Assembly (NCBI GenBank): GCA_016935315.1
Contig: JAFGRD010000078.1
Span: 1 to 64,000, forward strand
Direction of reading: 5' to 3'
Length of the DNA: 64,000 nucleotides
Source: Pirellulales bacterium
GTDB lineage: Bacteria; Planctomycetota; Planctomycetia; Pirellulales; Thermoguttaceae
Shown piece after piece: positions 1 to 64,000 of the stretch (positions within the stretch are counted from its first letter, which is position 1; every line of letters begins with the position of its first letter). The notes beneath the pieces were generated by a model. It saw only the letters and a program-made list of their open reading frames with translations, ran no database searches and had not been told where the DNA came from. The position numbers and the translations under genes are program-made.

Positions 1-75
1 CGAGCGAGGGATGATCGTCAGCTTGATCGGCAGTTGAAGTCGCTGGCGAGTCAATTGTCAAGAGTCAAGCGTTGA
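1..75 (+). CDS. Possible C-terminal end of an unidentified gene cut by the window start
   Basis: Frame 1 is open from the first base to a TGA at 73-75 and encodes about 24 residues, rich in Arg, Gln and Leu in a pattern that could form a helix (DRQLDRQLKSLASQLSRVKR). Only this tail is visible, so no family can be named. It converges on and overlaps the small minus-strand ORF ending at 51. An open frame this short is expected by chance fairly often, so this is a weak call. Confidence 0.22.
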   Translation, partial: RARDDRQLDRQLKSLASQLSRVKR

Positions 76-233
76 CCCCATTTCCCAGTTGCAACAGCCT
101 TATAGACTTCAGTCAGAGCATAATCATGGGTCTTTACCATTGCGCTGACGGCAGAGGCAAGAAGATACAGGTCGTAGACCAAGCAGCGGAGGTATCCAGC
201 CCGGTCGTCGTGCGTTATCGTTTGGCTTGTCAT
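51..233 (-). CDS. Hypothetical small protein, 60 aa, in a low-GC patch
   Basis: I do not recognise this ORF. An ATG at 233 is preceded by GGAGG with an 8-base spacer, a strong ribosome binding site, so I prefer it to the longer frame that opens at 530. The product has a hydrophobic middle (YDLYLLASAVSAM) and ends GKWGQRLTLDN. Its base composition is visibly lower in GC than the surrounding genes, which fits transferred or mobile DNA. It has no same-strand neighbour close by; lgt stops at 731. It could be a real small protein or a fragment of a decayed mobile gene. Confidence 0.33.
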   Translation of the reverse strand: MTSQTITHDDRAGYLRCLVYDLYLLASAVSAMVKTHDYALTEVYKAVATGKWGQRLTLDN

Positions 234-730
234 CCCACTTGCCTCCGGTGTAGGTGTATCTTTCAGCCCCTCAGAAAAAGGAAAAGTGTCAGGGAAAGCG
301 CCGGTAAAAGCCGGGAGGGAGTAGCGGATGAAAGAGCCGTACGGGAAAGGGCTAGCGACCCGTCCCGGCCCTGAGTCATGCGCCGGCCATGGTAACATGG
401 CGGGTGAAGCGTCGACAAGGGGAGTCGGAACGGGGACGCAGCGGGGTGGCCGCGATAACTTGTCTATCGGGGGCCGCCGGGCCAGGAGGGTTCGGGCGGC
501 GCGCGGGGCGTTTGAGAAGACCTTGTCCATCAGCGATGTTCGATGTCATGGTCAAGCGCGCGATCCGTGACGACCAGTTGGACCCGGGAGAGGTTGGTCG
601 GCCTGGATCATTCACAATGCAGACATCAGTAACCTGCACCATGAAGAGAGGCGCCGGGAGCGACTGACCTCCCTGCAGGAGAACTCCGTCGGTGCCGGGC
701 GGGTCGCGCAGGCGTGCGAGTTGGGCATTC
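234..730. other. Intergenic stretch, no convincing gene
   Basis: About 500 bases downstream of lgt. The short frames here lack ribosome binding sites and look like random GC-rich translations. The only structure I can support is the dispersed repeat half-copy at 593-628. I see no tRNA-like cloverleaf and no T-tract terminator. Confidence 0.5.
593..628. repeat. Half-copy of a dispersed intergenic element (right half)
   Basis: These 36 bases (starting GTTGGTCGGCCTGGATC) match 46321-46356 at all but three positions. At that second site they form the right half of a larger palindromic element. Here the left half is absent, although GGGAGAGGTTGG keeps a trace of the stem. Both copies lie between genes. 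Confidence 0.6.
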
Positions 731-2302
731 TCAGCCGAACGCCTTGTCGGGCGGCTGCCGCAGCAGGTAGAACCACAGCCCGACTGCAAAGACCAGCACC
801 GCCAGGCTGATGTTCTGCGAGATGCTCAACCCGGTGTGGAGCACGGCCGCCTCGTCGGTGCGGACGACCTCCAGCAGAAAACGCGTGATCGGGTAAAGCA
901 GCAGCAACAGCAGCGTGGTCTGGCCGTCGCGGCGGCGGAAGGGATCGTAGGCCAAAAGCACCAGGCACAAAAGCAGGGCGTTGATCCCGCTATACGCCTG
1001 GGTCGGGTGGACCGGACGGACCGGATGGTCGTCGGCGCTCGGTCGCTGAAGGTCCCAGGATTTGGGCAATCTGTTGTCCGACGTCGCGATCGAGATCCAA
1101 CTGGCGTGTTCCAGCGCCGCAACGGCATCCTCGACCGAGCCGACCGTCTGGCCGTTGATTTCGGCAATCCGCTGCTTCGGCTTGAGGCCCTGCCGTTGGG
1201 GCGGCGAGCCGGGCCGCACCTCGGCGATGAGCGGCCGGCCTTCCGCGTCGCCGCGGATTTTCAGGCCGTGGAGGAAGGCCCGGCCCTGCCTGACCGCGTC
1301 ACGCGCCTGGCGATCGCGGCTCGGCCAGTCCTCCGCCGGTTCGTCCTCGATGTCCCAGCGGCTGACCCATCGTGGGCGGTCTTCGGTCTTGACCGAGAGG
1401 TCCGTCGCCCTGAGCAACAGACTGGCGGCCAGGCCGACCCGCTCGACCGCATAGCCGTTGATCGCCGTGATCTGCTGGCCGGGCACCAACCCCTGGTGCT
1501 CGGCAGCCGACCCGGGCTGCACCTCCACAATCATCGGCCAGCCGCTGCCGACGCCCTTGATCTTCAGCCCGTGGAGGAACGTCTGGCCGTGTTCGATCTG
1601 GTGGAAATGAACCGGGCTGCCGGTAGGAAACGTCACGGCCCAGGGCGTCTCGCACACGCCGCCGTAGCAGCAGCCGTTGGCCAGGCAGCCGATCCGGCCG
1701 ATCGCCAGACCCAGCACCAGCGAGGGAGCGATCAGATCGCAAACCGCCAGCAGCGGCAGCCGGTAGCGGCGCACGAACGCCAGCAATCCCAGCAGCCCGC
1801 CGAGCAACGAGCCGTAGACGACCAGCCCTCCCTGCGACACGTTGACCATGGCGACCAGAATGGCCGCCAGCCCTTGCTTCTGGTAGACGGGCCAGTACTG
1901 GTCCCGGTACTCGATGACGTAGAACAGCCGAGCGCCGACGATGCCCGGCACGATCATCCAGAAGGCCAACGAGAGAATCAGCTCCGGATCGAGCCCCCGG
2001 CGGCGGGCCCGCCAGGCGGCCAGACCGCACGCTGCGCCGATCGCCACCACGACCATCGTACCGAAGCCGCGGATGGGCAGCCCTCGCGCTTGGCACAGCG
2101 CCGGCAGCAGCCAGTAGATGATCGCCCCGACCAACAACAACAGCGGCACGTAGGCCCAGGTGTCGGCGGTGAACCCCTGACGCCAGGCGAGCCACGCCAG
2201 CAGCAGCAGGCTGCCCAACGTCCAGACGCCCAGCAGCAGCCCGAATCCGAATACGGGAACGCCGGCGATTTCGTGCGGAATGAAGAAGACGGTTGGGAGC
2301 AT
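731..2302 (-). CDS. lgt: Prolipoprotein diacylglyceryl transferase with two inserted PDZ-like domains
   Basis: Lgt transfers diacylglycerol from phosphatidylglycerol to the lipobox cysteine of prolipoproteins in the inner membrane, the first step of lipoprotein maturation. The 523-residue product is nearly twice the usual length (about 260-300). Many hydrophobic segments are visible (for example residues 15-40, 50-70 and 110-130, and again after 440). The Lgt signature region reads GRIGCLANGCCYG near residue 205 and the late HPTQAYSG motif lies near 432. Between them are two related segments, about 243-300 and 345-402. Each begins FLHGLKI(K/R)G and contains PGS..QGL.P.Q.I..ING, typical of PDZ domains. 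The N-terminus also has extra hydrophobic segments. Start is ATG at 2302, with no clear ribosome binding site. It is last in a minus-strand run after folK and panC, 29 bases behind panC. Confidence 0.9.
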   Translation of the reverse strand: MLPTVFFIPHEIAGVPVFGFGLLLGVWTLGSLLLLAWLAWRQGFTADTWAYVPLLLLVGAIIYWLLPALCQARGLPIRGFGTMVVVAIGAACGLAAWRARRRGLDPELILSLAFWMIVPGIVGARLFYVIEYRDQYWPVYQKQGLAAILVAMVNVSQGGLVVYGSLLGGLLGLLAFVRRYRLPLLAVCDLIAPSLVLGLAIGRIGCLANGCCYGGVCETPWAVTFPTGSPVHFHQIEHGQTFLHGLKIKGVGSGWPMIVEVQPGSAAEHQGLVPGQQITAINGYAVERVGLAASLLLRATDLSVKTEDRPRWVSRWDIEDEPAEDWPSRDRQARDAVRQGRAFLHGLKIRGDAEGRPLIAEVRPGSPPQRQGLKPKQRIAEINGQTVGSVEDAVAALEHASWISIATSDNRLPKSWDLQRPSADDHPVRPVHPTQAYSGINALLLCLVLLAYDPFRRRDGQTTLLLLLLYPITRFLLEVVRTDEAAVLHTGLSISQNISLAVLVFAVGLWFYLLRQPPDKAFG

Positions 2303-2331
2303 GGCAGGGCAGGGGTTCAGGGACTACAGGA

Positions 2332-3219
2332 TCAGGCGACAGGTGCCCGGGGGCCAGGAGGTTGAAGCAGACAGTTGTCGATCAGCCGCGTGTTTTCGAT
2401 CTTGACGGCCAGCACCGCCAGGGTCCGCCCGACGATCTCCTCGACCGGTTCGAGCGATTCCGGATCGACCAGGGCCACGTAGTCGATGCGCGCATCCTCG
2501 GCCGTCAGGATCCGCTGCCGCATTTGCCGCACGATTGTCTCGGCGCCGCGTTCGCCCTCGTCGACCAGCGTGGCGGCCAACTGGAGACTCTGCCACAACA
2601 CCAGCGAGCGGGCCCTCGCGGCGGGGCTGAGGTACGCGTTGCGCGAGCTCATCGCCAGCCCGTCCGGCTCGCGGACGATCGGACAGACGCGGATCTGCGT
2701 CGGCACGTCGAGGTCCTCGACCATGTGCCGAACGACCGTCGCCTGCTGGTAGTCTTTCTGTCCGAAATAGGCCACATCGGGAGCCACCATGTTGAGCAGT
2801 TTCAGCACGACGGTCGCCACGCCGCGGAAATGGCCGGGACGGCAACGTCCTTCGAGCGGTTCGGCCACGCCGCCCGGCTCGACCCAGGTCGCGTGGCCGG
2901 GCCGATAGACGTCTTCGCCGGCCGGCGCAAACACCAGCTCGGCGCCGCACCCGGCCAGCGCGTCGAGATCGGCCTGAAGTGTTCGGGGATACCGCTGGAA
3001 ATCCTCGCCGGGCCCGAACTGGCTCGGGTTGACGAAGATCGAGACCACCGTGCAATCGCACTCCGACTTCGACGCCCGCACCAGGCTCAGGTGCCCCTCG
3101 TGCAACGCGCCCATGGTCGGCACGAGGCCGATCCGCCCACGTTGGCCGCGGACCGCGGCGAGACGATCTCGCAGCGAAGCGACGCCGGAGACGAGTTCGG
3201 GCGAAGAGGGGTTGCTCAT
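2332..3219 (-). CDS. panC: Pantothenate synthetase
   Basis: Condenses pantoate and beta-alanine with ATP to give pantothenate, the cytosolic last step of vitamin B5 synthesis and the entry to coenzyme A. The 295-residue protein has the family landmarks in order: the nucleotide-binding TMGALHEGH near residue 26, NPSQFGPGEDF..YPR, FGQKDYQQ in the middle, and SSRNAYL. I start it at ATG 3219 (MSNPSSPEL) rather than at 3300, because the extra upstream residues do not resemble the family and length then matches PanC. It follows the FolK fusion by 94 bases on the same strand. Both lie in pterin/pantoate-related cofactor metabolism, so a cofactor operon is plausible. Confidence 0.94.
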   Translation of the reverse strand: MSNPSSPELVSGVASLRDRLAAVRGQRGRIGLVPTMGALHEGHLSLVRASKSECDCTVVSIFVNPSQFGPGEDFQRYPRTLQADLDALAGCGAELVFAPAGEDVYRPGHATWVEPGGVAEPLEGRCRPGHFRGVATVVLKLLNMVAPDVAYFGQKDYQQATVVRHMVEDLDVPTQIRVCPIVREPDGLAMSSRNAYLSPAARARSLVLWQSLQLAATLVDEGERGAETIVRQMRQRILTAEDARIDYVALVDPESLEPVEEIVGRTLAVLAVKIENTRLIDNCLLQPPGPRAPVA

Positions 3220-3313
3220 GGAAGAACGCTCTGGGGAATCGCAGAAAGAACGAGTTCGGTATCCTTGCCAGAGGAAGGAGGCGCCGCGACCGTGCGCCAA
3301 CCGGCGAGTCCAG

Positions 3314-4357
3314 TTACTGCATCGCGTCGACCGCGGCCAAGACTTCGCCGAGGGTCTGCTCGGGGTCGCCCTGGGCCAGCCGCAACAAGGGGCCCTGGTC
3401 GCGCCGGGTCGCCCGATCGACGATCGCCTGTTGGATCCGTCCGAGTTGCTCCTCGCGAAGACCGAACTCGCAGCGCCGACCGCGACGGCGCACCCGGCGC
3501 AAGAGTTCCTCGGGCGGGGCCTCCAACAGGACGATCAGCTTTGGCCGTACCACGCCGCTGCGCAACTGCTGCCAATGCTGGCAGTAGGCCTGCCGTTGCG
3601 GAAGCGGCAGCCACACCTCGGCAAACGCGGCCGACTGGTCGAACCAGAAGTCGCTGACCGCCAGACGCCGCTCGGACCACTCGGGCAAACCGGCGTCGAG
3701 CCGCCGAGCCCGCTGTTCGGCGAATTCTAACTCCGTCTGCCAGGCGTGAGAAGGCGGATCTGCGTAAAACACGTCCAATCGGCCCAGATCAAGCCGCTCG
3801 GCGATCAGGCGGCCCGAGGTCTCGCGGGCCAGCCGCTCGGCCAACCGGCTCTTGCCGACGCCGATCGAGCCGGTAATCGCCAGGTAGTCGGCGGCCGTGT
3901 CGAGATGCTCCAACAAGCGGGCCATGGTCCATCCGATCGAAGGATGGACCATCGAGCCGGCCACCTCGGCCGCCGGCGCCAACACGAAACGCCGCCAGGC
4001 CATGCGGGGGTGTGGCAGCACCAACGGCGGAGTGTCCAGCACCAACTGGCCGTACAACAGCAAATCGAGGTCGACGGTGCGCGGACCCCAACGCTGCTGG
4101 CGACGGCGGCCCAACTGCGTCTCGATCTGCCGCAACAGCTCGAGCAAGGCCTCCGGGCGGAGCGACGTTTCGACGACGATCACTCGGTTCAGAAATGGCC
4201 CTTGCCCCGAAGGTCCGCCCACGGGGGCCGTTTCCCGTTCGGAACTCCGGGCGGTGACTTGCACGTCGGGGTGTTGTGCAAGCCGCTCAATGGCCTGACT
4301 CAGCGCTTGGCTCCGGTTGCCGAGATTGGAGCCCAGACCGATCAGGCAGGAAGGCAT
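3314..4357 (-). CDS. folK: FolK-deoxynucleoside kinase fusion
   Basis: The N-terminal half (about 1-155) is 6-hydroxymethyl-7,8-dihydropterin pyrophosphokinase, a folate-synthesis enzyme. It shows GLGSNLGNR at the start, PFLNRV, and the signature RWGPRTVDLDLLLYG followed by LPHPRM. The C-terminal half (about 158-347) is a P-loop deoxynucleoside kinase-like domain with GSIGVGKSRLAE (Walker A), a DFWFDQS segment and a basic LID region (LLRRVRRRGRRCE). The two are joined in frame without a visible linker. Fusions of HPPK with a deoxynucleoside kinase are known from other bacteria as I recall, but the reason for the pairing is unclear. Start is ATG at 4357 (MPSCLIGLGSN). It heads the folK-panC-lgt run. 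Confidence 0.9.
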   Translation of the reverse strand: MPSCLIGLGSNLGNRSQALSQAIERLAQHPDVQVTARSSERETAPVGGPSGQGPFLNRVIVVETSLRPEALLELLRQIETQLGRRRQQRWGPRTVDLDLLLYGQLVLDTPPLVLPHPRMAWRRFVLAPAAEVAGSMVHPSIGWTMARLLEHLDTAADYLAITGSIGVGKSRLAERLARETSGRLIAERLDLGRLDVFYADPPSHAWQTELEFAEQRARRLDAGLPEWSERRLAVSDFWFDQSAAFAEVWLPLPQRQAYCQHWQQLRSGVVRPKLIVLLEAPPEELLRRVRRRGRRCEFGLREEQLGRIQQAIVDRATRRDQGPLLRLAQGDPEQTLGEVLAAVDAMQ

Positions 4358-4385
4358 CAGGAACCATGTTGCCCGGGCATCGAAA

Positions 4386-4458
4386 GCTTAGGGGGGGCCC
4401 TCCGGGCCGCGATCATGCGCCGCCGACTGTCGTTCCCTGCGGTCGCCGCCCCCTAAGC
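4386..4458. repeat. Perfect 10-bp inverted repeat with a 53-base loop
   Basis: GCTTAGGGGG at 4386-4395 pairs with CCCCCTAAGC at 4449-4458. It sits directly upstream of the folK start. It could be the stem of a leader RNA or the ends of a small repeat element. There is no T-tract. Confidence 0.5.
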
Positions 4459-4632
4459 CTTCTTTGTCGATGCATGCACTTCAAAGTTAACGGCCGATCG
4501 CTCGGCCGGAATCACACACCATCCATCGCCTTGCGCAACGCCTTGAAGCCCGACAGCAACACGTTGCCGCAAGGACTCATTTCAAATCAAGCCGTCATTT
4601 TCCGCTTATCGTCGCTGCTGTCAATAAGCGTG

Positions 4633-4665
4633 CCGGTGAAAGTGTGCGAACTTCACGGTTTTTTT
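4633..4665 (+). terminator. Terminator-like hairpin on the plus strand
   Basis: CCGGTGAA (4633-4640) pairs with TTCACGG (4652-4658) with one bulged G, followed at once by seven T residues (4659-4665). That is a Rho-independent arrangement reading rightward. No plus-strand gene ends here, so it would terminate a small RNA or antisense transcription into the gene at 4799. Confidence 0.35.
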
Positions 4666-4798
4666 CCATCAAGAGCAATTCCGGTGCGGTATCCGGTATT
4701 CTCTTGAAAGCACTGGAAACGACAAGACAGTCAACAAGGACAAGCAAGAGAAGAACAGACAACTCCTTCGCCTTGGGTCGCAATTCTCTTCGCAGGTT

Positions 4799-5260
4799 TC
4801 ATCGCACGTCGGGAACCGGTCGCAACGGTTCGGACAAGACGCGTCCTTCGGGCAAGGCCGACATGGGATCCTCTTCCGTCGGCTGGCCGCCTTGATAGGT
4901 GAAGAAGCCCACGGGCTCTTGCGGCGTGACGTGCCACGGAAAGTCGAACAGCCGTCGATAGTTATAAGGCTGCCGATAGTAGTTGCCATGGAAGGCTGGA
5001 TACCGGTGCATGTGTCGGTTGTTGCCGGGATAGCAGCCAAATCGAGGGGAGTAGCATGTCTGCGGCATGGGGCCGAGCCAGGCCGAGAAGCACCCCCGCC
5101 TGCCATCCTCGGGACAGCGGCCTGGATACGGTTGGCCGCAACAGACGTCGGCGGCCGTCTCGCTGCAATCGTCGACGGTCGTTATCACGTGCGCCGAACC
5201 GTCCATTGGCGGCTCGGGCGCGCCGGTCAACAGCAACAACGTCAAAAGGCCTGCGTGCAT
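4799..5260 (-). CDS. Small secreted Cys/Tyr/Pro-rich protein of unknown function
   Basis: I do not recognise a named family. The start at ATG 5260 (MHAGLLTLLLLTG) is supported by AGGAG with a 7-base spacer. Upstream codons in this frame are only the translation of tandem repeats. The 153-residue product has a short hydrophobic signal-like N-terminus, several Cys residues in the first half (DVCCGQPYPGRC, GRRGCFSAW, QTCYSPRFGCY) and a His/Tyr/Pro-rich middle (YPAFHGNYYRQPYNYRRLF). It ends in an acidic and basic mixed tail. The composition fits an exported structural or cell-surface protein stabilised by disulfides. Short tandem repeats lie immediately upstream. Confidence 0.65.
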   Translation of the reverse strand: MHAGLLTLLLLTGAPEPPMDGSAHVITTVDDCSETAADVCCGQPYPGRCPEDGRRGCFSAWLGPMPQTCYSPRFGCYPGNNRHMHRYPAFHGNYYRQPYNYRRLFDFPWHVTPQEPVGFFTYQGGQPTEEDPMSALPEGRVLSEPLRPVPDVR

Positions 5261-5295
5261 CGCTGCGCTCCTGGGATTCCTGCTTTTGCTTTTTT

Positions 5296-5400
5296 CCTTG
5301 CGGCCGACGTGTTTCTCCTTGCGGCCGACGTGGGCCGAGACACGTGGGTCGAGACACGTCGGTCGAGAGACGTGGGTCGAGAGACGTGGGTCGACATGGG
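5296..5400. repeat. Short tandem repeats upstream of the secreted-protein gene
   Basis: Two 21-base units of CCTTGCGGCCGACGTG... begin at 5296 and 5317. They are followed by about five 14-base units of the form GGGTCGAGA(C/G)ACGT from 5332 to about 5400. The block ends in a small hairpin (CGTGGG...CCCACG). It lies between the divergent genes at 5260 and 5784, closer to the former. Confidence 0.75.
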
Positions 5401-5684
5401 CCCACGTGTTGTTGGATCGGCCCAAGTCACTCGGCAGATCGAGATCAACCAATACGATCGCTATATTTAGCGCTGCCTGTCCATGCTTCTTACAATACTC
5501 CAACTACCAATACATCCGATCTTTACAGCGCAAACGAGTCTTTGCGCCAGGGTGATTCAGGAGTTTTTCATCGCAAAGCGAACTTTGCGCTTGAGAGAAC
5601 CGGGGCTGCAATTAAGATGGAGAGAATACGGCGATCAGGAAAGCCGTGTCTTGTCCCCGCCTCGTTTCTGCCGAGGCAAAAGTG

Positions 5685-5772
5685 CCCGCAACAGCTTCAA
5701 CCAGTGCCCGCAACAGCTTCAACCAGAGCCCGCAACAGCTTCAACCAGAGCCCGCAACAGCTTCAACCAGAG
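5685..5772. repeat. Four tandem 22-base repeats just upstream of the sigma-54 activator
   Basis: The unit CCCGCAACAGCTTCAACCAG(T/A)G occurs at 5685, 5707, 5729 and 5751 with almost no variation. Since 22 is not a multiple of three, the array is unlikely to be coding. It ends 11 bases before the activator start codon, so it forms the 5' leader or operator region of that gene. Confidence 0.85.
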
Positions 5773-5783
5773 ATGGAGCCCGA

Positions 5784-6833
5784 ATGAGCCAAGATCTGCT
5801 GATTTCCACCAGTGACGAGTTGGCGGCCGAATTGCCGGCGTATTTCGAAGGATTACCGCGGAGCGTCTTGCGGGGGCAGACGCGGAGCCTGGTGACGTTC
5901 ACGCCGTCGATGTTCGAGGTTCTCGACGAGTTGGAAGTGGCTGCCGCCCACGACGTGACGGTACTGTTCGTCGGCGAAACCGGCTGCGGCAAGACCTACC
6001 TGGCCCGGCTGCTACACGAGTTGTCGCCGCGGCACGCCCAGCGATGCCTGACGGTCGCCTGCGGCGCGCTGCCGCCCGACCTGATCGAGAGCGAGCTGTT
6101 CGGCTACGTCCGGGGCGCGTTCACGGGGGCCGAAGGAAATCGGGAAGGCAAATTCGCCGCCGCCGACGGCGGCACGTTGCTGTTGGACGAGATCGACGTG
6201 CTGGCTCCGGAGCAGCAGGCCAAGCTGCTGCGGGTGATCGAGACGGGCGAGTACGAGCCGGTGGGGAGCAACGACACCCAGACTTCCGACGCGCGGCTGA
6301 TTGCCGCGTCGAACGTCGACCTGGAGCAACTGGTCGAAAGCGGCAAGTTTCGCAAGGACCTGTACTATCGCCTCAACACGCTCCACTTCCATCTGTTGCC
6401 GTTGCGAGAGCGGCCGTGGGACATCGAATACCTCGCGCGGAAGTTCGCTCTGGACCACGGCCGCGCACACCGTATCGAGCTGAGGCACATCGAGCCCGAG
6501 TTTCTCAGTGCCCTGCGACAATACACTTGGCCCGGAAACATCCGGGAGCTGGAAAACGTGATTCGCCGGGCCGTGTTGTACTGCCGCAACGGGGTGCTGG
6601 CGCCGGCCGATTTGCCCAGTGCGCTGCGGCCGTCGGACGGCCAACGTCGTTGCCAGCACGACGAGAGCCGGGCTCCGCGGACGCTGGAAGAGCACGTCGA
6701 TCAGATTGAGCGGCGGATTATCGAGGAATCGCTCCGCCGCCACAATCACCGTCGCACGGTCACGGCCAAGGAGCTCGGGATCAGCCGCGTGACCCTGTAC
6801 AACAAGATGAAGAAGCATGGCATACTCCGCTGA
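5784..6833 (+). CDS. Sigma-54-dependent transcriptional activator without a receiver domain
   Basis: An enhancer-binding protein that uses ATP to remodel sigma-54 RNA polymerase. The 349-residue product has a short N-terminus (about 30 residues) and no receiver, PAS or GAF domain. The AAA+ domain shows Walker A GETGCGKT near residue 63, the sigma-54 contact loop GAFTGA near 111, and Walker B GGTLLLDEID near 131. An arginine-finger region (FRKDLYYRLN) and WPGNIRELENV follow. A Fis-type helix-turn-helix (VTAKELGISRVTLYNKMKKHGI) closes the protein. Start ATG 5784 follows GGAG with a 5-base spacer; upstream codons are repeat DNA. It precedes a sigma-54 promoter at 7028 and the pilus genes, so it probably controls them. 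With no sensory domain, activity may be set by its own expression or by a partner protein. Confidence 0.93.
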   Translation: MSQDLLISTSDELAAELPAYFEGLPRSVLRGQTRSLVTFTPSMFEVLDELEVAAAHDVTVLFVGETGCGKTYLARLLHELSPRHAQRCLTVACGALPPDLIESELFGYVRGAFTGAEGNREGKFAAADGGTLLLDEIDVLAPEQQAKLLRVIETGEYEPVGSNDTQTSDARLIAASNVDLEQLVESGKFRKDLYYRLNTLHFHLLPLRERPWDIEYLARKFALDHGRAHRIELRHIEPEFLSALRQYTWPGNIRELENVIRRAVLYCRNGVLAPADLPSALRPSDGQRRCQHDESRAPRTLEEHVDQIERRIIEESLRRHNHRRTVTAKELGISRVTLYNKMKKHGILR

Positions 6834-7027
6834 CCAGCGGCAGCGACGGTCCCCGGGTGCTGCTTCGGCTGCTGAACGCTCGGGCCGCCGCAGAAGGGCC
6901 GTCTGTCAAGAAATCGAAACATCAGGGCCATCATGGGGGCGTTTACACGAACCTGCGGCGATCGGTTAACCCCTTGTCACGGCCCGGTTAGCCAGGCGCC
7001 GCGGGAAATCGCCGCCACCCGGCGGAA

Positions 7028-7044
7028 GTGGCACAAGAAGTGCT
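7028..7044 (+). promoter_or_regulatory. Sigma-54 (-24/-12) promoter for the pilus locus
   Basis: GTGGCACAAGAAGTGCT matches the consensus YTGGCACGRNNNTTGCW at most informative positions. It keeps the essential GG and GC pairs with exactly 10 bases between them. It lies 117 bases upstream of the first pilin start and 195 bases after the stop of a sigma-54 activator carrying GAFTGA. Motif and context support each other. Confidence 0.7.
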
Positions 7045-7160
7045 TTGCATCACGCAGGAGACTCTCCACACACGGGCATCTTATCTCTGTGGACGAGTGG
7101 CCGGCTCGACGTAGGGCCGGCAGTCTATTCTTCGTGGTTCGAGGCACAAGGAGTTTCAGA

Positions 7161-7520
7161 GTGAAGCGTATGTTGCATCGAGCGTGGCGGGAGGACGAAG
7201 GCGTGTTGACCTTCGAATGGATCCTCCTGATCACCGTGCTGACCATCGGCATCGTCGGTGGCCTCAGCGCAGTCCGTGACGCAGTGATCACGGAATTGGG
7301 CGACGTGACCCAAGCGGTCGTGTCGCTGGACCAGAGCTATGCGATTCTGGCGCCGTGGGAAATCGCGGTGGCGGATTGCGCGCAAGACGGCGCCGTCGGC
7401 TCGATCTACGTGGACGCGGCGGTGGTCGGCGAAGGTCGCGGTGGCGCGCCGGGGCAGAGCGCCCAAGCGTGCGGCGCCATCGGCCGAACCGACCCGACGC
7501 TGCTTCCGGACAGCTTTTAG
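7161..7520 (+). CDS. Flp-like type IVb prepilin 1
   Basis: A short prepilin predicted to be cut by the locus prepilin peptidase and assembled into a Tad/Flp fibre. The leader is 14 residues (VKRMLHRAWREDEG). Cleavage after this Gly puts Glu at mature position 5 (VLTFE), the hallmark of type IV pilins. A hydrophobic helix follows (WILLITVLTIGIVGGL). The start GTG 7161 follows AAGGAG with a 7-base spacer. Both paralogues downstream also have GTG starts and a 14-residue leader, which supports this choice over the nearby ATG. At 119 residues it is longer than classic Flp pilins (50-80) and has a Gly/Ala-rich C-terminal extension with two Cys. First of three tandem paralogues. Confidence 0.85.
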   Translation: MKRMLHRAWREDEGVLTFEWILLITVLTIGIVGGLSAVRDAVITELGDVTQAVVSLDQSYAILAPWEIAVADCAQDGAVGSIYVDAAVVGEGRGGAPGQSAQACGAIGRTDPTLLPDSF

Positions 7521-7666
7521 ATGGACTTGCACGATTCGAGGAGTCTCCAACTCCGCCGCCACCGTTCGGGAGGCGGCTCCAAGGCGTTTGGGAATTCCCG
7601 GAATCACGCGACCCATTTCGTGCCGCCTCGCTGGCCGAGCCCCGGCACCAACCAGCCGAAAACCGC

Positions 7667-7699
7667 CTCCGCGGCACGGAACCTTGCCGTGCCGCGGAG
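7667..7699. terminator. Strong 13-bp hairpin between pilin genes 1 and 2
   Basis: CTCCGCGGCACGG (7667-7679) and CCGTGCCGCGGAG (7687-7699) are perfectly complementary around a 7-base loop. There is no T-tract. It may cause partial termination or protect the 3' end of the first pilin mRNA, giving that pilin a higher yield than downstream genes. Confidence 0.6.
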
Positions 7700-7867
7700 A
7701 GCGCTCGGCTGACCGGCGCCCCGCCGGATCGCCCCGCCGTCGAGCCCCACGGCAACCCATCGAAATCACCTTTTCAGACCGACATCCCATGCACACCGGA
7801 TACTCCTCGGCGGCCGGCGGCCCTTCGGTCGGTCCGCCCCCGAGAAACTTCCAAGGGGAAACGCGAC

Positions 7868-8200
7868 GTGAAGCAACTCTGCAAAGCCCTTCGCGATGAC
7901 GACCACGGCGTGCTCACGTTCGAGTGGATTCTGCTGATCACCTTGCTGGTGATCGGCATCGTCGGCGGACTCTCCGCGGTTCGCGACGCCTTGATCGACG
8001 AGCTGGGCGACGTCGCCGCAGCCGCCGTGAACATCGATCAGAGCTACACCGTGGAAGCCTGCTCCTGCGCTTCCGATCCCGGCGGTGAACCGTTGGGCAA
8101 CAGCTTCGGCTACCAGGACACGGTTCCCACCTGTCCTGCGGGCACGGCCGAACGCCAGCGCTCCCAAGCCACCGGGCAAACCGTCGAGCAGTGCCCCTGA
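7868..8200 (+). CDS. Flp-like type IVb prepilin 2
   Basis: Second of three tandem paralogues, 110 residues. The GTG start at 7868 gives a 14-residue leader (VKQLCKALRDDDHG), then VLTFEWILLITLL with Glu at mature position 5. The helix and the following GGLSAVRDALIDELGDV segment are nearly the same as in pilin 1. The C-terminal 45 residues are unrelated to pilin 1 and hold four Cys (EACSCASD, TVPTC, EQCP), so they could form disulfides. A purine-rich AAGGGG lies upstream. A 347-base gap with a hairpin separates it from pilin 1. Confidence 0.84.
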   Translation: MKQLCKALRDDDHGVLTFEWILLITLLVIGIVGGLSAVRDALIDELGDVAAAAVNIDQSYTVEACSCASDPGGEPLGNSFGYQDTVPTCPAGTAERQRSQATGQTVEQCP

Positions 8201-8232
8201 GCCCGATCCAATCCGCGATGAGAGATTCCGCC

Positions 8233-8574
8233 GTGAGAAGCGCGCTGCAACGCATCCGCTCGGAAGACCAGGGCGTGCTGAGCTTCGAGTGGGTCCTGCT
8301 GATTACCCTGATCGTCATCGGCGTCGTAGGCGGGTTGTCCGCCGTGCGCGACGGCGTGATCGACGAGCTGGGCGACGTGGCCGACGCCGTCCTCCACATC
8401 GACCAGAGCTGGGAGGTTGCGCCGAGTCCGTACGATCCGCCGGGCACGGACTTCGGCAGCTACACCGATCCGTACGCCAACACACCTCCGGAGACGGGCA
8501 TTGTCAGCCGCGGGCGCCCCGGCGCTTCGCCCCCGTCGTCGGGCGAAGGCCTACAATGGCCCCTCGGCCCGTGA
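8233..8574 (+). CDS. Flp-like type IVb prepilin 3
   Basis: Third tandem paralogue, 113 residues from GTG 8233. This start gives the same 14-residue leader (VRSALQRIRSEDQG) as the other two; an in-frame ATG at 8218 is the alternative. Processing before VLSFE leaves Glu at position 5 and the helix WVLLITLIVIGVVGGL. The core again continues SAVRDGVIDELGDVAD..., while the tail is Pro/Gly/Ser-rich and has no Cys. The conserved processing region with three different tails suggests three subunits with distinct exposed faces. Probably co-transcribed with pilin 2, 32 bases upstream. Confidence 0.83.
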   Translation: MRSALQRIRSEDQGVLSFEWVLLITLIVIGVVGGLSAVRDGVIDELGDVADAVLHIDQSWEVAPSPYDPPGTDFGSYTDPYANTPPETGIVSRGRPGASPPSSGEGLQWPLGP

Positions 8575-8664
8575 GCCGTCCCTTCCGGCAAACGCACCCC
8601 AGAGAACAATACGATCGGCAGACGCCGGCGCGGGACAACGAAACACAGACACGAAAGGGATACA

Positions 8665-9210
8665 GTGGGCGCCATGTGGATTCTGGTGGTGGCGGTCGGA
8701 CTCTACGTCGCTTTGGCGGCGGCAACCGACCTGCGCATGCGCCGCATTCCCAACTACCTCACCGTGCCCGCGGCATTGGCCGGATTGGCCTACCACACGC
8801 TGGCACCGACCGGCTGGGGGCTCGGCACGTCGGCGGGCGGACTTGCCGTCGGGTTTGCCCTGTTGCTGTTGCCCTGGCTGGCTGGCGGCGGCGGCATGGG
8901 CGACGTCAAGCTGCTGGCCGCCTTGGGGGCCTGGCTGGGAACCCGCTGGCTGCTGATCACCTTTGCGGTCAGTGCGTGCTGCGCGGCCGCCATCGCCCTG
9001 GGCGTCCTGGTGTTCGCGGCAACGCAACAAGGGGTTGCGGACACCAGCCGGCGCTACCTGCGGGCGCGGCGACCGTCGGGCGTGCCGACGGGGCGCGGTC
9101 GAGGCAAGTCGGGCGGAAAACGCCCGGCCCGCGTGCTCCCCTTCGCGGTGCCGGTCGCCCTGAGCACCTACGCCGTGCTGGCCTGGCTGGTCGTGCGAGG
9201 CGGCCTCTGA
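8665..9210 (+). CDS. tadV: Prepilin peptidase of the Tad type (CpaA/TadV, A24 family)
   Basis: A polytopic inner-membrane aspartyl protease expected to remove the 14-residue leaders of the three upstream prepilins and probably the TadE-like protein. The 181-residue product has a first catalytic Asp in AATDLRMRRIPN (about residue 24) and the second in the signature GGGGMGDVKLL (about residue 80). There are about four to five hydrophobic segments and no N-methylation domain, as usual for CpaA. A basic loop (RARRPSGVP..RGRGKSGGKR) interrupts the last two segments. GTG 8665 follows AAAGGGA; ATG 8674 is a possible alternative. Confidence 0.9.
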   Translation: MGAMWILVVAVGLYVALAAATDLRMRRIPNYLTVPAALAGLAYHTLAPTGWGLGTSAGGLAVGFALLLLPWLAGGGGMGDVKLLAALGAWLGTRWLLITFAVSACCAAAIALGVLVFAATQQGVADTSRRYLRARRPSGVPTGRGRGKSGGKRPARVLPFAVPVALSTYAVLAWLVVRGGL

Positions 9211-9247
9211 ACAAGACGATACCCGTGCAAGACACTCTCGAAAGACC

Positions 9248-9703
9248 ATGAAACGGAAACCGACACGAACGAGCCGGCCGACACCCGGAAAGCCCAACAC
9301 GCGAGGCGGCGTGCTGAGCCTCGAGTTGGTCGTTGTCCTGCCGATCTTGCTGCTGGTGCTGCTGGCCGTGATCCAATTCAGCACGTATCTGTTGGCAACG
9401 CAAGCGATCCAGGCGGCGGCGTTGGTCGGCGCCCGCGAAGCCACGCTGCCGGGGGCCACCGAAGAGCGCGTCCACGCCGCGGTCCATCGGGCGCTGAAAG
9501 GGTGGCGCTTCGAGGACCGTTTGGGCGACGACGGCGTGGCGATTACGCCGGAGAACTGGCAGGACCTTCGCAGCGGCGAGAGCGTGGGCGTGTTGGTGCG
9601 GATCGACGCGAACCAAGCGGCCATGAACTCGCTGAGGCACCTGCCCGGCTTCGACTGGACCGACGAACTGATCTGCGGTCAGTACATCATGCGGAAGGAG
9701 TAG
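9248..9703 (+). CDS. tadE: TadE-like pseudopilin
   Basis: A minor pilin-like protein of Tad systems, anchored in the inner membrane with a periplasmic domain. In the 151-residue product a basic N-terminus precedes GGVLSLELVVVLPILLLVLLAVIQF. Processing after Gly would leave VLSLE, again with Glu at position 5, followed by the typical TadE hydrophobic stretch. The segment ALVGAREATLPGAT after the helix is also characteristic of TadE. The periplasmic part is short and has one Cys. It follows the peptidase gene by 37 bases and precedes cpaB, the usual order in Tad loci. Confidence 0.85.
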   Translation: MKRKPTRTSRPTPGKPNTRGGVLSLELVVVLPILLLVLLAVIQFSTYLLATQAIQAAALVGAREATLPGATEERVHAAVHRALKGWRFEDRLGDDGVAITPENWQDLRSGESVGVLVRIDANQAAMNSLRHLPGFDWTDELICGQYIMRKE

Positions 9704-9796
9704 TCCGCGGTCACCGACGACGAAACCCCATTCCCGAAACACCTCACCTCCGTGATCCACACGACAACAACGCATTTCCGGCAGGAGACCCATCCC

Positions 9797-10873
9797 ATGA
9801 AACGCATCAGCCCCGGCACGGTGACCCTCGGCGTGGTCGCCATCCTGTTTGGCCTGGTCACCGCCTACGCGGTTCGCCACTACTCGACCGGCGAGGTCGT
9901 GCAGCCGCCGACGCCGACGCCGCGGTTGGGCGTGGTGATCGTGCCGCGCGTCAACCTGCCCAAGTACAGCCGGATCAACGCCGAGGACATCGAGCTGTTG
10001 CAGGTTCCGCTCGAGAAGGTCCCGGAGGGCGCGGTGCAAGTCATATCACGAGCCGTCTACCGCCTCGTCAAGGCGACGGTCATGGCCGGCGAACCGATCA
10101 TGGAAGCCAGTCTCTACGGCGTGGGCGAGGTGCCCAGGCTGGCCGATCAGCTTCCGCCCGGCTATCGGGCCGTGACCCTGGAGGTAGACGCCAACAGCGC
10201 GCTGAACGGCATGATCCAGCCGGAGTCGTACGTGGACATCTCGTTGACGGTCCAGGGCAAGCAGCCGGAGCTGGGCGGCCTGGCCACGCTGACGCTGTTG
10301 CGCGGCGCGAGAGTGCTGGCCACCAGCCACTCGCGCTTCCGCAGATCGGAAGACCGCCCGAGCAACGTCCGCAACATCACGGTGGCCGTTTCGTCCAAGC
10401 AGGCCAATAAGCTGATCCTGGCCCAGCGCTACGGGACGCTGAGCGTGACGCTTCGCAGCAACCTCGAGGTGGACACCTTGCTGGCCGACGATTCGGCGGA
10501 ACAGGACCCCGAGCTGATCAACCCGATGGACCTCCTGGGGCTGACCGCGCAGCCGGAGCCCGTGCCCGTCGAGAAGAGGGCGCAGATCTGGCGAGGCGGC
10601 CAGATGCAGGAGCTCACCTTCGGAGTCGCCCAGGTTCAAGAGGCGGCCAACACGGCTTGGGGCGAGCCGGCGCCGGCCGCGCCGAGCCCGTCCGGCTGCA
10701 AGGAATGCGACAAGAAGCAGCAGCAGGCGGCCGCCGCCGGAAGTATTCCCACGCCGGCCCCGCCGCAAGACACGGCCAGCCTGGCCACCGGCGCCCGCTT
10801 CGAGCAACGGCCTCACGGCCAGGCGATCTACATTCCCGTACGGGCCGAAGCAGCCGGCGCGACGACCAACTGA
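9797..10873 (+). CDS. cpaB: Flp pilus assembly protein CpaB/RcpC
   Basis: A periplasmic, inner-membrane-anchored assembly protein thought to connect the Tad machine with the secretin or with peptidoglycan. The 358-residue product starts at ATG 9797 (AGGAG upstream). It has a basic N-terminus and one membrane segment (VTLGVVAILFGLVTAYAV). An SAF-like domain follows (VPRVNLPKYSRINAEDIELLQVP..., about residues 45-115), then the RcpC domain with GYRAVTLEVDANSALNGMIQPESYVDI. The C-terminal third is low-complexity, with Pro/Ala runs and a CKECDKKQQQ patch. I saw no CpaC-like secretin gene in this window. Confidence 0.88.
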   Translation: MKRISPGTVTLGVVAILFGLVTAYAVRHYSTGEVVQPPTPTPRLGVVIVPRVNLPKYSRINAEDIELLQVPLEKVPEGAVQVISRAVYRLVKATVMAGEPIMEASLYGVGEVPRLADQLPPGYRAVTLEVDANSALNGMIQPESYVDISLTVQGKQPELGGLATLTLLRGARVLATSHSRFRRSEDRPSNVRNITVAVSSKQANKLILAQRYGTLSVTLRSNLEVDTLLADDSAEQDPELINPMDLLGLTAQPEPVPVEKRAQIWRGGQMQELTFGVAQVQEAANTAWGEPAPAAPSPSGCKECDKKQQQAAAAGSIPTPAPPQDTASLATGARFEQRPHGQAIYIPVRAEAAGATTN

Positions 10874-10940
10874 GAAGGAAGGCCCCGCGCAAGGGGTCCA
10901 AGCCGCACCACGAGACACGCGACTGAGGACCGCAGTTTTC

Positions 10941-12206
10941 ATGCTGATCACGCCATCCCACGTCCGATTACCTCGCCCGGCCCGCCGCAACGGCGGCCGC
11001 CGCGGCCGCATCCGCCGCGCGCCGCGCCGGGGCGTCGTGGCCCTGCTGGCGATTTGGATGCTGGTGATCTTCGTGCTGACGGCGGCCTGGGTGCTCAACT
11101 ACAACTTCCTGGTGCTGCTGGGCCGCAACCTCCAGCAGAAGTGCGACGCGATCGCCTTGGCGGCGGCCCCCGCACTGCTCGACGAGGATCTGCTGCGCGA
11201 CTATCCCGCACCGCCGGTCCCCAACCAGATCGACGATTGTGCCGAAGCCGAACGAGTCGCCTCGCGGTATCGCGAGCTGAACAACCAGGCCCAGTCGCCG
11301 GCGTTTCGCGTGCCGTCCAGCGCTCTGACGATCGAGTCGGGATTCGTGGCCGACCTGACGGGCGAGACGCCGTACCGGTTCGACCGGTCGATTCCGCTCG
11401 GCGACCCGATCTCCCCGCGCAACACCTTGCACGTTTCCTCGCAACGGACAATCGGCGGCGACCACCCGGTCCGCTACCTGCTGAACCTGCTCGGCGGCGA
11501 CGCCGCCCCGGCGGCCGATCTCCGTAGCGGGGCCTTTGCCACGCTGGACAATCTGGTCATCGGTTTCCGGCCGGAGGCTTCGGCCAGTTCGCCGGTGATG
11601 CCGCTGGCGATCAGCACGGACGCATGGCGGATCGAACGGGCCGCCGGCGACGACGCCAACGGCAACGGCATTCGCGAATTGCTCCTGAGGTTGGAGTCGC
11701 CGGACCAGCAGCCCGCGGACGCCAACTCGGTCCTCGTCTTCTTCGATGGGAACGTCGACCTCGACGCGCTCTCGGCCCAGATGCTCTTGGGGCTGTTTCC
11801 CGACGACCTTCCGCCGGACGGCCGATTGGGCCCGGCGACTCCGTCCTCGCCCTGTTCGGTGGCTGCGGTCCGCGAGGTGGATCCCCTGCAAGACGGCGAA
11901 CGGAACCGGGAGCTTGCCGGGGCGCTCAGCCGGCTGGCAGACGACGGCGCGGTGCGTGTCTTTCCCCTGTTCGACTCCCGCGGCGACTCCCCCGAGGGGC
12001 AGAACGGCCGGCGTGCCTGGGAGCAGGTCCGCCTCATCGGATTCGTGGCGGCCACGGTTCTGGACGCGGCGGTCGTCGACCGGCGGCTGACCGCCACCAT
12101 CGAGCCAGCTTTTCTGATCCACTGCACGGCCTGGACCGCCGGGCCGGGCGATCCGGCGAGACCGGAACCGAACCTGTATCTCCACAAGTTGCGACTGTCG
12201 CACTGA
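10941..12206 (+). CDS. TadG-like membrane-anchored protein
   Basis: A 421-residue protein with a strongly basic N-terminus (RRNGGRRGRIRRAPRRG) and a single hydrophobic segment (VVALLAIWMLVIFVLTAAWVLNYNFLVL, about residues 31-60). The rest is a large extracytoplasmic domain. The pattern RRG.VALL...L followed by a helix and LGRNLQQKCDAIALAAA matches the TadG-like N-terminal family, in which the helix leads into a conserved region counting the protein as a pseudopilin-like component. No von Willebrand MIDAS motif (DxSxS) is seen in the C-terminal part, unlike many TadG proteins. It lies between cpaB and tadA, 67 bases after the former. Confidence 0.75.
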   Translation: MLITPSHVRLPRPARRNGGRRGRIRRAPRRGVVALLAIWMLVIFVLTAAWVLNYNFLVLLGRNLQQKCDAIALAAAPALLDEDLLRDYPAPPVPNQIDDCAEAERVASRYRELNNQAQSPAFRVPSSALTIESGFVADLTGETPYRFDRSIPLGDPISPRNTLHVSSQRTIGGDHPVRYLLNLLGGDAAPAADLRSGAFATLDNLVIGFRPEASASSPVMPLAISTDAWRIERAAGDDANGNGIRELLLRLESPDQQPADANSVLVFFDGNVDLDALSAQMLLGLFPDDLPPDGRLGPATPSSPCSVAAVREVDPLQDGERNRELAGALSRLADDGAVRVFPLFDSRGDSPEGQNGRRAWEQVRLIGFVAATVLDAAVVDRRLTATIEPAFLIHCTAWTAGPGDPARPEPNLYLHKLRLSH

Positions 12207-12292
12207 CGTTTCGAGAAGGCAGCGATGCGAATCGTATCGGCAGAAAACCAACCACGGCACAGCGTACCCACCTGTGTTGGAAAGGGAATCGT

Positions 12293-13705
12293 ATGAAGAT
12301 CACGTTCCGCCGAAAAGACGAGGCCGAGCCGGGCCCCGGCTCCGCGGACGCCGACCGCCCGGCCGAGAGCTTCGAGGCCGAGTTCCAGAAGCTGAAGACG
12401 CGGATCCACCGCGAGCTGATCGATTCGCTGGACCTTTCGCGCATCGGCACGCTGGAGGGCCCGCACCTGCGGGCGCATATCCAGAATTTGGCCGAGGGGC
12501 TGCTCCGCTCGCGCCCGGAGATGCTCTCCGCCATCGACGAAGAGCGGCTGGTCGACGAGTTGATGGCCGAGTCGTTCGGCCTGGGGCCGCTGGAACCCTA
12601 TATGCAAGACCCCGACGTGACCGACGTACTGGTCAACGGCCCCAACGAGGTCTACGTCGAGCGCCTGGGGCGTTTGCAGGAGACCAACACGGTGTTCGCC
12701 GACGAGGAGCACTTGATGCAGATCATCCAGCGGGTGGTTTCGCAGGTCGGCCGCCGGATCGACGAGCAATCGCCGATGGTCGACGCCCGGCTGCCCGACG
12801 GCTCCCGCATCAACGCCATCATCCCCCCGCTGGCCCTGAACGGTCCCGTGCTCTCCATCCGCCGCTTCGGCCACCAGCCGCTGCGGATGGACGATCTGCT
12901 GCAGTACGACTCGATCTGCCCGGAAATGGTCGACCTGCTCAAGGCGGCCGTGGCCGGGCGCGTGAACATCATGATCAGCGGCGGGACCGGGTCGGGAAAG
13001 ACCACGCTGTTGAACAGCCTTTCGGCCTTCGTGCCGCCCGAGGAACGGCTGGTGACCATCGAAGACTCGGCCGAGCTGAAGCTGCAGCGAAAACACGTGG
13101 TCAGCCTGGAGACCCGCATCCCCAACACCGAAAGCCAAGGCGCGATCACTCCCCGCGACCTGGTCCGCAACGCCCTGCGGATGCGGCCCGATCGGATCCT
13201 GCTGGGCGAGGTCCGCGGCGGCGAAGCGCTCGACATGCTCCAGGCGATGAACACCGGCCATGAAGGCTCGCTGACGACGATCCACGCCAACGACACCCAC
13301 GACGCCCTCTCCCGGCTCGAAGTGATGGTGAGCATGGCCGGCTTCGACCTGCCGGTTTCGGTCGTGCGGCGCTACATCGCCTCGGCGATCACCCTGGTCG
13401 TCCATCTGGCACGGCTCCAAGGAGGCGTCCGGCGCGTGATGCGCGTCTCGGAAATCACCGGGCTGGTCGACGGCGATTATCGGATGCAGGAGGTCTTCGG
13501 CTTCCGCCAGTCGCGTGTCGACGCCGAGGGCCGGGCCACGGGCCAATTCTACGCGACCGGAAACGTACCCTATTGCTGCCGGCGACTCGACGAGCTCGGG
13601 CTCGGATTGCCGGAAACGCTGTTCCAGCAGCGCACGTTGCGGCGGGCGGCGCCGACGTGCCACGTGCCGCTGGAATCCCCGATGCCCCGGGAGGTCCTGC
13701 CATGA
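12293..13705 (+). CDS. tadA: Tad secretion ATPase TadA/CpaF
   Basis: The cytoplasmic hexameric ATPase that powers Flp pilus assembly. The 470-residue protein has an N-terminal domain with FGLGPLEPYMQDPDVTDVLVNGPNEVYVE (about 95-125). The catalytic core follows: Walker A GGTGSGKTTLL near residue 230, an Asp box (VTIEDSAEL), Walker B LLGEVRGGEALDMLQAMNTGHEGS and the His box TTIHAN. Start ATG 12293 lies after AAAGGGAATC. Its stop overlaps the tadB start by 4 bases (ATGA), which implies translational coupling. All catalytic motifs are intact. Confidence 0.96.
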   Translation: MKITFRRKDEAEPGPGSADADRPAESFEAEFQKLKTRIHRELIDSLDLSRIGTLEGPHLRAHIQNLAEGLLRSRPEMLSAIDEERLVDELMAESFGLGPLEPYMQDPDVTDVLVNGPNEVYVERLGRLQETNTVFADEEHLMQIIQRVVSQVGRRIDEQSPMVDARLPDGSRINAIIPPLALNGPVLSIRRFGHQPLRMDDLLQYDSICPEMVDLLKAAVAGRVNIMISGGTGSGKTTLLNSLSAFVPPEERLVTIEDSAELKLQRKHVVSLETRIPNTESQGAITPRDLVRNALRMRPDRILLGEVRGGEALDMLQAMNTGHEGSLTTIHANDTHDALSRLEVMVSMAGFDLPVSVVRRYIASAITLVVHLARLQGGVRRVMRVSEITGLVDGDYRMQEVFGFRQSRVDAEGRATGQFYATGNVPYCCRRLDELGLGLPETLFQQRTLRRAAPTCHVPLESPMPREVLP

Positions 13706-14634
13706 ACGTCTCGCTGTTGGTCATGGTCCTGCTCGCCTCGGCCGCTTTCGCCACGGTGACGCTTTCCGTCGCGCTGCTGGTGCGCGATCTGCGGCGAGGG
13801 AGCGACCGCATCGAGCAGCCGTTGGGACCCGATCTCGGTTGGGCGCCGGACGCGCCGGCGGTCGTGGCCGCCCGAAAATCGGCCGGCCGCATCGATTGGG
13901 CCTTCTCCGCGCTGCTGCAAAGCGCCGGCTGCCGCCTCGACGAGCCGACCGCCTTGGCCCTCGTGGCCGGGGCGGCCGTGGTCGGCTGTGCCGTGCCGCT
14001 GGTGCTGCTGGAGAACCTTCTGGCCGGCGCCGCGGGACTGCTGCTGGGCGCGTCGCTGCCGCTTCTCTGGTGGGGCTTTCAGCGGGCGAAGCGAATGCAC
14101 GCGATGAAGAAGCACCTGCCCGAAACACTGGAACTGCTGGCCGACGGCGTCCGCGCGGGACAGACCCTCGAACAGGCCGCCGAGCTGGTGGCCACCGGCG
14201 CGCCGGCGCCGCTCAGCGAGGAGTTCGGCTACTGCGTTTCGCAGTTGAAGCTGGGCCACTCCCCGGTGGCCGTGCTTCAGCGGATGGCTCGGCGGATCCC
14301 GCTGCCGGAGTTCAAGATCTTCACCACGGCGGTCGTGGTCCATCGCCAAACGGGCGGCAACCTCTCGCTGCTGGCCCATCGGCTGGCCACCTCCGCGCGC
14401 GACCGCCAGGAGTTCCACGGCCACGTCCACGCCGTGACCGCCGCCAGCCGGTTCTCGGTGGTCGGCCTGACGCTGGGGACCTTTGCGGCAGTGGGCATGC
14501 TCGCGTGGCTGCGGCCCGAGTATCTGGAGACCTTCCTCAGCCACCGGTTGGGGCCCTCGCTGCTGGCGACCGCGGCCGGACTGCAAATCCTGGGGATCTT
14601 CTGGGTCTGGCGGACACTGAGAGTCCAGTTCTGA
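13702..14634 (+). CDS. tadB: Tad inner-membrane platform protein TadB
   Basis: One of two GspF-like inner-membrane proteins that form the platform beneath the pilus. The 310-residue product starts at ATG 13702 (GGAGG upstream), overlapping tadA. It has an N-terminal membrane segment, a hydrophobic pair near 95-135, and a cytoplasmic T2SSF domain with LPETLELLADGVRAGQTLEQAAELVA. The motif RMARRIPLPEFKIFTTAVVVHRQTGGNLS is typical of TadB. Two C-terminal membrane segments complete the fold. It acts together with TadC downstream. Confidence 0.93.
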   Translation: MNVSLLVMVLLASAAFATVTLSVALLVRDLRRGSDRIEQPLGPDLGWAPDAPAVVAARKSAGRIDWAFSALLQSAGCRLDEPTALALVAGAAVVGCAVPLVLLENLLAGAAGLLLGASLPLLWWGFQRAKRMHAMKKHLPETLELLADGVRAGQTLEQAAELVATGAPAPLSEEFGYCVSQLKLGHSPVAVLQRMARRIPLPEFKIFTTAVVVHRQTGGNLSLLAHRLATSARDRQEFHGHVHAVTAASRFSVVGLTLGTFAAVGMLAWLRPEYLETFLSHRLGPSLLATAAGLQILGIFWVWRTLRVQF

Positions 14635-14697
14635 ATCGTTGCCTTCCAACCAGCACAACGGATCGCTCTACAAGCTGCACCACCGAAAGACGCCCGC

Positions 14698-15729
14698 ATG
14701 AGCCCACTACTGACCCTGATCGACCCGACGTCCGCCGTGGTGTTCGCCATGGCGGCCGTGACGTTCTTCCTGATCGCGCGGATCTGCACTCGCAGGCCGA
14801 ACCGGCAGGCGGCGCGGTTGGATCCCACTCGGCCGGCGGCGCTGCCGGAGGCCGACGAGGGCCTGTTCGGATCGTGGACGCCGGCGCTGGCGGCCCAGAT
14901 CCCCGAATCGTCCAAGGAACACCGGGACTTCCGGCTGCTGCTCCGCCAGGCCGGCCTTTACCGGCCCAGCGCCCGCACGACGATCTACGCCCTGCGATTC
15001 GTCCTGTTGCTCATGCCGCTGGTGGCTGCGGGGATCGGGGCGGTGATCGCCGATTCGCAGCGGACTTGGCAGATCCTGGTTCTCGGCGGCCTGGCGGCGG
15101 GTGTGCTGTCGATCGTGCCGCGTTTGTACGTTTTCTTTCGCCGCCGCCGGCGGATGCGGCAGATTTGCCAAGGTCTGCCCGACACGATCGACATGCTGAG
15201 CATGTGTGCCAGCGGCGGCCTGGGACTCAGCGAGAGCCTGGACCACGTGGCCGGCCAGATGAGCGCCTATCCGGAGCTGGCCGGCGAGTTGCGGATTCTC
15301 AAGCGGCAGGCCGAAGTCGGCAGCCTGAAGCAGGCGCTGGCCGATTTCTCGGTGCGTGTGAACCTGCCGGAGGCTCGCCAACTGGCCAGCCTGTTGACGC
15401 GCGGCACCCGTCTGGGCACGCAACTGTCCGGCTCGCTCAACGAGCAGGCCGACCATCTTCGCGTGGCGCGGCGCCAGTCGGCCACCACCCAGGCGAACAA
15501 GACGCCGGTGAAGCTGGTCTTTCCGATCCTGTTCTGTTTCGCTCCGGCGGCGCTGATTCTGTTGACCGCCCCGGCCGTGCTGGAGCTGCGCGACTTCCTG
15601 CGCCCGCCGGCGCAAACGGCCGACGCCAGCGAGGGCTTCGGCACGGGAGCCGTGCTCGACTCCCTGCGGACGCTCGATCAGCGCGTGGACCCGGTGCTCA
15701 TCGGTCCGGCGGCAGATGCCCCGCGGTAG
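14698..15729 (+). CDS. tadC: Tad inner-membrane platform protein TadC
   Basis: The partner of TadB in the pilus platform, 343 residues. A single N-terminal membrane segment, a central hydrophobic pair (about 100-145) and a C-terminal one (LILLTAPAVLEL) frame a T2SSF domain. That domain reads LPDTIDMLSMCASGGLGLSESLDHVA, and then LASLLTRGTRLGTQLSGSLNEQADHLRVARR, both diagnostic of TadC. It is the last clear gene of the pilus run, 63 bases after tadB. The CpaC-like secretin and TadZ/CpaE expected for a complete system are not adjacent and may lie elsewhere in the genome. Confidence 0.93.
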   Translation: MSPLLTLIDPTSAVVFAMAAVTFFLIARICTRRPNRQAARLDPTRPAALPEADEGLFGSWTPALAAQIPESSKEHRDFRLLLRQAGLYRPSARTTIYALRFVLLLMPLVAAGIGAVIADSQRTWQILVLGGLAAGVLSIVPRLYVFFRRRRRMRQICQGLPDTIDMLSMCASGGLGLSESLDHVAGQMSAYPELAGELRILKRQAEVGSLKQALADFSVRVNLPEARQLASLLTRGTRLGTQLSGSLNEQADHLRVARRQSATTQANKTPVKLVFPILFCFAPAALILLTAPAVLELRDFLRPPAQTADASEGFGTGAVLDSLRTLDQRVDPVLIGPAADAPR

Positions 15730-16277
15730 TCGCCGCCGACTTCCTCTTCGAGGAGTCCTTCCTGGCGAATCCAGGGCGGGTTGACCAACCGCGTGCGCAG
15801 CCGATCTGATCCAAGCCGTATTCCGCCGCGCCCAGGTGGACCGCCTGCAGCCGGTCGTCCAGCGTGTCGAGTATCGTCGGCCACACGTCCGGTTGCCGCT
15901 TTGCGGAAGTCCACCTTCATCAGGAGCCCGTCATCCTCGGCGATCGTCGGGGCGATCTCTGCGCAGCAGATAAGAGGGCGGCCCGGGTATGCGAGCGTGG
16001 GCCCCGTCAAAGCGGAGCTGCCGACGCACCGGCGGCTTCGGCAGGTTTTCTGCGGGCGGTTTCTTCTTGGACGGTTCCATGGCAAATCCCGGGCCGGCTC
16101 CAAAGGGGTCCGGCCGCCGCCGGCACACGACCGGAGCGGCCATCATACCATCTGCCGCCCCCCGACCGCAAGCGCGGAAGCCCGAGGGCCAGGGATCCAC
16201 GGTCCGCTCGGCACGTTGACTCCGGCGCCGGCGGCGCGCCATACTGGTGGCGCCCTCTACTACGAAAGGACCGGGTC
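15730..16277 (-). pseudogene. Non-coding stretch with possible decayed ORF fragments
   Basis: This 548-base gap has no intact gene. On the minus strand, three short frames look more protein-like than random. One opens at ATG 16080 with MEPSKKKPPAENLPKPPVRR. A second frame contains EDDGLLMKVDFRK. A third contains PTILDTLDDRLQAVHLGAAE and then runs on. Joining them would need at least two frameshifts. This looks like a dead gene of unknown family, but it could be chance. Confidence 0.25.
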
Positions 16278-18515
16278 ATGAGACCATTTCGCGTCGGCAT
16301 TGCCGCCATCCTCTGCCTCGCGGCGGGCCGGGCGTTTGCCCTGCCGATCGAGGACGTCAAGATCCTCAACGATCGTGCGCCCGATTGCTCGTCGCTGGAG
16401 TCGATCGTCGCCACGGTGACCCGCGGATGCAAGACCGACGACCAGCGGGTGATTGCGCTCTACAACTTCTGCCGGTACGACCATTACCATCACGCGTATC
16501 CCAACGAGCCGGACGGCATCTCGGCGTTGAAGCTGATCAACGTCTATGGCTGGGCGCTCTGCGGCGGGCAGCACACGGTGATGGCGGCGCTCTGGGAGGC
16601 GGCCGGCTACCCGTGGCGATATCGCGGGTGGAGCTCGCCGGGCCACACCACGGTCGAGGTCTTTTACGGCGGCCGCTGGCACTACCTCGACACGTTCCTG
16701 AAGTTCTACGCCTGGATGCCCGACCCGCAGAGTCCCGGCGGCCGCACCATCGCCAGCCAGGAAGACATCAAGGCCAACCCGCTGCTGGTCACCGACGGCT
16801 TTCAGATGGACCAGGCCCGCAAGGTCTGCTACCACAGCGACAACCGGTTCGACTACGTGGGCGAGAAGGTCCACTGGACGGCGCCGGCGTTTATGGTCTG
16901 TGGCGATACGCTTCCCGGCGTGCTCAGCGGGGTCCGCAGCAGCCGGAACGCGGGCAGCCCGCGCGGCTGGGGCGGCATCCGCTTCGACGATCCCGGCTAT
17001 TCGACGTCGGTGGACCTTGCCCCCGGCTACGCGCTGACACTCGACTGGGACCGGATCGACGACGCGTTCTACTTCCGCGGCCGAAACCAGGGCGCCTACC
17101 ACTCGTGCGGCGACAAGGACTACCGCAATTGTCCGGCCATCGGGCCGCTGCTGGAACCGTACCATGAGCTGCGCGCCGAGCGGACCTGGTCGAACGGCAC
17201 GCTGGTCTTCCGGCCCGACTTCCGCAACGATGCGTTCCTGGCCGGCCTGCGGCAGGTGGACAACGTGGCCTACCGCGACGGCGGACTGCACCCGCAAGAC
17301 AGCTCGCGCCCGGGGATCGCCGTCGTCGAGATGTCTTCGCCCTACGTGGTCGCCAAGGCCGCGGGCAAGATCGCTTCGGACGACGCCCGGGTCGAGGTCT
17401 CCGGTGATTTGAAGAGTTGGAAGCCGGCCGACCTGGCCAACCTGACTCCTGCGGTCGCCGGGATGTATCGCTACCATGTTCGCATCACGTTCCGCAAGCC
17501 GGTCACCGCGGTCGAACTGACCAGCGTCGTCCAGCACAACCAGGAAGCGTTGCCCTACCTGGCCCCGGGCCGCAATCGGATCACGGTGACGGCGGCCAAT
17601 CCCGAAACCCTGGGCAACAACCGGCTGGTGGTCACCTATGCCTATTGTCTGGGACAGCGCGACCGGACGCCCGAGGACGTGTTCGACCAGGACGCGGAGA
17701 TCGCCCGGGCGCATTACGCGAGTTGGTCGAAGACGCCGGTCGTCGTGCAGCGGACGATGGACCGGTTCCCCGCGACGTTCGAGATCCCCGTGCCAACGCC
17801 GAAGGGCAAGCAGCCCGTCTATCCGCGGATGCTGTTTTTGCGTCGCGAGGTGCTTTCGCCGGGCCAGGAGCCGATGGCCGTTCCGGCGACGCCGACCACG
17901 CCCGAGGTTGGGGCCGACGAGGTCCTTGCCACACTGCCGGAGCCGTGGCAGATCGGCACGCAGCCGCCGCCGGCGTTGCCGAAGCGACCGACCGAGACCG
18001 AGGTCCGACAGCCCACGAAGATCGGCTACGTCTCGAAACAGGGCGAGGTCTTCGACCACCATTTCGTCAAGTGGTTGAAGGATGACTCGGACGCCTGGAT
18101 CCTCCTGGCCGATTTCAACGCGGGCAACCTGCCCGATCTGAAGTCGCTGGCGTCGGCCAAGCTGGTGCTGTTCGTGGAGGAATCGCACGATCGGGCCCCC
18201 ATGCAGGCGGCGGCCGCGGCGCTTCAGACCCCCTTCGAGCCGGGCAAGCCCTACGATTTCGCCAAACTGGGCGGCACGCTGGGCTGGACGATCGTCGCCC
18301 AGGGCAACGGGCCGGGCGATCTGTTCGTCCCGCCGCGGCGATACGAGATCGATGTCACCCGGGCCGTGCGGGGCTGGTGCCGCGGCGAGCCGTTCCATGG
18401 CCTGGCCGTGCGAATCGTGCCCAATCGCGGCGTGGACGACGGCTGGACCGTTCGCTTCACGCCGCCCAAGGAAAATCCGCTGGAATTGCGGATCGAGCGG
18501 TATACGGACCGGTAG
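16278..18515 (+). CDS. Secreted transglutaminase-fold protein, 745 aa
   Basis: ATG 16278 follows AAAGGA with a 7-base spacer and opens a signal peptide (RVGIAAILCLAAGRAFA). A transglutaminase-like domain covers roughly residues 30-180. A Cys-His-Asp triad is visible: ALCGGQH, GHTTVEVF and YLDTFLKFY. Members of this fold cleave peptides or cross-link or transfer amide groups; the substrate here cannot be read from sequence. The remaining 550 residues are probably beta-rich. A segment resembling discoidin/Ig-like modules lies near 370-470 and a C-terminal domain ends ...NPLELRIERY. It stands alone between the pilus locus and a giant surface protein. Confidence 0.8.
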   Translation: MRPFRVGIAAILCLAAGRAFALPIEDVKILNDRAPDCSSLESIVATVTRGCKTDDQRVIALYNFCRYDHYHHAYPNEPDGISALKLINVYGWALCGGQHTVMAALWEAAGYPWRYRGWSSPGHTTVEVFYGGRWHYLDTFLKFYAWMPDPQSPGGRTIASQEDIKANPLLVTDGFQMDQARKVCYHSDNRFDYVGEKVHWTAPAFMVCGDTLPGVLSGVRSSRNAGSPRGWGGIRFDDPGYSTSVDLAPGYALTLDWDRIDDAFYFRGRNQGAYHSCGDKDYRNCPAIGPLLEPYHELRAERTWSNGTLVFRPDFRNDAFLAGLRQVDNVAYRDGGLHPQDSSRPGIAVVEMSSPYVVAKAAGKIASDDARVEVSGDLKSWKPADLANLTPAVAGMYRYHVRITFRKPVTAVELTSVVQHNQEALPYLAPGRNRITVTAANPETLGNNRLVVTYAYCLGQRDRTPEDVFDQDAEIARAHYASWSKTPVVVQRTMDRFPATFEIPVPTPKGKQPVYPRMLFLRREVLSPGQEPMAVPATPTTPEVGADEVLATLPEPWQIGTQPPPALPKRPTETEVRQPTKIGYVSKQGEVFDHHFVKWLKDDSDAWILLADFNAGNLPDLKSLASAKLVLFVEESHDRAPMQAAAAALQTPFEPGKPYDFAKLGGTLGWTIVAQGNGPGDLFVPPRRYEIDVTRAVRGWCRGEPFHGLAVRIVPNRGVDDGWTVRFTPPKENPLELRIERYTDR

Positions 18516-18525
18516 ATCCGGGCTG

Positions 18526-18676
18526 GTGCTCTGTCACGACTAAGAAATGGGGTTGAGTACCGAGGATAGTAACCCGAAGCGTGAGCGAGGGATGCGGCGG
18601 ATTCCGCGTTTTTCCTCGCTTACGCTTCGGGTTGCGATGCCCGAAGCCACCCCAATTTCAAGGTTTGACAGAGCAC
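18526..18676. repeat. Large nested inverted repeat between convergent genes, probably a bidirectional terminator
   Basis: Outer arms GTGCTCTGTCA (18526-18536) and TGACAGAGCAC (18666-18676) are perfect complements. Inner 20-base arms at 18571-18590 (AACCCGAAGCGTGAGCGAGG) and 18614-18633 pair with one mismatch. Smaller complementary patches (GAAATGGGG and CCCCAATTTC) lie between them. The element fills the gap between the stop codons of the transglutaminase and the giant protein. The AACCCGAAGCG type of arm recurs in planctomycete genomes as far as I recall. Confidence 0.7.
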
Positions 18677-21600
18677 TAGGGCCAGCAATCAGTCCAGAAC
18701 AGCTCCTCGGCTGCTTGGGCCGAGTCCCGCCGAGTCCGGCCGCGGGCAGCCAGTGTTGCCAGTTCGTACATCCAATCCGGGTCGAACGACGCCATCGGCT
18801 GCAATTTCTTTGTCGCCTCGCCGGCCCCCGGCGTGGGCACGGTGATCAGCCTCAGCGCGCTGAGGAAGTGGGTCTGGTTGTTTCGCGCCAACAGCACGTC
18901 GGTCGCGTTGACCCGTCCGTCGCGGTTGAAGTCGTAGGGGAAGTCCACCGGGGCGGGGTCGAGGAAGGTCCGGGGGTTGTTCCGGGCCAGGAGCATGTCG
19001 GTCGCATTGACCCGGGCGTCGTCCGTGGAGTTGCCCGCCTCGGCCACCGCGTTGCCGAAGTAGAACACATCGTCGGCAGCCAGCCCCGTGTCGGGCGTCG
19101 CCAGGACGGTCACCTGCAGCCACTGTTTGGTGATCGCGCGGTTTTCCCAGATGAGCGTAACACGATCCGAGCCGCCGGTGCCCGCCCCTGGCCGCACGGT
19201 GATGCTGTTGGGCGATGGGGCGTCGGCCCAGGTGGTCGGGTCGTTGGTGTTGCCGATCTTCAGCTCGAAATCGGCGGCCGTGGGCGTCCGTGAGAGAAGC
19301 CCCAGATTGGTCACATCGATCATCAGGCCGTTGATCCCCATGGCACAGTTGGTGTAGTTGGCGAACGTAGCCGTCTGGCCGGGCAACAGGGCCGTTTTGT
19401 CCGGCGCGATCGCGTCGTCGTCGCGAGCGTCGGCCGCCGGGTCGTTGCCGTCGAAAGCCGAGTTGTTGTAGAAGACGTGTCGATCGACCACGGCAATCCG
19501 CCGGTTGGCGAAGTCCAGGTCGTCGACGTACCCTTCGGGCTCGACCTCGACCAGGTAGGCGTCGTCGGGAAGGGCTTGGATGTAGCCCAGGGGCAAAACT
19601 TGACGCACGTAGTACGTTCCCTCAGGGACGTCGGTAAACGCGAAACGGCCGTCCGTGCCGGTGGTCGTGGTGAAGGTCTCTCCGACCGTGTCGAACAGAT
19701 AGGCCGCCCCGGCACCGAGGTTTTCGCCGGCGACGCCGTCGAATCGGGCGCCGATGACCACCCGATCGCCCAGGCAGCAGACGGAATGGCCGAACTCGTC
19801 TTCCAGATCGGGCGTCGGATTCGGAAACGTCTGCCGCAATTCGCCGGTGGCCATGTCGAACAGGTAGGCGGCCCCCGCGTCGATGGCCCCGGTGTCGTCC
19901 CAGTTCGCACCGACCAGCAGGTTTTCGCCGGCGACGGCGATCGAGCGGCCGAAGCGGTCGTCGTCGCCGGGCTCGGGGTTGAAGAAGGTGCGCAACAGTG
20001 CCCCGGTGTTGGCGTCGAACAGGTAGACGGCTCCGGCGTTGTGTATCGCAGTGTCGTCGCGATGGGCCGCAATCAGCACGCGGTCGCCCACCAGGGCCAC
20101 GTCGTTGCCGAACTCATCCCAGCCGTTCGGCGTGGGGGCGAAGAACGTTCGCAGCAGCTCTCCGGTGGCGGCGTCGAACAGGTAGGCGGCCCCGGCGTTG
20201 TTGGCCCCGGTGTCGTCATAGTAGGCCCCGATCAACACCCGGTTGCCGGAGGCTGCGATGGCACGGCCGAACCGGTCGTTGTCGGCCGGGGTGGGATTGA
20301 AGAACGTCTGCAGCAGGCCGCCGGTCTGGCTGTCGAACAGATAGACGGCCCCGCTGTCGGTGATCGGCGTATCGTCCAGAGCGGCCCCAATCAGCACGTT
20401 GTCGCCGAGCGCCGCGACCGCATAGCCGAACTCGTCGTCTTCGCCGGGCGTGGGGTTGACGAACGTTTGCAGCAGCGCCCCGGTCTGCACGTCGAACAGG
20501 TACGCGATTCCGGAATCGTGATCGCCCGCGTCGTCCTGGTAGGCCCCGATCACCACGCGGCCGTCGCCCACCGCCGCGGCCGCGTATCCGAACCAATCGC
20601 CATCGTCCGGCGAGGGATTGAGGAACGCCCGCAGCAGGTCGCCCGTTTCGCCGTCGAACAGATAGGCGGCCCCCGCGTTGTGGACGAGCGTGTCGTCGCG
20701 GTTGGCCCCGATCAACACGTTGTCGCCCACGGCGACCACCGGGCGACCGAACCGGTCGTTGTCGACCGGGGTGGGGTTGAGGAACGTGTGCACGAGCTGT
20801 CCACCACCCTCGGCCGACTGCAACTCGACTGTGCAGCCGGCAAGGCCCGGCTCGCCCGGGTCGCAGACGCCGTTGCCGTCGAGGTCGTCGAAGACCATGC
20901 CGCGGAACAGATCGAGCGTGACGACGATGCCCACGGTGACCGGGTCCGAGTCTTCCGTGCCGTCGTTGACCACGTAGGTGAAGCGGTCATCCTCGTTGAA
21001 TCCGGCGTCGGGCGTGTAGGTGAACGATCCGTCGGCTCGGAGCGTCAGCGTCCCGTGCTGGACATCGTCGACCAGCACGGCCGAGAGCGAGTCGCCGTCG
21101 ATGTCTTCGTCGTTCTCCAACAGTCCCGGGGCCGGAGCCGAGAGCGTGGTATTTTCGGCCATGCGATAGCCCTCGCCGGTGGCCACCGGCGGGTCGTTGA
21201 CCGGGCGGACGGTGATCGTCACCGTGGCCGGGTTGGAGTCGTTGGCGCCGTCGCCGGCCTGATAGACAAAGGCGTCGGTGCCATGGAAGTCCGGCGGCGG
21301 GGTGTAGTCGAAGGAGCCGTCCGGCCGCAATGTCACCCCGCCGTGCAGCGGCCCGCTCCGCAGCGAAGCCGTCAGGGGATCGCCGTCGACGTCGTTCTTC
21401 AGCACGCCCGGCGCCGGCACCGAGAGCGCCTCGTCCTCGTCCACGGCATACTGGTCGTCGTAGGCCACCGGCACGTCTTCGCGGTAATTGCCGAAGTCGA
21501 GGCCGGTGATGTTTTCGCCCGCAGCCAGCGTGACCGAATAGGTGCCGTCGCCGCCGGGCGAAGTCTGGTAGTAGCCTGCCGGCAGGACTTGCCGAATCCG

Positions 21601-24600
21601 GAAGCTGCCCGGGGGCAGCTCGTCGAAATGGTAGCCGCCGTCGGCCTCGGTGACCGCGGTCACCGGCTCGTAGACGCCCTCGAACAGATAAGCGGCACCG
21701 GCGTTGTCGGCGCCGGCATCGTCGTATTTGACGCCGACCAGCACGTGGCCGCCGACCATGGCGATGGAGCCGCCGAACTGATCGCCGGCGGCCGGCGTAG
21801 GCTTCTGATACGCCTGCAACAGTGCGCCGGTCGCAGCGTCGAACAGACAGGCAGCCCCGGCGTTGCTGCCGCCCGAGTCGTCGTTGGGGACCCCGATCAG
21901 TACCCGGCCTGCGACCCCGGCGACGGAGCTGCCGAACCGGTCGTCGGCGGCGGGCGCAGGGTCGAGGAAGGTTTGCAGCAACTCGCCGGTGCCGGCGTCG
22001 AACAGGTAAGCCGCCCCGGCGTCCACCGCGGCGGTGTCGTCCCGCGGGGCGCCGATCAGCACGTTCTCGCCGACTGCGGCCAGCGACTCGCCGAAGTAAT
22101 CGCCGGCGGCGGGCGAAGGGTTCTGGAACGTTTGCTGCAGGCTGCCGGTCGCCCCATCGAACAGGTAGGCAGTTCCCGCCTGGCCGCTGGCGCCGTCGTA
22201 TCGAGCGCCGATCAACAGGTCGTCGCCCACCGTGGCCACGGCGTAGCCGAACTGGGCGTCGCTCTGCGGCGCGGGACCGAGCAGCGTGTGCAGCAGCTCG
22301 CCGGAGGTGGCGTCGAACAGATAAGCGGCACCGGCCATGGGGCCGTTCGCGCCGTCGCGCCATGCGCCGATCAACACTCGGTCGTCCGTGCCGGCCACGC
22401 TATAGCCGAACCAGTCGTTGGCCTCCGGCGTCGGGTTGAGGAACGTTTGCAGCAGTCGTCCGTCGGCGGCGTCGAACAGGTAGGCGGCACCGGCGTCTGG
22501 AGCGCCCGTGTCGTCCCGATAGGCCCCGACCAGCACGTTGTCGCCGGCCGCCGCCACGCTGTAGCCAAACCAGTCGCCGGCGGCCGGTGTGGGCTTCTGG
22601 AAGGACTGCCGCAGCGCGCCGGTGGCCGGGTCGAACAGGTACGCGGCGCCGGCATCCAGAGCCCCCGTGTCGTCGCGGTAGGCCCCGATCAGCACGCCGC
22701 TGCCCACGGCGGCCACCGACGCCCCGAAGTAGTCGTTGGCTTCGGGCAGGGGGTCTTGCAGCATCGCCAGCAGCCCGCTGCCGGTGCGCTGCAATTCGAT
22801 CGTCCAGTCGGGCAGTCCCGGCTCGCCCTGGTCGCGGACGCCGTCGCGATTGCGGTCCTCGAAGACCGTGCCGCCGAGCGATTCCCGGCCGACTTCGATC
22901 GTGACCGTGGCGACGTTGGAGCCGTCGACGCCGTCGTGGGCGACGTACGTGAAGCTGTCTGTGCCGACGAACAGGTCGCCGGGCGTATAGGTGAACGACC
23001 CGTCCGAACCGAGGGCCAGCGTGCCGTGGGACACGTCGCGGACCAGCACGGCCGAGAGCGGATCCTCGTCGGCGTCGGTGTCGTTCTGCAGCACGCCGGG
23101 AGCGGGCGCCGAGAGCGTGGCCCCCGTCCTCATGCGATAGGTATCGCCGCCGGCTTGGGGCGCATCGTTGACCGGCCGCACGGTAATCGTCACCGTGGCC
23201 GGAGTCGACTGCTCGTGGCCGTCGCCGGCCCGATAGGTGAAGCTGTCGGCGCCGTGGAAATCTGCCTCGGGCGCGTAGTCGAACGATCCGTCCGCATGGA
23301 AATTCAGCACGCCGTGCGACGGATGGCTCGTCAGCGACGCCGTGAGCGGATCCCAATCCGCGTCGTTGCCCAGCACGCCGGGCGCGGGCACCACGAGCGT
23401 CTGATCCTCGTCCACCGCGTAGTCGTCGTCGTGGGCCGCCGGCACGTCGTTCTGATAGTTGCCGAAGTCGCGGTCGGAGACTTCCTCGTCGCCGGCAATC
23501 ACCACTTGATAGGTGCCGTCGCCGCCGGGCAACGTTGGGAAGTAGTCCGGCTGGAGTGTTTCGCCGACGACGTAGGTGCCCGGGTTGAGCCCTTCGAAAC
23601 GGTAGTCTCCCTCCGCGTTGGTCACAGCCGTTGACGAGGCGTGAACACCCCCGAACAGATAGACGGCGCCCGAGTTGCCGGCCGCCGTATCGTCCTTGTA
23701 GGCCCCGATCAGCACGTTGCCGCCGAGGGCCGCGACGGCCTGGCCGAACTGGTCGCCGCCGGCGGGAGTGGGATTCTCGTAGGTTTGGAGCAGTTCGCCC
23801 GTGGCAGCGTCGAACAGGTAGGCCGCCCCGGCGTTGACCGCGCCGGTGTCGTCCAGATAGGAGCCGACCAGCACGTTGCCCTCCACGCCGGCCACCGAAA
23901 TGCCGAACCGGTCGTTGGCCAGGGGCGCGGGGCTGAGGAACGTTTGCAGCAGCGCGCCCGTGGCGGCGTCGAACAGGTAGGCCGCCCCGGCGTCCGTGGC
24001 GGCCGTGTCGTCGTACTGCGAACCGACCAGCACGTTGCCGCCCACCGCAGCCACCGAGACGCCCAACCGGTCGTCGTCGGCCGGGTCGGGTTTCTGGAAC
24101 GTCTGCAGCAGCTCGCCCGTGGCGGCGTCGAACAGGTAGGCGCTCCCGGCGTCGGCGGCGCCGGTGTCGTCGAGACGAGCCCCGATCAGCACGTCGTCGC
24201 CCAGCGCCGCCACGGACCAGCCGAACTGATCGTTGTGGGCCGGTGTGGGATTCTGGAAGGTCTGCAGCAGTTCGCCCGTGTCGGCGCGGAACAAATAGGC
24301 CGCTCCCGCACCGTTGCCCGGTGCCCCAACCAACACCCTGTCGCCGACGCCCGCCACCGAGACGCCGAATTGGTCGCCGGGCGCCGGCGCGGGGTCGAGA
24401 AACGTGTGCAGCAGCTCGCCGGTGTCGGCGTCGAACAGGAACGCGGCGCCGGCGTCGACGGCGGCCGTGTCGTCCTGCGGGGCCCCGACCAGCACCTTGT
24501 CGCCGACTGCCGCGACGGACCAGCCGAAGTAATCGCCCAAGGTAGGCGCGGGACTGGCGAAGGTTTGCAGCAATTGGCCGGTGGCGCCGCTGAGCAGGAA

Positions 24601-24990
24601 GGCGGCCCCACCGTTGGTTCCGCCCGCACTGGCGTAAATGGCCCCGACCAGCACATCGCCGCCGACCGCCGCCACGCTGTAGCCGAAGTATTCGTTTCCC
24701 GAGGCCGCCGGATTGAAGAAGGTCTGTTGCAGGTCGCCGGCCCCGCCGCCGTGCTGCAACTGGACGGTCCAGCCCGGCAGCCCCGGCTCGCCCGCGTCAT
24801 GGACCGCGTCGCGGTCGAGGTCGTCGAACACGGTGCCGCTGATCACCCCCGAACCGTCCAGCAGCGTGCGCTGCTCGAGCGGTTCCAGCAGAAGCCGGCG
24901 CCGGCGGCGATCCGCGAGGCGTGTGTGGCAGGGAAATCGTTTTGCCGAGACTCGGCGACGGTCGCCACGGCGTGTGTTCCGGGTGTCCAT
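18676..24990 (-). CDS. Giant secreted protein with three sets of seven FG-GAP-like repeats, SdrD-B, cadherin-like and dockerin-like modules
   Basis: A 2104-residue cell-surface or exported protein. ATG 24990 is preceded by AGAAGGAGGT. The N-terminus is basic and carries a LEPR-XLL-type motif (LEPLEQRTLL, 35-44). Three blocks begin near residues 48, 700 and 1358. Each opens with an SdrD-B-like module (GxVFDDLDRD...GEPGLPGW). It continues with seven repeats of 55-60 residues containing D.FG.SVA.VG..VL.GA..DDT...AGAAYLFD...G.LL.TF, and then a CnaB-like segment (GTYYVRQVLPLGY). Cadherin-like pairs (DEDxxLxVPAPGVLxND) follow blocks 1 and 2. The last 250 residues hold an HVFYNNSAFDG domain, two dockerin-like Ca sites (DFNRDGRVNATD) and a C-terminal DWMYELATLAARG tail. 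Adhesion or matrix assembly is likely; no catalytic motif is seen. Confidence 0.88.
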   Translation of the reverse strand: MDTRNTRRGDRRRVSAKRFPCHTRLADRRRRRLLLEPLEQRTLLDGSGVISGTVFDDLDRDAVHDAGEPGLPGWTVQLQHGGGAGDLQQTFFNPAASGNEYFGYSVAAVGGDVLVGAIYASAGGTNGGAAFLLSGATGQLLQTFASPAPTLGDYFGWSVAAVGDKVLVGAPQDDTAAVDAGAAFLFDADTGELLHTFLDPAPAPGDQFGVSVAGVGDRVLVGAPGNGAGAAYLFRADTGELLQTFQNPTPAHNDQFGWSVAALGDDVLIGARLDDTGAADAGSAYLFDAATGELLQTFQKPDPADDDRLGVSVAAVGGNVLVGSQYDDTAATDAGAAYLFDAATGALLQTFLSPAPLANDRFGISVAGVEGNVLVGSYLDDTGAVNAGAAYLFDAATGELLQTYENPTPAGGDQFGQAVAALGGNVLIGAYKDDTAAGNSGAVYLFGGVHASSTAVTNAEGDYRFEGLNPGTYVVGETLQPDYFPTLPGGDGTYQVVIAGDEEVSDRDFGNYQNDVPAAHDDDYAVDEDQTLVVPAPGVLGNDADWDPLTASLTSHPSHGVLNFHADGSFDYAPEADFHGADSFTYRAGDGHEQSTPATVTITVRPVNDAPQAGGDTYRMRTGATLSAPAPGVLQNDTDADEDPLSAVLVRDVSHGTLALGSDGSFTYTPGDLFVGTDSFTYVAHDGVDGSNVATVTIEVGRESLGGTVFEDRNRDGVRDQGEPGLPDWTIELQRTGSGLLAMLQDPLPEANDYFGASVAAVGSGVLIGAYRDDTGALDAGAAYLFDPATGALRQSFQKPTPAAGDWFGYSVAAAGDNVLVGAYRDDTGAPDAGAAYLFDAADGRLLQTFLNPTPEANDWFGYSVAGTDDRVLIGAWRDGANGPMAGAAYLFDATSGELLHTLLGPAPQSDAQFGYAVATVGDDLLIGARYDGASGQAGTAYLFDGATGSLQQTFQNPSPAAGDYFGESLAAVGENVLIGAPRDDTAAVDAGAAYLFDAGTGELLQTFLDPAPAADDRFGSSVAGVAGRVLIGVPNDDSGGSNAGAACLFDAATGALLQAYQKPTPAAGDQFGGSIAMVGGHVLVGVKYDDAGADNAGAAYLFEGVYEPVTAVTEADGGYHFDELPPGSFRIRQVLPAGYYQTSPGGDGTYSVTLAAGENITGLDFGNYREDVPVAYDDQYAVDEDEALSVPAPGVLKNDVDGDPLTASLRSGPLHGGVTLRPDGSFDYTPPPDFHGTDAFVYQAGDGANDSNPATVTITVRPVNDPPVATGEGYRMAENTTLSAPAPGLLENDEDIDGDSLSAVLVDDVQHGTLTLRADGSFTYTPDAGFNEDDRFTYVVNDGTEDSDPVTVGIVVTLDLFRGMVFDDLDGNGVCDPGEPGLAGCTVELQSAEGGGQLVHTFLNPTPVDNDRFGRPVVAVGDNVLIGANRDDTLVHNAGAAYLFDGETGDLLRAFLNPSPDDGDWFGYAAAAVGDGRVVIGAYQDDAGDHDSGIAYLFDVQTGALLQTFVNPTPGEDDEFGYAVAALGDNVLIGAALDDTPITDSGAVYLFDSQTGGLLQTFFNPTPADNDRFGRAIAASGNRVLIGAYYDDTGANNAGAAYLFDAATGELLRTFFAPTPNGWDEFGNDVALVGDRVLIAAHRDDTAIHNAGAVYLFDANTGALLRTFFNPEPGDDDRFGRSIAVAGENLLVGANWDDTGAIDAGAAYLFDMATGELRQTFPNPTPDLEDEFGHSVCCLGDRVVIGARFDGVAGENLGAGAAYLFDTVGETFTTTTGTDGRFAFTDVPEGTYYVRQVLPLGYIQALPDDAYLVEVEPEGYVDDLDFANRRIAVVDRHVFYNNSAFDGNDPAADARDDDAIAPDKTALLPGQTATFANYTNCAMGINGLMIDVTNLGLLSRTPTAADFELKIGNTNDPTTWADAPSPNSITVRPGAGTGGSDRVTLIWENRAITKQWLQVTVLATPDTGLAADDVFYFGNAVAEAGNSTDDARVNATDMLLARNNPRTFLDPAPVDFPYDFNRDGRVNATDVLLARNNQTHFLSALRLITVPTPGAGEATKKLQPMASFDPDWMYELATLAARGRTRRDSAQAAEELFWTDCWP

Positions 24991-25349
24991 CGGACCTCCT
25001 TCTCAGGCGGTAAGAAAATTCATTCTCGACGGCTGCGCGGATTCTACCGATCCCATCCCAGGCTGTCAAACAGGGTCGGTCGGCTGCGCAGTCCCGAGGC
25101 GATTTCCGGGGCGAAATGTAACGCCAACTCGCCCCATTTAGCGGTGACTCTGCTATGATGCGTTGGGCCGCCATGCGGCAACTTGTCGCCACGTAGGCCG
25201 TCGCCACATGGCCCAAGGAGCAGTCCGGGTCGCCGAATCCAGGGAAACACCGCACGTTGGACGCGGAACCCCACCGGTGAGTTCCCGGGTGCCCCAGGCA
25301 CAAGTCATCAAGTTTCGTCCATTTGCCGCGAGACGGAGGTAGCGCAATC
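24991..25349. other. Divergent promoter region between the giant protein and the cupin
   Basis: This 359-base gap separates divergent genes. The left end carries the ribosome binding site of the giant gene. The rest has no convincing ORF. A plus-strand promoter candidate is listed separately at 25151-25159. Confidence 0.5.
25151..25159 (+). promoter_or_regulatory. Extended -10 promoter candidate for the cupin gene
   Basis: TGCTATGAT combines a TG extension with a TATGAT -10 hexamer. A recognisable -35 box is lacking, as is allowed for extended -10 promoters. It lies 190 bases before the cupin start codon. Confidence 0.35.
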
Positions 25350-25847
25350 ATGTCCACCCGAGCGAAATCCGCCCTCTGGCGTTTGACCCTGGTCACCGTA
25401 TCGTTGGCCGCGGCGTGTTGGCTTCGATATCCGGCCGGCGCGGCCGACGCGCAGCCGGGGCCGTTGAAGTCGCAGATCGTCCGTTTCAACCAGTCCGCCT
25501 CTTCCCGGGCCGATTGGGGCGAGTTTCGTCGCTATTTCTCCGGCGAGACGTTCGCCACCCAGGACGTGCTGACGGCAGTGGCGATCGTCGAGCCGGGCAA
25601 GGCCCTCCATCGGGCCCATCGCCACGCCGAAGAGGAATACTTGGTCGTGGTGGAGGGTTCCGGCACCTGGTCGCTGGAAGGCAAAGAGTCGCCGGCCCAG
25701 CGCGGCGATATCCTCTACGTCGAGCCGTGGGTCTATCACGGGCTGACCAACACGGGCGAGGGGAAGCTGGTCTTCCTGGTGGTTCGCTACAACGGCAAGG
25801 GCGTGCCGACGCCCCCGCAACCGGACAACCGGCCCAACGAGTTGTAG
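25350..25847 (+). CDS. Secreted single-domain cupin
   Basis: ATG 25350 follows GGAGGT with a 9-base spacer; an upstream in-frame start is not needed. The 165-residue product has a signal peptide (LTLVTVSLAAACWLRYPAGAADA) and one cupin barrel. Motif 1 is GKALHRAHRHAEEEYLVVVEG, with two His and a Glu for metal binding. Motif 2 is GDILYVEPWVYHGLTNTG, supplying the third His. The metal site therefore looks complete. Secreted cupins include sugar-binding, oxygenase and isomerase types, and the sequence does not decide among them. It sits between two giant surface proteins. Confidence 0.85.
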   Translation: MSTRAKSALWRLTLVTVSLAAACWLRYPAGAADAQPGPLKSQIVRFNQSASSRADWGEFRRYFSGETFATQDVLTAVAIVEPGKALHRAHRHAEEEYLVVVEGSGTWSLEGKESPAQRGDILYVEPWVYHGLTNTGEGKLVFLVVRYNGKGVPTPPQPDNRPNEL

Positions 25848-25947
25848 TCTGCGGCTGTTCGCCACAACGTGGCGTCGCCCGCCGAACGACCCGCGAAACC
25901 GCGGAACGGCCTTGCCTGGCGAACCGGAGCGAAATTCGGCAAAAAAC

Positions 25948-25976
25948 TTGCAGATCGTTCCCCTATTTGTCATAAT
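25948..25976 (+). promoter_or_regulatory. Sigma-70-type promoter for the CotH protein gene
   Basis: TTGCAG (25948-25953) and CATAAT (25971-25976) are separated by exactly 17 bases. Each differs from consensus by one or two bases. The start codon of the CotH gene lies about 145 bases downstream. The stretch is AT-richer than its surroundings. Confidence 0.5.
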
Positions 25977-26120
25977 GACGACTCGGGTTCAGTCGGGCGT
26001 TCCGGCCGGAGCCGGTCCATTGATTCGAGGGGATGTTCTCCTGCTTTGGCGTTGGGTCGTTGCACGCCGCCTTGAGGCCCTCTGCCGACGCGCCATGGCG
26101 GAGATGTATGGGAGATCGTC

Positions 26121-29100
26121 GTGCTGCGCCGCCTGAAGAACTCGTTCTCCACCACGTACCGCAAACACGCCCAACGCAAGTCCTCCGCGGCGGGGTCCGC
26201 GCGCGTGCGGCAAACCCGGGCGACATTCGAGTCGCTCGAGCCGCGGCTGGTGCTGGACATCGGCCCGCTGCTGATCAGCGAGTTCATGGCCGACAACGTC
26301 ACCGGCCTGACCGACGGCCATGGCGAGACGTCCGATTGGATCGAGGTCCACAATCCGACCGACCGGGCCGTGGATCTGCTGGGCTGGTTTCTGACCGATG
26401 ACGAGGCCGACCTGACCAAGTGGGCCTTTCCGGCGGTGTCGCTCAATTCCGGCGACTATCTGGTCGTTTTCGCCAGCGGCCAGGAGGTAAACGACCACGT
26501 CGATCCGCTGGGTTACCTCCATACGAATTTCCGGCTTGACGCCGGCGGCGAGTATCTGGGGCTGGTTCGCCCCGACGGCGTGACCGTTTCGCACGCCTAC
26601 GCGCCCGAATACCCCCGTCAGCGCGAAGACATCTCATACGGCGTGGCCCAAGGCGCTGCGGGGCTGGCTCGGGAAGCGACCGGGCTGAAGTATCGGGTGC
26701 CCGAAAGCAGCGATGCGTCGCTCGGCACGACCTGGACCGCCGCCGACTTCGACGATTCCTCGTGGACCGGGCCGAGCTTGCCACCGCCGGTGTTGATCAG
26801 CGAGATCGGCACGGAGACGACCGATTTCGTCGAGATTCAGAACCTTTCCGATCGCGTGATTGACACGTCGGGCTGGGTCGTGGCGATCAACTATCCGCTG
26901 GGCACGCTCCCCCTGATCAACAACCGCAACACGATCCTCTGGGAACTTCCCGACTGGATGGCTCCCGGCGAACTGCTCTACCGAAACGACGTCGCGACGG
27001 ACCCCGACCACTACTGGGGCGAAGGGATCTCGTGGAGGACCACCGGGGTCGGCTGGGCGATGATCGTCGATGATCGGGGAACGGTGGTCGATTTCGTCGT
27101 GTGGAACTACCCGGCGGAGGAGATCGCCTCGATGTCGGTCAACGTCAACGGTTTCGACGTCAGCGGGGCCGGCGCCTGGTTGGGCGACGGCGCGCCGCCG
27201 CCGATCCAGTCCGGGACCTCGCTGCAGCGACACGGCACGACGGACCACAACAGCGCCGTTGATTTCACCTTCGTCGGCCCGATCACCATGGGTGCGCAAA
27301 ACGCCGAGTTGACGGCGCCCTTCACCGGCCCCGAGACACCCAGCCTCGGTTTCGAGTTGAACCCGCCAGGCGTGCAACCCGCCGTGCTGTTGGACGTGGG
27401 AGAGGCGATGCACGGGGTGAACGCCTCGCTTTGGACCCGGCTGACGTTCGACGCGGACGATCTGCTGTTGATGGACGCGATGCGGCTGCGGATCAAGTAC
27501 AACGACGGGTTTGTGGCCTACCTCAATGGCCACCGCGTGGCGTCGCGCAACGCGCCGGCCACCCCGGCGTGGAACGCGGCCGCCGTGGCCGCGCGCACAC
27601 CCGAAGAGTCACTGGTGTCCGAAGAGATCGATCTGAGCGAGTTCCTGCACCTGCTGCGGCCGACCGACAACGTGCTGGCGGTGCACGGGCTCAACGCGGC
27701 CGCCGCCGACGGCAACTTCCTGATCCTGCCGGAAGTCATCGTCACCGGGCCGCGATACTTCGGCGAGCCCACGCCGCGCGAGCCCAACGGGCCGGGTTTC
27801 ATCAGCTTCGTCGCCGACACGCAATTCAGCGTCGACCGGGGCTTCTACGACCAGCCGTTCGACGTCGAGATCACGACCGGCACGGCGGGCGCCACGATCC
27901 GCTACACGCTCGACGGCAGCGCCCCCACCAAGGAAACCGGCTTCGAGTACAGCGGCCCGATCCGGATCAGCACGACCACGACCTTGCGGGCGGCGGCGTT
28001 TCGGCCGTTCTATCAACCCTCGGACGTCGATACGCAGACGTACATCTTCCTCGCTCACCTCCAGTCGCAGAACGGCGCCGGGCTGCCGCAGACCTGGGGC
28101 ACCTACGTCTACAACAACCCGGGCCAGCCCGTGCCGGCCGACTACCGGTTCGATACGTCGATCGCCGACCTGGACGACCTGCGGACGATTCCCTCGCTGT
28201 CGCTGGTGGTCGATCCGGAGGATCTCTGGGGCGCCGCGTCGGGCATTTACTCCCACCCGCTTTCCGAAGGCATCGCCTGGGAACGCGCCGCGTCGGTCGA
28301 GTTGATCAACCCCGAAGGCGAAACCGAATTCCAGGTCAACGCCGGCGTGCGGATCCACGGCGGATGGGGTCGCCGCCCCAGCCAGAATCCCAAGCACTCG
28401 TTCCGCCTGTTGTTCAAACGCGACTACGGGCCGGCACGACTGGAGTATCCGCTGTTCGGCGACGAGGCGGTCGACAGCTTCGACACGGTCGTGCTGCGGG
28501 CGGGATTCAACGACTCGTGGGCCACCGGCGCCGGCTCCAGCGAGTGCTATCTGCAGGACCCCTGGGCCGCGCGGACGCAGAACGACATGGGCGGCTATGG
28601 CCCGCACGGCACCTGGGTCCATCTCTACGTCAACGGGCTTTACTGGGGGCTCTACAATCCGGTGGAGCGTCCCAACGCGGCCTTTGCCGCCAGCTATTTC
28701 GGCGGCGAAGAGGAGGAGTACGACGCCTATCGCACGGGAGGGCTGATCGACGGCAACACGGCGGCCTGGAGCCAACTGCTCAGCACGGTCCGCCAGAGCC
28801 CGATCAACTACGACGCGGTCCAACAGCTCCTCGACGTGCCCAACTTCATCGACTACATGATCTTCAACCAGTTCGGCGGCAACTGGGACTGGCCGCACAA
28901 CAACTGGTACGCCTCGCGGCATCGCACGCCCGAGGGAAAATGGTACTTCCATAGCTGGGACGCGGAGGGGTGCATCAGCGATCTCGACTCGAACCGGGTC
29001 AACAACTACGGCGACAACGGGCCGGGCGAGGTCTACCAGCGGCTGCGTGCGCTGAGCGAGTTCAAGATGGATTTCGCCGATCACATCCACCGTAACCTCT

Positions 29101-31946
29101 TCAACGACGGGATGCTCACGCCGTCGGCCAACGTCGAGCGGATCAACTTGCTGGCCTCGCAGATCGATCGCGCGATCGTCGGCGAGGCCGCCCGCTGGGG
29201 ACACGGCATGACCCGCGGCAATTGGGTCAACCAGGTCAACTGGCTCCGCAACAGTTACTTCCCGCAGCGAAACAGCAGAATGCTGGGCCAGTACCGTGCC
29301 GCCGGGCTCTATCCGGACACGCACGCGCCCGAGTTGAACCGGCACGGCGGGATCATCGAGTCGGGCTTCCGGATGACGCTGGAGAACCTCAACGGCAGCG
29401 GCACGATCTACTACATGCTCGACGGCTCCGACCCGCGGCGGCCCGGCGGGGCGATCCGCAACGGGGCCCTGGTCTACGGCAGCCCCGTCACGCTGATGGC
29501 CAGCACGACGGTCAAGGCCCGGGTGCTCAACGGCGGCGAGTGGAGCGCCTTGACCGAGGCCGAGTTCTTCGTCGATCTGCCGGCTTCGGCGGCCAGTCTG
29601 GTGGTTGCCGAGCTGAACTACAATCCCTTCGATCCCACGCCCGGCGAACGGGCGGCCGGCTACACCGACAACGACGACTTCGAGTTCGTCGAGCTGTGCA
29701 ACGTCGGCTCCGAGACGATCGACCTGAGGGAAGTCCGTTTCACCGACGGGATCGATTTCGACTTCGGCAGCCACATGGAGCGGCTGGCCGCCGGCGAGTC
29801 GATCGTGGTAGCGCAAAACGTCGACGCCTTTCGGGCACGCTACGGCGCGGCGATTCGCGTGGTCGGCGGCTACGACACGCGACTGGACAACAATGGGGAG
29901 CGGCTGGTGCTGACCGACCGCTTCGGCGAGCCGATCTTCGATTTCCGCTACAACGACGCGGGCAACTGGCCGGGCCGGGCCGACGGCAACGGGGCCACGC
30001 TCGAGCTGATCGATCCGGCGGCCGTTCCGCAGACCCTGCCCGAGCGGACCGACTTCCTCAGCGACGGCGACCGCTGGCGCAGCAGCACCGAGTATGGCGG
30101 CTCGCCCGGCGCCGCGGGCCTCGGCCCCGTGGTCGACGTGGTGATCAACGAGGTGCTCACGCACACCGACGACCCGCTGACCGACGCGATCGAGTTGCAC
30201 AACACGACCGGCGCGGCAATCGACATCGGCGGCTGGTACCTCAGCGACTCGGCTACCGGGTACGACAAGTTCCAGATTCCCGCCGGCACGGTCATTCCGG
30301 CCGGCGGCTACGTGTTCTTCACCGAGGCCGACTTCAACCCCACGCCGCTGGATCCCGGCCCGAACGACTTTGCCCTGGACGGGGCCCACGGCGACGATGT
30401 CTGGCTGCTCGAGGCCGACGCGACCGGCCGGCTGCGCCGGTTCGTCGACCGCGTGGAGTTCGGCGCGGCGGCCAACGGCGAGTCGTTCGGCCGCTGGCCC
30501 GACGGCTCGGGCGATCTCTATCCGATGGTTGCCCGCACATTCGGCTCTCCCAACTATCAGGACAACGGCCCGCGCGTCGGGCCGGTGGTGTTCAGCGAGA
30601 TCCAGTTCGACCCCGACGTGCCCAACGGGGACGACCTGGAGTTCGTGGAGATCTACAACGACGCAGGGGCGGCGGTCGATCTGACCGATTGGCGGATTCG
30701 CGGCGGGATCGATTTCGACTTCGCCGTCGGGAGCGTGCTCGCTGTCCGATCGGCCTTGGTTGTCGTGCCGTTCGACCCGGACGATCCGGGCAACGCGTCG
30801 CGGCTGTCGGCTTTCCGCGCGCACTACGGGATCGACGAGACCGTGCTGCTGGTGGGCGGGTATTCCAATCGGCTCAGCGATACGGGCGAACGGATCGTGT
30901 TGCAGCGGCCGGATCAGCCGCCCCCGGACGAGCCCGACTTCGTGCCGCGCCTGGTCGAAGACGAAGTGACCTACGACGGCGCGTGGTACGCGGAGCCCGA
31001 CGGCGGCTGGGACATCCACGGCTCGCTCAGCCGGCTGGCGGCGAAGGGCTGGGGCGACGACCCGTCCAGTTGGACCTCGACCACGCCGACGCCCGGCACC
31101 GCGCCGTTGCTGCAGACGGCGCCCGCGGTGGTGGGCCGCTATGTCTTCTACAACCAATCGGCCTTCGACGGGTACGACGGGTCGGCCAATGCGGCGGACG
31201 ACAGTGCGATCCCCTCCGACAAGGCGGCCCTGCTGCCCGGCCAGACGGCCACGTTTGCCAACTACACCAGCTACAGCCGCGGCATCAACGGCCTGATGGT
31301 CGACATCGCCGGCCTGCCGAGCGGGGCCGTGCTCGGGGCCGACGATTTCCTCTTCCGCACGGGCAACAACGCCGATTTGGGCACCTGGACCACCGCCCCG
31401 ACGCCGTCGCTGATCATGGTGCGCCCGGGCGCGGGCCTGGGCGGGGCCGATCGCGTGACCATCCTTTGGCCTAACCATGTTGTGCGAAACCAGTGGCTGC
31501 AAGTGACCGTGCTGGCCGGGGCCGAGACGGGCCTGTCCGACGACGACGTGTTCTACTTCGGCAACGCCGCGGGCGAAGCGGGCAACTCGACCCTCGACGC
31601 GAAGGTCAACGCGTCCGACATGCTCTTGGCGCGGAACAACCCCCGGACATTTCTGAACCCGGCCCCGATCGACTTTCCCTGCGACTACAACCGGGACGCG
31701 CGGGTCGACGCCGCCGACATGCTCGTCGCGCGGAACAACCAGACGCACTTCCTCAACGCGCTGCGGCTGATCACGGTCCCCTCGGCCAAGGCGGCCTCCG
31801 GCGAGGCGCCGTTGTCCGAAGAAGCGACGGCGGAGCCCGTCGATTGGATGTATGAGCTTGCGGCGATTGCCGCCGACGGGCAGCCGCAGAAGGACGCCGC
31901 GGCCAAGGACGCCACCGACCGGTTTTGGAGTCTGTACTCGCCGTAA
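26121..31946 (+). CDS. Giant secreted CotH-kinase protein with five lamin-tail domains and dockerin-like C-terminus
   Basis: A 1941-residue exported protein. The start GTG 26121 follows GGGAG. A basic N-terminus leads to FESLEPRLVLD, a LEPR-XLL-type motif. Lamin-tail domains, recognisable by xxISEFMADN...DWIEVHNPT...GWFLTD, occur near residues 50, 225, 1157, 1340 and 1490. A CotH-like domain spans about 690-1040 (GVRIHGGWGRRPSQNPKHSFRL, then FIDYMIFNQFGGNWDWPHNNWY, then YFHSWDAEG). Chitobiase-C-like segments (RYTLDGSAPT near 595, YYMLDGSDPRRPGG near 1095) flank it. The last 270 residues match the end of the giant at 18676, including two dockerin-like sites. CotH proteins can be atypical protein kinases; activity here is unproven. 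Confidence 0.9.
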   Translation: MLRRLKNSFSTTYRKHAQRKSSAAGSARVRQTRATFESLEPRLVLDIGPLLISEFMADNVTGLTDGHGETSDWIEVHNPTDRAVDLLGWFLTDDEADLTKWAFPAVSLNSGDYLVVFASGQEVNDHVDPLGYLHTNFRLDAGGEYLGLVRPDGVTVSHAYAPEYPRQREDISYGVAQGAAGLAREATGLKYRVPESSDASLGTTWTAADFDDSSWTGPSLPPPVLISEIGTETTDFVEIQNLSDRVIDTSGWVVAINYPLGTLPLINNRNTILWELPDWMAPGELLYRNDVATDPDHYWGEGISWRTTGVGWAMIVDDRGTVVDFVVWNYPAEEIASMSVNVNGFDVSGAGAWLGDGAPPPIQSGTSLQRHGTTDHNSAVDFTFVGPITMGAQNAELTAPFTGPETPSLGFELNPPGVQPAVLLDVGEAMHGVNASLWTRLTFDADDLLLMDAMRLRIKYNDGFVAYLNGHRVASRNAPATPAWNAAAVAARTPEESLVSEEIDLSEFLHLLRPTDNVLAVHGLNAAAADGNFLILPEVIVTGPRYFGEPTPREPNGPGFISFVADTQFSVDRGFYDQPFDVEITTGTAGATIRYTLDGSAPTKETGFEYSGPIRISTTTTLRAAAFRPFYQPSDVDTQTYIFLAHLQSQNGAGLPQTWGTYVYNNPGQPVPADYRFDTSIADLDDLRTIPSLSLVVDPEDLWGAASGIYSHPLSEGIAWERAASVELINPEGETEFQVNAGVRIHGGWGRRPSQNPKHSFRLLFKRDYGPARLEYPLFGDEAVDSFDTVVLRAGFNDSWATGAGSSECYLQDPWAARTQNDMGGYGPHGTWVHLYVNGLYWGLYNPVERPNAAFAASYFGGEEEEYDAYRTGGLIDGNTAAWSQLLSTVRQSPINYDAVQQLLDVPNFIDYMIFNQFGGNWDWPHNNWYASRHRTPEGKWYFHSWDAEGCISDLDSNRVNNYGDNGPGEVYQRLRALSEFKMDFADHIHRNLFNDGMLTPSANVERINLLASQIDRAIVGEAARWGHGMTRGNWVNQVNWLRNSYFPQRNSRMLGQYRAAGLYPDTHAPELNRHGGIIESGFRMTLENLNGSGTIYYMLDGSDPRRPGGAIRNGALVYGSPVTLMASTTVKARVLNGGEWSALTEAEFFVDLPASAASLVVAELNYNPFDPTPGERAAGYTDNDDFEFVELCNVGSETIDLREVRFTDGIDFDFGSHMERLAAGESIVVAQNVDAFRARYGAAIRVVGGYDTRLDNNGERLVLTDRFGEPIFDFRYNDAGNWPGRADGNGATLELIDPAAVPQTLPERTDFLSDGDRWRSSTEYGGSPGAAGLGPVVDVVINEVLTHTDDPLTDAIELHNTTGAAIDIGGWYLSDSATGYDKFQIPAGTVIPAGGYVFFTEADFNPTPLDPGPNDFALDGAHGDDVWLLEADATGRLRRFVDRVEFGAAANGESFGRWPDGSGDLYPMVARTFGSPNYQDNGPRVGPVVFSEIQFDPDVPNGDDLEFVEIYNDAGAAVDLTDWRIRGGIDFDFAVGSVLAVRSALVVVPFDPDDPGNASRLSAFRAHYGIDETVLLVGGYSNRLSDTGERIVLQRPDQPPPDEPDFVPRLVEDEVTYDGAWYAEPDGGWDIHGSLSRLAAKGWGDDPSSWTSTTPTPGTAPLLQTAPAVVGRYVFYNQSAFDGYDGSANAADDSAIPSDKAALLPGQTATFANYTSYSRGINGLMVDIAGLPSGAVLGADDFLFRTGNNADLGTWTTAPTPSLIMVRPGAGLGGADRVTILWPNHVVRNQWLQVTVLAGAETGLSDDDVFYFGNAAGEAGNSTLDAKVNASDMLLARNNPRTFLNPAPIDFPCDYNRDARVDAADMLVARNNQTHFLNALRLITVPSAKAASGEAPLSEEATAEPVDWMYELAAIAADGQPQKDAAAKDATDRFWSLYSP

Positions 31947-31978
31947 GGACCCGTAAGGGAATGAGTTGGGTCCCGCCC

Positions 31979-33184
31979 ATGCACGTGCTCTTCGTCCACC
32001 AGAACTTCCCCGCCCAGTTTGGCCACGTGGCGGGCTATCTGGCCCGGGAGAAGGGTTTTCGCTGCACGTTCGTCTCGGAGCGTCCGGCGGGCACGGCCGG
32101 CGACGTGGAGCGGATCCAATACCACAAGCGGGGCGGGGCGACGGCCAAGAACCACTATTGCAGCCGCACGTTTGAAAACGCCATCTGGCACACTCACGCC
32201 GTCTACGAGGCCCTGAAGCAGCGGCCCGACGTGAAGCCGGATCTGATCGTGGGCCACTCGGGGTTCGGCTCGACGCTCTTCCTGCGCGAGCTCTACGACT
32301 GCCCGATCATCAACTACTTCGAGTATTTCTACCGGCCGGTGGGCTCCGACATGGACTTCCGGCCCGACTTCCCGTCGCACGAGTTGAACCGGCTGCGGTC
32401 GCGGGCGCGCAACGCGATGTTGCTGCTGGATCTCGAGAACTGCGACGCCGGCTACAGCCCCACGCGGTGGCAGCGCGACCGGCTGCCGGAGCTGTTTCAC
32501 GAGAAGGTGCAGGTGATCTTCGACGGCATCGACACGGGGCTTTGGCGACCGTACGAGGACGTGCCGCGGCGGCTGGGCGATCGGGCGATCCCGGAAGGCA
32601 CGCGGGTGGTGACCTACGCGGCCCGGGGATTCGAGTCGATGCGGGGCTTCGACGTCTTCATGAAGGCGGCCAAGCGGCTCTGCGACCGGCGCGACGACGT
32701 GGTTTTCGTGGTCGTTGGCGAAGACCGGATCTGCTATGGCGGTGACGACCAGATCACGGGTGAGAAGTCGTTCAAGGATTGGGTGCTTCGGCAGGACGAT
32801 TACGATCCGTCGCGGTTCATCTTTCCCGGGCGCGTTCCACCGCCCGAGCTGGCGAGGCTTTTTTCCTTGAGCGATCTGCACATTTACCTGACGGTGCCGT
32901 TCGTGCTCTCCTGGTCGCTGATGAACGCCCTGGCCTGCGGCGCGACGGTGCTGGCGTCCGACACGGGCCCGGTGCGGGAGATGATCGAGCACGAGAAGCA
33001 GGGGCTGCTGTTCGATTTCTTCGACGTTGACGCCCTGGTAGCGGCGGCGGACAAGGTGCTTGACGATCCGGCCGCGTTTTGCGCCCTGGGCGAGGCCGGC
33101 CGCCAGATGATCCGGCAGCAATACAGCCTGCCCGACTGCCTGGCCAGAATGTTGCGGCTTTATGAGGAAGTGCTCGGGCGGTGA
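31979..33184 (+). CDS. GT4-family glycosyltransferase
   Basis: A GT-B sugar transferase of about 401 residues that would use a nucleotide sugar to extend a surface glycan. It starts with the Rossmann strand MHVLFVHQNFPAQFGHVA at ATG 31979; an in-frame ATG at 31961 is the alternative. The N-terminal half carries GHSGFGSTLFLRELY and YFEYFYRP. The C-terminal half has IFDGIDTGLWRP, a second Rossmann strand (VVTYAARGFESMRGFDVFMKAA) and the donor-site region SLMNALACGATVLASDTGPVREMIEHEKQGLLFDFFD, the usual E-x7-E-type area. It follows the CotH gene by 32 bases and could be co-transcribed; glycosylation of the upstream surface protein is one possibility. Confidence 0.88.
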   Translation: MHVLFVHQNFPAQFGHVAGYLAREKGFRCTFVSERPAGTAGDVERIQYHKRGGATAKNHYCSRTFENAIWHTHAVYEALKQRPDVKPDLIVGHSGFGSTLFLRELYDCPIINYFEYFYRPVGSDMDFRPDFPSHELNRLRSRARNAMLLLDLENCDAGYSPTRWQRDRLPELFHEKVQVIFDGIDTGLWRPYEDVPRRLGDRAIPEGTRVVTYAARGFESMRGFDVFMKAAKRLCDRRDDVVFVVVGEDRICYGGDDQITGEKSFKDWVLRQDDYDPSRFIFPGRVPPPELARLFSLSDLHIYLTVPFVLSWSLMNALACGATVLASDTGPVREMIEHEKQGLLFDFFDVDALVAAADKVLDDPAAFCALGEAGRQMIRQQYSLPDCLARMLRLYEEVLGR

Positions 33185-33212
33185 GGCTTCCCACGCGATT
33201 CCGGATGGAACC

Positions 33213-34056
33213 ATGCCTGACGACTCGCCGTTTCCCTTCCGCTTTGCCGGCCAGTTGCGTCCTTCGCAGCAAGACGCGGCGGAGATCGCCCGGCGGCGGC
33301 GCAGCGCTGGCCACCTTGCACGACTCGGCGCTGGAGACGCTGCACCGCCTGCGCGACCGTGGCGTGGGGCTGGTGATTCTCGACGAATGTCACCACCTGA
33401 TGAGCCACTGGGGCCGTGTGCTGGCCGAACGCCGGCTGCCCACGGGCACAGTGAAGAGCTGGCGGCATTTCGAGCGGCGGGACCCGGTGCCTGGTCGGCA
33501 CCCGCGGTCTGCTGGGCGAAGGTTGGGATGCGCGGAAGGTCAACGTGCTGGTCAACCTGGCCGCGGTGACCACCTCCACTTCGGTCCGGCAGCTCCGCGG
33601 CCGCTCGATCCGGCTCGACCCCGACGAACCCGAGAAGCTGGCCGACAACTGGGATATCGTTTGCCTGGCCCCGGAATTTGCCAAGGGGCTGGACGACTAC
33701 CGCCGGTTCATCACGCGGCACGAGGCCAGGTTGCTCGGCGGGCGATACGGGTTGCAGGTGAGCGAGCGGGCCGGGGGCTACGTGCGGGTGTTCATCGAAC
33801 AGGCCGCCCCGCCCGACGCCGCCCTGTTCGCCGAGTCGTTGTACGAGGCCCTGGGGCCGCTGGCTCAGCCCCGGTACGTGATCCCCCGCTACGTCGACGA
33901 GTTGCCCTGCTGTACACCCGGCATTGGAACGCGCACGTCAGCCCCGGCGAGGCCGTCTATGCCCATCAGGGTGAAGGTCGCCAACTGCTGGAGCAGGCGC
34001 GGCGCAGCGGGCGGACTCCGAAGAATGCGATTCGCCAAAAGAACGTATTTCTCTGA
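33213..34056 (+). pseudogene. Frameshifted and deleted superfamily 2 (DEAD/DEAH-type) helicase
   Basis: Three reading frames together recall one helicase. Frame one opens at ATG 33213 with MPDDSPFPFRFAGQLRPSQQDAAEIA, a typical helicase N-terminus. It shifts to a frame with GVGLVILDECHHLMSHWG, the Walker B DECH box. It then shifts to GTRGLLGEGWDARKVNVLVNLA and TSTSVRQLRGRSIRLDP, helicase motifs V and VI. The tail returns to the second frame (LLYTRHWNAHVSPGEAVY). The Walker A region and most of motifs I-III spacing are missing, so an internal deletion accompanies the shifts. No single product is possible. It follows the glycosyltransferase by 28 bases and converges on a TolC-like gene. Confidence 0.85.
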
Positions 34057-34059
34057 CGC

Positions 34060-34077
34060 GCCTGCCCAAGGGCAGGC
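34060..34077. terminator. Small perfect hairpin between convergent genes
   Basis: GCCTGCCC and GGGCAGGC flank a two-base centre, so seven or fewer pairs can form. It lies between the helicase relic and the stop of the TolC-like gene. No T-tract follows on either strand, so termination is only inferred. Confidence 0.4.
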
Positions 34078-34078
34078 C

Positions 34079-35539
34079 CTACGGCGCGGCGGTGATCGCC
34101 GTACCCACCGCTCGCTCCAGCGACGCCAGCGTCTGTTCGCGAAGCGCCACGCGCCGGTGGTAGTCGATCCGGAACCTCAGCAGGGACTGGTAGCTTTCGA
34201 TCATCTGCTGAAACTCCAGCTTGCCGACGCGATAGGCTTCGATGGAAAGCTCCAGCGTCGGTTCGGCGCGCTGGAGAACTTGCGTCCGGAGGATCTCCAA
34301 CACGCGCTGGTGCTGCACGACCTGCGCGGAGAGACCGTAGATCTCCGTGCGCATCTGATCGAGCTTTGCGTCCAACTGGCGCGAGCTGCGGGCCGTTTTG
34401 CATTGCGCCTCGCGGACCGCGGCGTCGAGTCGGCTCCGATACAGAGGCAGGTTGACGCCCACGCCGAGCGAGAATGCATCTTCGCCGGTCGCCACCGGGC
34501 TGAGGCCCGAGGAGCCAATCCCAAACCAGTTGAAACTCACCGTGGCGTCCGGCCAGTAGTCCCGTCGCGCCAGCGAGACGGAGGTCCGATCGCGCACGAC
34601 TTCGCGACGCTGCGCGTCCAGTTCCGGCTGACAGGATTCGGCCACGGCGGTCAGCGTCTCGGCCGTCTCGGTCACTCGGGGTCGTGTCGCGTCCATGGCG
34701 GCTTCGATTCGCGTGTCTCCCGGCAAGTGCAGGATCCCGGCCAGTCGCGCCTGGGCCGCGATCTTGGCCTGCTGGAGCTCCACGAGCTGCATCTGCAAAC
34801 TCGAGACCTCGATTTCGGCACGGTAGACGCTTTCCAGCCCGGCCTGGTTCGTGCGATGCTTGGCCCGCACGATCGCCACGACGTCCTGCAACCGAGGCTC
34901 GAGCAAGCGGGTTGCCTCGATCGCCCGGCTGAGAAAGGCGACGTCGTAGTATGCCCTCTTCACGCGCTCCACGACCCCCAGTTCGACGGCGGTCGCCCTG
35001 GCATAGGCGGCCATGGCATCGTGATAGGCTACCTGGCTGCGCAACGCCCGCTTGCCGTGGAAAGGAAACGCCTGCGAGAGACTCATCGCGATTTCCTGCG
35101 GGCCGGCAGCCGTTTGGATCGCCTCCAACAGGGCCATGGTGGTCAACTGGGGGTCCGGCAGCGAGGCGGCCTGCGGCACGCGAGCTCCGGCTGCCCGGGC
35201 GGCATATCGGGCGGCTTGGACCTCGGGGTTGTGGGCCAAGGCGTGCTCGATCAGGGTCTCCAGCGGGGTCGCATCCATCACGGCCGAGCCCGGGGACGCC
35301 GGATCAGTCGCCACGTTGCGCGTGGCAGAGTATTCCGGTGGCGCAAGCCGAGGGGCATAAGAAGATAATGCCACGTGGGTCGGAGCCGGGGAGTGCGGGA
35401 TTGACGTTCGCGCTCCGGAGCGAATCTGGATGACAGCAGGCAGGCGCGCAACCCGCTCGGCAGCCGGCACCGCGCCCGAAGCGGTGCAAACCAATGCAAC
35501 CGGCAGCAACGACAAGACCGACAGGTTTCGCCGCAGCAC
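34079..35539 (-). CDS. TolC-like outer membrane efflux protein
   Basis: An outer-membrane factor that forms a trimeric channel for tripartite efflux pumps or type I secretion. The 486-residue product starts at GTG 35539 (AGGAG, 6-base spacer) with a signal peptide (LSVLSLLPVALVCTASGAVPA). A long region of about 70 residues follows before the OEP domain. Two related halves then carry the classic pattern: LETLIEHALAHNPEVQAARY, heptad-rich helices, a strand with SLSQAFPFHGKR, and in the second half DYWPDATVSFNWFG and SLGVGVNLPLYRSRLDAAVREA. No periplasmic adaptor or pump gene is next to it, so its partner is unknown. A tandem repeat array lies upstream. Confidence 0.9.
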   Translation of the reverse strand: MLRRNLSVLSLLPVALVCTASGAVPAAERVARLPAVIQIRSGARTSIPHSPAPTHVALSSYAPRLAPPEYSATRNVATDPASPGSAVMDATPLETLIEHALAHNPEVQAARYAARAAGARVPQAASLPDPQLTTMALLEAIQTAAGPQEIAMSLSQAFPFHGKRALRSQVAYHDAMAAYARATAVELGVVERVKRAYYDVAFLSRAIEATRLLEPRLQDVVAIVRAKHRTNQAGLESVYRAEIEVSSLQMQLVELQQAKIAAQARLAGILHLPGDTRIEAAMDATRPRVTETAETLTAVAESCQPELDAQRREVVRDRTSVSLARRDYWPDATVSFNWFGIGSSGLSPVATGEDAFSLGVGVNLPLYRSRLDAAVREAQCKTARSSRQLDAKLDQMRTEIYGLSAQVVQHQRVLEILRTQVLQRAEPTLELSIEAYRVGKLEFQQMIESYQSLLRFRIDYHRRVALREQTLASLERAVGTAITAAP

Positions 35540-36041
35540 GGCAGACTCCTGGTTCGACCGAGGTTTCTTTGGATCTGCACTTTCTGAAGAAACGGCACAA
35601 TCCCACTACTCCCTATTGTCGGTTCCGACGGCCACGGACCTTGGGTGGAATGGCATCGGGGATCTCGGCCGGCTCATGGCGTTGGGCCGTTTCCACGGCA
35701 ACCCGAACCGACCGTGAGCTACGATTAAAAAAGTGCGAAGACAGATTGGCTGCCGCGAATGACAGGCGTCTGGGAGCGAGACAGGCGTTTGGGGGAGAGA
35801 CAGGCGTCCGGGAGAGAGAGACAGGCGTCCGGGAGAGAGACGGGCGTCCGGGAGAGAGACGGGGCGTATTGCCGGGTGCCTTGCATGCGGGCTTCTCAAT
35901 CTCCGAAGCCCGCCCACCCCATTGATCAACAGCATCGGTGAACGGCGAGGGCCGATCTTTTCGGGAACTCAGATCGACGGTACTCCGCGGCGGAAGGGGC
36001 GCGTGGCGGACGCCTGAGAAAGCCTTACGGAGCGATGAACC
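35540..36041. other. Intergenic region with a tandem repeat array
   Basis: About 500 bases between the divergent TolC-like and HDOD genes. It contains the 19-base tandem array at 35761-35866. Besides that I see only short frames without ribosome binding sites. Promoters for both genes must lie here, but I cannot place them with confidence. Confidence 0.5.
35761..35866. repeat. Five-plus tandem 19-base repeats
   Basis: Units of GACAGGCGTCCGGGAGAGA begin at 35761, 35780, 35799, 35820 and 35839, and a partial sixth at 35858. Variation is limited to a few bases, and a two-base GA insertion follows the third unit. The array is purine-rich on this strand and lies in the 5' region of the HDOD gene. 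Confidence 0.85.
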
Positions 36042-36917
36042 ATGCCTCTGTTACAGCCCGGGATCGAGGCCCAACGGCCTTCGCTGGCGGAGATCGTTCA
36101 ACAGATCGACGAAATCTCCACGCTTCCCCACATCGCGTTGCGAGTGATGGAGGTGGCCAATGATCCGAATACGGGGGCGGCCGACCTGAAAGAGGCGATG
36201 GAGAGCGATGCGGCGTTCAGCGCGCGGGTATTGCGGTGCGTGAATTCCTCGGCATACGCGGTGCGATCGAAAATCACCAATCTGCAGCAGGCGATTGCCT
36301 ACCTGGGACTGAAGCAAATCCGCAATCTGGCGATGACGATCAGCGTCAGTGAGCTGTTCCAGAAGAACGGCACGATCGGCCCCTACCAGCGCAGCGCGCT
36401 GTGGCGACATCTGGTGTCGGTCGGAATCTGCGCACGGATGATTGCCATGCGGCTGCAGTTCATGGATTTCGAGGACGTGTTTCTGGCCGGGTTGCTGCAT
36501 GACGTGGGCATTATTCTGGAAGACCAGCACGTGCACGAAGGCTTCTGCAACGTCATCGGCGCCTTGAAGGGCGATCGCACCCTTGCCGCCGTCGAACGCG
36601 AGCAGCTCGGCTTCGACCACACGGAACTCGGCGAGAAGGTCGCCGAATTGTGGGGGTTTCCCGAAGGGGTCCGGGCGTCGATTCGCCGCCATCACATGTC
36701 CGTCAGTTATAAGGGCGAACACCTTACGACGGTGCGATGTGTGGAAGTGGCCAATCTGCTCTGCACGCTCAAGGGCATCTCCTCCGTCGGCATGAAGCTG
36801 GTCCGGTTTTCCGGTCCGGCCATCGCCGGACTCTCACTGACGCGCGACGACGTGGCTATTCTGGCCGAGGATCTCGACGACGAGCTTGCCGCAAACGCCG
36901 GCCTCTTCCAGGCCTGA
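36042..36917 (+). CDS. HDOD-domain signalling protein
   Basis: A 291-residue protein made almost entirely of one HDOD domain, a catalytically degenerate relative of HD phosphohydrolases used as a scaffold in signal transduction. It begins with IVQQIDEISTLPHIALRVMEVAND, the usual HDOD entry. It contains the module VNSSAYAVRSKITNLQQAIAYLGLKQIRNLAM, and then LAGLLHDVGIILEDQ, which still shows an HD pair. The stop at 36917 is 10 bases from the start of the hybrid kinase, so the two are very likely co-transcribed and act in one pathway. Confidence 0.92.
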   Translation: MPLLQPGIEAQRPSLAEIVQQIDEISTLPHIALRVMEVANDPNTGAADLKEAMESDAAFSARVLRCVNSSAYAVRSKITNLQQAIAYLGLKQIRNLAMTISVSELFQKNGTIGPYQRSALWRHLVSVGICARMIAMRLQFMDFEDVFLAGLLHDVGIILEDQHVHEGFCNVIGALKGDRTLAAVEREQLGFDHTELGEKVAELWGFPEGVRASIRRHHMSVSYKGEHLTTVRCVEVANLLCTLKGISSVGMKLVRFSGPAIAGLSLTRDDVAILAEDLDDELAANAGLFQA

Positions 36918-36927
36918 GCAACACAAG

Positions 36928-38721
36928 ATGGACGGCCTTCTCCACAACTTGACGGGCCTGCTCGACGCAGTGGCTGCCATTGGCACGGAATCCGGCCATC
37001 CCGGCTTGCTCGGAGAGATACTCCATGCGTTCGAGCCGGCGCTGGTGTTGGTGGCCGACGCCAAGGGGAGCCTGATTGCCTCGGAGATGCTGGACGACCA
37101 GTTGGGGCACCACCTGGCGGAACCGCTGGCCGCCGAGTTGGCCGGCTGTCTGGCTGCGGAGGATACTTGCCGCCTGGAGTTGACCAGCGACGCCGGTCCG
37201 CACCTGGCCCTGGCGGCGCGGATGCCCGGCGGTCTCTGGGGAGAGTTTCTGGCGTGTGTGCTGCCGCGAAACGAGGTCTACCGGCGTCGTCTCGAAGAAA
37301 CCCGCACCGAGTTGGTCGTGTGCAGTGCGTTTGCCTGGGCCGCCCTGCACAATCGCACGGACGACGGTAGGCTGCAGCGTCGCATCCAGCACTTGCTGGC
37401 CGAGCGGGAGACGCTGAAGGCCTCTCACGCGGAGGTGATTGCGGCCATTTTGGAGGAGCGCGAGGAGCGACGGCGCCAACAGCAGGAGAAAGCCGCTTTG
37501 CAGGAGCTCGTCGAAGCCGCCGAGGCCGCCAGTCGCGCCAAGAGCGCGTTCCTGGCCAACGCCAGTCACGAGCTGCGCACGCCCATGACCGCCATTCTCG
37601 GCTATTCCGATCTGCTGGCCGACCCCGGAATCTCGGAAGGCCTGCGCGACGCACACGTCCAGACCATTCGCCGCAACGGCCACATCCTGCTGGAGCTGAT
37701 CGACAACATTCTCGACCTCTCGAAGATCGAAGCGGACAAGATGCCGGTCCGGCGCAGCGAATGCCCGCTGTTTCAAATCGTCGAGGAGTTGGTGTCGCTC
37801 TTGCGGGTCAGGGCCACGGAGGCCGACCTGAGTCTGGACATCGACTACGTGTTCCCCCTTCCGGAAACGATTCGCACGGACCCGGTTCGACTGCGGCAGG
37901 TGATGATGAACCTGATCGGCAACGCCATCAAATTCACCGACCGGGGCGGCGTGCGAGTCCGTGTCCGTTGCCGGCGACCGGACGGCGAGCCGGCTCGGGT
38001 CGAGATCGCGGTGGCCGACACGGGCATCGGCATGGACGACGCCACGATCGCCCACCTGTTCGAGCCCTTCACGCAGGCCGACACCTCTTCCACCCGCAAC
38101 TTCGGCGGCACCGGATTGGGACTTGCCATCTCCAAACGCCTGGCCGGCATGTTGGGCGGCGATATCGCCGTGGAGAGTGAGCCGGGCAAGGGCAGCACTT
38201 TCACGTTGTCCATCGACGCCGGTTCCCTGGACGGCGTGGCCATGCTCGACGCACCGCCCAGGACGATCCTCCAGGCAACGGAATCGGCGACGTCGGATCG
38301 CCGGCGAGCACTTCGCGGTCGAGTGCTGTTGGCCGAGGACGGCAAGGATAATCAGCGCTTGATTTCCGCGATTCTCACCAAGGCCGGCCTGGAGGTGAGT
38401 GTGGCCGAAAACGGCCGAGTCGCCTACGAGACCGCCGCGGCGGCGGCCGCGGAGGGCAACCTTTTTGACCTGATCGTCATGGACATGCAGATGCCCGAGA
38501 TGGACGGGTACGACGCGACGCGGCGGCTCCGGCAGGACGGCTGGCGAGGCCCGATCGTGGCGCTGACGGCCCACGCGATGGCGGGAGACCGCGAGAAGTG
38601 CCTGGAAGCCGGCTGCGACGACTACCTGACCAAACCCATCGAGCGGAACGCCTTTCTTGACGCGGTCCAGCGATACCTCGCTGCCGCCTTGGCTGCCGGA
38701 TCGGATTCGCAACGCCCCTGA
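36928..38721 (+). CDS. Hybrid sensor histidine kinase with C-terminal receiver
   Basis: A cytoplasmic 597-residue kinase; I see no membrane segment. The N-terminal 150 residues resemble a sensory domain of unclear type. A coiled coil (about 150-205) leads to the HisKA box ANASHELRTPMTAILGYSDLL with His near 213. The ATPase domain shows NLIGNAIKFTD (N box), DTGIGMDD (G1) and GTGLGLAISKRLAGMLGG (G2). A receiver domain follows (about 465-590), with an acidic LLAEDGKDNQ, the phospho-acceptor in IVMDMQMPEMDG near 518 and the Lys in LTKPIERN. Start is ATG 36928. Its partner is the HDOD protein just upstream. No output domain is present, so signal passes on to another protein. Confidence 0.93.
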   Translation: MDGLLHNLTGLLDAVAAIGTESGHPGLLGEILHAFEPALVLVADAKGSLIASEMLDDQLGHHLAEPLAAELAGCLAAEDTCRLELTSDAGPHLALAARMPGGLWGEFLACVLPRNEVYRRRLEETRTELVVCSAFAWAALHNRTDDGRLQRRIQHLLAERETLKASHAEVIAAILEEREERRRQQQEKAALQELVEAAEAASRAKSAFLANASHELRTPMTAILGYSDLLADPGISEGLRDAHVQTIRRNGHILLELIDNILDLSKIEADKMPVRRSECPLFQIVEELVSLLRVRATEADLSLDIDYVFPLPETIRTDPVRLRQVMMNLIGNAIKFTDRGGVRVRVRCRRPDGEPARVEIAVADTGIGMDDATIAHLFEPFTQADTSSTRNFGGTGLGLAISKRLAGMLGGDIAVESEPGKGSTFTLSIDAGSLDGVAMLDAPPRTILQATESATSDRRRALRGRVLLAEDGKDNQRLISAILTKAGLEVSVAENGRVAYETAAAAAAEGNLFDLIVMDMQMPEMDGYDATRRLRQDGWRGPIVALTAHAMAGDREKCLEAGCDDYLTKPIERNAFLDAVQRYLAAALAAGSDSQRP

Positions 38722-39168
38722 CTTTGCCTCGCGCGATCGGATCGGCTGGACTACCTTCCTACAGTCCTCGATGCCCTCGGCTTCCAGATACAGGGGCAGC
38801 CGTCTCCCGTCGACGGCGTCAGCCTGTTGCCGCTGATCGAAGGCAAGATGGCCGGCCGACCCAGGCCGATCGGCTTCCAGTCGGGCGGACAAGCGGCCCT
38901 GGTCGACAACCGCTACAAGCTGATCAAGCCCGAGGGAAGAAGGCGATCCGGACGGGGGCAAGAGGGCGGCCCGAGCGAGTCGAAAACGGACTGCCTGCTC
39001 TTCGATCTGGTGGCGGATCCCGGGGAAACCAGGGACCTGGCCGCCGAAAAGCCGGAAATCTTCGCGGCCATGAAGCAGGCGCTGCAAGCGTGGCAGCGCT
39101 CCTGCCAACACAGCAGCCAAGGGGCCGACTATCGCGACGACCAGGCGGCGCAGCAAGGAACACCTTGA
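38722..39168 (+). pseudogene. N-terminally truncated sulfatase relic
   Basis: Immediately after the TGA of the hybrid kinase, in the same frame, a coding-like segment reads LDYLPTVLDALGFQIQG, VDGVSLLPLIEGKMAGRP and QAALVDNRYKLI. It ends near LFDLVADPGETRDLAAEKP. That is the C-terminal part of a formylglycine-dependent sulfatase. The catalytic C/S-x-P-x-R signature and the whole N-terminal domain are missing and there is no start codon. Part of the frame is shifted upstream of 38827. It is most likely a leftover of a deletion. Sulfatases are numerous in planctomycetes, so this may be the remnant of a larger sulfatase locus. Confidence 0.75.
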
Positions 39169-39253
39169 CGCCGCCGCCGGTCAGCGGGTAGCATGGGTGT
39201 TCTTGCGGTATCCCACCTGCGAAGCGTCAACTCGTTCGGTTCAAGGATGAACG

Positions 39254-40648
39254 GTGATGACGACGGAAGCGGCTACGCTGCACGGAGGACTCTGCCCTGC
39301 GACCGCGGGCCAGTCCGCCGGTGAATCCAGGCTGCACCGCCTCGCCGGGTTCTTCACGGAGGCCAGCCGCAGCCTGACGGTTGCCCTCGGATTCGCCATC
39401 CCGGTCTCGACGTCGCTGACCGAAGGGCTCTTGGTGCTGTTGCTGATCTGCTGGCTCCTTTCGGGCGATTACGCGGGGCGGCTGCGCCAGATCCGGGGCA
39501 ACCCGGTCGCGGTTTGGGCCCTGGTGCTGCTGGCCGTTTACGCGGTCGGCGTGACCTACAGCTCGGCCGCGTTGTGGGAAGCGGGCGACACGCTGTTCAC
39601 CTACCGGAAGCTGTTGTACGTCGCCGTCTTCCTGACCGTATTCAGCGACGCCCCGACGAGGGAGAGGGCGATGGCGGCCTTCGTGCTGGCGATGTTGGTG
39701 ACGCTAGTCGCCTCGTTGCTGATGTGGCCGGGACTGCTGGCGTCGAAATGGGGGATGCCGGACAATTGCGCCTATTTCAAGAGTCACATCGACCAGAACA
39801 CGATGATGGCCTTCTTCGTGGCCGTTTTGGCCAATCGCGCCCTGGCCACTTCTCGTTACCGGTGGTTGACGATCGCCGTCATTTTGATCGCCGGCTACAA
39901 CATTCTGTTCATGGTCGACGGGCGCACCGGCTATCTGATCCTGTTTGCCCTGATTTGCCTGGTCCTGTTTCAGAAGAAGGGGATTCGAGGGCTGGCAGCG
40001 GCCGGGGCGCTAATACTCGGCCTTAGTGCCGTTGCCTACACGTGCTCGAGCGAGTTTCGCACCCGCGTGGATCTGGCCGTCGGGGAAGCCCGAGACTACT
40101 ACCTCGAAGGGCGCAACACGCTGGACTCGTCGATCGGGCAGCGTTTGGCGTTCTACAAAGCGAGTCTGGACGTGGCTGCAAAAAGCCCGCTGATCGGCGC
40201 GGGCACCGGCAGCTTCCGCAACGAGTATGAACAACGCACCACGGTCCGTCGCGATCCCCCCGTCTGCTACCCGCACAGCGAATACTTCAGCGCCCTGGTG
40301 CAAACCGGACTGATCGGCCTGGGCGTGTTTCTCTACTGGCTCTACGTCCAGTGGACCTGCTGCAAGCGGGCGTTGCCGCACCTGGCGCCCTTGGCCCAGG
40401 CGCTGATCGTCACGTTTGCCGTGGGAAGCCTGGTCAACTCGTTCATGACGCATACGGCCATCGGGTTCCTCTACTGCTATTTTCTTGGGCTGTGCTTCGC
40501 CGACATGCGCACGTCCGGCTCGCAGCCGGCGGCGCACGGACCCGGGGCTCACGAGGCGATCCCGGAGGTCTCGGGCGCAGAGGCACGCCTTGCGAGCCCC
40601 GCGGGGCGATCCGATCTGGCAGGGCTGGAGCATGCGTCGTCGCCGTGA
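39254..40648 (+). CDS. O-antigen ligase family membrane protein
   Basis: A WaaL-like protein that would join an undecaprenyl-linked glycan to lipid A-core on the periplasmic face of the inner membrane. Of 464 residues, about 400 form 10 or more hydrophobic segments, starting near residue 40. The large periplasmic loop near 260-330 contains SIGQRLAFYKASLDVAAKSPLIGAGTGSFRNEY and then HSEYFSALVQTGLIGL, the Wzy/WaaL signature with its catalytic His. GTG 39254 and ATG 39257 are both possible. The final 33 residues overlap the opposite-strand GT87 gene by 100 bases. It is the first gene of the LPS block. Confidence 0.88.
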   Translation: MMTTEAATLHGGLCPATAGQSAGESRLHRLAGFFTEASRSLTVALGFAIPVSTSLTEGLLVLLLICWLLSGDYAGRLRQIRGNPVAVWALVLLAVYAVGVTYSSAALWEAGDTLFTYRKLLYVAVFLTVFSDAPTRERAMAAFVLAMLVTLVASLLMWPGLLASKWGMPDNCAYFKSHIDQNTMMAFFVAVLANRALATSRYRWLTIAVILIAGYNILFMVDGRTGYLILFALICLVLFQKKGIRGLAAAGALILGLSAVAYTCSSEFRTRVDLAVGEARDYYLEGRNTLDSSIGQRLAFYKASLDVAAKSPLIGAGTGSFRNEYEQRTTVRRDPPVCYPHSEYFSALVQTGLIGLGVFLYWLYVQWTCCKRALPHLAPLAQALIVTFAVGSLVNSFMTHTAIGFLYCYFLGLCFADMRTSGSQPAAHGPGAHEAIPEVSGAEARLASPAGRSDLAGLEHASSP

Positions 40649-41823
40649 TGGTGCGGCGTCGGCTCCCCCTTGTGCACGACCAACCAGAGCGCAAATGCCG
40701 CCACACCCAGGGGCGGAATCACCGGCGCCGCGGAGCAATAGGGCAACAGCGCCCGCTCCACTCCCCCGGTGCCCAGCAGGCCGGTCATCAGCCAGGCCGC
40801 GGTGCTCAGCACGCGGCCCTTCTTGCGGGCGAAACTGACCAACAGGCCCCAGGTCGCGATGGGCGCGATGATCATGTACGTGAGGCGCTCGGTGCCCGGC
40901 CCGAACAGCAATTGCCAGCAGATCCAGATCGACAGCAGGGCCGTCAGTTGGTATCGGACGCTCTGCGTGCGCCGCGACTGCCAGAGCCACCAGCCGAGGA
41001 CCGCCGCGGCCGTGGCCAGTTGGAGCGCCATGTACCAGTGCCCCGGAACCGGCGCGTGGATGTTTTCCCAAATGGTCCAAGCGTCGCGCTGTCCGGCCCA
41101 ACGCTCCGGCGCCCGAGAGAGCAGGCTTCCGTACCAGAGGGAATACTGGTGACAGACGGTGCCGAACGGCCGCGTCAGCCACGGCAGCAAGGCCAGGGCG
41201 GCAGCCGCCACGGAGAACCGCCCGATCAGTTGCTTCGGCCACCGCGCGACCAGCAGCAGCACCAACGCCACCGGCCAGATCTTGATGAATGCCGACATGG
41301 CCAGCAGGGCCGACGCCGCCCACCAACGCTTTTTGATGATGGCCGCCGCGGCGAACACGGCCAGCGCGAACAGAAGTGTGTTGCTCTGGGACGACCAGAT
41401 ACCTCGCACCGACCCGACCAGGGCCAGCCCCAGAAAGAGCCCCTCGCGCCACGGTGGCCATGCGCCGGGCAATACGTCGCGCACCAGCACGCGCAGCGCC
41501 CAGACCAGCAATCCGATGCTCACCAGGTTCCACAAGACGCCGCCCAGCCAATTCGGCAGCATCCCGAAAGGCGTAAACGCCAGGGCAAACGTGGGGCTGT
41601 AGAAGAAGTACGGATCGTCGTACAGCGACGTGTTGCTCCACCAATGTCGAGCGGCGTCTGCAAACACCGGGTAGACCGAATGCGCATCACGCTGAACGAT
41701 CATTTTGACGCTGACCGCCACCGCCAAGACGATCCACAACGTCAGTGCTCGCTGGATCCAGATCTGGCCGTCCGGTCGGTCCGCAGCGATCCCGTCGCGC
41801 GATAGCGCCGTTTGCATGTTCAT
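40549..41823 (-). CDS. GT87-family (DUF2029) integral membrane glycosyltransferase
   Basis: A 424-residue polytopic transferase of the GT87 family, whose members use polyprenyl-phosphate sugars, typically mannose, in the periplasm. A first helix near residue 27-45 is followed by DPYFFYSPTFALAFTPFGMLP, where the acidic residue before the aromatic motif is typical of GT-C enzymes. About nine more membrane segments follow, including GIWSSQSNTLLFALAVFAAAA and SAFIKIWPVALVLLLVARW. The C-terminal tail (about 35 residues, rich in His and Ser/Pro) extends into the overlap with the O-antigen ligase gene. It starts 13 bases after the GT4 gene stop, so it is the last gene of the waaF-kinase-GT4-GT87 run. 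Confidence 0.85.
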   Translation of the reverse strand: MNMQTALSRDGIAADRPDGQIWIQRALTLWIVLAVAVSVKMIVQRDAHSVYPVFADAARHWWSNTSLYDDPYFFYSPTFALAFTPFGMLPNWLGGVLWNLVSIGLLVWALRVLVRDVLPGAWPPWREGLFLGLALVGSVRGIWSSQSNTLLFALAVFAAAAIIKKRWWAASALLAMSAFIKIWPVALVLLLVARWPKQLIGRFSVAAAALALLPWLTRPFGTVCHQYSLWYGSLLSRAPERWAGQRDAWTIWENIHAPVPGHWYMALQLATAAAVLGWWLWQSRRTQSVRYQLTALLSIWICWQLLFGPGTERLTYMIIAPIATWGLLVSFARKKGRVLSTAAWLMTGLLGTGGVERALLPYCSAAPVIPPLGVAAFALWLVVHKGEPTPHHHGDDACSSPARSDRPAGLARRASAPETSGIAS

Positions 41824-41836
41824 CCTCCAAGCCGGT

Positions 41837-43039
41837 TCACACTTTCCAGGCCGTCCCCACCGGCGGCCGAGCGGGCGGCTTCCGCGAAACGGCGGGCCGG
41901 CGCATCTCGATCACTTCTTCATAGACGTCCAGGATCTCGTCGACGTTGCGCTTCAGCGTATGGCGCAGGGCCATCTGTCGGGCGGCACGCGCCATTTTCA
42001 ACCGCAAGGATTCGTCGAACAGGGCCCGCATCCGGTCGGTCAGCTCGTCCACGTCGGCCGGATCGGAAATCAGCAGCCCTTCGGTCCCCTGGGTAAGCAG
42101 CTCCGATACCCCGTTGATCCGCGTGGTGAGAATCGGCAGGCCGCTGGCGGCCGCCTCGAGCACGACGAGGCTGCACATGTCGTAGAACGTCGGGTGGACG
42201 TAGAGGTCGGCCGCCGCATAATACGGCACGGTGTCGTCGACCGCCCCGAGGAAGCTCACCGAGCCGCCCAGGCCGAGACGCCGCGCCGTCCATTCCCAGG
42301 GGCGCAGGTGTTTCCCTCCCACGACCGCCAGGTGCAGCGGCACGCGCTCCGCCGTAAGCCGGCTCATGGCCCCGAGCAACGCGGGCAGACCTTTGAGGCG
42401 GAAGTTGTGGGCGACGATCAGCGCCAACACGGTCTCGTCGCTGACGCCCAGCCGCCGGCGGACCGCACGACGGTGCAGGCCGCGATGCTCCGGCGAAAAG
42501 CGAACCGTATCCACGCCGTTGTAGACGATCCGAATCCGCTCGGAAGGCACGCCGTGAAACCGCCGGAAGTCGTCCGCCGCCGTTTCGGACAGCGCCAGCA
42601 TGATCTGTCCGTTGTCGGCATATTGTCGCGACACGAGCGTCCGATACTCGCGTTGCCGCGGCAGCCATCGATCGACGCGTTGTTTCAGCGGCCGGAGCCA
42701 AGGCGCCACCAGGCGCAGCTTCCGCTCCGTCACCGAGGCCCAGGAGCCGGCGTGCGGATGGAACACGTCGCAATACCAGCCCACCCCCATGTCGTGGATG
42801 ATATCCGGCGCGATGGCCATCAGCTTCGCTTGAGCCGCCTCGGCAAACGCCAGCCGCGAACGAACGCGCCGGACCGGATGGGCGACAATCGACAGGTGGC
42901 CAACCTGTTCACCAAAACGTTGGGCAACCACGTGCACTTCGTGACCGCGCTGCACCAGCGCCGCGGCAAACTGCGTGGTCCACTGTTCCGCGCCGCCGCG
43001 CCGCGGGTCGAGTTGCTTCAGCACCAAGGCGACTCTCAT
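41837..43039 (-). CDS. GT4-family glycosyltransferase of LPS core synthesis
   Basis: A 400-residue GT-B enzyme likely to add a sugar to the LPS core. It starts at ATG 43039 with MRVALVLKQLDPRRGGAEQWT, the acceptor-side glycine motif. DIIHDMGVGWYCDVFHPH follows. The C-terminal half contains YNGVDTVRFSPEH, VAHNFRLKGLPALLGAMSRL and the donor-site region YVHPTFYDMCSLVVLEAAASGLPILTTRINGVSELLTQG. The ATG overlaps the stop of the kinase gene (ATGA), so the pair is translationally coupled. Its layout resembles the WaaG-type transferases found beside WaaP kinases in enteric core loci, though homology at that level cannot be claimed by eye. Confidence 0.88.
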   Translation of the reverse strand: MRVALVLKQLDPRRGGAEQWTTQFAAALVQRGHEVHVVAQRFGEQVGHLSIVAHPVRRVRSRLAFAEAAQAKLMAIAPDIIHDMGVGWYCDVFHPHAGSWASVTERKLRLVAPWLRPLKQRVDRWLPRQREYRTLVSRQYADNGQIMLALSETAADDFRRFHGVPSERIRIVYNGVDTVRFSPEHRGLHRRAVRRRLGVSDETVLALIVAHNFRLKGLPALLGAMSRLTAERVPLHLAVVGGKHLRPWEWTARRLGLGGSVSFLGAVDDTVPYYAAADLYVHPTFYDMCSLVVLEAAASGLPILTTRINGVSELLTQGTEGLLISDPADVDELTDRMRALFDESLRLKMARAARQMALRHTLKRNVDEILDVYEEVIEMRRPAVSRKPPARPPVGTAWKV

Positions 43040-43950
43040 TTGCCGAACCCCAGCTTCCTGGCGACTCCCAGTTTCCGGTCCATGATCTGATGCTTGGCCA
43101 GGATCTCGCGGATCAGCCGCTTGTCGGCCACGGTCAGTCTGCGCCCACCCAGGTAATGCCGCATGAACAGCATGCGATGCGTACACTTGATCCGGTCGCA
43201 AGGGGTCGACCACGCCAATTGGGCCAGGTCCTTGACGATCCATCGCCGGCGGAAACGGCGGCGGTGTTGCACGCGCTGCAAGTCGATCAGCTTGATGTCG
43301 AACACGCCGGGTTCCGGCTCCCTCACAAAGAAATGACAGCAGTAAAGGTCGCGATGGTTGTAGCCACCCTGGTGAAAACGCCGCACGATCCCGGCGACCT
43401 GGCGGATCAGACGATCCAAGTCGCGGTCGCGACGCGTGCCGCGGCGCAGCTCGCGCCGGGCAAACCGCCGGCGCAGGAAATCGTGCAACTCGACGTAGCC
43501 CTCGAGCTCCTCGGTCAGCACGAACGATTCGGTCAGGCCGTCGGCGTGAAGCCGCTCGCCGTAGGCGATCAGCCTCATGACCTCGACGCCCAAGGCGGTC
43601 ATGGATCGGACGTTCTGAGCCTCCACGCGCCCCGCCGTGAGCCCCGGTCCAATTCCCAGCGTGGCTCGCAGGCGGCTGCACCACGAACGAACGTGGTGCT
43701 TCTTCAGGAACGCACCGCGGGGCTGCGGGTGGGCGCCGTCCAACCTCAGGTGCCAGTTCTCGCGATCCTCCAGCGCCCGCAGACAATCACCCGCGGCACA
43801 ACGCATCACCGCTTCAAAACCGGTCAGCCCCGCCTCGCGCAACGGTTGCCGGAAGCGGCCGTCGAGCCACATCTTCCCGTCGCCGGCCGGTTCCAGGCCC
43901 GTGCTGGCCGGATCGGGGGTCCTCGTGGAGTGGTGCTGGCTGCTGATCAT
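43036..43950 (-). CDS. WaaP-like lipopolysaccharide core kinase
   Basis: A 304-residue member of the eukaryotic-like kinase superfamily used to phosphorylate LPS core sugars. The N-terminal lobe holds MWLDGRFRQPLR and a Lys-containing strand (FLKKHH). The catalytic loop reads QGGYNHRDLYCCHFF, with HRD, and the metal-binding Asp is in KLIDLQR, an IDLxR form typical of WaaP and Kdo kinases. The C-terminus has WIVKDLAQLAWSTP. Like WaaP, it lacks the canonical DFG. It lies directly between waaF and the GT4 gene. Phosphate groups help Gram-negative outer membranes bind divalent cations, a natural role here. Confidence 0.88.
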   Translation of the reverse strand: MISSQHHSTRTPDPASTGLEPAGDGKMWLDGRFRQPLREAGLTGFEAVMRCAAGDCLRALEDRENWHLRLDGAHPQPRGAFLKKHHVRSWCSRLRATLGIGPGLTAGRVEAQNVRSMTALGVEVMRLIAYGERLHADGLTESFVLTEELEGYVELHDFLRRRFARRELRRGTRRDRDLDRLIRQVAGIVRRFHQGGYNHRDLYCCHFFVREPEPGVFDIKLIDLQRVQHRRRFRRRWIVKDLAQLAWSTPCDRIKCTHRMLFMRHYLGGRRLTVADKRLIREILAKHQIMDRKLGVARKLGFGK

Positions 43951-43951
43951 C

Positions 43952-45007
43952 CTATGCCGCCTTACTCGATTCCTCGCTTTGGAGGAGTCGAACGACTTCC
44001 GGGTACACCATGCCGGCCGTCAGATCCCGCATACACTTGTGATGCTTCAAGGGGCAGACCCGCTCGCGGCAACCCGTACATTCCAAATCAAGCCGCAGAT
44101 CCACCGCCCTGACCGTGGGGTTCTCGCTCCAGATCGGCAACGTCGGCCCGCGCAGCGTAATCACCGGCTTGCCCAGGGCCGCGGCGACGTGACGCGGGCC
44201 GCTGTCGGTGGAAACCATCAAACGGGTCCGGCGGATGCACGCCTTGCTGGTGCCCAAGTCCAGCGGCTGGTCGGCCATCGAGAACACGCGGTCGTGGTCC
44301 GCGCAGCGGAGGATCTCTTGGGCGTCGCAACGCTCGCTGGGGCCGCACACCACCAACACGTCATGATCGAGCCGGCTGGCGATCAGTCGGGCCAGCCGCC
44401 CGAAGTGCTCGGCAGGCCAGAATCGAGCCGCCCCGTTCGAGCTGCCCGAGTTCAACGCCACCACCCGCCCGTCCGTTCGCAGCCCCAACTCTCGCCACAC
44501 GGCGTCGGCCGACCGTTCATCCCGCTCGACGGTGGCCAACTCCAAACGCGGCGACTCCGGGGCGCACCCCAAAGACCGAGTCAGTGCCAGGTAGACGTCG
44601 ACCACCGGAGCGTCCACCAGCCGACCCCGTACGCGACGCGGATACAGCCGACCGGTCAGCAGCGGCCCTCGCCCATTGCGAACATAGCCGATCCGCTGCC
44701 TCGCCCCGCCCAGCCAGGCCACCAACGCCGTCCGCAGTGAATTGGGCAGCAACACGGCCAAATCGAATCGCTCCTGCCGCATCCGCCGCGCCAAGGCCAA
44801 CATCCGCAAGGCGGGATCCTCCGCCCGCGGATTGTAGAACCACTGCTCATCGAGCCAATCCGTGCCCGAGAGTACCTCGGACAAGTACGGCCGCAGAATC
44901 CCCACCAGATGAGCGTCGGCGCCGAAGTGGTGGCGCAACGCCCGAATCGTAGGCGTGGCCATTACCAGATCGCCAAGCCAGTTCGGCAGGAATAGGGCGA
45001 TTCGCAT
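43952..45007 (-). CDS. waaF: Lipopolysaccharide heptosyltransferase (WaaF-like, GT9)
   Basis: Transfers heptose from ADP-heptose to the inner core of LPS at the cytoplasmic membrane. The 351-residue product has the GT9 N-terminus RIALFLPNWLGDLVMATPTIRAL. It then shows DLAVLLPNSLRTALVAWLGGARQRIGY. The C-terminal domain carries VVALNSGSSNGAARFWPAEHFGRLA and the nucleotide-binding LMVSTDSGPRHVAAALGKPVITLRGPT, characteristic of heptosyltransferase II. The tail has four Cys (LECTGCRERVCPLKHHKC), a common feature of this subgroup. It is separated from the kinase gene by one base, indicating an operon. Confidence 0.9.
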   Translation of the reverse strand: MRIALFLPNWLGDLVMATPTIRALRHHFGADAHLVGILRPYLSEVLSGTDWLDEQWFYNPRAEDPALRMLALARRMRQERFDLAVLLPNSLRTALVAWLGGARQRIGYVRNGRGPLLTGRLYPRRVRGRLVDAPVVDVYLALTRSLGCAPESPRLELATVERDERSADAVWRELGLRTDGRVVALNSGSSNGAARFWPAEHFGRLARLIASRLDHDVLVVCGPSERCDAQEILRCADHDRVFSMADQPLDLGTSKACIRRTRLMVSTDSGPRHVAAALGKPVITLRGPTLPIWSENPTVRAVDLRLDLECTGCRERVCPLKHHKCMRDLTAGMVYPEVVRLLQSEESSKAA

Positions 45008-45163
45008 GGGGGGCCGCCAGCCAATCGGCAGGAGCCTGGAGAAAGCAGGAGATTTAGGAAACTTGCGTCGCGGCCCTGCGGCCGGATCGAGAGAGGATAC
45101 TCGCAGCAGGCGTTCTCACCAATAGCAGATGGCCCCTTGCCCGCGAATGGGAGCCGGATGCGG

Positions 45164-46237
45164 CTACCCAGGCAGCAAGGGCAGCAGTCTTGCCTCCAGG
45201 CGATCTTGCCCGGCGAGCACGTCCAACCCGATGACCACTGCCCAGAGCGGCCGGCGGCCCAGATGATCGACTCCCAGCTTCACCAGATCCTTGTAGGTGC
45301 AAACGACCGCGTCGACATCGAGCCGATTGGCCCAGCTTGCCAACGACTCGACGTCGGCCCGATTGTAGTTGTGGTGGTCCGGGAACTCGCGAAAATCCTC
45401 CACCTGGTAGTTGCCTTGCCGCAGAGTGTGCCGAAATCCGGCCGGATTGCCGATGCCGCAGAACGCCGCAATCGGCCCATCCGCAAGGGAATCGAGAGGC
45501 GTTTCGCGGCCGCTGGCGCACACCAGTGCCCGGGCCGCGTGTGTCACTTCCAGGCACGCAGCCCCGGGAGAATAGCGTCGCACCACTTGCCAGATTTCCT
45601 CTCTTTGCGACGGTTCGAGCATATCGGCCCGCGAGAGGGCCACGGCGTCGGCTCGTCGCAACCCGCCAATCGGCTCGCGGAGCGTGCCGCGCGGAAACAC
45701 GTGGCCGAATCCGAACGGCTCCAGGGCATCGATCAATACGATGTCCAGGTCTCGGCCCATGCGGCGGTGCTGGAAGGCGTCGTCCAGCAAGATCAGTTCA
45801 CACTGTAACTCCTCGACGGCCACCTCCGCGGCGGCCACGCGGTCGGGGTTCTGCAGATGCGGCACGTCGGGGAGCTTCTGTTCGAGTTCCAGCGCCTCGT
45901 CGTTTTGCGCCCCGGCCTCCGCCTTGTAGCCCCGGCTGATGACCGTCACGCGCGTGTCCTGCCCGCGGAACCACCGCGCGAGCCACTCGACCATCGGCGT
46001 CTTGCCGGTCCCGCCAAGGGTGAGGTTGCCAACGCTGATGACCGGCACCTGCACGCGCCGGATTTCCGCGGCTCCCGTGTCGTAACGTCGGTTCCGCCAC
46101 CGGACCGCCCACGTATAGGGCACCTCGGCCAGCCGCAGCCCGAGACGCAACGCGGCCGCGACCGGCCCGCGACGCCGGCCGCTGATGAGCTCTCGATACT
46201 GCGACGGGCTGAGCAAAGGCATCCTGTCCTGAGTCAT
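45164..46237 (-). CDS. lpxK: Tetraacyldisaccharide 4'-kinase
   Basis: Phosphorylates the 4' position of the lipid A disaccharide, the last kinase step before Kdo addition, at the inner membrane. The 357-residue protein has an N-terminal amphipathic region, then VPVISVGNLTLGGTGKTPMVEWLA with the Walker A GGTGKT. VTVISRGYKA and ELILLDDAFQHRRMGRDLDIVLIDA follow, all LpxK landmarks, and the DDAFQH box holds the catalytic Asp and His. LpxK commits the cell to lipid A, so this organism has a Gram-negative type outer membrane. It is 156 bases upstream of waaF, in the same direction. Confidence 0.94.
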   Translation of the reverse strand: MTQDRMPLLSPSQYRELISGRRRGPVAAALRLGLRLAEVPYTWAVRWRNRRYDTGAAEIRRVQVPVISVGNLTLGGTGKTPMVEWLARWFRGQDTRVTVISRGYKAEAGAQNDEALELEQKLPDVPHLQNPDRVAAAEVAVEELQCELILLDDAFQHRRMGRDLDIVLIDALEPFGFGHVFPRGTLREPIGGLRRADAVALSRADMLEPSQREEIWQVVRRYSPGAACLEVTHAARALVCASGRETPLDSLADGPIAAFCGIGNPAGFRHTLRQGNYQVEDFREFPDHHNYNRADVESLASWANRLDVDAVVCTYKDLVKLGVDHLGRRPLWAVVIGLDVLAGQDRLEARLLPLLPG

Positions 46238-46256
46238 CGAGCCAACAGGCTGTCGT

Positions 46257-46356
46257 TAATGGCGCTTGCACACTCGATGCGCGAGGGTGCCCAACGGGAG
46301 CCCGACCTGTCCGACCTCCCGTTGGTCGGCCTGGATCGTTCACAACGCAAACATCA
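46257..46356. repeat. Full copy of a dispersed palindromic intergenic element
   Basis: The left half (46261-46300) matches 60541-60580, and the right half (46321-46356) matches 593-628. CCAACGGGAG (46291-46300) and CTCCCGTTGG (46316-46325) form a perfect 10-bp stem with a 15-base loop. It fills the gap between lpxK and the aldo/keto reductase, overlapping the latter's stop by a few bases. Confidence 0.75.
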
Positions 46357-47286
46357 AGAGACCGGAACCGTTTCGGACCGGCGGGCCCGGGCCAGCAAAC
46401 GTTCGTGCACGTTGGCCTTGAACTCGTCGATTTCCTCGGCCTTCTCGAATCCGACGGTCAGCGCGTCGATACAGCCGAGCCCCATCACGAACTCCAGCGC
46501 CTGTTTGCGCTGGGGCAGATCGAAGGCCCCCTCGCCGATGAGCTTCATGCCGATGATGCCCTTGCCGGCGGCGTGGGCCTTTTTCAGCAGCGGCACAACC
46601 TTTTCCATCGGTCCGTCCGTGCTGCGCCCGAAGGGGTTGACCCGGGCGTGGATCACATCGACCCAGGGCTCTTCGACCGCCGCTTCCATGGCGGGGATCG
46701 AATGGATGGAGACGCCGTGGGCCCGAATCAGCCCTTGCTCCTTCAGCTTCTCCAAGGCGTCCATCTGGCGGCGTTCGCTCCTGGTCCAATCGGAATCCGT
46801 CATGCAATGGATCTGCACCACGTCGATGTAGTCCGTCTGCAGCTCCTTGAGGAATCGCTTCAGCAGCACGTCGGCCAGCGGGCGTTCCGGTTCGGGAAGG
46901 CCGCCCCTGCGGGTCCAGATCTTGGTGACCAGCGTGAGGTTTTCTCGCGGCTTGCTCTTCAGCACGCGGCCCACGTAGGGGTGCGTGCCGTACATGTCGG
47001 CCATGTCGAAATGTCGAATGCCATGGTCGTAGGCGTAGTTGAGTAAGGCCTCGAACTTCTCCTTGCCCATCCGGGTTTGGTTCGTCTGGCGTCCACCACC
47101 GCGCATTCCGGTCCCGCAAGAGATGCGACAGACCTTCAGCGCCTTGCCCAGCGGCACGACTGCGGTCGGGTCCATGTCTGCCGGTGCCGCCGTTGCCGGT
47201 TGGGCCACGGCCCATCTTCCCGCCATCAGGGCCCCTGCCGTCCCCGCGACGGCCGCTTCAAGAAACTCACGACGCTCGAGTCGCAT
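46354..47286 (-). CDS. Tat-exported aldo/keto reductase
   Basis: A 310-residue NAD(P)H-dependent oxidoreductase of the AKR superfamily. The start at ATG 47286 is supported by GGAGG with an 8-base spacer, better than the upstream in-frame option. Its N-terminus is a twin-arginine signal (LERREFLEAAVAGTAGALMAG), so the folded enzyme, with cofactor, would be exported. The active-site residues are visible: Asp in RHFDMADMYG with the Tyr, the Lys in LVTKI, and the His in VQIHCMTDSD. It resembles the many predicted-periplasmic AKRs of planctomycetes, whose substrates are unknown. It lies alone between tilS and lpxK. Confidence 0.88.
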   Translation of the reverse strand: MRLERREFLEAAVAGTAGALMAGRWAVAQPATAAPADMDPTAVVPLGKALKVCRISCGTGMRGGGRQTNQTRMGKEKFEALLNYAYDHGIRHFDMADMYGTHPYVGRVLKSKPRENLTLVTKIWTRRGGLPEPERPLADVLLKRFLKELQTDYIDVVQIHCMTDSDWTRSERRQMDALEKLKEQGLIRAHGVSIHSIPAMEAAVEEPWVDVIHARVNPFGRSTDGPMEKVVPLLKKAHAAGKGIIGMKLIGEGAFDLPQRKQALEFVMGLGCIDALTVGFEKAEEIDEFKANVHERLLARARRSETVPVS

Positions 47287-47485
47287 GGAGAGTCCTCCCT
47301 GTTTTCGTCTGCTCATGGTTCACAAGATGGCTTCAGCCAGTCGATTTCGTCCCGGCCAACCCGCTCAATCATAGACCGGCCCATAGCCCCGGGCAACCGG
47401 CCGCGCACAGCGATGCGCACCCCCTGGAATAAGTACGCTATGTCTCCAGGAGGGTCCGAGCGACCACCGATGTCCGACCGCGAGC

Positions 47486-48517
47486 CTACGGTGCGGTGCG
47501 TTTGAGCCTTAGCCGGCCGTCGGCAGGTTCGGCCAGGACGTTGCCGGGGAGCGTTTGCCTGGGGGGCAACGCCGAAGGGGCACTGTCCGTGCAATTGCCG
47601 ATCATCTCGGCGAGCAGGTCCCATTGAGCGAATCCCATGGCCTGCATCGGCCAGTCCTGCCGTCGCCAGGCGGCCATCAGCAATTCTCGAACGACGAAGC
47701 GCGGCTGGCCGGCCAGCGCCGCGGCATCGATCCACAGCGTGTCGGGGTCCTCCCGCCGCCCGCATCGGTCGGCCAGATCGTCCACGATCGCATCGACCAC
47801 GCCTTGCACCTCAGCAGCCAACGAGCCCAACCGCAACAGGGCCTCGACCACGTTGGAGTTGTACTGCGCGGCCAACTGCGGCAGCAACTCGTGGCGAATG
47901 CGATTGCGCGTCAGCCGGGTATCGGCGTTGCTGGAATCGGCACGATAGGATTGCCCCAGATCGTCCAGATAGGCGGTCAGCTCAGATCGGCGGAACGCCA
48001 GCAGCGGCCGAAGCAACGTGGCTGCCGGGCCCAACGCTCTCGCCCGAGACATGGCGGCCAGTCCGCCAACGCCCGTGCCGCGAAGGATCCGGTGCAGGAT
48101 CGTCTCGGCCTGATCGTCGGCCGTATGGGCGGTGACGACGTAGCGGGCGCCGAGCCGGGCCGCGGCCCGCTGAAGAAAGCCGTAGCGTGCCGCCCGCGCC
48201 GCCGCCTCCAGCCCGTCGCCGGCATCGTCTGCCACCGCTCCGCCGGGCGGACGCCCCACCTGGCATGGCACCCCAAGCCGGCGGCACAACTCGGTGACAA
48301 ACGCCTCGTCGGCCGCCGATTCCTCGCCGCGAAGACCATGGTTGAAATGGCTTGCACAGAGGCGACCCGCACCACCGCGCTTCAAGGCGCGCATCGCCCG
48401 CAACAGAGCAACGCTGTCGGCGCCCCCGGAAACGGCTGCCAGCACGGTCACGTCGCGCCAGGCCTCGGGTGGCCAGGCGCGTCGAAAACTGGCTTCAAAT
48501 GGATGCAACGTGGGCAT
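47486..48517 (-). CDS. tilS: tRNA(Ile)-lysidine synthetase
   Basis: Adds lysine to C34 of the tRNA-Ile with CAU anticodon, so that it reads AUA and not AUG. The 343-residue protein shows the PP-loop VLAAVSGGADSVALLRAM near residue 28. SHFNHGLRGEESAADEAFV, YVVTAHTADDQAETILHRILRGTG and SNADTRLTRNRIRHELLPQLA follow, all typical of TilS. I start it at ATG 48517 (MPTLHPFEASF); TTG 48559 is an alternative with no better ribosome binding site. The C-terminal domain is present but short. The AKR gene lies downstream in the same direction. Confidence 0.93.
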   Translation of the reverse strand: MPTLHPFEASFRRAWPPEAWRDVTVLAAVSGGADSVALLRAMRALKRGGAGRLCASHFNHGLRGEESAADEAFVTELCRRLGVPCQVGRPPGGAVADDAGDGLEAAARAARYGFLQRAAARLGARYVVTAHTADDQAETILHRILRGTGVGGLAAMSRARALGPAATLLRPLLAFRRSELTAYLDDLGQSYRADSSNADTRLTRNRIRHELLPQLAAQYNSNVVEALLRLGSLAAEVQGVVDAIVDDLADRCGRREDPDTLWIDAAALAGQPRFVVRELLMAAWRRQDWPMQAMGFAQWDLLAEMIGNCTDSAPSALPPRQTLPGNVLAEPADGRLRLKRTAP

Positions 48518-48768
48518 GGCGGCCGGCCTGGGCGGATTCCGCGAAGAGCTGTGAGCCAAGGTTACGCTGGGCAGCCATCAATGGAAACCCCTCTGGGTAG
48601 TTGCGCACTACCACACGTCCTGTCGGTGCCAACGGGCTGAGCGACCTTGGCTGCGAGTTGGCGCCGCAGGCCCCAAACAGTCCTCCCAATCCACCCAACT
48701 CCCCACGATAATTGCTGTAAACCGTTCTGGCAAGCAGGCTTATCTGCCGACGGGCCCCCGATCCCCGG
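48518..48768. other. Intergenic stretch, divergent between tilS and the RNase Y leader
   Basis: About 250 bases. On the minus strand a 67-codon frame (48495-48698) runs into the tilS start but has no supporting features. A small hairpin (GTAGTTGCGCACTAC) lies near 48597-48611. I see no other structure. Confidence 0.4.
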
Positions 48769-48796
48769 TTGCAGTCCGCGGAAAGTCTGATAAGAT
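48769..48796 (+). promoter_or_regulatory. Promoter for the RNase Y leader
   Basis: TTGCAG (48769-48774) and TAAGAT (48791-48796) are 16 bases apart. The -10 is preceded by TGA, giving a TGn extension. Transcription would start near 48803, over 600 bases ahead of the RNase Y start codon. Confidence 0.5.
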
Positions 48797-49425
48797 TACG
48801 TTTAGTGAGAAGTGTGTCTTCGGTGGCCCGAGAGGGGATCGAAGCCGAAAGGCAGTCTGAAGCGAGTTTTCGACTGGCTTCGTATTAGGCAGCAAGAACC
48901 ATCCGGCGTATGGGAACGGATGAGACGATGCATCTGTGGACGATTCTATATTGGTGGCTGACCAGGATCCTGTTGGGTGGCTTTGAAGCCGTTTCAGCGG
49001 GATGGGTCCGAGTGTCGGGTTGGGGCGGCTGCGTCCCGGGTCGGCACGGATTTGTGCCCCCGAGTTCCCCACGCGCTGGTTGGATGAGAGTTCGCCCGGT
49101 ACTGGAGGTGTTCGGAGGACCGCCCGGTTGGCCTGTAACCGGCGTTCCTCCCGCGTATTTCGCTCTTGGGGTCCTAAGACCCAGTCCAGTCCAGTGCGAT
49201 CATCTCTTGCGGGGGCAACCGGTCTGCCCGCTGCGTCAATACGGCCCGCTGTAAACCCGCCCGTCCCCGCTGGGATTAGGCTGAACGATCGGCGATCGCG
49301 GTCTTCTCTTCGTCCTCCGGAAGTTGGATTGTCGTCAGCCGAGCACGCTTTGGCGCGTGCCGCGACTTTCGGCCGCCTGGTGGAGGCGCTCTTCGGGACT
49401 CAATAAGGCTGCGAGGAAACCGACC
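48797..49425 (+). ncRNA. Long structured leader or small RNA upstream of RNase Y
   Basis: No coding potential is evident, but stems are dense. CCGGTT/AACCGG (49124-49142), GGGTC/GACCC with a CTAA loop (49169-49182), GCACGC/GCGTGC (49343-49360), a GCC-GAAA-GGC tetraloop near 48882 and CGAAGCC/GGCTTCG around it are all visible. A promoter precedes it. It does not match the 6S, tmRNA, SRP or RNase P landmarks I could check by eye. It could be a regulated leader of the RNase Y gene or a separate small RNA. Confidence 0.35.
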
Positions 49426-50985
49426 GTGGAGACGGAGACTGTTGTTGCCATTTGCATCGCCGTTCCCTTGGCTTCCGGCCTGACGTTCGTGTTTGTCAAG
49501 CTGCTGGATCGCCTGCGCCGCAAGGACGCGGAGACGGAAGCCCAGGACTTGGTCGACAAGGCCAAGCGGGAGGTGGCGAACCGCCGACGCGAGGCCGAGC
49601 TGGAGATCAAGGAGCTGTCGATCCAGCAGCAGGCCGAGAGCGAACGCGAGCTGCGGAGGCTCCGCGGCGAGCTTCACGAACGCGAGCGCCTGCTGGATAA
49701 GCGTCAGGACGCCTTGGAGGAGCAGGCCGAGCAGATTCGCAAACAAGAGAAGATCGTCGAGAGCACGCAGCGGAAGCTGACCGAGCGGATCCAAGACGCC
49801 AATCGCCGCAAGGAGGAGCTTTCCAAGCTGCTGGATCTGCAGCGGCAAACCCTTCACGAACTCAGCGGCCTCAGCCACGAAGAGGCCACCCAGCGACTGT
49901 TGGAGATCCTGGAAACCCAGCTCCAGCAGGAAACCGGTGCGGTGATTCTCAAGCACGAGAAGCAGATTGCCGAGACTTGCGACCAGAAGGCCCGCGAGAT
50001 GTTGCTGACGTCGCTGCAGCGCTACGCCGCCGCCCACACGGCCGAAACCACGACCAGCACGGTCGGCATTCCCAACGACGAGATGAAGGGACGGATCATC
50101 GGCCGCGAGGGACGCAACATTCGCGCCTTCGAGAAAGCCACCGGCGTCGACGTGATCATCGACGACACGCCGGGCGTGGTGATCGTCAGTGCCTTCGACA
50201 TGATCCGCCGTGAGGTTGCCCGCATCTCGCTGAACAAGCTGATTGCCGACGGACGAATTCATCCCTCCCGCATCGAAGAGATCGTCGCCAACACCCAACG
50301 GGAGCTGGAACGCCACATCCAGAAGCTGGGCGAGGAAGCCTGCCAGGAAGCCGAGGTCCACGGGCTGCACGAGCGGATTGTCAACCTGTTGGGGCGGCTG
50401 CACTTCCGCACCAGCTACAGCCAGAACGTGCTGCGGCATTGCATCGAGGTGGCCTATGTGGCCGGGTTGCTGGCCGACGAGATCGGGCTGGACGGCACGC
50501 TGGGACGCCGCTGCGGCTTGTTGCACGACATCGGCAAGGCGGCCGACCACGAGGCGGAAGGCGGGCATCCGAAGATCGGTGCCGATCTGTTGAAGCGCTT
50601 CGGAGAATCGCCCGAAGTGGTCCTTGCCGCGTCCGGTCACCACGACGACTTGAACGTCGAGAACCCCTATACCGTGTTGGTCTCGGCAGCCGACGCTTGC
50701 AGCGCTTCGCGGCCGGGGGCACGGCGCGAAACCCTGGAACGCTACGTCAAACGCATGGAAGAACTCGAGTCGATCGCCGGCAGCTTTCCGGGGGTCGAAC
50801 AGGCATTCGCCATCCAGGCCGGGCGGGAGTTGCGGGTGCTGGTCAGCGCCAAGGATACGACCGACGAAACGGCCGCCAAAGTCTGCCACGACATCGTCAA
50901 GGCCTTCGAGAAACAACTCACGTATCCCGGCGAAATCAAGGTGACCGTTTTGCGTGAAACGAGACATGTGGAAATGGCCAGATAG
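49426..50985 (+). CDS. rny: Ribonuclease Y
   Basis: A membrane-anchored endoribonuclease that starts mRNA decay. The 519-residue protein has a single N-terminal membrane segment ([20 protein letters not shown]), a very long coiled coil (about 25-190), and a KH domain ([25 protein letters not shown], near 220-250). An HD domain with [27 protein letters not shown] lies near 360, followed by the typical ASGHHDDL. Start is GTG 49426, with GAGGA 9 bases upstream; a longer in-frame ATG at 49324 would add unlikely residues. The YmdB-family gene follows by 11 bases, a gene order conserved in many bacteria. Confidence 0.96.
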
Positions 50986-50996
50986 GATCCCCGCCC

Positions 50997-51827
50997 GTGC
51001 GGCTGCTGTTGATCGGAGACATCGTTGGTAAGCCCGGGCGGCAGATCGTCGCGCAGGGCCTGCGCGGCTTGCGTGCCGAGCAAGAGCTGGACCTGGTCGC
51101 GGCCAACGCGGAGAACGCCGCCGGCGGATCGGGCTTGACGCCTGCGATCTACGAGGAGTTGATTTCGGCCGGCGTCGACGTGATCACGATGGGCGACCAC
51201 GTCTACCGCCGCCGCGAGATCATCCCGGTCCTGCAGACGCAGCGGAAGATCGTCCGCCCGGCCAACTATCCCCATGACGCCCCGGGCCGCGATCTGGCCG
51301 TCGTGCGTTGCCGCAACCAGGTTCCCGTGGGCGTGTTCATTTGTTTGGGGCGCGTTTTCATGCCGCCGGTCGATTCCCCCTTTGCGGCGGCCGACCGCGT
51401 GCTCTCTACGTTGCCTTCCGACGTGCGGGTCGTGTTGATGGATTTTCACGCGGAGGCGACCAGCGATATGCAACTGATGGGGCGTTACCTCGACGGTCGG
51501 GTGACCGCCGTTCTGGGCACCCACACTCACGTGCCGACCGCCGACGAGCAGATCCTGCCCGGCGGAACCGCCTTCCAGTGCGACGTCGGCATGACCGGGC
51601 CCCACGAGAGCATTCTCGGCCGGCGAATCGACCGCGTGATGGAGACCACGAAGACCTTTCGGCCGACCCATTTCGAGGTGGCCACCCAGGACGTGCGGCT
51701 GCACGGAACGATCGTCGAACTCGACCCCGAATCGGGCCGGGCGACCGCGATCCGCCGCGTCTGCATCGATCAGTCGGCGGCGGACCGGCTGGCAGCCGGC
51801 GGCCAGCGCGCGCCACAGAAGACTTGA
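50997..51827 (+). CDS. ymdB: YmdB-family metallophosphoesterase
   Basis: A cytosolic 2',3'-cAMP phosphodiesterase-type protein of the TIGR00282 family, regularly encoded next to RNase Y. The 276-residue protein has the di-metal motifs LLLIGDIVGKPGRQ, NAENAAGG, MGDHVYRR (where most family members read GNH), DFHAEATSD and GTHTHVPTADEQILPGGTA. GTG 50997 is the start, 11 bases after rny. It is almost certainly co-transcribed with it. A link to RNA turnover or biofilm control is known for Bacillus; here it is inference from context. Confidence 0.93.
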   Translation: MRLLLIGDIVGKPGRQIVAQGLRGLRAEQELDLVAANAENAAGGSGLTPAIYEELISAGVDVITMGDHVYRRREIIPVLQTQRKIVRPANYPHDAPGRDLAVVRCRNQVPVGVFICLGRVFMPPVDSPFAAADRVLSTLPSDVRVVLMDFHAEATSDMQLMGRYLDGRVTAVLGTHTHVPTADEQILPGGTAFQCDVGMTGPHESILGRRIDRVMETTKTFRPTHFEVATQDVRLHGTIVELDPESGRATAIRRVCIDQSAADRLAAGGQRAPQKT

Positions 51828-51836
51828 CCGCCCCGA

Positions 51837-53672
51837 TCAGCCCGCTTCGTTGATGGCCAACGGCCGCCGGTCGAGAATGGCATCGGCCAGGAAGTGCAAC
51901 AACCGCGTCAGCGGCTCGCAGCCGATTTCGTCGGCCGCCGTCCGAGCACGTTGGTGGTGCTTGGAAATCAACACGGCGGCCTGGCGGTAGACGTCGGCCC
52001 GGGCGTAGAGCGCGGCGGCCCGGGCCATCCTCGTTTCCGGCGGGGCATCGTCGTCCAGCAGCGATTGCAGCTTGTGCCGGTCCGTCTCGCCCAGACCTTG
52101 CATGGCCAGCGCCCAGAGCACGGTCGGCCGCCCGCCGAGAATGTCGGTTCCGCTGGCGCATTTGTTCGATTGGCTGCCCTGCCAGTCGTCCAGGTCGTTG
52201 ACGATCTGGTAGGCGATGCCCAGATGCCGCGAGAACCGCGTCGCCGCCTCGTGGTAGGGCTCGACCGGGCCGGCCAGGCGGATTCCGGCCATCAGGGCCG
52301 CCTCAAAGGCCGGCGCCGTTTTCAGGGCGTAGATCTTCAGGGCATCCAGCGGCGGGAGATTCTTGTCGCGGGCGTCGCGCCAGATCAGCTCGGCACCCTG
52401 GCCTTCGCACAATTTGGTGTGCGCCCGGGCGAACTGGGCCAGCACGTCGGCCACCATGTCCGCCGGCAGGCTGTCGCGCTGACACGCCACGGTCCGGTAC
52501 CCCAGCCCGACGAGGTAGTCGCCTACGTTAATGGCCGTCGATTTGCCGTAGGTCTTGTGTACCGTGGGCCGCCCATAGCGGAAGGCGTCGTCGTCCTCGA
52601 TATCGTCGTGGACCAACGAGGCCTTGTGGAAGATCTCGATCGCCAGGGCCATCCGCTTGACGGCGTCGGGCAACTGGGCCACGTGCTCGGCCCCGTTGGC
52701 CGTCGTGCCGTCGCCGCCGCGCAGCGCGTCGTAGACGGCCAGCGTGATGAACGGCCGCGAGTGCTTGCCGCCGGCGGCCAGGAAGTCGTAGGCGATCGCC
52801 TCGGTGCAGGCCACCGGCTCGATCCCCTCGAGCCCCGGACCGTTGCGCTCGAGGCACCGTCCGTTGCTCTTGACCAGGGACGGCCCGCCGCGAACTCGGG
52901 GAAGCAGCCGCTCGAGCTCCGCCGGTTCGAACATCTGCGCGGCACAGCGCATCAGATGAAGGTACGTCCGGGTCTGTACGGCGGCCGGCCGGTGGGGCGT
53001 GTGGAACATCCGCCGGATCCAGTCGGCATCGACCGACGTGTCGCAACATCCGTTGCACAACAGCGGCACGGCCATGCAGGGAATGCCCGCCAAGAGGACT
53101 TTGTCCAACATCTTCTCCAGCGCGTCGAGGCAGGCCACGCCCAACAGCGCATCGGCGCCGCCGCTGAGAATGATCTTCATCACCGCCGGCGAACCCTCGG
53201 CGATCAGCACGTGGTAGCCTTTGCGCCGGGCTTCCGCGCGGAGATCGGTCAGTTGGCAGGCACCGCAATCCTGACACAGCAATCCGGTTTCGTTGCAGTC
53301 GGCCGGACAAACCTCCGCAGCTCGCAGACATTTGGGCAACAGCAACAACCGGCGGTGGAACGGCACGGCGGCGACCTGGTCTTGCCAGAAGGCCGACGCC
53401 AGAGCGACCATCGTCCAGCCGAGGTACGTCTCGGGCAGCGTCAGATCGCCCAGCAATTCCCGGACAAGGGCCTCCATCTCGTGACGCGCAAGGGCCCGTG
53501 TCTTGTCGAGCTGACCGGCTTTCTCCACCGCCCGGCGCTGGATTCGCTCGCGGACCGCCTTGTCGGCGGGTACGGCCTTCAGACGATCCGTATCACGACC
53601 GTCGCCCGTCAGCAGCAGTGCAGACGGCGTGGGTGGAGAGGAAGGTCGTCGGTGCGGCAGCGCGGTAGCCAA
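51837..53672 (-). CDS. DUF116-polyprenyl synthetase fusion
   Basis: A 611-residue protein of two parts. The N-terminal half (about 45-265) is a DUF116 domain with a Cys-rich centre (PKCLRAAEVCPADCNETGLLCQDCGACQL), probably a metal or Fe-S site, then GCCDTSVDADWIRRMF. The C-terminal half (about 290-611) is an isoprenyl diphosphate synthase with GGKHSRPF, the first Asp-rich motif HKASLVHDDIEDDD, GRPTVHKTYG and a second motif YQIVNDLDDWQ. The latter keeps DLDD instead of the usual DDxxD, so magnesium binding may still occur. It starts at TTG 53672, 12 bases after the cyclase stop, with no clear ribosome binding site, and is likely coupled to it. The pairing suggests a prenyl chain made for the triterpenoid block. 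Confidence 0.85.
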   Translation of the reverse strand: MATALPHRRPSSPPTPSALLLTGDGRDTDRLKAVPADKAVRERIQRRAVEKAGQLDKTRALARHEMEALVRELLGDLTLPETYLGWTMVALASAFWQDQVAAVPFHRRLLLLPKCLRAAEVCPADCNETGLLCQDCGACQLTDLRAEARRKGYHVLIAEGSPAVMKIILSGGADALLGVACLDALEKMLDKVLLAGIPCMAVPLLCNGCCDTSVDADWIRRMFHTPHRPAAVQTRTYLHLMRCAAQMFEPAELERLLPRVRGGPSLVKSNGRCLERNGPGLEGIEPVACTEAIAYDFLAAGGKHSRPFITLAVYDALRGGDGTTANGAEHVAQLPDAVKRMALAIEIFHKASLVHDDIEDDDAFRYGRPTVHKTYGKSTAINVGDYLVGLGYRTVACQRDSLPADMVADVLAQFARAHTKLCEGQGAELIWRDARDKNLPPLDALKIYALKTAPAFEAALMAGIRLAGPVEPYHEAATRFSRHLGIAYQIVNDLDDWQGSQSNKCASGTDILGGRPTVLWALAMQGLGETDRHKLQSLLDDDAPPETRMARAAALYARADVYRQAAVLISKHHQRARTAADEIGCEPLTRLLHFLADAILDRRPLAINEAG

Positions 53673-53684
53673 AGCGGAGGTCTC

Positions 53685-55532
<1,848 letters not shown>

Positions 55533-55892
55533 GCGGCGGCGCGGCAGCGGCTGGTAGTCAGGGGTGCGGGAGCGAGGTTGGGGCCGGGGGGGGCGGAGGC
55601 ACGGTGGCCTGGTTGTCTCGGTATTGCGTCTCGGTATTGCGGTGCCGGAGTTCGTGTCGAAGTCAGTACCGACGCCCTTCCAGTCTAGGCGAGCCGATCC
55701 GGCGTGTCGAGGTGCCGCCGCCGGGAGCCGGGCGTCGTGCCGAACCCCCATGGATGGGCGGTTGCCCGGGAAATCGACACACCGGGCCGCTATAATCAAG
55801 TTGCCCGTTACCACCGCGAACGGCCGCTACCACCGCGGACGGGCCGGCGCGGAAGTCTCCCGAGCCCCCAACGCTGAACCCCCGAACCACCC
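55533..55892. other. Divergent intergenic region of the triterpenoid block
   Basis: This 360-base gap separates the cyclase from the radical SAM gene. It holds two tandem copies of a 13-base unit, GTCTCGGTATTGC (55615-55640), a G-run, and the promoter candidate at 55791. No ORF of interest is seen. Confidence 0.5.
55791..55796 (+). promoter_or_regulatory. Perfect -10 box for the radical SAM gene
   Basis: TATAAT matches the sigma-70 -10 consensus exactly, 97 bases upstream of the radical SAM start. I cannot find a good -35 at 16-18 bases; TTGCCC at 55762 is too far. The local GC-rich context makes the hexamer unlikely by chance, but the call remains tentative. Confidence 0.4.
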
Positions 55893-57083
55893 ATGCTTGC
55901 TCGACTTGCTCTGCGGCTTGCCACCGAAGTCTCGCCTCGACTGGTGATGAAGGCGGGCTATCTTTGGGCCTTTAAGGGGATGCGCGCGATTCGGGCCTAT
56001 CGACGGAGGGTCAAGCGGGGAGAACTCTTCCCGCCGTTTCTGTTCCTGGCCCTGACCAACGCGTGCAACCTCCGCTGCCGGGGCTGCTGGATCCAGGCCC
56101 AAGGCCAGCCCCATCAACTTTCGGACGAAGACGTCGACGCCTTGATCCACGCCGGCAAGCGGCAGAAGTCGTTCTTTTACACGCTCTTGGGTGGCGAACC
56201 GATGCTTTATGGGGGCCTGTGGAACGTGATCCGTCGCCATCGCGATTGTTACTTCCAGATCATCACCAACGGGATGTTCTTCAACGAGGAAAACGTGCGG
56301 CGGATCCGCGAGGCGGGAAACGTCACGGTGCTGGTGAGTATCGACGGGCTGGAAGAAAACAACGACGACCGCCGCGGCCGGGGTGTTTACCGGGCAGCCA
56401 TGGAAGGGCTCACCCGGCTCAAGCAGCAGAAGATCCTCTTCGGCATTGCCACAACGGTCACGGGCAAGAATTTCGACGAGGTGGTCAGCGACGCATACGT
56501 CCAGCGATTCATCGACTGTGGGGCCATGTATCTGTGGTACTACGTCTATCGCCCGGTGGGCGTCGAGCCTTCGCCGGAGCTGTGTGTCCAGCGCGAGCAG
56601 CTCATCCAGCTCCGCAGGCGGTTGCTCCAACTGCGACGCACCCACCCGATCATCCTGATCGACACCTACTGGAACGCCGACGGCGAGGCCGTATGTCCGG
56701 CCGCGTTGGGGATGGGATTCCACATCGGCCCCCAAGGCAGCATCGAGCCCTGCCCGCCGCTGTCGTTCGCGTGCCAGACCATCCGCGACAACGACCGGAA
56801 TCTGTTTCGGACGATCAACGAGAGCAGCTTTCTGCGGGGATTCCAGACGTTCGTCAACGAGCGGACCCGGGGGTGTGTGATTCTGGAGCATCCCCAGGAG
56901 CTGGTCGAATACCTGCGCGCGGCGTCGGTGGGCGATTACAGCGGCCGCGACGCGCTGGGCGAAATCGCCGCCGGCACGCCCCGCAACAGCCACCACCTAC
57001 CGGGCGAAGAAGTCCCGGAAGACTATTGGTTCTATCGGCTGTTGAAAAAGCAGCTCTTCTTTGGCATGGGCGGTTACGCCTAA
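55893..57083 (+). CDS. Radical SAM protein of the triterpenoid cluster
   Basis: A 396-residue protein that would bind a 4Fe-4S cluster and cleave S-adenosylmethionine. The cluster motif is TNACNLRCRGCW (CxxxCxxC, near residue 58). TLLGGEPMLYGGLW, IITNGMFFN and VSIDGLEENND follow, the usual barrel elements. The C-terminal part has VCPAALGMGFHIGPQGSIEPCPPLSFAC, which could bind an extra cluster. It does not look like HpnH, whose Cys motif differs by eye. Start ATG 55893 and a TATAAT upstream support an independent transcript. It sits between the cyclase and hpnE, so modification of squalene, a hopanoid or a related lipid is the best guess. Not proven. Confidence 0.8.
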   Translation: MLARLALRLATEVSPRLVMKAGYLWAFKGMRAIRAYRRRVKRGELFPPFLFLALTNACNLRCRGCWIQAQGQPHQLSDEDVDALIHAGKRQKSFFYTLLGGEPMLYGGLWNVIRRHRDCYFQIITNGMFFNEENVRRIREAGNVTVLVSIDGLEENNDDRRGRGVYRAAMEGLTRLKQQKILFGIATTVTGKNFDEVVSDAYVQRFIDCGAMYLWYYVYRPVGVEPSPELCVQREQLIQLRRRLLQLRRTHPIILIDTYWNADGEAVCPAALGMGFHIGPQGSIEPCPPLSFACQTIRDNDRNLFRTINESSFLRGFQTFVNERTRGCVILEHPQELVEYLRAASVGDYSGRDALGEIAAGTPRNSHHLPGEEVPEDYWFYRLLKKQLFFGMGGYA

Positions 57084-57147
57084 GGGCTCGCGAAAGAACA
57101 GGTTGGGCATTCTTGCCGCTGGCAAGGCGGGGCCGACGCCCTTCCGG

Positions 57148-58581
57148 TCAGAGGCCCAACATCACGCGGGCCAAGCGTCCTCTCGGCAGATCGGGGACCA
57201 GGATGCGAGCGTTCCGGTGGAGTCTTTCGAAAACGGCTTCCGCGGCCAGGTATCCGCTGCGGACCGCGCCTTCCATGGTGGAGGGCCACCCGGTCGCCGT
57301 CCAGTCGCCCGCCAGAAAGAGGTTTTCGACGGGCGTTCGCTGTCCCGGTCGAAGATCGTCCAGCCCGGGGCAGGCGGAGAGGACGGCCGCCGGTCGGGTC
57401 GCCACGCGCCAGTGCAGCAGCCGGGCGCTGTGGGCGCTGGGCCAGAGCGACCGGAGGTCGCGCAGCACTTCGGCCAGAATGTCATCTCGGCGGCGGCCGC
57501 CGAGCATGTGCGAGGCACTGATCACAACCTGGTGATAGTGTGCCGAGCCCGAATCCGCCGAGAACGCGCCGGTTCTGTCGCGAAACAGCCACTGGCTCAA
57601 CTTCCCGATCAGCACCGCGTGGGGCAGTTCGGTCAGAGGCGCGTCGAACCAGAGGTGCACGGCCGTGATCGGTGCCGACCGGATCTGTTCCGTGCCTGAA
57701 AGGGCCGGTACCGCGGGGTGCGGTGTATTGGGAAACAGCGAGCGGATGCGGCGCCACGGCACGGCCAGGACCACGAAGTCCGACTCGCATCGCGACCCGT
57801 CCGAGAGCACCACGGCGCTGGCGCGACGCGCGTCGATCTCGATTCCCGCAACCGGGCTGTTCCGATGCACGGCCACTCCCTGCTCGCCCAGCCGTTTCGC
57901 CGCCCGGCGGTCGAAAAGCTCTTGCAGCGAGCATTGCGGCACGTGGAGTTCGCAGGCGCGGCGAGCCCCGAGGAAGCCGTCGACGAGCACCTTGCGCGAG
58001 GCGGACAGGGAGGCCCGATCGACCGTCTCGCCCAACGCGCTGACCAGCACGGTCGCCCAGAAGCGGTCGATCACCCGATCCGATTGACCCTGGCGTCGCA
58101 GCCATTGGCCGATGGTCTGCTCGTCGGGTCGGTTTGCGGCGGGCTGTCGGGCCAGACGCCACATGGCGTGGACGACGGCACACCGCTCGCGCCGTGTCAG
58201 ATAGCCCATCCGCAGCAGATCGGGCAAGAGGTGCAGCGGCGCCGGCAGCCAGCCGCGAGGGACCAGGTCATGCCGCGTGCCGTCGGGGCTGAAGAAGTGC
58301 AGCCTTGCGTACCGGTGAAAGCACTCGGCGACGCCGATTCGGCGACAGAAATCGGCGAAGTTGGTGCAGCAACCCATGCTGACGTGCCGGCAGAAGTCGA
58401 TCCATCGCCCGGTCTTCGGATCGCGGAACGAGCCGGCACGACCTCCCAGATGCTTCGCCCGCTCGTACAGGCTGACGTGGAGGCCGCCGGCGCGCAACGC
58501 CGCGGCGGCCGCCATCCCGGCCAGTCCGCCTCCGACGACAAGGACGCTCGGGCGGCGGAGTGGATCGGGGGCGCCGCTCAT
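57148..58581 (-). CDS. hpnE: Squalene synthesis desaturase/reductase HpnE
   Basis: The FAD-dependent oxidoreductase that reduces hydroxysqualene to squalene in the bacterial three-step pathway. The 477-residue product starts at ATG 58581 with the dinucleotide fold VLVVGGGLAGMAAAAALRAGG and SLYERAKHLGGRAGSF. It shows DFVVLAVPWRRI in the middle and a C-terminal FAD motif LFLAGDWTATGWPSTMEGAVRSGYLAAEAV. The start overlaps the hpnD stop (ATGA), indicating a coupled operon hpnC-hpnD-hpnE. It converges with the radical SAM gene with 64 bases between their stops. Confidence 0.93.
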   Translation of the reverse strand: MSGAPDPLRRPSVLVVGGGLAGMAAAAALRAGGLHVSLYERAKHLGGRAGSFRDPKTGRWIDFCRHVSMGCCTNFADFCRRIGVAECFHRYARLHFFSPDGTRHDLVPRGWLPAPLHLLPDLLRMGYLTRRERCAVVHAMWRLARQPAANRPDEQTIGQWLRRQGQSDRVIDRFWATVLVSALGETVDRASLSASRKVLVDGFLGARRACELHVPQCSLQELFDRRAAKRLGEQGVAVHRNSPVAGIEIDARRASAVVLSDGSRCESDFVVLAVPWRRIRSLFPNTPHPAVPALSGTEQIRSAPITAVHLWFDAPLTELPHAVLIGKLSQWLFRDRTGAFSADSGSAHYHQVVISASHMLGGRRRDDILAEVLRDLRSLWPSAHSARLLHWRVATRPAAVLSACPGLDDLRPGQRTPVENLFLAGDWTATGWPSTMEGAVRSGYLAAEAVFERLHRNARILVPDLPRGRLARVMLGL

Positions 58582-59516
58582 GACAGGGCGGCCACGCGAG
58601 GCGGCCAGAGGATCCATCGCGCGGCGATCTGCAGCTTCTTCGGACGGCTGAGGCGGACGCGACGCTGCAGCACGTCGGCCGGATGCCGTTTGATCTTCCT
58701 CAGCAGCGCCCGATAGGTGGACACCATCATGCCGAAGACCTGCCGGCCGTCGGGCTCGAGGTGGTCGATCAACTCGGCCCCTTCGCCGTAGAACCACTCG
58801 GCCCGGCCGATCTCGAACTCCATCAGCCGGACGAATCGTTCGTCGGCCACGCCGCGAAACAGGTCGTCGAGCGAATAGCCGCACTGCTGCAAGTCGGCCA
58901 GCGGCAGGTAGACGCGGTCCTGAGCAGAGTCTTCTTTCAGATCGCGCAGGATGTTGGTCAGTTGCAGCGCGATGCCGCACTTGCGTGCCGGTTCCAGGGC
59001 CTCGCGCCCGCGAAAACCCCAAATGTGGATGCAGGCCAGGCCCACGGCCGAGGCCACCCGCTCGCAATAGCCGGCCAACTCGTCGAACGTCTCGTAGCGC
59101 AGCCGGCTGAGATCCATGCCGACCCCGTCAATGACCGCCTGCAAGTGCTCGGGCGGGACGCCGTAGCGTTGGACGACGTCGGCCAGCGCCGGCAGCAACT
59201 CCGGCCCGCAGGGATAGTCGGAGTTCGCGGCCTGGCCGTTGGTCGCTGCCCGGCGCGGGGAGGGAGTGAACTGTCCCCGCAGCGCCTGTCTGAGGGCGTT
59301 GCGCCACTTGTCCAGCGATTGGCGTCGCAACTCGGCCGGCAACGGGTCGTCGGCCAGATCGTCGGTATGGCGCATGAAGGCGTACAAGGCATCCATCGCT
59401 CGGCGTTTGTCGCGCGACAGCCCGAGAAAACACGGATAGAAGTTCGAGCCGGAACGACGCGCCAAGCGGTGACAGGCCTGATAGCTGAGGTCGATCGCCT
59501 CGCGGGTCAGATTCAT
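58578..59516 (-). CDS. hpnD: Presqualene diphosphate synthase HpnD
   Basis: Condenses two farnesyl diphosphates to presqualene diphosphate, the first committed step to squalene. The 312-residue protein starts at ATG 59516 (GGGAG, 6-base spacer; the longer frame is not needed). Both Asp-rich motifs of the squalene/phytoene synthase fold are visible: MRHTDDLADDP near residue 48 and LTNILRDLKEDSAQDRVYLP near 205. GSNFYPCFLGLSRDKRRAMDALYAFMR near the start is typical of this family. It overlaps hpnC upstream and hpnE downstream by 4 bases each. Confidence 0.94.
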   Translation of the reverse strand: MNLTREAIDLSYQACHRLARRSGSNFYPCFLGLSRDKRRAMDALYAFMRHTDDLADDPLPAELRRQSLDKWRNALRQALRGQFTPSPRRAATNGQAANSDYPCGPELLPALADVVQRYGVPPEHLQAVIDGVGMDLSRLRYETFDELAGYCERVASAVGLACIHIWGFRGREALEPARKCGIALQLTNILRDLKEDSAQDRVYLPLADLQQCGYSLDDLFRGVADERFVRLMEFEIGRAEWFYGEGAELIDHLEPDGRQVFGMMVSTYRALLRKIKRHPADVLQRRVRLSRPKKLQIAARWILWPPRVAALS

Positions 59517-60439
59517 GGGCCGCTCCCGGTGAGGAGCCCTCGTTTGAGCCGCCACCAACAGTCGAGGAGAATTCGCAGTTTGGCCATTCTAGGAATCTTC
59601 GGACGGACTGTCCAGACATCGAAATCCTGTTGCCGAATGGCGTCGGTCACGGCCAATCCGCCTCGGACAAACAGGGCCACCGGGACCCGTAATTCGGGTG
59701 GCATGAGTTCCACCAACGGCCAGCCCCGGCGTAACCAGGCTTCGGCGTCTTCGACCTTGGCGGCCAGCAGCCGCCGAAACGCCTCGTTGCAGCGGCGATG
59801 CGTGAAGTCCTCCTCAGCGTATCCGAATCGCCGGCAGTCGGCCTGGGGAAGATAGACCCTTCCGCGCTGATAGTCTCGGGCGACGTCCTGCCAGAAGTTG
59901 GCCAGTTGCAGTCCGGTGCAGATCGAGTCGGCAAGCCGCGATCGCTCGGGAGTGTGGCACCGGCCCAGATACAGCACCAGCCGCCCGACTGGATTGGCCG
60001 AGTAGCGGCAGTACTGCAACAACTGATCGAACTGATCGTATCGCACAACGCGTTGGTCCTGGCGGAAGGCCACCAGCAGATCGACAAACGGGTCGATCGG
60101 TATCTCGAATTTCCGGATCGTGTCGGCCAATGCGACGAACACCGGATGTTGCGTCTTGCCCGCATAGCAGCCGCGAAGCTGAGCCTCCCACCAATGCAGC
60201 AAGGCCAGGCTCTGCTTGGGGTCGCCGATTTCGTCGGCCAGATCGTCCGCCCAGCGGCAATAAGCATAGACGTTGCAGAAGTGCTGCCGCAACGTTCGGG
60301 GCAGTAGAAAGCTCGCCACGGTGAAGTTCTCGTAATGGCGTCTTGCCAGCCGCCGGCAATACCGGCGGCTTCGCCTTGGGGAAATCGGTTCGGGCGGATG
60401 GGCGCTTGGCCCATACCGATTCAGATCGCTGGAGAACAC
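59513..60439 (-). CDS. hpnC: Hydroxysqualene synthase HpnC
   Basis: Converts presqualene diphosphate to hydroxysqualene, the second step to squalene. The core shows RRHYENFTVASFLLPR, YAYCRWADDLADE with the first Asp-rich motif, and LQLANFWQDVARDYQRGRVYLP with the second. Length from the chosen start is about 308 residues. The start is uncertain: GTG 60439 gives a family-like length, GTG 60535 a longer Arg/Ser-rich extension, and neither has a good ribosome binding site. It is first in the tightly overlapped hpnC-hpnD-hpnE operon. A dispersed repeat lies immediately upstream. Confidence 0.88.
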   Translation of the reverse strand: MFSSDLNRYGPSAHPPEPISPRRSRRYCRRLARRHYENFTVASFLLPRTLRQHFCNVYAYCRWADDLADEIGDPKQSLALLHWWEAQLRGCYAGKTQHPVFVALADTIRKFEIPIDPFVDLLVAFRQDQRVVRYDQFDQLLQYCRYSANPVGRLVLYLGRCHTPERSRLADSICTGLQLANFWQDVARDYQRGRVYLPQADCRRFGYAEEDFTHRRCNEAFRRLLAAKVEDAEAWLRRGWPLVELMPPELRVPVALFVRGGLAVTDAIRQQDFDVWTVRPKIPRMAKLRILLDCWWRLKRGLLTGSGP

Positions 60440-60540
60440 GAGGATTCCGGAGGTGCTTCGTCGCCACGGCCGATCGCGACTGGACGACCGACCGTTGCCT
60501 GGGTTTCGCGATACAAGTTTCTGTCTGGAAAGCACTTATT

Positions 60541-60580
60541 AACGCTGGCACAACCAATGCGCGAGGGGGACCAACGGGAG
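60541..60580. repeat. Half-copy of the dispersed intergenic element (left half)
   Basis: This stretch lines up without gaps with 46261-46300. The shared core is ATGCGCGAGGG followed two bases on by CCAACGGGAG; about ten of the 40 bases differ. It lies in the divergent gap between hpnC and ispH. Downstream bases add a small stem (GGGGGA...TTCCCCC), so the palindromic character is kept locally. Confidence 0.6.
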
Positions 60581-60644
60581 TTCCCCCAGCCCTAGCCAGG
60601 AAGAGACCGTACCATTATGATGGTTTTTGACCAGCGAGGGAACC

Positions 60645-61577
60645 ATGCAGATCTTGTTGGCCGGCCCACGGGGATTCTGTGCCGGCGTGAACATGGCGAT
60701 CGAAAGCCTGCAGTCGGCAATCCGTCTGTTCGGAACGCCGGTGTACGTTTATCACGAGATCGTCCACAACAAGTGGGTGGTAGAGCGGTTTCGCCGGCTA
60801 GGGGCGGTCTTCGTCGACGATCTCGCAGAGGTCCCCCTCGGGGGCCATCTGCTCTATTCGGCCCACGGTGTTTCGCCGGCCGTTCGCCGCGTGGCCGCCC
60901 AGCGGCGGCTGCAGGTCGTCGACGCGACCTGCCCGCTGGTCACCAAGGTCCACAAGGAAGCGATCCGATACGCCCGATCTGATTACACCGTCGTGCTGAT
61001 CGGCCACGACGGCCATGACGAGGTGTTGGGCACAATGGGGGAAGCGCCCGGATCGATAGTGCTGGTGCAGACGCCCGCGGACGTCGATCGGCTGGAAGTG
61101 GACAACGCGGAGAAACTGGCCTACCTGACACAGACCACCTTGTCGCTGGACGACGCCCGAGAGATCATCGATCTGCTGCGGCGTCGGTATCCCAACATCG
61201 TGGGTCCCCGGAGAGACGACATCTGCTTCGCCACGCAGAACCGTCAAAGGGCGGTTCAGACGCTCTCTCGCGACGCAGACGTCGTGCTGGTCGTCGGTAG
61301 TGCGAACAGCTCGAACAGCCAACGGCTGGCCGAGTTGGCTCGAGCCGGCGGCGTGCCGTCCCATTTGATCGACGGGCCGTCCGACATCGACCTGGGATGG
61401 TTCTCCGGCGACGAAACGGTGTCGATCACCGCCGGGGCAAGTGCTCCCGAGACGGTCGTCCAGCAGTGCGTTGACCTGCTGCGGAGACAATTCGGGGCCA
61501 CGGTCCAGACGCGGACCATCTGCGAGGAACAAGTGCGGTTCACGTTGCCGGAGCCGTTGCGAGAAGAACGACCATGA
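60645..61577 (+). CDS. ispH: 4-hydroxy-3-methylbut-2-enyl diphosphate reductase
   Basis: The last enzyme of the MEP pathway, giving isopentenyl and dimethylallyl diphosphate. The 310-residue protein keeps all three cluster-binding Cys at Cys12 (RGFCAGVN), Cys96 (DATCPLV) and about Cys194 (DDICFATQNRQ), with spacing close to the E. coli enzyme. The motifs EIVHNKWVVE, GVSP, HDGHDEVLGTMGE and SSNSQRL are also present. ATG 60645 follows GAGGG. The downstream enolase-like gene overlaps its stop by 4 bases. Its position next to hpnCDE places precursor supply and squalene synthesis in one neighbourhood. Confidence 0.96.
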   Translation: MQILLAGPRGFCAGVNMAIESLQSAIRLFGTPVYVYHEIVHNKWVVERFRRLGAVFVDDLAEVPLGGHLLYSAHGVSPAVRRVAAQRRLQVVDATCPLVTKVHKEAIRYARSDYTVVLIGHDGHDEVLGTMGEAPGSIVLVQTPADVDRLEVDNAEKLAYLTQTTLSLDDAREIIDLLRRRYPNIVGPRRDDICFATQNRQRAVQTLSRDADVVLVVGSANSSNSQRLAELARAGGVPSHLIDGPSDIDLGWFSGDETVSITAGASAPETVVQQCVDLLRRQFGATVQTRTICEEQVRFTLPEPLREERP

Positions 61578-62632
61578 CGATCAACGACCTGGAACTGAGT
61601 CTGATCGAGATTGACCGGCCGCCGTCGGGGGAGCCGGTTCGTTCGCTTCTGGTGCGATTGTCGGGCGATTCGGGCTTCGAGGGCTGGGGGGAATCGACGA
61701 CTGCCTGGCGACCGGCGGAGCTATCCGCTCGCCGTGATGTGCTGATGCCGGCGCTGGCCGGTCGGAGCGTCTTCGACATCGAAGACTTGCTCGACCTGGA
61801 GGTGCTTTCCGATCCAGCGTTGCGGGCCGCCATCGAAATGGCCTCTTGGGACCTTGCCGGGCGCGTTGTCGGGCAACCGGTTTGCCACCTTTTCGGAGGC
61901 GGGTATCGCCGGCAAGTCCCGTTGGCGGTCCGACTCGAATGCGGTGCTTCGGGTTGTCCCGACGATCTTGTTCAACTCGCCCGGGAACTGGCCGAGCAGG
62001 GATTTCACTGCCAGATCGTGGTCTCCAGCGGCCAGCCTCAGTGCGACCTGGAGACGATCCGCACGATTCGCGAGAGCGTCGGGGATCGGGCGGAGTTGCG
62101 ATACGACGCGATGGCACGGTTCGACCCGGAGACGGCTCGCGAACTGTGCGGTGAGCTGGAAGTGCACGGTCTGCAGTTCGTGCTCGATCCGCTGGATACC
62201 GGCGATCTCCACTCGATCGCCGCGCTGCGACGACAGACGAGCGTGCCTTTGGCGATATGGCGCGACGTGCACGACTCCAGCGACGTGCTGGCAGTGGTTC
62301 GCAGCGGGGCAGCGGCGTTCGTCGTGGTCGATCCGCAACAGGTCGGCGGCATGGTCCCCGCGCGGAAATGTGCGGCAGTGGCCGAGGCGGCCGGCATCGG
62401 TGCCGTGTTGGGCGGGGGGCCCTCGCTGGGAATCGCCACCGCCGCCATGCTGCAACTGGCGGCGGCCATTCCCGCCTTCGCAAGTGGCAACGAATGCGGC
62501 TACCGCCAGCTTCAAGACGACGTGCTGAGCGAACCGCTGGAGTCGGTCGACGGCATGATCACCGTGCCCACCGCACCGGGCCTGGGTATCGAGGTCGATC
62601 GGGCCAAGGTGGAGCGCTACCAGGTCACGTAA
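61574..62632 (+). CDS. Enolase-superfamily protein lacking key catalytic lysines
   Basis: A 352-residue protein with the two-domain layout of the mandelate racemase/muconate cycloisomerase group (WGESTTAW near residue 37, AAIEMASWDLAGRVVGQPVCHLFGG near 85). The usual catalytic signature is eroded. Where KxK is expected near residue 147 the sequence reads FHCQIVVSSG. Where the second catalytic Lys is expected near 250 it reads VVVDPQQVGGM. Metal-ligand positions read RYDAM, VLDPLD and WRDVH, so a partly acidic site remains. It starts at ATG 61574, overlapping the ispH stop. It may be a pseudoenzyme or carry out different chemistry; I assign no reaction. Confidence 0.75.
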   Translation: MTINDLELSLIEIDRPPSGEPVRSLLVRLSGDSGFEGWGESTTAWRPAELSARRDVLMPALAGRSVFDIEDLLDLEVLSDPALRAAIEMASWDLAGRVVGQPVCHLFGGGYRRQVPLAVRLECGASGCPDDLVQLARELAEQGFHCQIVVSSGQPQCDLETIRTIRESVGDRAELRYDAMARFDPETARELCGELEVHGLQFVLDPLDTGDLHSIAALRRQTSVPLAIWRDVHDSSDVLAVVRSGAAAFVVVDPQQVGGMVPARKCAAVAEAAGIGAVLGGGPSLGIATAAMLQLAAAIPAFASGNECGYRQLQDDVLSEPLESVDGMITVPTAPGLGIEVDRAKVERYQVT

Positions 62633-62644
62633 CGCGGCGCGGCG

Positions 62645-63085
62645 TCAACTCTGGATATAGTCCTTCATGAAACGGTTCTCCATCGCCAGGCGGTCGTGCT
62701 GCGCCTTGACCACGTCGCCGATCGAGACCATCCCGACCAGCTTCCCCTGCGAGAGCACCGGAAGGTGGCGAATCCGCTTGCTGGTCATCAAGCCCATGAC
62801 ATTCTCCACCGCGTCGTCGGGCGAGCCGGTGAGCAGATCGCTGCTCATGATGTCGGCGACCTTGGCCTCGGCCAGAGGGTCTCGCCCGGCCGCGCAGGCG
62901 TGCAGGATGTCGCGCTCGGTAATGATTCCCACGGGCTTTCCTTCGGCTTCGTCTGCTTGCTCGTACACCAGCAGCGAGCCGACGTTATGCTCTGCCAGCG
63001 TCCGCACGACGTCCTGCAGCGTCGCCTCGGGACCGATCGTGTAAACGGTCTTGCCCTTCGCCTTGAGGATTTCATCCAGCTTCAT
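62645..63085 (-). CDS. Two-CBS-domain protein
   Basis: A 146-residue protein consisting of a single CBS pair (Bateman module), a sensor of adenine nucleotides or related ligands. CBS1 shows TVYTIGPEATLQDVVRTLAEHNVGSLLV and GIITERDIL; CBS2 shows SDLLTGSPDDAVENVMGLMTSKRIRHLPVL and LVGMVSIGDVV. The pattern is complete, and no catalytic domain is attached, so it probably regulates a partner protein. It converges on the enolase-like gene with 12 bases between stops. Confidence 0.9.
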   Translation of the reverse strand: MKLDEILKAKGKTVYTIGPEATLQDVVRTLAEHNVGSLLVYEQADEAEGKPVGIITERDILHACAAGRDPLAEAKVADIMSSDLLTGSPDDAVENVMGLMTSKRIRHLPVLSQGKLVGMVSIGDVVKAQHDRLAMENRFMKDYIQS

Positions 63086-63257
63086 GACCTGTTTCCTCGC
63101 TTGTGCGGTGCAACGGGGAACTGCCGCCCATGTCGCGGCCGCCGTAGGGCGGACGGACCTGCCGGATCATCATATGTCTGCGGCCCACCCAAGTCAATCG
63201 AGATTTGCCCCCGGCGAATGGACCCGGACCTGCCCGCTGGGGTGATTCGCGGAGAGC

Positions 63258-64000
63258 TCACCGCGCGGGCAATCCGGCGATGCGAAGGTTCCGGAACGAC
63301 AGGTCGGTCGTCGGGTCGTGGCCCTGGATGATGAGCGTGCCCGGATCGAGGCGGAGCCCCTTGCGCGGATTGGCGTCGGGCGCCCGCGTGTCCGTCCAAT
63401 CGCTCACCTGGTAGCCGTTGACCCAGGCGGCCATGTGCCGGTCGTCCGCGTGCAACGTCATGCGGAACCACTGGAAGTCGTCGGCCACGACCTTCCGGGC
63501 GTTTTGCCGGCGGAAAATGCCGCCGGTGCCGCAATCCTGCGGCTTGGTCCGGTCGCCGTCGACGTAGCCGTTTTGAATCTGGCACTCGTAGCCGTTCATG
63601 GGGTCCCCGGGAATGCTGCGGAAGAAGACTCCCGAGTTCAGGGCCCGGCCGTTGACGAACACCTCCAGTTGCAGCGTGAAGTCGTCGTATTGGCCCGTGC
63701 TCTCGAGCATTCCTCGACCGTTCTTCACGTTGAGCCAACCCTCGGGCGTGACGGAGAAGACGCTCTGCATCTCGGGGTAGGTTCTCCAGCCGGCCAGGTC
63801 CTTGCCGTTGAAGAGCGACTTCGTGGCCAAGGGTCTGAGCTTGACGTTGCGGAATTGGATCTTGCCCTGGCGGAATTGCAGCCCGATGAATCCGCGCCCC
63901 AACGGCTTCGGATCGGTGTATTCGAGGACGACCTCTCCATCGAGCTTCACGGTGAACTGGGCCCCGTCGGCGATGATCTCGAACGATTGCCAGTCCGCGC
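63258..64000 (-). CDS. DUF1080 (3-keto-disaccharide hydrolase-type) protein, 5' end outside the window
   Basis: The frame is open from the stop at 63258 to the end of the window, so the N-terminus is missing. The visible part (about 247 residues) shows two related jelly-roll segments. The first is a tail (WQSFEIIADGAQFTVKLDGE, then FIGLQFRQGKIQFRNVKLRPL). The second is complete: LFNGKDLAGWRTYP, SGVFFRSIPGDPMNGYECQIQNG, NGYQVSDWTD and LIIQGHDPTTDLSFRNLRIAGLP, all DUF1080 landmarks. Family members are mostly exported sugar-cleaving proteins. The first fragment indicates a tandem two-domain protein, with likely signal peptide beyond the window. Confidence 0.85.
   Translation of the reverse strand, partial: ADWQSFEIIADGAQFTVKLDGEVVLEYTDPKPLGRGFIGLQFRQGKIQFRNVKLRPLATKSLFNGKDLAGWRTYPEMQSVFSVTPEGWLNVKNGRGMLESTGQYDDFTLQLEVFVNGRALNSGVFFRSIPGDPMNGYECQIQNGYVDGDRTKPQDCGTGGIFRRQNARKVVADDFQWFRMTLHADDRHMAAWVNGYQVSDWTDTRAPDANPRKGLRLDPGTLIIQGHDPTTDLSFRNLRIAGLPAR

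Follow-up and report, generated by a model that had tools for sequence, protein, structure and literature searches.

Prolipoprotein diacylglyceryl transferase (Lgt) has been reported from all bacteria (PMC13251419, partial text). The Escherichia coli enzyme (5azb, 5azc) has seven transmembrane (TM) helices and no PDZ domain, and its signature runs from TM4 into a periplasmic head domain (PMC4728403, partial text). This head domain has been named as a determinant of Lgt specificity (PMC13251419, partial text). The acceptor peptide is not included in the solved E. coli structure (PMC4728403, partial text), which leaves it unsettled how Lgt holds its protein substrate. In Mycobacterium tuberculosis, Lgt is enlarged by a long C-terminal extension, reportedly without known homology, rather than by a PDZ domain or a part of the head (PMC13251419, partial text). 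Membrane enzymes with one or two periplasmic PDZ domains near a buried active site are known among RseP and other site-2 proteases (PMC7728848, partial text).

Here we describe an Lgt encoded in a 64,000-nucleotide stretch of DNA, which we call the window, from a bacterium of the planctomycete order Pirellulales (assembly GCA_016935315.1, contig JAFGRD010000078.1, positions 1 to 64,000). Like the E. coli enzyme, the window Lgt has the Lgt core fold, the signature at the same position, a predicted periplasmic head after the signature, and equivalents of R143, G154, Y235, R239, E243 and R246. Unlike it, the window Lgt has nine TM helices and PDZ domains, and F, Y, C and C in place of Y26, H103, N146 and E151. 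Other Lgts of the Planctomycetota (e.g. L056 and L176-L180) share with the window protein, in the relatives viewed, a GR.GC..NGCC-type signature and an HPTQ-type motif, but none of those parsed has a PDZ, and the seven outgroup rows of our tree have 22 residues (78 in L159) at the position of the insert. The likeness to RseP is an analogy only, as its catalytic core is unrelated and the window Lgt contains no site-2 protease core. With the PDZ domains of HtrA, DegP, DegQ and CtpB there is a shared fold (Z 10.4 to 12.1, among the matches listed, for the model of the single-PDZ relative L124), but the Lgt PDZ is nested in a lipid transferase without a protease domain. We found no report of a PDZ-bearing Lgt in the open-access literature searched. 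The main text of a survey of microbial PDZ proteins contains neither "Lgt" nor "diacylglyceryl" (PMC6411480), and the available part of a 2026 Lgt survey mentions neither PDZ nor "Planctomyc" (PMC13251419).

The window lgt gene and its product

The window lgt translates in an open frame to 523 amino acids, in agreement with the length given by a first-pass annotation of this DNA, and the enzyme, though of a known kind, is a genuine variant found across the order. The parts of the gene, and the gene next to it, are as follows.

731 to 2302, minus strand: lgt, prolipoprotein diacylglyceryl transferase, 523 aa (ATG start, Pfam, structure model)
2099 to 2302, minus strand: copy A, N-terminal strand and extra TM hairpin, residues 1-68 (degenerate TM1-TM2 duplicate)
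1895 to 2098, minus strand: copy B, canonical TM1-TM2, residues 69-136 (the PF01790 match starts at residue 69)
1661 to 1699, minus strand: Lgt signature GRIGCLANGCCYG, residues 202-214 (eight invariant positions in 62 rows)
1319 to 1585, minus strand: PDZ domain 1, residues ~240-328, with an HGLKI loop containing G245 (Pfam, pairwise comparison)
1016 to 1300, minus strand: PDZ domain 2, residues ~335-429 (Pfam, pairwise comparison, strands and helices of the model)
998 to 1009, minus strand: HPTQ motif, residues 432-435 (alignment conservation)
761 to 1003, minus strand: last three TM helices, residues 434-514, with Y470, R474, E478 and R481 (model and alignment)
2332 to 3300, minus strand: panC, pantoate-beta-alanine ligase, a conserved neighbour and not a functional part (PF02569, 344.6 bits)

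The lgt product scored 179.6 bits against the Pfam LGT family PF01790 (cut-off 24.9), which was also matched at E 0.01 by all 62 rows of our Lgt alignment. Besides LGT, a Pfam scan of the protein returned only PDZ families. The score against the NCBIfam equivalog TIGR00544 (lgt) was 101.9 bits, below the cut-off of 118.9, which places the window Lgt outside that model; interruption of the match by the insert may be the cause. The invariant signature positions are G202, R203, G205, C206, G210, C211, C212 and G214; within HPTQ, P433 and Q435 are invariant in 29 rows, while in the 62 rows Q435 is invariant and P433 nearly so. Among the viral structures compared, the best was an annotated Lgt of Hyperionvirus (E 0.013). 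The overall architecture, an Lgt core with a PDZ insert and an extra hairpin, is almost certainly as described here.

We found one PF01790 gene, the window lgt, in this genome (95% complete), and we therefore rejected an ordinary second Lgt as a backup. Family matches to LspA and Lnt are present, and together with the sole Lgt they suggest that the genome encodes a complete lipoprotein pathway. Since no other Lgt was found, the window protein is presumably active. Its residues R203, G214, R474, E478 and R481 correspond to R143, G154, R239, E243 and R246 of E. coli, each present in 62 of 62 rows, and Y470 corresponds to Y235. At the position of E. coli Y26, copy B of the window protein has F80. 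In the 62 rows Tyr occupies this position 60 times in copy B and once in copy A, where Phe predominates (29 rows). Y26 is essential in E. coli Lgt, the Y26F variant being inactive (PMC4728403, partial text). The window protein has Y163, C206 and C211 in place of H103, N146 and E151, of which H103 and N146 also count as essential in E. coli; changes of H103 to Y, W or F, of N146 to C, and of the E151 type are on record in other Lgts (PMC13251419, partial text). The signature cysteines C206, C211 and C212 are invariant in the 62 rows, and cysteines also occur there in some PDZ-free Lgts of the Planctomycetota.

The first-pass annotation had placed two related PDZ-like segments between the signature, here GRIGC..NGCC, and HPTQ, and each of them passes a Pfam cut-off when taken alone: excised PDZ1 reached 32.0 bits to PF17820 (cut-off 27) and excised PDZ2 34.2 bits to PF00595 (cut-off 23.2). 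On the whole protein PDZ_6, PDZ and PDZ_2 were all above their cut-offs. Across the 62 rows these families were called in 42, 37 and 33 rows, respectively, a partial coverage which indicates that a good share of the inserts are divergent. The two window copies are 44% identical across 90 residues (E 2e-23). We considered whether the pair could be a chance match, a duplicate made in assembly or a frame error. The frame is open and other genomes agree, and because the copies have diverged, a second PDZ is present in the lgt of four further genomes (G015, G485, G543 and G586) and a single PDZ occurs at this site in most of the order sequences examined, an artefact is very unlikely. A donor within the same genome was rejected, since a PDZ search that set the lgt copies aside returned one weak match (E 2.1e-4).

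An AlphaFold2 model of the window Lgt, built from 62 sequences, had a mean pLDDT of 85.8 and a pTM of 0.80, with residues 313-327 below a pLDDT of 50. It matched E. coli Lgt 5azb with Z 21.9 over 257 residues (rmsd 3.2 A) and the PDZ domains of HtrA, DegP and CtpB with Z of about 9.7, in a match that spans both PDZ copies. We attribute the latter to the layout of the alignment, in which the PDZ of single-PDZ relatives begins against PDZ1 while its closing strands are set against PDZ2, and the PDZ fold is therefore better judged from a model of L124 (Adhaeretor mobilis HG15A2; 54 sequences). This second model (pLDDT 92.4, pTM 0.87) shows nine long helices and a single, complete PDZ (residues 235-319); its Z scores were 21.2 against 5azb and 12.1 against DegQ. 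The PDZ fold expected from the first reading thus appears in both models, and no other fold was found in its place. The insert, which had been predicted to face the periplasm, is placed after the signature and before the next helix. Homology to the E. coli head domain and the charge of the loops together make it most likely that the insert is periplasmic: Lys and Arg made up a mean of 0.191 per residue in the assigned cytoplasmic loops and 0.067 in the assigned outside loops of the 62 rows, and the two added helices leave the sides of the loops unchanged. A cytoplasmic placement was not found.

The two added helices form an extra N-terminal hairpin, which the first-pass annotation did not mention. 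The N-terminus of the window Lgt is a duplicated TM1-TM2 hairpin, in which the helices of copy B span residues 79-101 and 106-141 in the model. When copies A and B (29 rows each) were compared with hhalign, the probability was 94.8 (E 4.9e-8), while eight control comparisons against other hairpins from within the protein reached 2.63 at most. For the window sequence, the score of copy A against copy B had a z of 7.1 and was reached by 0 of 300 shuffles. From a set of 30 sequences we left out L018; in 24 of the 29 tested the score was reached by at most 3 of 300 shuffles, and the counts were higher in L010 (5), L021 (20), L027 (41), L013 (55) and L025 (132). Copy A alone matched no Pfam family at E 0.1. 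Seven of the eight PDZ-free sequences of the order have it (46-87 bits), L234 being the exception. Among Lgts from outside the order, L179 has a clear copy A (30.4 bits) and L177 a probable one (14.7 bits), while L176, L178 and L188 are uncertain, with two hydrophobic N-terminal segments but no clear copy A match; none of the other 60 of 65 non-order Lgts matched the copy A profile above 0 bits. The presence of copy A both in PDZ-free members of the order and outside it suggests that the hairpin is probably older than the PDZ and can be lost.

Upstream of lgt, on the same strand and 29 bases away, lies panC. In 59 of 80 named loci a panC motif comes to an end no more than 500 bases before lgt; membership of the 80 loci in the order was taken from the match, the titles and the place in the tree, and five of the 20 loci without the motif lie close to the edge of the record. 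The earlier suggestion that the insert couples Lgt to periplasmic quality control found no support in our data, this upstream neighbour included, and a search confined to panC and folK motifs on the upstream side is weak evidence on the matter. Two other genes of the window deserve mention. One is a fused gene (3314-4357, minus strand, 347 aa) in which folK (HPPK, PF01288, 127.2 bits) is followed by a deoxynucleoside-kinase-like part (PF01712, 43.0 bits). The other, at 5646-6833 on the plus strand, encodes a sigma-54-type activator (PF00158) with a Fis-type HTH, and the start of this frame shows, by eye, short repeats of the type ATAST.ARNSFNQ.

Distribution and history of the insert

Of 297 genomes from the order Pirellulales, 296 contain a match to the window Lgt, and among the names in the titles of its relatives are Pirellulales, Pirellulaceae, Thermoguttaceae, Adhaeretor, Botrimarina and Aeoliella. 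One genome of the order (G006, 92% complete) gave no lgt match and only a PDZ-level match (E 3.8e-5), which possibly reflects an assembly gap. To score the insert we used an HMM of 27 order inserts with short flanks, against which outgroups sharing the flanks scored below 5 bits; two HMM pieces in several loci (e.g. L073, L075 and L125) were taken to be a single split PDZ, and only the five sequences named below were scored as having two. Sampling within the order was non-random. It combined the best matches, 40 chosen genomes that were mostly low scorers (30 loci), and 14 targeted stretches, several of which were picked since their match pattern suggested that there was no insert. Among 152 distinct sequences of the order, 136 have one PDZ, five have two, three have a degenerate insert and eight have none, counts which, owing to the targeted sampling, are not population frequencies. 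The pair described in the first-pass annotation is not the typical state. We rejected the idea of a two-PDZ system special to this genome, as Lgts of the order as a rule carry one PDZ.

The degenerate inserts, of 100-113 residues, are those of L209, L213 and L215. Seven of the PDZ-free sequences were fetched from family f8 (7 of 7 in this targeted sample) and the eighth, L235, belongs to another family. For the phylogenetic tree, we collapsed sequences that shared an identical 100-residue stretch, which reduced 165 order and seven outgroup sequences to 159; the partial or broken L072, L103, L107 and L118 and pieces from the window's own genome were left out. The f8 sequences formed a clade (support 1.00) beside L100 (0.92), and L235 grouped with the PDZ-bearing L026 (0.97). 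Because both are nested among PDZ-bearing sequences, the absence of the PDZ in f8 and L235 looks like loss. With the PDZ missing in eight and degenerate in three of the 152 sequences, catalysis in general does not depend on it.

In the rest of the phylum we found a PDZ insert in none of 65 parsed Lgts, many of which were chosen for length and of which only 15 belong to a closely similar subtype (copy B profile above 40 bits). This set is made up of 67 Lgts less L193 and L194, with L051, L055 and L195 unparsed. L193 and L194 are short PDZ-less Lgt-like paralogues from within the order, with frames of 283 and 277 aa, that occur beside a PDZ-bearing Lgt (G049 and G051). A further PDZ-bearing Lgt, L107, is 47% identical to the window protein and comes from a record named Actinobacteria bacterium 21-64-8, which is possibly mis-binned.

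The two-PDZ Lgts are those of the window, L002, L141, L142 and L144. A tree of the PDZ domains grouped PDZ1 and PDZ2 of the window with the single PDZ of L063 (0.90), pointing to a local duplication as the origin of the window pair. In pairwise comparisons, window PDZ2 scored 195 against the single PDZ of L062 and 184 against its own PDZ1. The second PDZ domains of L002, L141 and L142 clustered together (0.94), and L144, from another family, lay apart. These groupings lend modest support to the inference that doubling of the PDZ arose at least three times.

Selection on the insert and its possible roles

Across 21 close pairs that share no sequences, the dN/dS of the PDZ was 0.10-0.48 in the 17 pairs with an estimate, values that are rough since many dS values exceed 1. 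In 16 of 16 comparable pairs the PDZ value was above that of the first core part of Lgt, and in 15 of 17 it was above that of the second. The PDZ is thus constrained, yet less so than the catalytic core. Of 131 aligned PDZ stretches, 98% retain a loop glycine, and in 91% the next residue is L, I, F or M; in the alignment column of G245, Gly is present in 61 of 62 rows. Our reading of the motif is that this residue is the glycine of the carboxylate loop. Purifying selection and the kept glycine favour, but do not prove, a working peptide-binding site over a scaffold, and we consider it rather likely that the PDZ binds a peptide.

The explanation that we prefer, to which we assign a probability of roughly 40%, is that of a native Lgt whose PDZ-enlarged head serves as a docking or selection module for substrate, with the extra hairpin by the entry cleft. 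The enzyme would move diacylglycerol from phosphatidylglycerol onto the lipobox cysteine of preprolipoproteins. Its head domain would have been enlarged early in the Pirellulales by a PDZ of the HtrA/DegQ type, which would later have been doubled in the window protein. This PDZ may bind an extended peptide or a C-terminus, most likely that of the emerging mature lipoprotein, and so could keep the substrate above the active-site cavity. The extra hairpin would lie against TM1, beside the cleft where the substrate is thought to enter. That the lipoprotein substrate is itself the PDZ ligand is a tentative part of this proposal, somewhat less probable than the whole in our estimation. A bolder version, which we regard as doubtful, holds that the PDZ recognises a peptide, either in the emerging lipoprotein itself or in a partner carrying it, and in this way determines which lipobox proteins receive lipid or in what order, while the hairpin reshapes the cleft. 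Head-domain swaps between species alter Lgt function in E. coli (PMC13251419, partial text), so that the head is a plausible site for substrate docking or selection.

Three other explanations can be offered for the insert. First, the PDZ might dock a partner, binding the C-terminus or a loop of another envelope protein, such as a chaperone or a factor for secretion or sorting, and thereby bringing Lgt into a complex. PDZ domains commonly bind C-termini, and the conserved loop glycine and hydrophobic positions would suit such a role, as would the faster evolution of the PDZ relative to the first core part, which a changing partner would allow. No partner gene emerged, however, from the gene neighbourhoods, where panC and folK motifs were searched on the upstream side, and we judge a partner dock to be unlikely.

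Second, the insert could be a structural or neutral elaboration of a variable head, kept since its removal destabilises the enzyme. Head domains differ widely among Lgts (PMC13251419, partial text), and the excess of PDZ dN/dS over the first core part and the degenerate and PDZ-free sequences of the order also speak for this explanation. Against it, the PDZ is kept in most order sequences examined, dN/dS stayed below 0.5 in all 17 estimated pairs alongside the near-universal loop glycine, and a second PDZ has apparently been gained more than once. A purely structural role therefore seems to us less probable still than a partner dock.

Third, by analogy with RseP, the PDZ could be a lid or size filter that shields the opening of the active site and admits suitable substrates without any need for peptide binding; this is the least probable of the three, as the closest PDZ matches are HtrA and DegQ and a pure size filter would make less sense for substrates with large mature parts, even though the layout of a membrane enzyme with a periplasmic PDZ is the same, the RseP PDZ tandem has been described as a size-exclusion filter (PMC7728848, partial text), and RseP-type tandems appear among both our sequence and our structure matches.

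Should the docking module indeed read its substrates and decide their order, the committed first step of lipoprotein maturation would be selective in the Pirellulales, and this Lgt would be, within the literature searched, the first lipoprotein transferase with a substrate-reading domain of its own. More generally, the architecture of the Pirellulales Lgt hints that lipoproteins may be selected or positioned in this order in a way unlike that of E. coli. A known peptide-binding fold in the head of Lgt, kept in most of the sequences examined and sometimes doubled or lost, amounts to a natural experiment on substrate recognition, in which PDZ-bearing and PDZ-free Lgts can be directly compared within one order.
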